From a virus: 22,135 nucleotides of DNA. The translations under genes were made by a program, and so were the position numbers. The notes below the pieces were generated by a model. It saw only the letters and a list, made by a program, of their open reading frames with translations. It did not search any database and was not told the origin of the DNA. Below are positions 1 to 22,135 of this stretch, one piece after another; position 1 is the stretch's first letter, and every line of letters begins with the position of its first letter. Location: the IMG/VR virus record IMGVR_UViG_3300033141_004106, positions 1-22,135 of that record, one strand, 5' to 3'.

Positions 1-342
1 CAATCCAAATTCTACAAGATTAATATTTGCCTTAACCCAATCAAAAATATGCCTCCAAGCAACCTTTTTAGCTTGTTCTATTCGATAATCATTATTCCAA
101 GAAGAACGACCATTCTCCTCAAGCCAGTCGTATATTCCTTTAATCGCAATCGCAAAATGGACGGGTGCAGCCACTCCCTCTTTTAATGGATATTCGAATC
201 TCAAAACTTGAGTCCCTGAGCCGAAATCTTCTTCAAAAGAAACTTTTGTAGCCCCAAATCGAGCAAGTAAATTTCTTATATCTTCTTGACTCTTTGAAAT
301 CGGGACTCCTGTATCCCATGATTTAAGTGGTTTTTCTATCAT
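1..342 (-). CDS. Conserved phage protein, partial (runs off left edge)
   Basis: Reading leftwards, an ATG at 342 opens a frame with no stop to the window edge (114 codons). It is preceded by AAGGAGGGCGATTA, a strong ribosome binding site, which fixes the start. The protein begins MIEKPLKSWDTG and later has AWRHIFDWVKANINLVEFGL-type residues near the edge. I recall that general pattern (a short acidic protein with an AWR..WVKA..E..G motif) from uncharacterised phage proteins, but I can assign no function. It is the last visible gene of the leftward run that starts with the replication module. The C-terminus is missing, so true length and domains are unknown. Confidence 0.75.
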   Translation of the reverse strand, partial: MIEKPLKSWDTGVPISKSQEDIRNLLARFGATKVSFEEDFGSGTQVLRFEYPLKEGVAAPVHFAIAIKGIYDWLEENGRSSWNNDYRIEQAKKVAWRHIFDWVKANINLVEFGL

Positions 343-409
343 TAATCGCCCTCCTTATCAGGTCATAAAGCATGCAGCCTAATAAGAATAATACACCTAT
401 CGTTGACAT
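323..409 (-). CDS. Possible 28-residue membrane or lipoprotein peptide
   Basis: A small frame fills most of the otherwise empty 82-bp gap between its neighbours. It encodes MSTIGVLFLLGC followed by a polar, arginine-rich tail, and it overlaps the next gene by 20 nt. The hydrophobic N-terminus ending in LLGC resembles a lipobox, although no positive charges precede it. The ribosome binding site is weak (GAAAGAGC before ATG). It follows a gene for a membrane-anchored coiled coil, the layout of an inner/outer spanin pair, but the peptide is very short. It may equally be untranslated spacer. Confidence 0.3.
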   Translation of the reverse strand: MSTIGVLFLLGCMLYDLIRRAINDRKTT

Positions 410-424
410 GCTCTTTCAGTAAAA

Positions 425-628
425 TCACTTATTTTCTCTTCTCAATAATCTTTTCAACTCATCAATCTTGTTTTGCTTTCTTCTCACAGCATCAGAAAGT
501 TTACGCTTTTCCTCTTTCAGAGACAATAGTTCATCCTCAATGTCACTGAACTTCGCACCAAAAAGAATTGAAGTGCCAAACATACCAATGACAAAACCAA
601 TGAAAAAAATTAAGATTTTAATAAACAT
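425..628 (-). CDS. Small membrane-anchored coiled-coil protein (i-spanin-like?)
   Basis: This 67-residue protein has a hydrophobic segment at about residues 4-24 (FIKILIFFIGFVIGMFG and following). A highly charged helix from about residue 28 to the end has heptad-like leucines (DELLSLKEEKRKLSDAV, then KIDELKRLLRR). An AGGAGG lies 6 nt before the ATG. One N-terminal membrane segment plus a coiled coil is the topology of phage inner-membrane spanins, but many small phage membrane proteins share it. No lysin or holin is visible in the window, so the lysis role is inference only. It lies 10 bp after the sulfotransferase gene and so is probably co-transcribed. Confidence 0.75.
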   Translation of the reverse strand: MFIKILIFFIGFVIGMFGTSILFGAKFSDIEDELLSLKEEKRKLSDAVRRKQNKIDELKRLLRRENK

Positions 629-638
629 TGTAAACCTC

Positions 639-1331
639 CTATTCCCAATCTATTCCAAAGTGATTATAAAGCTCTGCATTAGGCCACCGGTAGTATTCAG
701 TAAGAAAATCAATAACTTCCCTATCAGGCTTTGGATAAGATTCTTTCTTTATCGGATTCTTCTTCTTTGGGTCATAATATAGAATTTTTTCTATCTCCTC
801 ATGTATATTGAGGAAATGGTTAAGAATGAAATTAACTACATCCTCAGGCATCTTAAAAAATGTTTCTGCTTTTACGATGAAAAACTTAGTCCTCTCATAG
901 AGGCTAACCCAATGTTTTAGATACTCTACATATCGGCCTCTTTTTAGCAGCTCAGAGTCCGGATTGAACAGCTCTGACTTTGATATCTTATGCTGCCAGT
1001 GCCAATAGTTCGACCATGCTCTATCAATGGGATTTCTTAATAGAACAATAAACTTATGGCTTGATTCAGGCAAATCTCTCTTGATCCGTATTGGTGCTGC
1101 GAATGAATACAGATAACCTGGTGTCGTATCAAAGCTTATCTTGGCTTTATCAGGTGTAAAGAATGTCTCATAATATCCAAGCCCTTTTTTATAGTTATAA
1201 TCCATATCGAAAAAGTGTATTTCTCTCTTCTTGGCAGGCTCTATTGATTTCGCTTGATTGAGTGTTTCTCTGAGTGAATTAGTGCCGGAACGACTAGCTC
1301 CGATTATGAAAAAATCAGGCAATCTATTCAT
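639..1331 (-). CDS. Sulfotransferase (PAPS-dependent family)
   Basis: The 230-residue protein carries both cofactor signatures of the sulfotransferase family. Near the N-terminus, PDFFIIGASRSGTNSL is the loop that binds the 5'-phosphosulfate of PAPS. Later, FIVLLRNPIDRAWSNYWHW contains the Arg and Ser (about R99 and S107) that bind the 3'-phosphate. KKREIHFFD between them matches the K-E-x-x-F segment of bacterial and heparan-type members. The enzyme would move a sulfuryl group from PAPS to a hydroxyl or amine, and the acceptor is unknown. I chose ATG 1331 because GGGAAG lies 4 nt upstream. An in-frame ATG at 1346 has no such site. The start overlaps the upstream gene by 8 nt. No PAPS synthesis genes are nearby, so it would depend on host PAPS. 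Confidence 0.88.
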   Translation of the reverse strand: MNRLPDFFIIGASRSGTNSLRETLNQAKSIEPAKKREIHFFDMDYNYKKGLGYYETFFTPDKAKISFDTTPGYLYSFAAPIRIKRDLPESSHKFIVLLRNPIDRAWSNYWHWQHKISKSELFNPDSELLKRGRYVEYLKHWVSLYERTKFFIVKAETFFKMPEDVVNFILNHFLNIHEEIEKILYYDPKKKNPIKKESYPKPDREVIDFLTEYYRWPNAELYNHFGIDWE

Positions 1332-1521
1332 TGTCTTCCCTTTCATTCTGCTTAGATAAAATCTTCTTCATTAAATCCCTCACTGCTACAATTTCCTTCG
1401 GAACTGTAATAAAAATATCTTCCGGATAAATCCGTAGCCACCATTTACAGACATCATAAAGTCCTGCTTTTCGGCCATTTTCTAAAAAAAGCTCTATTAT
1501 TTTTCTTTCTCTTTTTTTCAT
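1324..1521 (-). CDS. Hypothetical small protein
   Basis: This 65-residue charged protein starts MKKRERKIIELFLENG and contains a Trp pair (CKWWLRIYPEDIF). I recognise no family. Its ATG immediately follows the TAA of the preceding gene, and its end overlaps the sulfotransferase start, so it is probably translationally coupled to both. The segment is predicted to be mostly helical and has no membrane span. Function unknown; gene reality is supported by tight packing only. Confidence 0.6.
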   Translation of the reverse strand: MKKRERKIIELFLENGRKAGLYDVCKWWLRIYPEDIFITVPKEIVAVRDLMKKILSKQNEREDNE

Positions 1522-1689
1522 TTATTCCTCTCTACTAAGCATTTCTATAGCATCTTTCAGCTCTTCAATCTCACTATCTCTGTCTTCTTTTGTATCATTA
1601 ACATCCCAATTGATTTGATGGTATTGAAGATTTTGCAGGAATCTCAACCTTAAAAGAAGTTGTCTTATAGCTCTTTTGAATCTTCTCAT
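1522..1689 (-). CDS. Hypothetical small basic protein
   Basis: A 55-residue protein with an arginine-rich N-terminus (MRRFKRAIRQLLLRLRFL) and an acidic C-terminal half (DRDSEIEELKDAIEML). I chose the ATG at 1689 because it forms an ATGA overlap with the stop of the RNase HII gene and has GAGGG about 9 nt upstream. A longer reading from 1722 would lie inside RNase HII and lacks a ribosome site. No family recognised. The split charge suggests a small helical binding protein, which is inference. Confidence 0.55.
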   Translation of the reverse strand: MRRFKRAIRQLLLRLRFLQNLQYHQINWDVNDTKEDRDSEIEELKDAIEMLSREE

Positions 1690-2306
1690 TTCGTTTTTCC
1701 CTCTTGTATTTTTTTCCACCATGACTTACCATAGTTCACTCTCATATATGGACAAGCGCCATCTTTTCTGATTTTTTCATACATAACTTTATCAGGTGAG
1801 CCGTGATTTTTCTCGATATTATATCCTGGAAAAAATGAACCAAAACCCCTGAAGAGGCTATCCATGTATATTTTACCAACAGTGCTAGCAGCAGAGACAG
1901 CATAAACTTTGCTATCAGCATCAATCATGCATTCAACTGGTATGGCAACTTTGCTTTTGAAATAGTTCATCCATTCTTTTGAGAAGGGCCCATCTATAAT
2001 AGCTTTTTCTGGTTTGATGTTCATCTCCAGGAGCTGCAGATATAAGCTCTCAAGAGCTGAGGCTATAGCATAGTTACGAGCTTTATAGATTCCAACGCTG
2101 TTTATTGAATTTACCGTCGCAGGTGCTATTGTATAGATGCTATTATACTGCAGTTTCTCAAAAAGCTTTAGTCTCTGTTTATGAGTCAGTAACTTTGAAT
2201 CTTTGACACCCCTTACCTTTTTCAGTGGGTACAAAGCACATACCACACAATCACCAGATAATGAGGGCGAGAAATTATTTTCATCAATTCCTATTACTGA
2301 AATCAT
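1686..2306 (-). CDS. rnhB: Ribonuclease HII
   Basis: The 206-residue protein matches RNase HII, which cuts the RNA strand of RNA-DNA hybrids and nicks at ribonucleotides in DNA. The signature GIDE places catalytic Asp8 and Glu9. VRGVKDSKLLTHKQR matches the family's G(L/V)xDSKxLT motif. IIDGP gives Asp105, and DADSKVYAVSAASTVGK gives Asp131 in the DAK...SAAS block. The C-terminal end (HGSPD ... GACPYMRVNYGKSW) corresponds to the GYGT...HR.SF region. Length is normal. All four acidic residues appear present, so activity is likely. The loop after GIDE (NNFSPSLSGD) departs from the usual AGRGPLAGP. The gene starts in an ATGA overlap with the gene before it, placing it in the replication operon. 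A role in removing replication primers is inference. Confidence 0.88.
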   Translation of the reverse strand: MISVIGIDENNFSPSLSGDCVVCALYPLKKVRGVKDSKLLTHKQRLKLFEKLQYNSIYTIAPATVNSINSVGIYKARNYAIASALESLYLQLLEMNIKPEKAIIDGPFSKEWMNYFKSKVAIPVECMIDADSKVYAVSAASTVGKIYMDSLFRGFGSFFPGYNIEKNHGSPDKVMYEKIRKDGACPYMRVNYGKSWWKKIQEGKTK

Positions 2307-2644
2307 CCCAAACCTCTCTTATTAACTGACTTTTCATATAATTCAAAAGCAGCTTCAATCATTTTCTCTCCAATGTCATCAGCTTTCTTTAAGATTTCTA
2401 TCTCTTCCTTCTGAGTTCTTTTAAAACCCTCTACAACAAATAACAACATCGCTGTCAGCTCTTCAATTTCAGGAAGCCTTTCAGGTAGCTCTTCATCAAT
2501 ATTAAGCAGGTTCAACACAAACAGCCCGCCTGAATAATAGCCCAAGCAGTATGAACGAAAGTCTGGTGTCTGGCTTCCACAAATTTTTGTTGCTGAAAGC
2601 GTCCAGGCTAAGAGCTCTAATTCTTTTTTTGTTAATTTTTTCAT
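2303..2644 (-). CDS. Hypothetical helical protein of the replication operon
   Basis: A 113-residue protein beginning MKKLTKKELELLAWTLSATK. The ATG at 2644 is chosen because AAGGAGGTTATC precedes it, while an in-frame ATG at 2710 lies inside the upstream gene without a ribosome site. The sequence is helical, with an aromatic and glycine patch (SYCLGYYSGGLF) and an acidic region. No catalytic motif or family is recognised. It sits between the probable helicase loader and RNase HII, overlapping the latter by 4 nt, so a replication-associated role is possible but unproven. Confidence 0.65.
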   Translation of the reverse strand: MKKLTKKELELLAWTLSATKICGSQTPDFRSYCLGYYSGGLFVLNLLNIDEELPERLPEIEELTAMLLFVVEGFKRTQKEEIEILKKADDIGEKMIEAAFELYEKSVNKRGLG

Positions 2645-2666
2645 GATAACCTCCTTTTTTCTTATT

Positions 2667-3146
2667 TCATAGTCCTCCATATTTTTTTTGATATATTTCA
2701 TACGCATCAATAATTAATTTTCTGTATCTGTCATTATGTTCGTCTAAACTGCCGGGCCTTTTTCTCTTCTCTAGAGCTTTTTTTGCCTCATTATAAAGAC
2801 ATTCACACGGCCTTGCTATCAATCGTCTATGACTGTCTTTTGAAACTAACCAGCCTTTCCAATCGCATTTCTCACAACCTACTTTTCTATTTTTACTCTC
2901 ACTCTCTTCAATATACTCAAGAGCTCTTCTTATCTCTGTAATAGATACCATTGAACGTCTAAGAAACTTATCATCTGGATCTCTCATATCTATTGCGGTA
3001 TTTATTGCTCTTTTTAAAATTGGCAGCGGATAACCTTTTAACTCACTATAGTAAAACTCGAGAGTATCAAGACTTATTTTTTGGCCAAAATGCTGCGCCA
3101 TTCTGTCAAGAGCAACCTTGAATTGTGGTTTATCCTTAAAGTCCAT
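2667..3146 (-). CDS. Probable replicative helicase loader, zinc-binding
   Basis: The 159-residue protein has an N-terminal helical domain in which FYYSELKGYPLPILKRAINTAI resembles phage helicase-loader/inhibitor proteins (G39P-like; the recognisable pattern is FY..LKDY....L..A). It is followed by a charged linker, then a four-cysteine site at about C91, C94, C114 and C116 (CEKC ... CEC) suggesting one zinc. Loaders of this type deliver the replicative DnaB-type helicase to the origin opened by the phage initiator. The ATG at 3146 follows TAGAGGGTGAAT. A GTG 6 nt upstream would put the ribosome site inside the gene. The initiator gene ends just before it, reproducing the lambda O-P order. The family assignment comes from pattern and context and is moderate. 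Confidence 0.6.
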   Translation of the reverse strand: MDFKDKPQFKVALDRMAQHFGQKISLDTLEFYYSELKGYPLPILKRAINTAIDMRDPDDKFLRRSMVSITEIRRALEYIEESESKNRKVGCEKCDWKGWLVSKDSHRRLIARPCECLYNEAKKALEKRKRPGSLDEHNDRYRKLIIDAYEIYQKKYGGL

Positions 3147-3155
3147 ATTCACCCT

Positions 3156-3926
3156 CTATTTCTTTTTCAACCAATCTTTATATTTTTTCTGTTCTTCTTC
3201 TTCTTTCTGTAATCCGCTTTCAACCCAGAGTCTACCAAACTGTTTTCTCAATTTGTCTGCTGAAAGTATGTTCTTATACCAGAAATCACTCTCATCGAAA
3301 ATCCAAGCTATAAGTCTCTTTATCTCGTTTTCTGTTGCTTCTTTTTTCTCAATCATAATTTTAAAAGTATTAGCCCAGTTGTCTAAATAAGCTTTACCTT
3401 GAAACTTATGTCTTGGTAACCTTTCTTTGATTTTTTCTTCAAAGAAAACAGCAAGTTCAGAATATTTTTCTGAACATTTCTTTTTTACTTTACTTTCTTT
3501 TACTTTATTTAAACTTATAGGCGATTTAATCTGATTTAATCCTGAGTTCTCATGATTAATTCCTGAGTTGATTATATTTTCCTCTGTTGGGGCAGGGATT
3601 TTAGACTTAGCTTCTCTATTTTTATCTATTTTTTGATATTTATGAAATTTTTCTAATTGAAGGTACAGTTCATCATTAGCTTTGTATAAAATAATTAATC
3701 TTGCTTCTGCTAATTCATTTATTAATTTTTTAATTTTAGATATTGTCATAGATTTAATTTTTGGGAATATGTGGCCTTTAATTAAATCAGGATCGGCTGA
3801 ATATCTACCCTCAGCATCTAAATGGGGAATAAGCCAGGTGTATAAAAGTCTGGCTGAATCTGATTTTAGAAATCCTAATGATTTGCTGTTAGAAATACAT
3901 TTTTTAATCATTCGTCCTTCAGGCAC
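3156..3926 (-). CDS. Phage replication initiator (winged-helix, DnaD/replisome-organizer type)
   Basis: The 256-residue protein opens with MPEGRMIKKCISNS, then SARLLYTWLIPHLDAEGRYSADP and IKGHIFPKI, the typical N-terminal DNA-binding domain of phage replisome organizers (about residues 1-95). A low-complexity linker follows (about 100-150), rich in Asn, Ser and Lys. A C-terminal domain (about 155-245) has Trp-rich helices (YLDNWANTFKIMIE, IAWIFDESDFWYKN) as in DnaD-like proteins. Translation probably starts at GTG 3926, five nt after AGGGGG, and a Met six codons later lacks good spacing. The linker is encoded by iteron-like repeats and an AT-rich tract (3476-3569), suggesting that the origin lies in the gene. 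The pseudoknotted RNA ends 15 nt upstream. Confidence 0.85.
   Translation of the reverse strand: MPEGRMIKKCISNSKSLGFLKSDSARLLYTWLIPHLDAEGRYSADPDLIKGHIFPKIKSMTISKIKKLINELAEARLIILYKANDELYLQLEKFHKYQKIDKNREAKSKIPAPTEENIINSGINHENSGLNQIKSPISLNKVKESKVKKKCSEKYSELAVFFEEKIKERLPRHKFQGKAYLDNWANTFKIMIEKKEATENEIKRLIAWIFDESDFWYKNILSADKLRKQFGRLWVESGLQKEEEEQKKYKDWLKKK
3476..3569. repeat. Candidate replication origin: iterons and AT-rich tract inside the initiator gene
   Basis: Two 17-bp near-identical repeats lie 21 bp apart: TGATTTAATCCTGAGTT at 3532-3548 and TGATTAATTCCTGAGTT at 3553-3569 (15 of 17 identical). A third partial copy, GATTTAATC, is at 3523-3531. Next to them, 3476-3520 is strongly AT-rich with a strand bias: the plus strand is T-rich and nearly free of G. 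Iterons inside the linker of the initiator gene followed by an asymmetric AT-rich segment is the architecture of the lambda origin in gene O. The repeats also encode a repeated peptide (INSGINHENSGLN), so a coding explanation is possible. Confidence 0.5.
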
Positions 3927-3940
3927 TATTTCCCCCTAAT

Positions 3941-4057
3941 AAAAAAAAGCCCCGATGCAACCTTACTTGGTAGTGGCAATTGGATGTCTCTGAATAGAGA
4001 CAGGCTACATTCGGGGCTTTATTTTCAATATTCATTTTCCACTACCAAGTTTGTCAT
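3941..4057 (-). ncRNA. Pseudoknotted RNA with own promoter and T8 tail (leader or small RNA)
   Basis: A minus-strand transcript predicted to start near 4057 begins with ACTTGGTAGTGG (4050-4039). It then forms a long stem between 4020-4003 and 3962-3946 (AAAGCCCCGA with TCGGGGCTTT, extended by seven pairs after one bulge). Inside is a second hairpin, TGTCTCT-ATTC-AGAGACA (4002-3985). The remaining loop holds CCACTACCAAGT (3976-3965), a perfect 12-nt complement of the 5' segment, giving a pseudoknot. The stem is followed by T8 (3948-3941), a terminator-like end. Two stem pairs are G-U in the minus-strand RNA but would be A-C mismatches on the plus strand, so the minus strand is the functional one. 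The element ends 15 nt before the GTG of the initiator gene. I match it to no known RNA family. Confidence 0.7.
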
Positions 4058-4063
4058 GCTTCA

Positions 4064-4093
4064 ATTATAAAAAACTGAATTAAGCTTTGTCAA
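4064..4093 (-). promoter_or_regulatory. Sigma-70 promoter for the structured RNA and replication operon
   Basis: On the minus strand, TTGACA (4093-4088) and TATAAT (4069-4064) are separated by 18 nt. Both hexamers are perfect consensus. Initiation about 7 nt downstream would fall near 4057, just before the 5' arm of the pseudoknot. It would drive the RNA element and, on readthrough, the initiator gene and those after it. Confidence 0.8.
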
Positions 4094-4108
4094 GAACTTT
4101 TTTCATAA

Positions 4109-4171
4109 GAGAGAGCCACCAGCCCGAAAGCAAAAGGAGGACGAAAGGGGGGATTGACTGACAGCTCTCTC
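4109..4171 (-). other. Long RNA hairpin with C/U-rich loop at the end of the recombination operon
   Basis: In minus-strand RNA, GAGAGAGCUGUCAGUC (4171-4156) pairs with GGCUGGUGGCUCUCUC (4124-4109) over 16 contiguous pairs, four of them G-U. Those four would be mismatches on the plus strand, so the minus-strand transcript carries the structure. The 31-nt loop (4155-4125) is C/U-rich and contains CCCCCC and CCUCC. It begins 7 nt after the stop of the preceding gene and lies before the promoter at 4064-4093. No U-run follows, so it is not an ordinary intrinsic terminator. Roles could include mRNA 3'-end protection, Rho loading or protein binding. Confidence 0.55.
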
Positions 4172-4178
4172 ATTGATT

Positions 4179-4361
4179 TTAATTCTTTTTCTTCAGCGCA
4201 CGTGGCAATAAGTCAACGTTACCATTAAGATACTCAAGCTCTTTTCTTAATCCATATAACTGCACTGCAATTTCTTTAAAGGAGCATCTTTGTAAGTGCT
4301 TTAGCCATAACTCACAAGTTTCATCACATGTACTTTTTGTAAATGGACAAAGATTTCTCAT
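4179..4361 (-). CDS. Small four-cysteine protein
   Basis: A 60-residue protein whose first half is CPFTKSTCDETCELWL followed by RC: cysteines at positions 5, 12, 16 and 26. This spacing resembles small uncharacterised phage proteins that probably bind zinc or an Fe-S cluster. The C-terminal half is a charged helix. A strong AGGAGG sits 6 nt before the ATG, which overlaps the preceding stop as ATGA. It is the last gene of the recombination operon, directly followed by the hairpin at 4109-4171. Function unknown. Confidence 0.7.
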   Translation of the reverse strand: MRNLCPFTKSTCDETCELWLKHLQRCSFKEIAVQLYGLRKELEYLNGNVDLLPRALKKKN

Positions 4362-4816
4362 TGTTTACCTCCTATACCCAAGCATTCATCACTAACAACA
4401 GCCCTCCTTACTGTCTCTGTTTTCCATTCAATCTTGCAGCTCGGCATGAGCTTCGGGTTATAAGCAATGATTTCAATTTCAACGAATCTTGATTCTTCTC
4501 TAAGAAAATCATACGCTTTTAAAAATATCAACTTACCCTCGTCATTGATGTGAGCAAATCTCTCCAATTTTAAACCAGGAAAAGCCGACTCAATTAACTT
4601 ACAAACCAACTTGAACTCACCAGAATCAACCTCTTTTTTACTTCTTACATCCCCTTTCCAGATTGATAGATTGAAACCTACATCATTGACATCAATATTC
4701 CAGCCCATAGGAAGAGCACATTCAATTTTGTCTGCAACATCTTTACAAAGCTCAATTCTTTTTAGATATAAATTGTATCTTTCTTTAGCTCTTTTTTTAG
4801 CTTCTGCATAATTCAT
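4358..4816 (-). CDS. Hypothetical protein of the recombination operon
   Basis: A 152-residue protein, start MNYAEAKKRAKERYNLYLKR, with a helical N-terminal third and a mixed alpha/beta remainder (FVEIEIIAYNPKLMPSCKIEWKTE looks like two strands). I recognise no family or catalytic motif. Both ends are ATGA overlaps, with the exonuclease gene upstream and the four-cysteine gene downstream, so it is translationally coupled to recombination functions. It might be an accessory to the nuclease, but nothing in the sequence proves this. Confidence 0.7.
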   Translation of the reverse strand: MNYAEAKKRAKERYNLYLKRIELCKDVADKIECALPMGWNIDVNDVGFNLSIWKGDVRSKKEVDSGEFKLVCKLIESAFPGLKLERFAHINDEGKLIFLKAYDFLREESRFVEIEIIAYNPKLMPSCKIEWKTETVRRAVVSDECLGIGGKQ

Positions 4817-5802
4817 TGTCCACCTCCAAGCTTTTTAATAGCAACCCTGAACGCTTCTCTCTTCTGAGCAAATTCTTTTTTTATTTCATCCGGTACTTTG
4901 TAAAATGTTGTCTCGTACTTTTTGCTCTCAATTAAGAAATCACCGACTACTGCGTTCTTGCCTCTGAACATAGTCTTGATTTCTTTATCAATTGCTTGGT
5001 ACTCTTCAGCAGCGCTTTTCAACTCTTCTCTTCTTTGAAGCTTTTCAACTAAATCTTCATCTGAAATAATATCAAACCCTTCACCAAAGTCTTTGTCCGG
5101 GAAGCAATGCGTAAGAGAGAAATCACATGATGTACATATATCTTTGTACTGAGGCTCTGGGATTATACCTTTCTCTGCATTTTTGTTTGCTCTTTCTGCT
5201 CTCTTCAGCAGCTCTTCAGCATAGTCATAATCAAGGTTCATTACCCAAAACAAAAACCTGCCACTCACCTTGTCATAAAAAATCCAGAGTCCATATTCAA
5301 CACCTTTCTGCAACATGTAGATCATCAACTGAGCAGGATATTTTCTTACCCAATGGTACTTTGATTTTGTCAGTGGTATGCCTTGATTCTTGTGCTGAAT
5401 AATTGACCTGAATACATTAGGTGAGCATGCCTTGTGTTCTGCTGGAATCTCAGCCTTCTTGCCGTCTACATTGAGCCAAGCAACACCATCAGTCCTGCCA
5501 GAGATTTTGTACTTGTGCCATCTGTAGTACTGGGCAGCAGGCTGAATTGGCAGCCCTGCTTGGTTCAGGAAAGTGAGGTTCGGCAGTTCAACAATGTTGC
5601 CAGTCCTGAAGAGCTGCTTCTTGTCAGGCGTTAGTCTCGGTCTGAGCTCACCTTTTAGCCTGCAAAGAGCATGATATGTGTCACAGTCAACCCCTAAGTC
5701 AGAAGCCCTGTTTGTATCTCTGCTGACAGAATCAGTGATTTCAGAAAGAATGTGCTTCTGTAATTTTTCCTCAAGCATAGATTCTATTTTCTCAATATTC
5801 AT
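4813..5802 (-). CDS. Cas4/RecB-like PD-(D/E)XK exonuclease with Fe-S cysteines
   Basis: The 329-residue protein has the order of a RecB-family nuclease: GRTDGVAW supplies Asp105, IPAEHKA supplies Glu122 and Lys124 of the (D/E)XK element, and YPAQLMIYML (Gln158, Tyr162) is the downstream Q...Y motif. A Cys near the N-terminus (C40, in ASDLGVDCDTYHAL) plus three near the C-terminal side (C223, C226, C233 in CTSCDFSLTHC) match the four-cysteine Fe-S arrangement of Cas4 and AddB. A C-terminal helical extension (about 250-329) is additional. It likely degrades DNA ends to create single strands for the annealing protein encoded just upstream, whose stop overlaps this start by 4 nt. No CRISPR array or other cas gene is present, so a phage recombination role is favoured. 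Confidence 0.82.
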   Translation of the reverse strand: MNIEKIESMLEEKLQKHILSEITDSVSRDTNRASDLGVDCDTYHALCRLKGELRPRLTPDKKQLFRTGNIVELPNLTFLNQAGLPIQPAAQYYRWHKYKISGRTDGVAWLNVDGKKAEIPAEHKACSPNVFRSIIQHKNQGIPLTKSKYHWVRKYPAQLMIYMLQKGVEYGLWIFYDKVSGRFLFWVMNLDYDYAEELLKRAERANKNAEKGIIPEPQYKDICTSCDFSLTHCFPDKDFGEGFDIISDEDLVEKLQRREELKSAAEEYQAIDKEIKTMFRGKNAVVGDFLIESKKYETTFYKVPDEIKKEFAQKREAFRVAIKKLGGGQ

Positions 5803-6680
5803 TGCTTCTCCTCACTTCCTTCAAAAGCCTTCCCAAAATAATCTTCATACTCTTTGACTGCTCTACCATAGGTGGCATCAATCCACTTGTCACTTTTTAA
5901 GTCCTCAAGCTTTTCTGCTTTGAATGTCTTTTTGCCGACGGTGAAACTGCTGAATTTAGTAAGCTTTGAAAGAGCCTCTTTCTCATCGCCTGCAACCAAC
6001 TCAAGACAGATGTTCCAGAGCTTCTCTCTTCTTTTCAGTGCTTCCTCTGATAATTTCCTCTCTTCCTTTCTTTTGCCAGTCCTGAACTTGACTCTTGCGA
6101 TCTTACTGATTTCAATCCCCGCCGCCTTCAGCTCATCCTCAGTGATATTGACAAGTCCAGCAAGTCGCTTGATTAGCCGGTTGTAGAGATTCGTCACGGC
6201 TTTCTTTCTAATCATGTTCATGTCAACATCCTCAATTGGCAGCAGCTTGCCATTCACAGTACCAAAAAACTTATCTCTCTGGCTGCATGTACCGATGTCT
6301 TCAACATAGCGATTCAGCTTTCTTGAGAGCGCCTGACCATGAGCAACGAATTGATAATACCGGCCTTTCTTGTCTTCATGCCATTCAAGCTTCGGTGTGT
6401 CTGACTTGATATGAATCCCCCAGGCTATGGCAATCTTCTCAGCTCCTGAGTCCATAAGGTAGAGAGAGGCATCCTGGAAGAGCCAGTCTTTGTAGTTGGT
6501 GAGAGACAGTGAGAGAGTTCTCACCTTCTTAAAGAACTGAATATTCTGCTCTACTTGTTCAATCTGCTGGGTAATGTTGATAATGCTTTCTTCTTCCGGT
6601 ACAGAGACAGCCGGCATCTCACTTTCGCCATTGAGCTGCTGCAGCTCTTGACTTTTTTGCTCTTTTTCATTATCTTTCAA
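5799..6680 (-). CDS. Probable single-strand annealing / recombination protein
   Basis: The 293-residue protein has a conserved block in the middle: NYKDWLFQDASLYLMDSGAEKIA, then IGTCSQRDKFFG (about 129-140) and MIRKKAVTNLYNRLIKRLAGL. I recall this pattern (GTCS.RD.FF followed by ..K.A.TN....GI..L.GL) from phage proteins encoded beside RecB-like exonucleases. A disordered acidic N-terminus and a charged C-terminus flank it. The start is TTG 6680, six nt after AAAGGAGG; no better ATG is available. Pairing with the Cas4-like exonuclease suggests a Rad52- or RecT-like annealing role, which is inference from context. A 7-bp GC hairpin (6696-6729) precedes its ribosome site. Confidence 0.6.
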   Translation of the reverse strand: MKDNEKEQKSQELQQLNGESEMPAVSVPEEESIINITQQIEQVEQNIQFFKKVRTLSLSLTNYKDWLFQDASLYLMDSGAEKIAIAWGIHIKSDTPKLEWHEDKKGRYYQFVAHGQALSRKLNRYVEDIGTCSQRDKFFGTVNGKLLPIEDVDMNMIRKKAVTNLYNRLIKRLAGLVNITEDELKAAGIEISKIARVKFRTGKRKEERKLSEEALKRREKLWNICLELVAGDEKEALSKLTKFSSFTVGKKTFKAEKLEDLKSDKWIDATYGRAVKEYEDYFGKAFEGSEEKQ

Positions 6681-6695
6681 TTAAAACCTCCTTTT

Positions 6696-6729
6696 GCCCT
6701 GCATAACTCCTAAAAGCTAATAGCAGGGC
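6696..6729 (-). other. GC-rich hairpin just upstream of the TTG-started recombination gene
   Basis: GCCCTGC (6729-6723) and GCAGGGC (6702-6696) form a perfect 7-bp stem with a 20-nt loop. In the minus-strand mRNA it ends 3 nt before the GGAGG ribosome site of the gene starting at 6680. No U-run follows on this strand, so it is not a leftward terminator. On the plus strand the stem is followed by TTTATTTTATTT and could weakly stop rightward antisense transcription. Confidence 0.4.
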
Positions 6730-6740
6730 TTTATTTTATT

Positions 6741-7124
6741 TCATTCATTTTGTTTTTTTATCTTAATTGCATATTTTGAAGGAATATATTTATTATTTTT
6801 AGGTTTAATCCGATGTATTAGCTTCAGTTCTGTTATTTCTGCAAGATCCCAATTATTGAACTTCTTTATTTTTATTCTGGTTATAGCTTCACCATATTTC
6901 TTAAGATGCTGTAATATTCTTGCTCCTACATTATAGGAAATTCCTACATAAAATATTTCATTATAAGAATAAAGAACATAGACACCCTCAATATAGATAA
7001 TTTCCAGTACCATTTCATCCCTGGGGATTGATATCCATTTATTGAGAGGAATCAGGTCATTAGCTTTTTTTGCAATTCCCTGGATTTTCTCCGAATATGT
7101 TTTTAGTTGATTATAAATTTCCAT
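6741..7124 (-). CDS. GIY-YIG domain nuclease
   Basis: The 127-residue protein contains a compact GIY-YIG domain in its second half. GVYVLYS (47-53) and FYVGIS (58-63) are variants of the GIY and YIG strands. They are followed by an Arg (R69) and QHLKK, and by ELKLIHRIKPKNNK with the metal-binding Glu99 and the usual Asn. About 45 residues of helical sequence precede the domain, and there is no obvious C-terminal DNA-binding module. It starts 4 nt after the stop of the zinc-finger gene with only a weak AAAGG. It could be a free-standing homing endonuclease or a phage recombination or repair nuclease. Its composition is more AT-rich than the recombination genes after it. Confidence 0.78.
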   Translation of the reverse strand: MEIYNQLKTYSEKIQGIAKKANDLIPLNKWISIPRDEMVLEIIYIEGVYVLYSYNEIFYVGISYNVGARILQHLKKYGEAITRIKIKKFNNWDLAEITELKLIHRIKPKNNKYIPSKYAIKIKKQNE

Positions 7125-7128
7125 TTAT

Positions 7129-7344
7129 TTATAGCCTTTCTATTTTTTCTTCTAATTTTTTAACCCTTTCTTCTAGCTTCATTTGTTTTAAAGCTAACCT
7201 AGAGGAATCTCTTTTTTGTTTTTTACTCCAGTGCTGCCATCTGCATTGACTTGAGCAAAACTCTTGCCAGAATCTCACAGGCTGAAACTTCTTATCACAT
7301 TCCAAACAATTTTTTAGTGGTAACTTTTGCCTCTTATTTGCCAT
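7129..7344 (-). CDS. Small zinc-finger and coiled-coil protein
   Basis: A 71-residue protein with a four-cysteine zinc site (C13, C16, C30, C34 in CLECDKKF ... FCSSQCRWQHW), of the kind seen in many short phage proteins. A basic stretch and a short C-terminal coiled coil (LEERVKKLEEKIERL) follow. AGGAGG lies 5 nt before the ATG. It is the first gene of the leftward recombination operon, about 100 nt downstream of the promoter at 7448-7476. Nucleic-acid binding is likely from the fold type; a specific role is unknown. Confidence 0.75.
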   Translation of the reverse strand: MANKRQKLPLKNCLECDKKFQPVRFWQEFCSSQCRWQHWSKKQKRDSSRLALKQMKLEERVKKLEEKIERL

Positions 7345-7447
7345 ATAAGCCTCCTTTTAAAAAGTACGTTTTTTTGAGGTAATTAGTTAAATACATATTT
7401 AGCTACTTATAGATGCGTTGAAATGCACAACAATTCATTTTTAGTAC

Positions 7448-7476
7448 AGTATAGACAGTTTTAAACATTTTGTCAA
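7448..7476 (-). promoter_or_regulatory. Sigma-70 promoter of the recombination operon
   Basis: Minus-strand TTGACA (7476-7471) and TATACT (7453-7448) are 17 nt apart. Transcription would start near 7441, leaving a leader of about 100 nt before the ATG at 7344. The leader contains a short inverted repeat (GTTG...CAAC, near 7410-7424) but no recognised riboswitch. The -35 element lies 12 bp downstream of the stop of the regulator gene. Confidence 0.75.
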
Positions 7477-7487
7477 CCCTCCAGTCT

Positions 7488-7682
7488 TTACCCAATATCT
7501 TCAAGACTGACTTTATTGAGCTTATTGAGATATCCTTTCAGTATCGTTCTTACCAATGAGCTCTTGCTGCGGTCTGTCTTTTTAGCCAGCTCATTCAGCT
7601 GCTGATCATACTCTGGCTCAATCTCGAAATTGACTATAACCTTGCCCCGGGATGTTAATCTTTTTTGGTTTCCAGTTCTCAT
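7488..7682 (-). CDS. Ribbon-helix-helix (Arc/CopG-type) DNA-binding regulator
   Basis: A 64-residue protein. KVIVNFEIEPEYDQQLNELAKKTDRSKSSLVRTILKGYL reads as a beta strand (residues about 14-19) followed by two helices, the ribbon-helix-helix fold, which binds DNA as a dimer. The ATG at 7682 is chosen because GAGGAGG lies 6 nt upstream; a longer reading from 7730 would include the promoter itself. It is transcribed from the promoter at 7702-7730, about 115 bp from the divergent rightward promoter. Autoregulation and control of the divergent cluster are likely by analogy and are not shown directly. No clear operator palindrome was found. Confidence 0.82.
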   Translation of the reverse strand: MRTGNQKRLTSRGKVIVNFEIEPEYDQQLNELAKKTDRSKSSLVRTILKGYLNKLNKVSLEDIG

Positions 7683-7701
7683 GTTTAACCTCCTCACTAA
7701 C

Positions 7702-7730
7702 AATATAATGAAAGTTATTTCAAATGTCAA
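7702..7730 (-). promoter_or_regulatory. Sigma-70 promoter of the ribbon-helix-helix regulator
   Basis: Minus-strand TTGACA (7730-7725) and TATATT (7707-7702) with a 17-nt spacer. An AT-rich segment upstream (AATTAAAATATTTTC) could act as an UP element. It gives a very short leader that includes the GAGGAGG of the gene starting at 7682. Confidence 0.8.
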
Positions 7731-7847
7731 GAAAATATTTTAATTAAAAAGCATCTCTTAAAAGGTTAGTCAATAAGATTAGATAAGTCACCCCAAAAGA
7801 TGATATAAATTTCACCCCTTATTTCTTTAAATATTTTTAATTTTTAC

Positions 7848-7876
7848 TTGACAAACAGGGTTGAAAAGCTTATATT
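7848..7876 (+). promoter_or_regulatory. Sigma-70 promoter of the rightward small-gene cluster
   Basis: TTGACA (7848-7853) and TATATT (7871-7876) are 17 nt apart and preceded by an AT-rich stretch. Initiation would fall at about 7883, only 3 nt before the first ATG (7886). The first gene is therefore either leaderless or starts at the in-frame ATG at 7910. Two copies of TCACCCC (7788-7794, 7812-7818) lie upstream. Confidence 0.8.
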
Positions 7877-7885
7877 ATTATTGAG

Positions 7886-8203
7886 ATGAAAGAGAAAAAG
7901 AAAGAGAGAATGGAATTAAAAGATTTTGCTCGGGGATTATATGTCTGGGATGTTAACATGCCCGGTAAAGTAAAAGTATATGATAGGGAATACACAGGAG
8001 CTTTTATTGGTTGGGAAGATGTTTTTATTAAAACTGTAATGGTTCGGGCGACAGATAGGGATGCTTATTATATTATCAAGTTTCGCTATTTGAAAGATGG
8101 TGTAGAAGATAGAATTGATTGCATTAATGAGTTCAGGATCAATGGGAAGACCCTTAAATCATTTTTAGAAAAAAATATAATAAATATAAGGAGGAAAAAA
8201 TGA
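7886..8203 (+). CDS. Hypothetical protein, first gene of the rightward cluster
   Basis: Up to 105 residues: a lysine- and glutamate-rich start, then an all-beta-looking body (KVKVYDREYTGAFIGWEDVF, then AYYIIKFRYL) and a basic C-terminus. The predicted transcription start is about 3 nt before ATG 7886 and that ATG has no ribosome site. Translation may be leaderless or begin at ATG 7910 (97 residues) after GAAAGAGAGA. No family recognised. It ends in an ATGA overlap with the next gene. Its position directly behind a regulated strong promoter fits an early accessory or anti-host function, which is inference. Confidence 0.65.
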   Translation: MKEKKKERMELKDFARGLYVWDVNMPGKVKVYDREYTGAFIGWEDVFIKTVMVRATDRDAYYIIKFRYLKDGVEDRIDCINEFRINGKTLKSFLEKNIINIRRKK

Positions 8204-8415
8204 GAGCTCAAGAATTAGACTTTGAGGATTTTTTAGGCGCTAGCCAGCAAGGACGTGTTCATGTCTATGGTGCAAGCTGGTGGTATGATGCTGCCTCTAA
8301 ACTTTGGTGGTGTGACGACCCACAAAAGACGGGCGTATATTGTGGAGTAACATTTAAACAATTAGATAATCCACAATTTATGAGGGCAATTGGTTTAAAA
8401 AGAGAAGGAAAATAG
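8200..8415 (+). CDS. Hypothetical tryptophan-rich small protein
   Basis: A 71-residue protein with paired tryptophans (YGASWWYDAASKLWWCDD) and two cysteines, probably a small beta fold. AGGAGG precedes the ATG, which overlaps the upstream stop (ATGA). I recognise no family. It is compact and acidic, as many phage host-takeover proteins are, but nothing specific identifies a target. Confidence 0.65.
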   Translation: MRAQELDFEDFLGASQQGRVHVYGASWWYDAASKLWWCDDPQKTGVYCGVTFKQLDNPQFMRAIGLKREGK

Positions 8416-8427
8416 AAGGAGGAGAGA

Positions 8428-8691
8428 ATGAGAACTTTTTACATTCCTGCTTATAAGCAAAAGTACATTGAATCTGAGTTTAGTTCTCAATCGCTGTTGC
8501 ATAATCTTGAGATTATGGCAAAGGAAGTAAAAATCAGGAAACCAAGAACTTGTAGCGTATGCCATAGTTTGATTAATAAAGGAGAAAAAGCTCTCAGAAC
8601 AATTCAAAGGGTAGATAGTAGAAGTAATGGCTATTACTATAATACATATTGTTCAGACTGCTATATGGTAAAAGAAGAGGCAAGGAACTAA
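8428..8691 (+). CDS. Zinc-ribbon small protein
   Basis: An 87-residue protein with two Cys pairs, RTCSVCHSLINKG (C42, C45) and TYCSDCYM (C75, C78), forming a likely zinc ribbon. The roughly 30-residue N-terminal part (MRTFYIPAYKQKYIE...) has no recognised motif. AAGGAGGAGAG before the ATG supports the start. It is third in the cluster and spaced 12 nt after its neighbour. Nucleic-acid or protein binding is plausible; function unknown. Confidence 0.7.
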   Translation: MRTFYIPAYKQKYIESEFSSQSLLHNLEIMAKEVKIRKPRTCSVCHSLINKGEKALRTIQRVDSRSNGYYYNTYCSDCYMVKEEARN

Positions 8692-8694
8692 AAA

Positions 8695-9045
8695 ATGAGC
8701 TGGAGAAAACATCAAAGCCATAGAGCTGAAACCATAGCAGTCAAAAAAGCTTTAGCAGAAGCTGGTATCAAGGCGTCTATAGGGCATGGCACAGGTACTG
8801 CCTGGGCATGGTTAGAAATCAACATCGGGCCGGATAAAAGGAAGCATCAGAAAGTGAAAGATGGCTATGTGGTAGAGATGACTTTAGAAGAGGCGGGTAT
8901 GCAGCCGTATTACTTACCATGTATTGCTGACTGTAAAGCTTGTGAAGAGGCTAGAAAGCTAAGAAGAAAAGTTCTTGATATAGCCATGAAAGTAACCGGC
9001 CGTCATGGTGAATATGATGGTAAGATCGACATTATATCTCAGTAA
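8695..9045 (+). CDS. Conserved mobile-element protein (HGTGTA.AWL type)
   Basis: A 116-residue protein. Its N-terminal half reads ALAEAGIKASIGHGTGTAWAWL, and its C-terminus has MKVTGRHGEYDGKIDI. I recall this combination, a helix followed by a beta hairpin with a HGTGT-like turn and a TGR.GEYDG end, from uncharacterised phage and plasmid proteins and polyvalent-protein-associated domains (LPD29-like). That assignment is tentative. C-I-A-D-C-K-A-C in the middle could bind metal. AAGGA lies about 8 nt before the ATG. Polyvalent-protein domains are often linked to counter-defence, so this is a candidate for such a role, by inference only. Confidence 0.65.
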   Translation: MSWRKHQSHRAETIAVKKALAEAGIKASIGHGTGTAWAWLEINIGPDKRKHQKVKDGYVVEMTLEEAGMQPYYLPCIADCKACEEARKLRRKVLDIAMKVTGRHGEYDGKIDIISQ

Positions 9046-9071
9046 TTATAATTCTCAAAGGGAGGATTTTC

Positions 9072-9314
9072 ATGAATAATTTTCATTATGGTTTAAGGTA
9101 TGTCTTGAACCATTCAGAAAAAGAGGTTCAGGATACTGTCAAAATGCTTGCAAAGCGGAATAGGATGGCTAGAGAAGAAGCATTGGAAAAGGCAAGTATG
9201 CAAAAACTGAAAAGGCAGCTAAGAAAAGAGCTCAATACAGCATTTGGCAAAGCTATTGAAAAAGAGCTTGGACGTAGATTCCGCAGGCTTTATCAATTAA
9301 GAATGAAATCTTAA
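9072..9314 (+). CDS. Hypothetical basic helical protein
   Basis: An 80-residue strongly basic protein (MNNFHYGLRYVLNHSEKEV at the start; ELGRRFRRLYQLRMKS at the end), predicted to be almost entirely helical. AGGGAGG lies 7 nt before the ATG. No family recognised. The charge suggests nucleic-acid association, which is inference. Confidence 0.65.
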   Translation: MNNFHYGLRYVLNHSEKEVQDTVKMLAKRNRMAREEALEKASMQKLKRQLRKELNTAFGKAIEKELGRRFRRLYQLRMKS

Positions 9315-9326
9315 AGGAGATTAGCA

Positions 9327-9491
9327 ATGAAAAAAGATATTTTCAAACGTGATGGCAAAAGCTATATCTTTGTTGGCTTCTTTGGAATGAAATCAAAAAT
9401 CTATGGTAGAGGCAAAGAGAGAATTCTTGTTGAGGATGATAGAGTATTAGTACATTACTCAGATATTAAGTTTAGAAGGATTGGTGCTTGA
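9327..9491 (+). CDS. Hypothetical 54-residue beta-rich protein
   Basis: Begins MKKDIFKRDGKSYIFVGFFG and continues with alternating short strands (ERILVEDDRVLVHYSD) to a TGA at 9489-9491. AAGGAGA lies about 6 nt before the ATG and the previous gene ends 12 nt upstream, so it fits the cluster's operon structure. It looks like a tiny barrel such as an SH3-like fold; no family recognised. Confidence 0.6.
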   Translation: MKKDIFKRDGKSYIFVGFFGMKSKIYGRGKERILVEDDRVLVHYSDIKFRRIGA

Positions 9492-9493
9492 GA

Positions 9494-9646
9494 ATGAAAA
9501 ACAAAAAATCAAAAAAAGTGAAGAAATTTAAAAAAAAGGATCTTCCAACGAAAGAATGTATTTATTGTGGTGAGCTTTTAAGAGACTCACAACGAATCTG
9601 TCCTATTTGTAGAAGGAATGAGTTTAGGCCATTTCACATAGAGTGA
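9494..9646 (+). CDS. Lysine-rich zinc-ribbon peptide
   Basis: A 50-residue protein with an extremely basic N-terminus (MKNKKSKKVKKFKKK) and a double CxxC site, ECIYCGELL ... RICPICRR (C22, C25, C36, C39), typical of a zinc ribbon. It starts 2 nt after the previous stop and lacks a strong ribosome site, so translational coupling is likely. Its last 13 nt overlap the end of the convergent hydrolase-like gene. I see no hairpin terminator between the converging transcripts. Confidence 0.6.
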   Translation: MKNKKSKKVKKFKKKDLPTKECIYCGELLRDSQRICPICRRNEFRPFHIE

Positions 9647-10659
9647 TTCAAAACACTTGAAGCAATCTCAAGATATTTGTAATAAGGGTTACCTTCTGCA
9701 TCCACACCACACTCTGAGCCGAAGCCCGGCATACGAAAACCATAATAACAGACTAAAGAAGCACCATGCTCTATTGATTTCTCGAATATGAATCTTGTCT
9801 TTCTGAGGCCGAGCTTCTTTCTATCAAAAAACTCATTCCTTCCTATAGCCTTTTTATAATTCTTATAATCAAGAATTGTGTCATTATCTTCATGAGCAGG
9901 ATACGGCCAATGTCTGTGTACTTGAATGATATTGATAATATCATACAGCCCTTTTTTCTTGGCATAATCAGCATATTTTTCACCGCCAGCACCAAAAGCA
10001 CCACCAGAGACAATGAGGCCTTGATTTCTGAGATTCTTAGTAATATTGATTGCTTTATCAACATCATCTTCTGCATAGAGCTCGTTCCAACATTCATAGA
10101 TTACATTTTTCAAATCTTTCGTTGCTTCAATGGTCTCTTCAATACTGCCTAAGTCTCTTTCGCCGTCTCTCAAAGTAAGCTCAACGACAACATTTTTTTC
10201 ATACATCCTCTCACAGAAACCCCTTACCAAGCTTGGAATATTACAAATATCTGTCCTCAAATAATTCAAATCGTATTTATGGAATTTTCTTTCAGCCCAA
10301 GCTAGACTGTAGTTTTGACCACAGCGCTGCCAAGTATAGCCCTCTTGCCCTGTCTCAAGACAAAGAGCCTCTCGTCTCCATACACCGACGCCCAAAAACT
10401 GCTCTCTCCCATCATCTAGAAAGTAGAGTTTATCATCTTGAATTCTAAGCCTAGGCGGCTCTGGTTCGTCTAGCTGTTCTCTTATAGCACCAGTCAGGCA
10501 CTTAATTCTATCAGCCTTTTGGTCTATTTTTTTCAGCCTCTTGTCAGTCATAGGCTTATTTTTATCCGATTGGTTAGTGATTCGTTTTGTAAAAACTTTG
10601 ATTCTCTGGGTATTCAGATTAATATATTCAAGATTTTTTAATATGGCCTTCTTGTCCAT
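9634..10659 (-). CDS. Glycoside-hydrolase-like TIM-barrel tail protein
   Basis: The 341-residue protein has an N-terminal helical coiled region (about 1-65), then a domain resembling clan-A glycoside hydrolases. DKLYFLDDGREQFLGVGVW fits a first barrel strand. VIYECWNELYAEDD (N192-E193) resembles the Asn-Glu acid/base of GH5/GH39-type enzymes. IQVHRHWPYP (240s) and AIGRNEFFD (E276) fit later active-site strands, E276 being a possible nucleophile. SLVCYYGFRMPGFGSE could be the last strand. It follows a carbohydrate-binding fibre gene with a TGATG overlap. A surface glycan-degrading tail component is therefore likely. The assignment rests on motif spacing and has not been checked by a profile search. 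Confidence 0.6.
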   Translation of the reverse strand: MDKKAILKNLEYINLNTQRIKVFTKRITNQSDKNKPMTDKRLKKIDQKADRIKCLTGAIREQLDEPEPPRLRIQDDKLYFLDDGREQFLGVGVWRREALCLETGQEGYTWQRCGQNYSLAWAERKFHKYDLNYLRTDICNIPSLVRGFCERMYEKNVVVELTLRDGERDLGSIEETIEATKDLKNVIYECWNELYAEDDVDKAINITKNLRNQGLIVSGGAFGAGGEKYADYAKKKGLYDIINIIQVHRHWPYPAHEDNDTILDYKNYKKAIGRNEFFDRKKLGLRKTRFIFEKSIEHGASLVCYYGFRMPGFGSECGVDAEGNPYYKYLEIASSVLNHSM

Positions 10660-12524
10660 CAGCTCGTCACCTGAACAGCATGATAGCGAAATTCATCGAC
10701 GTCAAAAGACGCTGCTCCAGAGGCTACAATCTCAAAGCAATAGTCTCCATCATCATCAAGCGGCTGCCGTCCGGTTACCCTATTTGACTTATCGTTAGCT
10801 TTCCCGGATGGGTCATTGTAATACACCCATTGAGCTGCTGCGCTCTTACTTAGCTTCAACAAGGTGTCATTATTTTGAGAAGCCGAGTCATGGACTTCAG
10901 AGGTCACAACTATTGACTTCGCCCCCTTCGGAAGCATTGCCTCTGTATCAGCTTCAAGGTTGATGGTTGTCGGGCCCTGTGAGCCTTGCCCTGTATAGTT
11001 TTCTAGCTGATTGCTTGTTATAGCTTTTTCAAGCCAGATAACTTCATTGTCTCTGAATTGGTAGTTGCCTTCTCCTATTATAGCAGAAAGTACCAACATC
11101 GGTTGTGATATGTAGACGATTGTTGAGCCGTCAACCGCTGGTGCTTGGTCAGCAATAATAAGAATCTGAAAATCAGTCACCGCTTCACTTACCTCAACAC
11201 TAACTTCCAACCATTCCCAGTCTCCTCCTCCAGAGTGATAGCTGCTGTAATGGTTTGAGCCATCGTATATCCAGAGCCTTGCATGAGAGGCCGTTGAAGT
11301 CTTTACCCAACAGCCTAATGCGATGGTTCTTCCAGCAAACTGCTGGTAGAATTCGGCATTAGTTCTTACCGCCCTTGACCATGCGACCCAGTCGCCGGCT
11401 GCCGTTGGTACAAACTTCAGAGCATAGAAACTTCCATCCTTTGTATATGTGCCGCCATCGTTATGTTGACGGTAAATGTCTGCTGTTGTATCTTTAGCCC
11501 AGTGGTCAAAAGCATTCTCGTCAGCCTCTGTACAGCATGGTGTTATTTCGTAGAGAGAGACTTCGTCGAAGTATATTGTTTTTCCTTCTCCGTTTAAAGA
11601 AGCAGACCATAAAGATAGCTCAACCTCTTGACACCCTTCTGGAGCTTCAAATGTATGCAAGGTGGAAGTAGACCAATCTCCAGCCGTTTCAGTTAACCAC
11701 TCACTTGAATATATAAGAGCAAAACCATGAGTTCTATCTTTAATCTGCACTCGATATTGATTTTCTGTCCCCGCCTTGATATATACACAGAATTTATATA
11801 TTTTCCCTCCTTCTACGTTTACAATTTGACGAGTTGCTGGGTCATTTGACCCGTTTTCTGTTAAGGCCAGGCAATTTCCGATTTTCCCTCCTGCAACCGA
11901 AGCTAAAATAGCCGAATTAATTAGCAACCACCCATTTGTACTTGATTCAAACTCGCCATTCTGCACTAAATCTACACCTGTCGCTGTATCAGGTTGGTTA
12001 ACAGTCAGCATGTTTGCACCGCCCACCGAGCCGTTGATATCTTCATTATCATTGAATCTTCCAGCACATGCTCCAAGCTCAATAGAGCCTTCTGCATCGC
12101 CACCGCCCCAAGTGCCTCCAGTCACTGTGACAGAGATGACTTTGCCCACAGCTCCAGAGGTTGCTCCGGTGAGGGTCTCTCCAACTTGCGGTTCTACTGA
12201 ACCTGAATCAAAATTTAGAGTGCCGAGCCCTTTGTTATCATCGCTCTGTGACCAGACTCCAAAGCCAGAATTGATTAATAAGTTGATGCCTCTTTCTTTC
12301 GGTACGACCTCTGAATCGAGCAGATACCAAGAACCGTCATGCATATAATAGATTCTACCATCATCACTATCAACTGCAATCATGCCGTCTTGAGCTTGAG
12401 TCAGATTCGTTCTCGGATCTGACATGTACCAGTTATTTTTCAGATAATTTATAAGCGTATCACAGAAGGCTTCATAGCCCTCATAATCAGCACCTTTCAA
12501 TAAGTCATCTCTTGATGCTGCCAT
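10659..12524 (-). CDS. Tail fibre with carbohydrate-binding-like modules
   Basis: A 621-residue structural protein. About residues 1-90 are an attachment-like region (GRIYYMHDGSWYLL). About 105-180 form a repeat-rich beta domain (VGETLTGATSGAVGKV ... GRFNDNEDINGSVGG), a pattern I recall from phage tail proteins. About 185-325 begin LVQNGEFESSTNGW and end TIYFDEVSLYEI, the start and end signatures of CBM4/9-type jelly rolls. About 335-485 is a second similar module (GRTIALGCWVKTST ... IVYISQPMLVL). The C-terminal 120 residues are another beta domain. AGGAGG lies 5 nt before the ATG. It probably recognises the host surface polysaccharide and works with the hydrolase-like protein encoded next. 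Confidence 0.78.
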   Translation of the reverse strand: MAASRDDLLKGADYEGYEAFCDTLINYLKNNWYMSDPRTNLTQAQDGMIAVDSDDGRIYYMHDGSWYLLDSEVVPKERGINLLINSGFGVWSQSDDNKGLGTLNFDSGSVEPQVGETLTGATSGAVGKVISVTVTGGTWGGGDAEGSIELGACAGRFNDNEDINGSVGGANMLTVNQPDTATGVDLVQNGEFESSTNGWLLINSAILASVAGGKIGNCLALTENGSNDPATRQIVNVEGGKIYKFCVYIKAGTENQYRVQIKDRTHGFALIYSSEWLTETAGDWSTSTLHTFEAPEGCQEVELSLWSASLNGEGKTIYFDEVSLYEITPCCTEADENAFDHWAKDTTADIYRQHNDGGTYTKDGSFYALKFVPTAAGDWVAWSRAVRTNAEFYQQFAGRTIALGCWVKTSTASHARLWIYDGSNHYSSYHSGGGDWEWLEVSVEVSEAVTDFQILIIADQAPAVDGSTIVYISQPMLVLSAIIGEGNYQFRDNEVIWLEKAITSNQLENYTGQGSQGPTTINLEADTEAMLPKGAKSIVVTSEVHDSASQNNDTLLKLSKSAAAQWVYYNDPSGKANDKSNRVTGRQPLDDDGDYCFEIVASGAASFDVDEFRYHAVQVTS

Positions 12525-12533
12525 TTTAGCCTC

Positions 12534-13793
12534 CTATTGACATTTGCATATTTTCTTCAATGGGTCACCGCCCGGCAGCGTATCTGTAGCACAACTGCCA
12601 ATATAGCCAAAAACCTTCATCCATTGAGAAGCATTCTCGTAATTATGCTCCAGTTCAGAACATCGGCCTATTATGAAGCATTGACCAGCCAGCCACTGTA
12701 AGTCTGATGCTTTCACCCCGATTGTCATGTTTTGAAAATCGTATGTCAAGCTTGTTACATAGTAATAATGCTGCTCTTCTCCCTCACCCGACGGACTCAA
12801 ACCAAATGTATCCTGAAGTATGAAGGTATCGAAAATCTCAAGCTCGTCAATGAAATCAATTGGTAAAGTAAAGCTGACAACTCTGTTGCCATAAGATAAA
12901 CGCTGTAAATCTTCTCCGGCTCTTAGCACTGCAAAGTCTTCACAGCTCACACATGGATATTCCCAAGTCTCATAGTTCTCAATCTCACTCTCAAAATCGG
13001 TTATAGATGCATCAGACTCAAACTCTCTAGCTCCACCATAGACAGAAGCAGCAGGATAGTAATCCCAACACACTTTGATTCTATTTACAGCATCCCTCAG
13101 GTTGAATTCAATTATTGGTGCATTGATACAATCAGTCTGAGCAATGATTGTCTTATCAGTATCAAACGTTGTAAGGTCTTTTCTACCAAAATGAAGTTTA
13201 CCTTCTCTATCAGGCCACGCCTTGATTCCGAAACTGAAGAGCAGTTTTTGAAGCACTGAAGAAGCATCCTCAAGTTCAGTGAGTGCTAATTTACCGCATT
13301 CATCCCAGCCACTATCTTCAAACAAGTCAGCAACCTCGTCTAAAGAATCTGTATCAATATAATCTATCGGCACTTCAGCAAGATAAACAAGAAAGAAGCC
13401 GAGAACATAGGCCGGGTTCTGGACATAGCCATTGGCTGAATTCCAAGCTGCTAAGCTGTAGCCTTCAGCATTGTAAGTAATTTTCTTATCGCCTTGACTA
13501 GAGTTGAATGTAATGAATGTCCTGCCATCGGCATCGTAAGTGACTGTATAATCTGACGAATCGACAAGCCCATTATCAGCATAAACTTCAAGCACTGAGT
13601 TCAATGGATGTGCTGCTGCGATGTATTTATTCGAAGTTGTATCAATACAGAGCGCTTCTATTGCTCCGAGATTTTCACCTGTAGTCAGGCTGTGAAGCCC
13701 TAACACTTCAGGAATTGCTTTGCCTATAGCATTCTCATGAGCGTTTGGCCACTCTTCAGTTGTTACGATATATAATGGCATTTTCTTTCTCAA
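12534..13793 (-). CDS. Tail hub/baseplate protein, C-terminal part of a split gene
   Basis: As an isolated frame this is 419 residues from TTG 13793. Open coding in the same frame continues upstream to a TAG at 13979-13977 and reads like protein: LLAQGYCKNQPVKLYFGW, then GWKERYFQGIVDDYVL. No ATG, GTG or TTG lies in that extension, so the part almost certainly continues the gene at 13897-15231 through a +1 frame change. The joined product, 15231 to 12534 with one base skipped, would be 898 residues. The C-terminal part is beta-rich (FTLPIDFIDELEIFDTFILQD) with cysteines near the end (CATD ... CKCQ). It resembles siphovirus hub or tail-tip proteins by position and size. Confidence 0.7.
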   Translation of the reverse strand: MRKKMPLYIVTTEEWPNAHENAIGKAIPEVLGLHSLTTGENLGAIEALCIDTTSNKYIAAAHPLNSVLEVYADNGLVDSSDYTVTYDADGRTFITFNSSQGDKKITYNAEGYSLAAWNSANGYVQNPAYVLGFFLVYLAEVPIDYIDTDSLDEVADLFEDSGWDECGKLALTELEDASSVLQKLLFSFGIKAWPDREGKLHFGRKDLTTFDTDKTIIAQTDCINAPIIEFNLRDAVNRIKVCWDYYPAASVYGGAREFESDASITDFESEIENYETWEYPCVSCEDFAVLRAGEDLQRLSYGNRVVSFTLPIDFIDELEIFDTFILQDTFGLSPSGEGEEQHYYYVTSLTYDFQNMTIGVKASDLQWLAGQCFIIGRCSELEHNYENASQWMKVFGYIGSCATDTLPGGDPLKKICKCQ

Positions 13794-13896
13794 GTACTTC
13801 TGAGTAATATCTTTCAGAGTGGCCTTGAATGTCGGCCCAGATAAAACATAGTCATCAACAATTCCTTGAAAATACCTTTCTTTCCAGCCATGCGGC

Positions 13897-15231
13897 TCAT
13901 TTGTCCAGCCGAAGTATAGTTTGACCGGTTGATTCTTGCAGTAGCCTTGAGCTAAAAGCTTTTGAAACTCTGAGGTCTAAATCTGCAACTTGGAACATGC
14001 CAGTAAAGTCATCGATTGAACGGGTAGCTGATGCAGCACTGAGAATCCGTCCTTCATAGAACCTGTCGGTAGCTCTCATATCAATCGGTGCGTAATACTT
14101 CCAGACCAGTTCCCCGGCTATTTTCCAAGCCCATTCCCAAGTAAAATAAGGCGCTTTTGACTCAGCTTCACCGATGACTATTGTAAACATTCCATAAAGG
14201 TCATCTACGCCTGAAGTCATCTTTCCTGTCTCATCAGTAAAAAATTCGCCGGCATAGCCCTCTACGTCAATACCTTCTAATCCAGGCAAGACATTCTGCT
14301 TGATGAGCTTGATTTTATAAATGCCACCTTTCATAGCTGGCATTGAAGGAATTGTTATTTGGGTATCGGAATCAACTGAGAAATCACCGTGTGTTCTGAT
14401 TAATGTATAATCGCCCTGACCTTCTTGACCTTCAAATATAATCAGGTCAACAATTGAATCCCAGTTTACAGATTGATTAAGTGAATATCTTGAAGTATCA
14501 TTCAGCTCAGCATTATCTTGCTTGAAGCCAAGCCCTCTTATTATCAGCTCTTCACCACCGTTGCCGGAAAATTTATTTCTTGAAATAGAGTTTACAACCG
14601 GATTAAGAAAATTGGCTGTAATTTTCGTTGCGTTGAAAGCACATTTGAAGTATTCGTTATTATTGAAGGATGTATCATAATCAGAAAAATGAAAAACAAA
14701 GCCTATCCTAAAGGCTTTCTCTTGGCTAATATTGCTTTTTGCTACTGCTTTGTACGCTGGCATCCAAAGCTGTGCTGAATAAGGCAAATCAGCAATTGAA
14801 AGCGTTAGTCTCTCACCCTCCTCACCAGCTCCTGTTGGTGGATAATTATCCCACTGATTCACACCATCATAATATTTTCCTGTGACTGCATCGACATCCC
14901 AAACTTTTGGAAATGAAAGTTGATACATAAACTTAGGATAGAAATCCCAGCTCCCGACTCCTGCTGAGTTGTCTTCCAATTCCAGCTCAATATCTACAGC
15001 CATATCGATAATCTGGTCAGCACTGCTTACCAGTTCATAATTATCAGTTGCTATGATTATCGGATACCATCCCCAGTATTTAGGGTCTGAGCCATCGTTG
15101 CCATAACCTATGATTCCGTCTTCAATATGAAGGTCAGTCCAATGGTCTATGCTCCATTTTGAGCCATCTATAGAATTATAGGCGAGTGTTCTGATTACGA
15201 TTGATGTCCATTCTCTGTAAGGTAAAGTCAT
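13897..15231 (-). CDS. Tail hub/baseplate protein, N-terminal part with IPT/TIG-like domain
   Basis: A 444-residue reading starting MTLPYREWTSIVIRT, one nt after the stop of the Dit-like gene. Residues of about 215-320 (NPVVNSISRNKFSGNGGEEL followed by IIRGLGF, ending in IYKIKLIKQN) match the Ig-like IPT/TIG fold. The first 210 residues are beta-rich with several aromatic clusters (YWGWYPIIIA). After about residue 422 (DLDLRVSKAF) the frame becomes unlike a folded protein and stops at TGA 13899-13897, whereas the +1 frame continues a plausible sequence. The likely intact gene is 15231-12534. The role as tail hub or tip is inferred from order (tape measure, Dit, hub, fibre). Confidence 0.7.
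   Translation of the reverse strand: MTLPYREWTSIVIRTLAYNSIDGSKWSIDHWTDLHIEDGIIGYGNDGSDPKYWGWYPIIIATDNYELVSSADQIIDMAVDIELELEDNSAGVGSWDFYPKFMYQLSFPKVWDVDAVTGKYYDGVNQWDNYPPTGAGEEGERLTLSIADLPYSAQLWMPAYKAVAKSNISQEKAFRIGFVFHFSDYDTSFNNNEYFKCAFNATKITANFLNPVVNSISRNKFSGNGGEELIIRGLGFKQDNAELNDTSRYSLNQSVNWDSIVDLIIFEGQEGQGDYTLIRTHGDFSVDSDTQITIPSMPAMKGGIYKIKLIKQNVLPGLEGIDVEGYAGEFFTDETGKMTSGVDDLYGMFTIVIGEAESKAPYFTWEWAWKIAGELVWKYYAPIDMRATDRFYEGRILSAASATRSIDDFTGMFQVADLDLRVSKAFSSRLLQESTGQTILRLDK
13960..13963 (-). other. Likely +1 frame change (TCA-AAA-GCT) joining the split tail hub gene
   Basis: Within the 77-nt overlap of the two frames (13976-13900), skipping one A in the AAAA run converts TCA AAA GCT into TCA AAG CTT. 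The joined protein then reads DLDLRVSKLLAQGYCKNQ with no break. A tRNA-Lys on AAA could re-pair with AAG in the +1 frame, so programmed shifting is possible. An insertion error in a homopolymer or a real mutation would look identical. The exact site is inferred. Confidence 0.5.
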
Positions 15232-15232
15232 T

Positions 15233-16096
15233 TTAACCTAAAAGCCTTACTCCTCTTGTCAGAGTCCGAAGCTCTATCTTCCAATCATACAGCTCACCGC
15301 ATGTGCCTTTTGCAATCTGAGTGCCAAAGCCAGACATATTGGTCATATAGACATAGTAACAAAATTTATAATGGTCGTCTGGGATGAATATGAATTTACC
15401 ATTTGCTCTTTTAATATCACTCAGAAACTTCCTCATTTCACTGACTTGAGCTGGATTATTGATGTTCTTAATAACGATGCTAAACTCCTCTGCTTCTGAA
15501 TAGTAGTTTGACCAGATTTGTCCATAGTATGTTGTTTGAGTACCTTCAAAGAAAATCGGCCCATCTGAACGACCAGGTTGTAATCTTGCGTTACTAAATG
15601 ATTGCAGATTACCTAAAAAAAGCTCACCAAGCTCTATATAACCATCATCATTGTCAGCATCTATAACTTCAAGCAGCCAATATTGATGAGAACCGCAATT
15701 AAGTGTTTTGCATAGGTTTGGAAAATCTTCAACCAATCTATTCTTCAGACTGACTTCACAGACAGGCCCGCCCGAGCCTACAGACCACCAATCACAAGCT
15801 CCTGATTGACCCGGACAACCTGCGTCACAAGCCTTGAGCTTTAGTTCATCCCCAACATCGGATAATAAAAGATTATGATTGAAAATGCCTATAAAATCGG
15901 GTGAGATGTCAGTGCCGAAATCAATACAAATCCACTCTGGTATAGCTCCCGATGTTGTGCCGATGCCAGTGAATCTGAACGGCTTCGACGGCCTTACATT
16001 ATACAGATTCTCAAGAACGTAGAGCTCATCCTCAGAGCTTGAATATAAATCGACTTCAGAGTTAATCAAGTTATTAATTGCATATCTTATTGCCAT
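15233..16096 (-). CDS. Distal tail (Dit-like) / tail-tip protein
   Basis: A 287-residue protein encoded between the tape measure and the hub, the usual place for a distal tail protein. The middle (IPEWICIDFGTDISPDFIGIF, then YWLLEVIDADNDDGYIELGELFLG) looks like a galactose-binding-type beta sandwich. The end (YDWKIELRTLTRGVRLLG) resembles the last strand of tail-tube-like domains. It is rich in cysteine between residues 90 and 135. Its ATG shares one base with the tape-measure stop (TAATG). A ring adaptor at the tail end is the probable role. Assignment is by position and fold impression. Confidence 0.65.
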   Translation of the reverse strand: MAIRYAINNLINSEVDLYSSSEDELYVLENLYNVRPSKPFRFTGIGTTSGAIPEWICIDFGTDISPDFIGIFNHNLLLSDVGDELKLKACDAGCPGQSGACDWWSVGSGGPVCEVSLKNRLVEDFPNLCKTLNCGSHQYWLLEVIDADNDDGYIELGELFLGNLQSFSNARLQPGRSDGPIFFEGTQTTYYGQIWSNYYSEAEEFSIVIKNINNPAQVSEMRKFLSDIKRANGKFIFIPDDHYKFCYYVYMTNMSGFGTQIAKGTCGELYDWKIELRTLTRGVRLLG

Positions 16097-19000
16097 TATG
16101 TCACCCCTAGAGCCCTCCTGAATTTTCTCCTCATTTCTGAAGCGTTGACATCAAGAGCCTTCACAATCTCTGGTATAAGCTTCTGTCTTGTAAACTCTCT
16201 GTCAGAAATAATTGTACCAGTGATTTTGACTTCATTATTTATTGTAATTTCTTGATGTCCTGCTCTAGCCGGTAATGACATCAATCTATTGAGTTGAGCT
16301 GCTGGCAGCACATACTCCGGAGCACCCGGAGTGCCGTGAGTCATTACAAGCTGAGGCTTGGTCAGTACTGCTCCATGTTGAGCACTGATTATTTTTTCCC
16401 TCATTCCTTTTATGGCATCTACTACAGGCTTAAAATCAATAGCTTCACGAAAGCCACTTTTAATTTTTTCCGAGCTTTCTAGAGTAGCCTGCTGAACCTC
16501 TTTCATTTTATCAATTAGTTCTTTTCTCTTTTGTTGTGCTTGTACTTGGATTAAATCCATTTGTTTAAGGATGGCGTTCTTTTCTTCACCTGTGGCACTA
16601 GCCAACCTCTCTTGCAACATGGTTAACTTGATTTTTGTTTGTTCCTCAAGTTTAGCCAATTGCTGTTTAATTGCTTCAGCTTTTTTAATTCCTTCCAGTT
16701 TAGCAGCTTGTTCAAAAGCAGTTTTTTGCATTTCTTTTTTCAATTCATCATTTAGCTTTTTACGTTTTTGCTCGGCCTGTTTTTGGAGTAGAGCCATCTG
16801 TTTCAGTATAGCATTCTTCTCATCGCCAGTTGCTGTGACAAGCTCGGCTTGCAGACGTTCCAGCTTTATTTTAAGTTGAAGCTCGAGCGTAGATAGTTGC
16901 TTTTTTATAGCCTCTGCTTTAGATACATTATTCATTGAGCTTGATAGAGTTGCTGTCATTGATTCAATAACTTTAGAAGCGGTCATATTAACGTAAATTG
17001 TGCCTTTACTAGTCAAAGCATTGAGGATGCTATTCAAACCATCTACGATAGATTTACTTATATTCTCTAGGCGTGACGGAAGAGCCTTTATTTCAGCATC
17101 AATTGATTTCAGCCTCTCTCTAGCACCTTCAGCAAAACGGCTGGTAAAAAGTGTATTCTGCTTGATATCTCTAAACTGGTCTATCATGTGCAGTATTTTG
17201 GCATGAAAGAAGCCGACTAACTGATTCAAGATGTTCTGGGAATTCTCCCAAATTAATTTAAGCCAGTGAGCTAAATCTTTACCTTCCCTACCGGCCCCAC
17301 CGAGCAAGCCACCAATGCCTGCTAATAGGCCGCCTACTGCTTTTCCTATGCCTCCGACTATATCTGAAATTGCTCCAAAGACTGCATCAGCAACTTTGCC
17401 GACATTTTGAATATAACCAACTACGACTTCTGAAGCAGCCTTCCAGACATCTTGTACAGTCTTTGCTATATTCTTGAAGCCAATCATTTTACCTACAAGA
17501 AGGCCTATGCCAAGCGGTCCCGCCATCTTGCCTATTGTACCGAGAAAAGAACCACCGATATTACCGAATAGACCGCCCGCACCGCCACCACCTTCAGCAC
17601 CAGTGAGTAATTTTCCGACACCTCCAAAGACGCTTTTTACACTGTTAAGCAAGCCACCAGAGCCAGTAACAATCTGACCGATAAATCCGAGCGTCCATTT
17701 TGAGACAAGCTGAGCGACAAGAGTAAAGAATTGCTCTTTTACAGTCCCCCAGATACTACCTGCTACATCAGAGAACGACCTTGCTCCAGATAGCATGTCC
17801 TTGAGCCCCATTGTCCAAGCGTCTTTGATGCGTTGTGATACCTCAGTGAATGTTGACTCTGTTTTTGGTATCTCTTCAAATACAGTATCTTTGAACTCAC
17901 CAACGCTTTTCGTAGCCGGTGGCATCATATCGGCTGCGATACTGCCGAAGTCTCTAGCCTTTGGCACTAAGGCATCAAACTGCTGACCGAGCACTGCAAG
18001 TTGACCACCCATGATGACTACTTCATTAGTCGCAGCTTTTAATCTTGTCTCTAATTCTTCTACTGCTTTGTTATACTCTTCTTGACTGATTTCACCTGAC
18101 TCTAATTTTTCCTGTAGCAATGAGAAAACTGACTTCAGATACTCTGTCTCCCGCTTTGCTTCAGAAACTGTCTTGATACCGAAGTCCTCAAGCACCTTTC
18201 CCCATGTTGTAGTTGCACCTGAGAGCTGCTCAATCTCTTCTCTTGCTTTTGTTACAGCTTCGGTATAATCTTCCTCAGAGATTTTCCCATCTTTGAGTGC
18301 GGTATCTAAATCTTTGATTATATTCGTCAACTCATCGACTCTATCCTGCTTTTGCTTCAATGTCTGGATTCCAGTCTCTTTAAGATAATCTATCCATGTC
18401 TGCTGTTTCTCTTTCAGTTGCTCCATTGATGGGAGGATATTATCAATGGATATCTTATAATCTTCTGTAGCCCCTTTCTGTTTTTCAATTTCTTCAGCAT
18501 GTTCTTTACCAACTTTAGCAAGTGCTTCTTGTAGGGCTTGGCCCTCTCTTCCTTTTTTGATAGCCATTGCCATAGCAGCAGCATTACCATGATAAGCATC
18601 TCTAAGTTTTAGAAACTCTTGTTCAGTAAGGCCAGCCATATCGGCGGCTTTTTTCATTTTTGCAAATAATCTATCTTCAAGTTCCGCAGCCCTCTCAGCA
18701 GCTTCTTGAGCTTTTTTCTGAGCATCCCTGACTTTGAGATAACCAATAGCAAGAGCACCAAGAGCTGCTGTAAGAATACCCACAGGCCCAGTCATTGCCA
18801 CAACAGCAGTCTTTATGAGCGTAAAACCAGCAGCAAGTTTAGGCAAGATAATCAGCATCGGCCCGAGCACAGTCATCAAGCCGCCAAGCACTGCAACAAC
18901 TTTTGTAATTGTAGATGCTAAGAATGGATTGGCTTTCATCCAGTCAGATATTTTAGAGATGACACCAGAGAGACCCTCAACAAATTTACTGAGCACGGGA

Positions 19001-19734
19001 ACTATATTTTCAGCAATGGCAATTGTCAGACCCTGCATAGCACCCTTGAGAGTTGCTTGAGCATCAGCAAGGCGTGCTGCTTTATCGGCTGCTTCCTGGT
19101 CGAATACCATGCCGAGCTCTCTAGCTTTTTCTCTCAGTGCCTCCATACCGTCAACACCCTGAGCAAATAGCGGTAAGAGTTTCGTACCTGCCCTTCCAAA
19201 GATGTCCTGAGCCGTAGCTGCTCTGATTGTTGGGTCTTCTACTGCTGCTATAGCTTTTGCAAGAATCTCAAACTGCTTTTCTGGATGCAAGCCTTGAAGC
19301 TCTTGATAATTGACTCCTATTCTCTCAAATGCTCTCTGGTATGTCGTCATGCCTTCAGATGCATCAACAATAGTTTTCTGCATCTTCTTGACAGCCTTCT
19401 CAAGTGAAGTGAGGTCTGCACCGCTTATTTGAGCTGCATATCTCAGTTCTGAAAGAGTCTCTGTAGCAAAACCAGTCCGGAGCGCCATCTTGTGGACTTC
19501 ATCACCAGCCTTAACATAGCTCTTGACCATCATGCCGAGAGTGCCGACGATAGCACCGCCGGCAAGCGTCATTGCTTTACCGGCTGTTTTGAAGCCTTTA
19601 CCGATACGGCCAGCTGCTCCTGACAGAGTCTTCTCATCCTGCTTGACTTTATCGACAGACTGAGCCCATTTGGTGCGGTCAAGAATCATCTTGCCGACTA
19701 TAGCACCGGCAAAAAATCCACCAAATCCGTTCAT
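16096..19734 (-). CDS. Tail tape measure protein
   Basis: At 1212 residues this is the longest gene. The N-terminal part has the typical phage tape-measure pattern: a Gly/Ala-rich segment near 50-70, then MALRTGFATETLSELRYAAQ and FGRAGTKLLPLF (about 179-190). Hydrophobic membrane-like stretches follow (about 275-335 and 720-815). Long helices make up the rest. Two internal duplications are visible: residues 450-508 with 514-572, and 939-1001 with 1018-1080. The C-terminus has MTHGTPGAPEYVLPAAQLNRL, a common tape-measure ending. It sets tail length and passes into the cell during DNA entry. At roughly 1.5 angstrom per residue the predicted tail is about 180 nm, a rule-of-thumb estimate. GAGG lies 8 nt before the ATG. 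Confidence 0.95.
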   Translation of the reverse strand: MNGFGGFFAGAIVGKMILDRTKWAQSVDKVKQDEKTLSGAAGRIGKGFKTAGKAMTLAGGAIVGTLGMMVKSYVKAGDEVHKMALRTGFATETLSELRYAAQISGADLTSLEKAVKKMQKTIVDASEGMTTYQRAFERIGVNYQELQGLHPEKQFEILAKAIAAVEDPTIRAATAQDIFGRAGTKLLPLFAQGVDGMEALREKARELGMVFDQEAADKAARLADAQATLKGAMQGLTIAIAENIVPVLSKFVEGLSGVISKISDWMKANPFLASTITKVVAVLGGLMTVLGPMLIILPKLAAGFTLIKTAVVAMTGPVGILTAALGALAIGYLKVRDAQKKAQEAAERAAELEDRLFAKMKKAADMAGLTEQEFLKLRDAYHGNAAAMAMAIKKGREGQALQEALAKVGKEHAEEIEKQKGATEDYKISIDNILPSMEQLKEKQQTWIDYLKETGIQTLKQKQDRVDELTNIIKDLDTALKDGKISEEDYTEAVTKAREEIEQLSGATTTWGKVLEDFGIKTVSEAKRETEYLKSVFSLLQEKLESGEISQEEYNKAVEELETRLKAATNEVVIMGGQLAVLGQQFDALVPKARDFGSIAADMMPPATKSVGEFKDTVFEEIPKTESTFTEVSQRIKDAWTMGLKDMLSGARSFSDVAGSIWGTVKEQFFTLVAQLVSKWTLGFIGQIVTGSGGLLNSVKSVFGGVGKLLTGAEGGGGAGGLFGNIGGSFLGTIGKMAGPLGIGLLVGKMIGFKNIAKTVQDVWKAASEVVVGYIQNVGKVADAVFGAISDIVGGIGKAVGGLLAGIGGLLGGAGREGKDLAHWLKLIWENSQNILNQLVGFFHAKILHMIDQFRDIKQNTLFTSRFAEGARERLKSIDAEIKALPSRLENISKSIVDGLNSILNALTSKGTIYVNMTASKVIESMTATLSSSMNNVSKAEAIKKQLSTLELQLKIKLERLQAELVTATGDEKNAILKQMALLQKQAEQKRKKLNDELKKEMQKTAFEQAAKLEGIKKAEAIKQQLAKLEEQTKIKLTMLQERLASATGEEKNAILKQMDLIQVQAQQKRKELIDKMKEVQQATLESSEKIKSGFREAIDFKPVVDAIKGMREKIISAQHGAVLTKPQLVMTHGTPGAPEYVLPAAQLNRLMSLPARAGHQEITINNEVKITGTIISDREFTRQKLIPEIVKALDVNASEMRRKFRRALGVT
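16495..16920 (-). repeat. Tandem coiled-coil repeat in the tape measure
   Basis: Residues 939-1001 and 1018-1080 of the tape measure are duplicates offset by 79 residues: KAEAIKKQLSTLE with KAEAIKQQLAKLE, and GDEKNAILKQM with GEEKNAILKQM. The protein copies are close, implying a fairly recent in-frame duplication, which would lengthen the tail. Confidence 0.85.
18019..18387 (-). repeat. Diverged internal repeat in the tape measure
   Basis: Residues 450-508 and 514-572 align with a 64-residue period: ETGIQTL with DFGIKTV, and DGKISEEDYTEAV with SGEISQEEYNKAV. They are more diverged than the C-terminal repeat, suggesting an older duplication. Each unit carries a G-x-I-S-x-E-(D/E)-Y turn. Confidence 0.7.
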
Positions 19735-19777
19735 TGATTAGTCCTCTTCCTCTGAGTCTAACATTTTCATCTGAAAC

Positions 19778-20256
19778 TCAAGCCTTTATACCAAGACGGC
19801 AAGCATAGTTGAGCCAATACCGCCGCCTGAGATGCTTTCTTTTTGCCTCTTTTAACCAGAAATTCAAGTCTCTTACATCAAGACCATAGAGCTGTTCACC
19901 CGGGAACTGGCCCGGAAACTCACTTGCTATTACTGCTAGGTTTTGTCTCCAGGCCTTGTCGAGTTTTTTTCTTCAACAGTTAGCTCTCTCTCTGGTTTGA
20001 AAATACAGGTTGTCACATACTCAATAATCTCATTGACCTGTCTGAGCTCTAATTTATCGATTACCTTCTGCTTACCGAATATCAATTCAACCTGTTCAAA
20101 AGCAGCTTCAACATCACCCGTCCGGATTCTCTTTTCAAGAGAAGCCATCTTCCGTAAGACTCCTCTTGTTATCGGTTTTGCTTGAAGTTTCACTCCATCA
20201 ATTTCTACTGTGATTGGCTTGTAAAGACTTTTCTCTGTACTAAGTTTTAAGCTCAT
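19778..20256 (-). CDS. Tail assembly chaperone, frameshifted long form (GT-type)
   Basis: A -1 shift at A-AAA-AAC (19969-19963) moves the ribosome out of the 98th codon of the short form into a frame that stays open to TGA 19780-19778. This adds 61 residues (LDKAWRQNLAVIASEFPGQ at the start, then LDVRDLNFWLKEAKRK), for 159 in total. As in lambda G/GT, the long form would bind the tape measure through its T-like extension. It lies directly before the tape-measure gene as expected. The added region otherwise lacks a start codon and explains the gap between annotated genes. A short GC stem (19900-19915) lies about 50 nt downstream of the slip site. Confidence 0.85.
19936..20256 (-). CDS. Tail assembly chaperone, short form (G-type)
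   Basis: A 106-residue product of the unshifted frame. It begins MSLKLSTEKSLYKPITVEID and has a helical body (VLRKMASLEKRIRTGDVEAA, then KLELRQVNEIIEYVTT), like G-type chaperones that coat the tape measure during tail assembly. It starts in a TGATG overlap with the major tail protein gene. The last eight residues after the slip site (NSTRPGDKT region) are the unshifted tail. The short form is expected to be the more abundant product. Confidence 0.85.
   Translation of the reverse strand: MSLKLSTEKSLYKPITVEIDGVKLQAKPITRGVLRKMASLEKRIRTGDVEAAFEQVELIFGKQKVIDKLELRQVNEIIEYVTTCIFKPERELTVEEKNSTRPGDKT
19963..19969 (-). other. Programmed -1 frameshift slippery heptamer A-AAA-AAC
   Basis: In frame with the short chaperone the minus strand reads GAA GAA AAA AAC, containing the canonical X-XXY-YYZ heptamer AAAAAAC. 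Slipping back one base continues into CTC GAC AAG GCC TGG, a 61-codon open frame. This is the usual site type for tail assembly chaperone genes. Confidence 0.88.
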
Positions 20257-20780
20257 CAGCTAGACACTCCCCACTGATAAAGCTTACCCTCATAACCAGA
20301 ATCTTGATTCGGGAATACTTTAAACATGACGTTTAATACTCTCTGAGTCTCTCTGTCAAAACCAATGTCAAAAGCTCTGTACGGAAAGCATTTGTAAAGC
20401 AGAATCCAGGTCTTTTCATCTGGGTCAGGAACATTGTCACAGAGCGGTTGGATAAGAATCTGTTTGGCATCGTCATACATACTGCAACCAGATTTCACTG
20501 AGAAGACAGCGATATCAGCACCTCCTGACTCAACGCCTTCAAGCAAGGCTGTAAGCTGAGCTAATGTACTTCTAGTCATAGGCACTGATAATTCGGAAAC
20601 AGTACCAGTGAATGATGCATCAACAGGAGTTTCTCCATAACCTTCTTCTTGAATGTCGGAAACACTGTCGGTGGTAGTGAAAGAGACTGTACCAAGAACA
20701 GGATTAATCACAAGATTTGAATCTCCATAATCCCAAGTCAAGCGTACCGGTCCTTTGTCTTTGAAAGGTAACTGTGGCAT
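20256..20780 (-). CDS. Major tail tube protein
   Basis: A 174-residue beta-rich protein (VLGTVSFTTTDSVSDIQEE, then EGYGETPVDASFTGTVSEL and MTRSTLAQLTALLEG) typical of siphovirus tube subunits, which stack as hexamers round the tape measure. Size and place, between tail terminator and chaperone, agree. TGGAGG lies 6 nt before the ATG. A 30-bp gap separates it from the tail terminator gene. Confidence 0.82.
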   Translation of the reverse strand: MPQLPFKDKGPVRLTWDYGDSNLVINPVLGTVSFTTTDSVSDIQEEGYGETPVDASFTGTVSELSVPMTRSTLAQLTALLEGVESGGADIAVFSVKSGCSMYDDAKQILIQPLCDNVPDPDEKTWILLYKCFPYRAFDIGFDRETQRVLNVMFKVFPNQDSGYEGKLYQWGVSS

Positions 20781-20810
20781 TTTATACCTCCATTAAAAAT
20801 TTCTGAAGCC

Positions 20811-21254
20811 TTACGGTGGAAACTCCGTCGCAAGACTCCAGATGAAATTTGTCGAAAAAACATACAGTCCTGCTTCCGATGGATTGTCAATCACAGCCGG
20901 AAGACCGACTGCATTAATTACCATAGCACAGTATGGGGGGCCGCCGTCAACTGCTGGCAGCGTCCAGCCTGCTGTGCCATGTATTGATTCATATATACAA
21001 TATGCATCGTCTCTTGCTTGAAAATAACTCTCTGCTCTATTCCAGACCTGTATTGATTTCTCTTCCCAGTCTGCTAAATCAGGCACTACAGTTCCGGGAG
21101 ATGTCTCTAGTATAACAACACATCTTCTTGGTGGTTCAGAGCCTGACGGTGTTCTTAGTGGCAGTGAGCCGATAAAGAGATTAGTACCTATAGTCAAATC
21201 ACAACCACTGAGGCTCTCAATAAATGTTGCTATAGACTTTAGCACTGTGTTCAT
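20811..21254 (-). CDS. Tail terminator / tail completion protein
   Basis: A 147-residue protein with a helical start (MNTVLKSIATFIESLSGCDL) and a beta-rich rest (RRCVVILETSPGTVVPDL, then AMVINAVGLPAVID and YVFSTNFIWSLA). It resembles the minor capsid/tail terminator family (lambda gpU-like fold), which caps the tube and joins it to the head. It is encoded between the neck protein and the tube protein, with a 4-nt overlap upstream. The family call combines pattern and position. Confidence 0.75.
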   Translation of the reverse strand: MNTVLKSIATFIESLSGCDLTIGTNLFIGSLPLRTPSGSEPPRRCVVILETSPGTVVPDLADWEEKSIQVWNRAESYFQARDDAYCIYESIHGTAGWTLPAVDGGPPYCAMVINAVGLPAVIDNPSEAGLYVFSTNFIWSLATEFPP

Positions 21255-21646
21255 TGTGTGGCCTCTTTTATTTCGTCTGCTATTTTCTTCATGTATTTTT
21301 TCATATTCTTCTCAAGCTTTGACTGCAAATACTTCGGCCCCGAGCCTGGCTCTGACCAGTTCCAGTTTGATGGTGCTTCATGCAATCTTGCTGCATACTC
21401 AGTGTTGAAACCGAAGACAATGCTGATGCCCTTTCTTCCTATCTGAGCTTTGCCAATTGCTTGGCTTCTTCTGAGTGTGCCTGTTTTTTTGGGCACGGTA
21501 GGCTGCTCATTCACAGCATCAGCAAGTACAGAAGCAGCAACCTTCTCAAGTGCTTCTGCTGACTCAACCTTATGCTTCTTCAAGTACTTCTCAAAGCCTT
21601 TGTTAAACTCTGAGAAATCCATATAGAGCCCTGTCTTCTTGTTCAT
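21251..21646 (-). CDS. HK97 gp10-like neck / head-tail connector protein
   Basis: A 131-residue protein with the family's clear signature: PTVPKKTGTLRRS (dibasic, after a helical start), then IVFGFNTEYAARLHE and a Gly/Pro turn before KYLQSKL. The C-terminus is a charged helix. These proteins act at the head-tail interface, in tail completion. ATGA overlaps link it to both neighbours. Confidence 0.88.
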   Translation of the reverse strand: MNKKTGLYMDFSEFNKGFEKYLKKHKVESAEALEKVAASVLADAVNEQPTVPKKTGTLRRSQAIGKAQIGRKGISIVFGFNTEYAARLHEAPSNWNWSEPGSGPKYLQSKLEKNMKKYMKKIADEIKEATQ

Positions 21647-21945
21647 TTCACATATACCTCTATGTGATGCAGAGCCGTTGAGTTCTGTATCTCTCTCACC
21701 TCAATGACTGAATACTTGATCCCATTGAATCTTATAATGTCCTCATGGCTGACATTCACAGATGCATCGAAAAAGAACTTACCCGTACTCAAGACTTCTT
21801 CTCCTTCGATATTTCTTACAACCTTATGATGCCTCATGTACCTGCATTTAATGTTACTCTGAATAGTCTCAGTAGGTTCATTCCATTTGTCAAACGTCCT
21901 CTGTATGATATCGCAGGTATTAATCAGCAGCCCAGTGTAGGACAT
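21643..21945 (-). CDS. Head closure / head-tail joining protein
   Basis: A 100-residue beta-rich protein (INTCDIIQRTFDKWNEPTE, later VNVSHEDIIRFNGIKYSVIEV). It matches the general pattern of SPP1 gp16-type head-closure proteins: an N-terminal strand with a reported substrate-like turn and a final D.I...G..Y.V..V hairpin. GAGGAGA lies about 8 nt before the ATG, inside the end of the preceding gene. Its place just before the gp10-like protein is the standard one. Confidence 0.78.
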   Translation of the reverse strand: MSYTGLLINTCDIIQRTFDKWNEPTETIQSNIKCRYMRHHKVVRNIEGEEVLSTGKFFFDASVNVSHEDIIRFNGIKYSVIEVREIQNSTALHHIEVYVK

Positions 21946-22135
21946 TTATAATCTCTCCTCAATCAAAGTCTGCAACTGCCTGATTCTATTTCTAATACTG
22001 TGATTTGCTCTCACATATGAGCAGCCATCTTTTCTTATTTTCTCAAAACAACCTGGTTCATTTAATACTGCTTCAACCTGGGTGAAGATATTAGCTTTAG
22101 ATATCGGCACATAATGCTCCCATGCAACAAATCCA
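21946..22135 (-). CDS. C-terminal end of a possible glycosyltransferase (partial)
   Basis: An open frame enters from the right edge and ends in TAA 21948-21946, immediately before the next ATG. The 62 visible residues include VEAVLNEPGCFEKIRKDG, then VRANHSIRNRIRQL and LIEERL. That arrangement (a helix, an acidic turn, ..I...G...V...H....R..QL) resembles the C-terminal helices of CgeB/GT4-type glycosyltransferases. With only the tail end visible the call is tentative; an unknown head gene is the alternative. Confidence 0.4.
   Translation of the reverse strand, partial: GFVAWEHYVPISKANIFTQVEAVLNEPGCFEKIRKDGCSYVRANHSIRNRIRQLQTLIEERL

Follow-up and report, generated by a model that had tools for sequence, protein, structure and literature searches.

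Several described systems place a short RNA ahead of genes that it controls. In phage lambda, the strong promoter PR' is followed by a short terminated RNA with the late operon behind it (PR'-6S-tR', acting with Q), and for the P4 CI and P1 c4 immunity RNAs leader pairing together with leader translation decides termination. In IncI-type plasmids, a reading frame in the repZ leader is coupled to the initiator. With regard to small RNAs of prophages, PMC4825925 describes, beside the Q antitermination of lambda, the phage sRNA IsrK of the Salmonella prophage Gifsy-1, which has its own promoter and terminator and shows partial readthrough into an mRNA. In this mRNA, translation from the next start is coupled to a short upstream frame that overlaps it and whose amino acids are not conserved; an antirepressor gene is under the control of this frame, orf45, and the short IsrK acts in trans (PMC4825925). 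RydC is a short terminated sRNA that is stabilised by a conserved pseudoknot (PMC4337610). Finally, a pseudoknot in a replication-initiator leader is reported for IncI-type repZ (Asano and Mizobuchi 1998, cited in PMC8383071); as summarised in PMC8383071, it forms ahead of the ribosome site of repZ, is required for its translation and is blocked by an antisense RNA.

The locus compared here belongs to a virus record of 22,135 bases, which was analysed as a whole (the window); its element at 3941-4057 is read on the minus strand. Like IsrK, the predicted RNA combines a promoter, a terminator and a short frame, which overlaps the downstream start by 8 nt in three phages and abuts it in one. Unlike IsrK, the window RNA is a pseudoknot ahead of replication genes, and its frame has its start within the RNA and passes through the terminator. 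IsrK is a tested precedent for a readthrough mRNA that is controlled via a short, coupled and non-conserved frame. RydC is shorter, enterobacterial, Hfq-bound and trans-acting, in contrast to the phage-borne window RNA, which comprises 117 nt, has an extra inner hairpin and heads an operon. With lambda PR'-6S, P4 CI and P1 c4 it shares the position of a short leader RNA ahead of an essential phage operon, whereas none of these three is known to have a pseudoknot of this kind. Furthermore, it differs from lambda PR'-6S by the lack of a recognised Q among the window proteins tested, and from IsrK, RydC and PR'-6S alike by having no Rfam match. Compared to IncI repZ, the window RNA has its pseudoknot intertwined with a terminator, shows no evident antisense promoter and may be followed by other genes. 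A repZ-type pseudoknot beside the initiator's ribosome site was not found, i.e., the pseudoknot helix S1 stops 39 nt ahead of the initiator start codon, from which the terminator separates it, and in three phages other genes follow the RNA.

The positions of all features are listed in Table 1. The perfect TTGACA-N18-TATAAT promoter (4093-4064, minus) that the initial annotation had noted is read directly from the minus strand, where it is the sole 12/12 match of a consensus scan covering 19 kb. Given the 6-nt discriminator after TATAAT, the predicted +1 is 4057. With regard to the opposite direction, the consensus scan yielded no plus-strand promoter match reading into 3941-4057.

Table 1: Features of the predicted leader RNA and of its surroundings in the window.
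Feature	Position	Strand	Remark
-35 element TTGACA	4088-4093	minus	also kept in L002, L003 and L005
-10 element TATAAT	4064-4069	minus	18-nt spacer; 6-nt discriminator to +1 at 4057
Predicted pseudoknotted, terminated RNA, 117 nt	3941-4057	minus	based on fold, homologs and covariance model
ORF1 (putative), 10 codons, MTNLVVENEY	4025-4057	minus	AUG at predicted 5' end (leaderless)
S1 5' arm, pseudoknot helix, ACUUGGUAGUGG	4039-4050	minus	perfect complement of 3' arm
L1, unpaired joining segment, AAAAUGAAUAUUGAAAAU	4021-4038	minus	18 nt, nearly invariant
ORF2 (putative), 38 codons	3919-4035	minus	from L1 AUG through S2, P3, S1 3' arm and terminator
S2 5' arm, terminator stem	4003-4020	minus	conserved bulged A at 4010
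P3, inner hairpin	3985-4002	minus	7 bp, loop AUUC
S1 3' arm, pseudoknot helix, CCACUACCAAGU	3965-3976	minus	perfect complement of 5' arm, 12 bp
S2 3' arm, terminator stem	3946-3962	minus	
U8 tract, intrinsic terminator	3941-3948	minus	
DnaD-like replication initiator / helicase loader	3156-3926	minus	GTG start; phrog_2514 3.6e-19, phrog_2149 2.1e-16

All structural parts proposed beforehand, i.e., a bulged 17-bp closing stem, a 7-bp hairpin, a crossing 12-bp helix and a T8 end, were recovered at the same positions. Along the RNA, the segments follow each other as S1 5' arm, L1, S2 5' arm, P3, a linker, S1 3' arm, AA and S2 3' arm, where S2 comprises 17 bp with a single bulged A (4010) and L1 contains both the start codon of ORF2 and the stop codon of ORF1. 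The topology is thus that of an H-type pseudoknot with an inserted hairpin, a geometry for which L1 with its 18 nt and the length of the second loop would leave enough room. The nested fold of the element alone reaches -35.6 kcal/mol (z = -3.6), and none of the shuffled sequences folds as well. S1 is the only perfect 12-base inverted repeat of the whole window with arms at most 150 nt apart; on average, 0.4 such repeats are expected from whole-window shuffles, and a perfect 12-base inverted repeat is present in 1 of 2000 shuffles of the element. Elsewhere in the phages, no additional copies of the S1 arms were found.

To collect relatives, the upstream Cas4-like exonuclease was used as a query, which gave four IMG/VR contigs of 89-94% identity (L002, L003, L004 and L005); the initiator protein as query found no IMG/VR relatives. 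The RNA is present together with its promoter and terminator in three of the four close relatives, namely L002, L003 and L005, and is absent from L004, where other sequence immediately follows the upstream hairpin. The distant relative L030 (45%) carries a plain terminator and no pseudoknot RNA. A custom covariance model built on S2 and P3, a search that had been suggested along with the original description, recovered the four members (window, L002, L003, L005) with 139-146 bits; otherwise, only reverse-strand shadows and noise were reported among the seven whole records screened. Pattern searches, using L1 in a strict and a relaxed form and, separately, the S2-P3 core, led only to these three relatives and to unrelated sites, some of the latter (several) being gene starts. 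Within the GTDB genomes, the strict L1 pattern had zero matches and a recombinase alignment revealed no relative, and a Blast comparison of the RNA with phage and plasmid records resulted in short chance matches only. As far as the searched collections show, the family has four members. None of the 4227 models of Rfam 15 matched the window at gathering score, and the best weak matches of the element stay far under the cut-off (e.g., Phe_leader with 19.2 vs. 55 bits). This is in accordance with the initial annotation, which recognised no existing family. The element represents a new RNA family without Rfam match, whose functional class is known in outline and for which the mechanism given below is a proposal.

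The comparison of the four homologs covers all three helices. In a hand register, in which L002 is read in its own register with S1 one pair shorter (pair 10 is absent from both arms), every pair of S1, S2 (16 pairs counted) and P3 is a standard one in each of the four homologs. Double-sided changes affect 10 pairs, i.e., five of S1 (pairs 3, 4, 7, 8 and 9), four of S2 and one of P3, in a sample of four sequences with three S1 variants, where several of the S2 changes reflect one shared event. Using an automatic (MAFFT) alignment, 95% of the cells are paired compared to 35-42% when slid, nine pairs show double changes (5.9 in shuffles), and the covariation score of 0.376 (0.212 in shuffles) is not reached by any of 500 shuffles. 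Given the changes of the S1 5' arm, the Watson-Crick pairing of the 3' arm has P = 0.0005 for L002 and P = 0.018 for L005 under a null that already grants transitions only. That is, compensatory changes in stem and pseudoknot arms, which had been set beforehand as a test, are present, and all helices covary. The earlier observation that G-U pairs occur only in the minus-strand RNA holds in the window and extends to the four homologs, which show seven G-U and no A-C cells; selection thus acts on the minus-strand RNA. Taken from this comparative evidence, the element is a structured pseudoknotted RNA under selection.

In the window, the DnaD-like initiator is the first gene of the replication operon and directly follows the RNA. 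Its start is probably GTG 3926 rather than ATG 3911, since the resulting N-terminus MPEGRMIKK matches the MARGRM, MAKGRM and MAEGRM of relatives (M-x-x-GRM). The T run is separated from this GTG by 14 nt, and across the four phages 13-19 nt lie between T run and next gene start. This leaves no place for a separate promoter, such that downstream expression has to come from readthrough or from upstream transcription. L004 has its replication genes but neither this RNA nor a promoter at that place, which shows that transcription from upstream can be enough. An initiator follows the RNA in all four phages, either directly (window) or behind one to two genes: L003 has an MT-A70-type methylase and a small frame in between, L002 a DNA methylase and another gene (with a DnaB-like helicase further on) and L005 a DUF559/MTES-type nuclease, followed by an initiator of a different family (Phage_rep_org_N). 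Given this varied cargo and the different initiator family, the RNA keeps its place at the front of a replication operon whose genes can be exchanged. Its placement upstream of a phage replication initiator, as first proposed, hence stands for the window, but the RNA is not bound to this initiator. The spot immediately behind the RNA is one of gene exchange (L012 7908-9330, L013 7884-9262 and L015 2025-2576), its cargo being a DNA methylase, an MT-A70 methylase or a DUF559/MTES nuclease; the window has none of these. An RNase HII-like protein (PF01351) is encoded in the replication operon (window 1686-2306, minus) and is also found in L003, L004 and L005.

Two features had been absent from the initial annotation, namely an AUG at the predicted 5' end and a frame running through the structure. 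The frame of the former (ORF1) is open in 4/4 phages and ends within L1; it shows no amino-acid conservation pattern. ORF2 is open for 36-40 codons in all four phages, passing through S2, P3, the S1 3' arm and the U tract. In the window, the ORF2 stop overlaps the start of the initiator within GUGCCUGA; in two further phages it overlaps the start of the following gene within AUGAGUAA, and in L005 it abuts this start (UAG AUG), i.e., the stop is located at +5 (three phages) or -3 (one) relative to the next start. For an open frame inside the RNA, the simulated chance of such a stop is 0.16-0.22 per phage (product 9e-4), which is suggestive only, as the placement was spotted after the fact. A convincing Shine-Dalgarno sequence of ORF2 is found in L002 only (AAGGA). 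We rejected ORF1 and ORF2 as conserved proteins: their variable sites are distributed over the codon positions as 4/5/2 and 5/5/5 without bias, and the two sequence groups use different frames for the C-terminal half of ORF2. When partial transcripts that end before the S2 3' arm are folded, S1 is extended by added pairs up to the ORF2 AUG in 4/4 phages.

We favour, with about even confidence, a terminated pseudoknot leader whose readthrough controls the replication operon. A sigma-70-type consensus promoter would yield the 117-nt RNA ending at the intrinsic terminator (S2 and U tract), and its 5' end would pair via S1 with a segment inside the terminator hairpin to form the pseudoknot. The majority of transcripts is expected to end at the terminator as a stable short RNA, and the readthrough fraction would carry the initiator and the remaining replication genes. 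A further step, in which ribosomes on the leader would set the readthrough, we consider tentative and on its own rather improbable. Here, ORF2 would start in the loop just past the S1 5' arm, span the terminator and end on the start codon of the next gene. Early ribosome loading could then result in readthrough and coupled translation, and early closure of S1 in termination, a choice suggested by S1 reaching over the ORF2 AUG before the S2 3' arm is made. This ribosome-gated version would explain the frames, their coupling and the position of the S1 5' arm over the ORF2 start region; against the model stand the missing coding signature of both frames, the Shine-Dalgarno sequence of ORF2 being convincing in L002 only and the case of L004, and a conserved antiterminator pairing was not found. 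If true, ribosome loading in the infected cell would decide the expression of the replication operon. That the diverging S1 arms act in addition to a translation-gated pseudoknot terminator as phage-specific copy-control or immunity determinants is doubtful.

Three options had been offered at the outset, among which the attenuator-type leader fits best and the free small RNA is kept as a rival. In the latter case, the element would be a RydC-like stable sRNA acting in trans, in which the pseudoknot shields the 5' end and L1 is the seed for host or phage mRNAs; the operon position would be incidental and readthrough a leakage. Its own promoter and terminator, the compact pseudoknot and the nearly invariant unpaired L1 would suit such a role, and RydC provides the precedent of a pseudoknot able to stabilise a terminated sRNA (PMC4337610). 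However, among the phage gene starts of the window and its relatives, none pairs with L1 better than with shuffled L1, and the RNA always heads a replication operon without room for another promoter; we regard a trans-acting sRNA as unlikely. Quite unlikely, in our assessment, is a gate like PR'-6S-tR' of lambda, i.e., an always-on promoter with a terminator that awaits an antitermination protein of phage or host, where the pseudoknot would be the recognition site or merely sharpen termination. The layout of strong promoter, short terminated RNA and operon behind is the same as for the lambda late promoter, and promoter and 5' sequence are conserved in all four phages, but no Q- or N-like gene was recognised among the tested proteins of the window, which is a fragment. 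Such a gate also leaves unexplained why S1 varies freely in sequence with its pairing kept, and why ORF2 is coupled.

The third option, a ligand-sensing leader, found no support. A riboswitch whose metabolite stabilises pseudoknot and termination would agree with the pseudoknot being joined to the terminator and with the conserved joining loop. Yet no Rfam riboswitch matches, no conserved mutually exclusive antiterminator was seen, the downstream genes are not metabolic and the distribution is very narrow, and we take this reading to be highly improbable. We hold it for hardly credible that the inverted repeats function at the DNA level, as protein operators or an origin structure, with the RNA being irrelevant. 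Inverted repeats that cross each other next to a replication initiator might serve as binding sites; still, the S1 arms change in concert, unlike a conserved protein site, the seven G-U cells without any A-C cell indicate one RNA strand, and the RNA is kept ahead of the different initiator family of L005. Iterons or an origin at the element were rejected as well, since neither a repeat array nor a turn of the skew is seen at 4 kb.

What is found here is a covariation-supported pseudoknotted RNA new to Rfam at a replication control point, in a group of tailed phages known here from metagenomes alone. Should the leader model be true, terminator and pseudoknot would be united in one fold and tied to a frame running through both, which would make a compact link of ribosome loading to phage replication.

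Beside the leader, a second conserved hairpin lies directly upstream, where the exonuclease operon ends (window 4097-4171, minus; L002 6657-6731, L003 6636-6710, L004 2061-2133, L005 1759-1839). Its stem of 15-16 bp shows double-sided changes between phages (GAGAGAGC/GCUCUCUC vs. GGCCGCC/GGCGGCC), and a good U tract is present in L005 only. The large loop contains tandem anti-Shine-Dalgarno-like UCCUCCYUUU motifs that resemble the 16S rRNA 3' end; the motif is also found in L030 (7880-7890). This hairpin could bind ribosome sites of mRNAs. Further promoter matches of 11/12 positions occur within window 7448-7876, namely at 7730 and 7476 (minus) and at 7848 (plus). They surround a CopG/Arc-like repressor gene (7488-7730), and the GC skew flips nearby; 7448-7876 is likely an early control region. 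Finally, the window encodes a phage sulfotransferase (639-1346, minus; PF00685, 8e-18), an unusual phage cargo that is present in all four close relatives with 64-89% identity.
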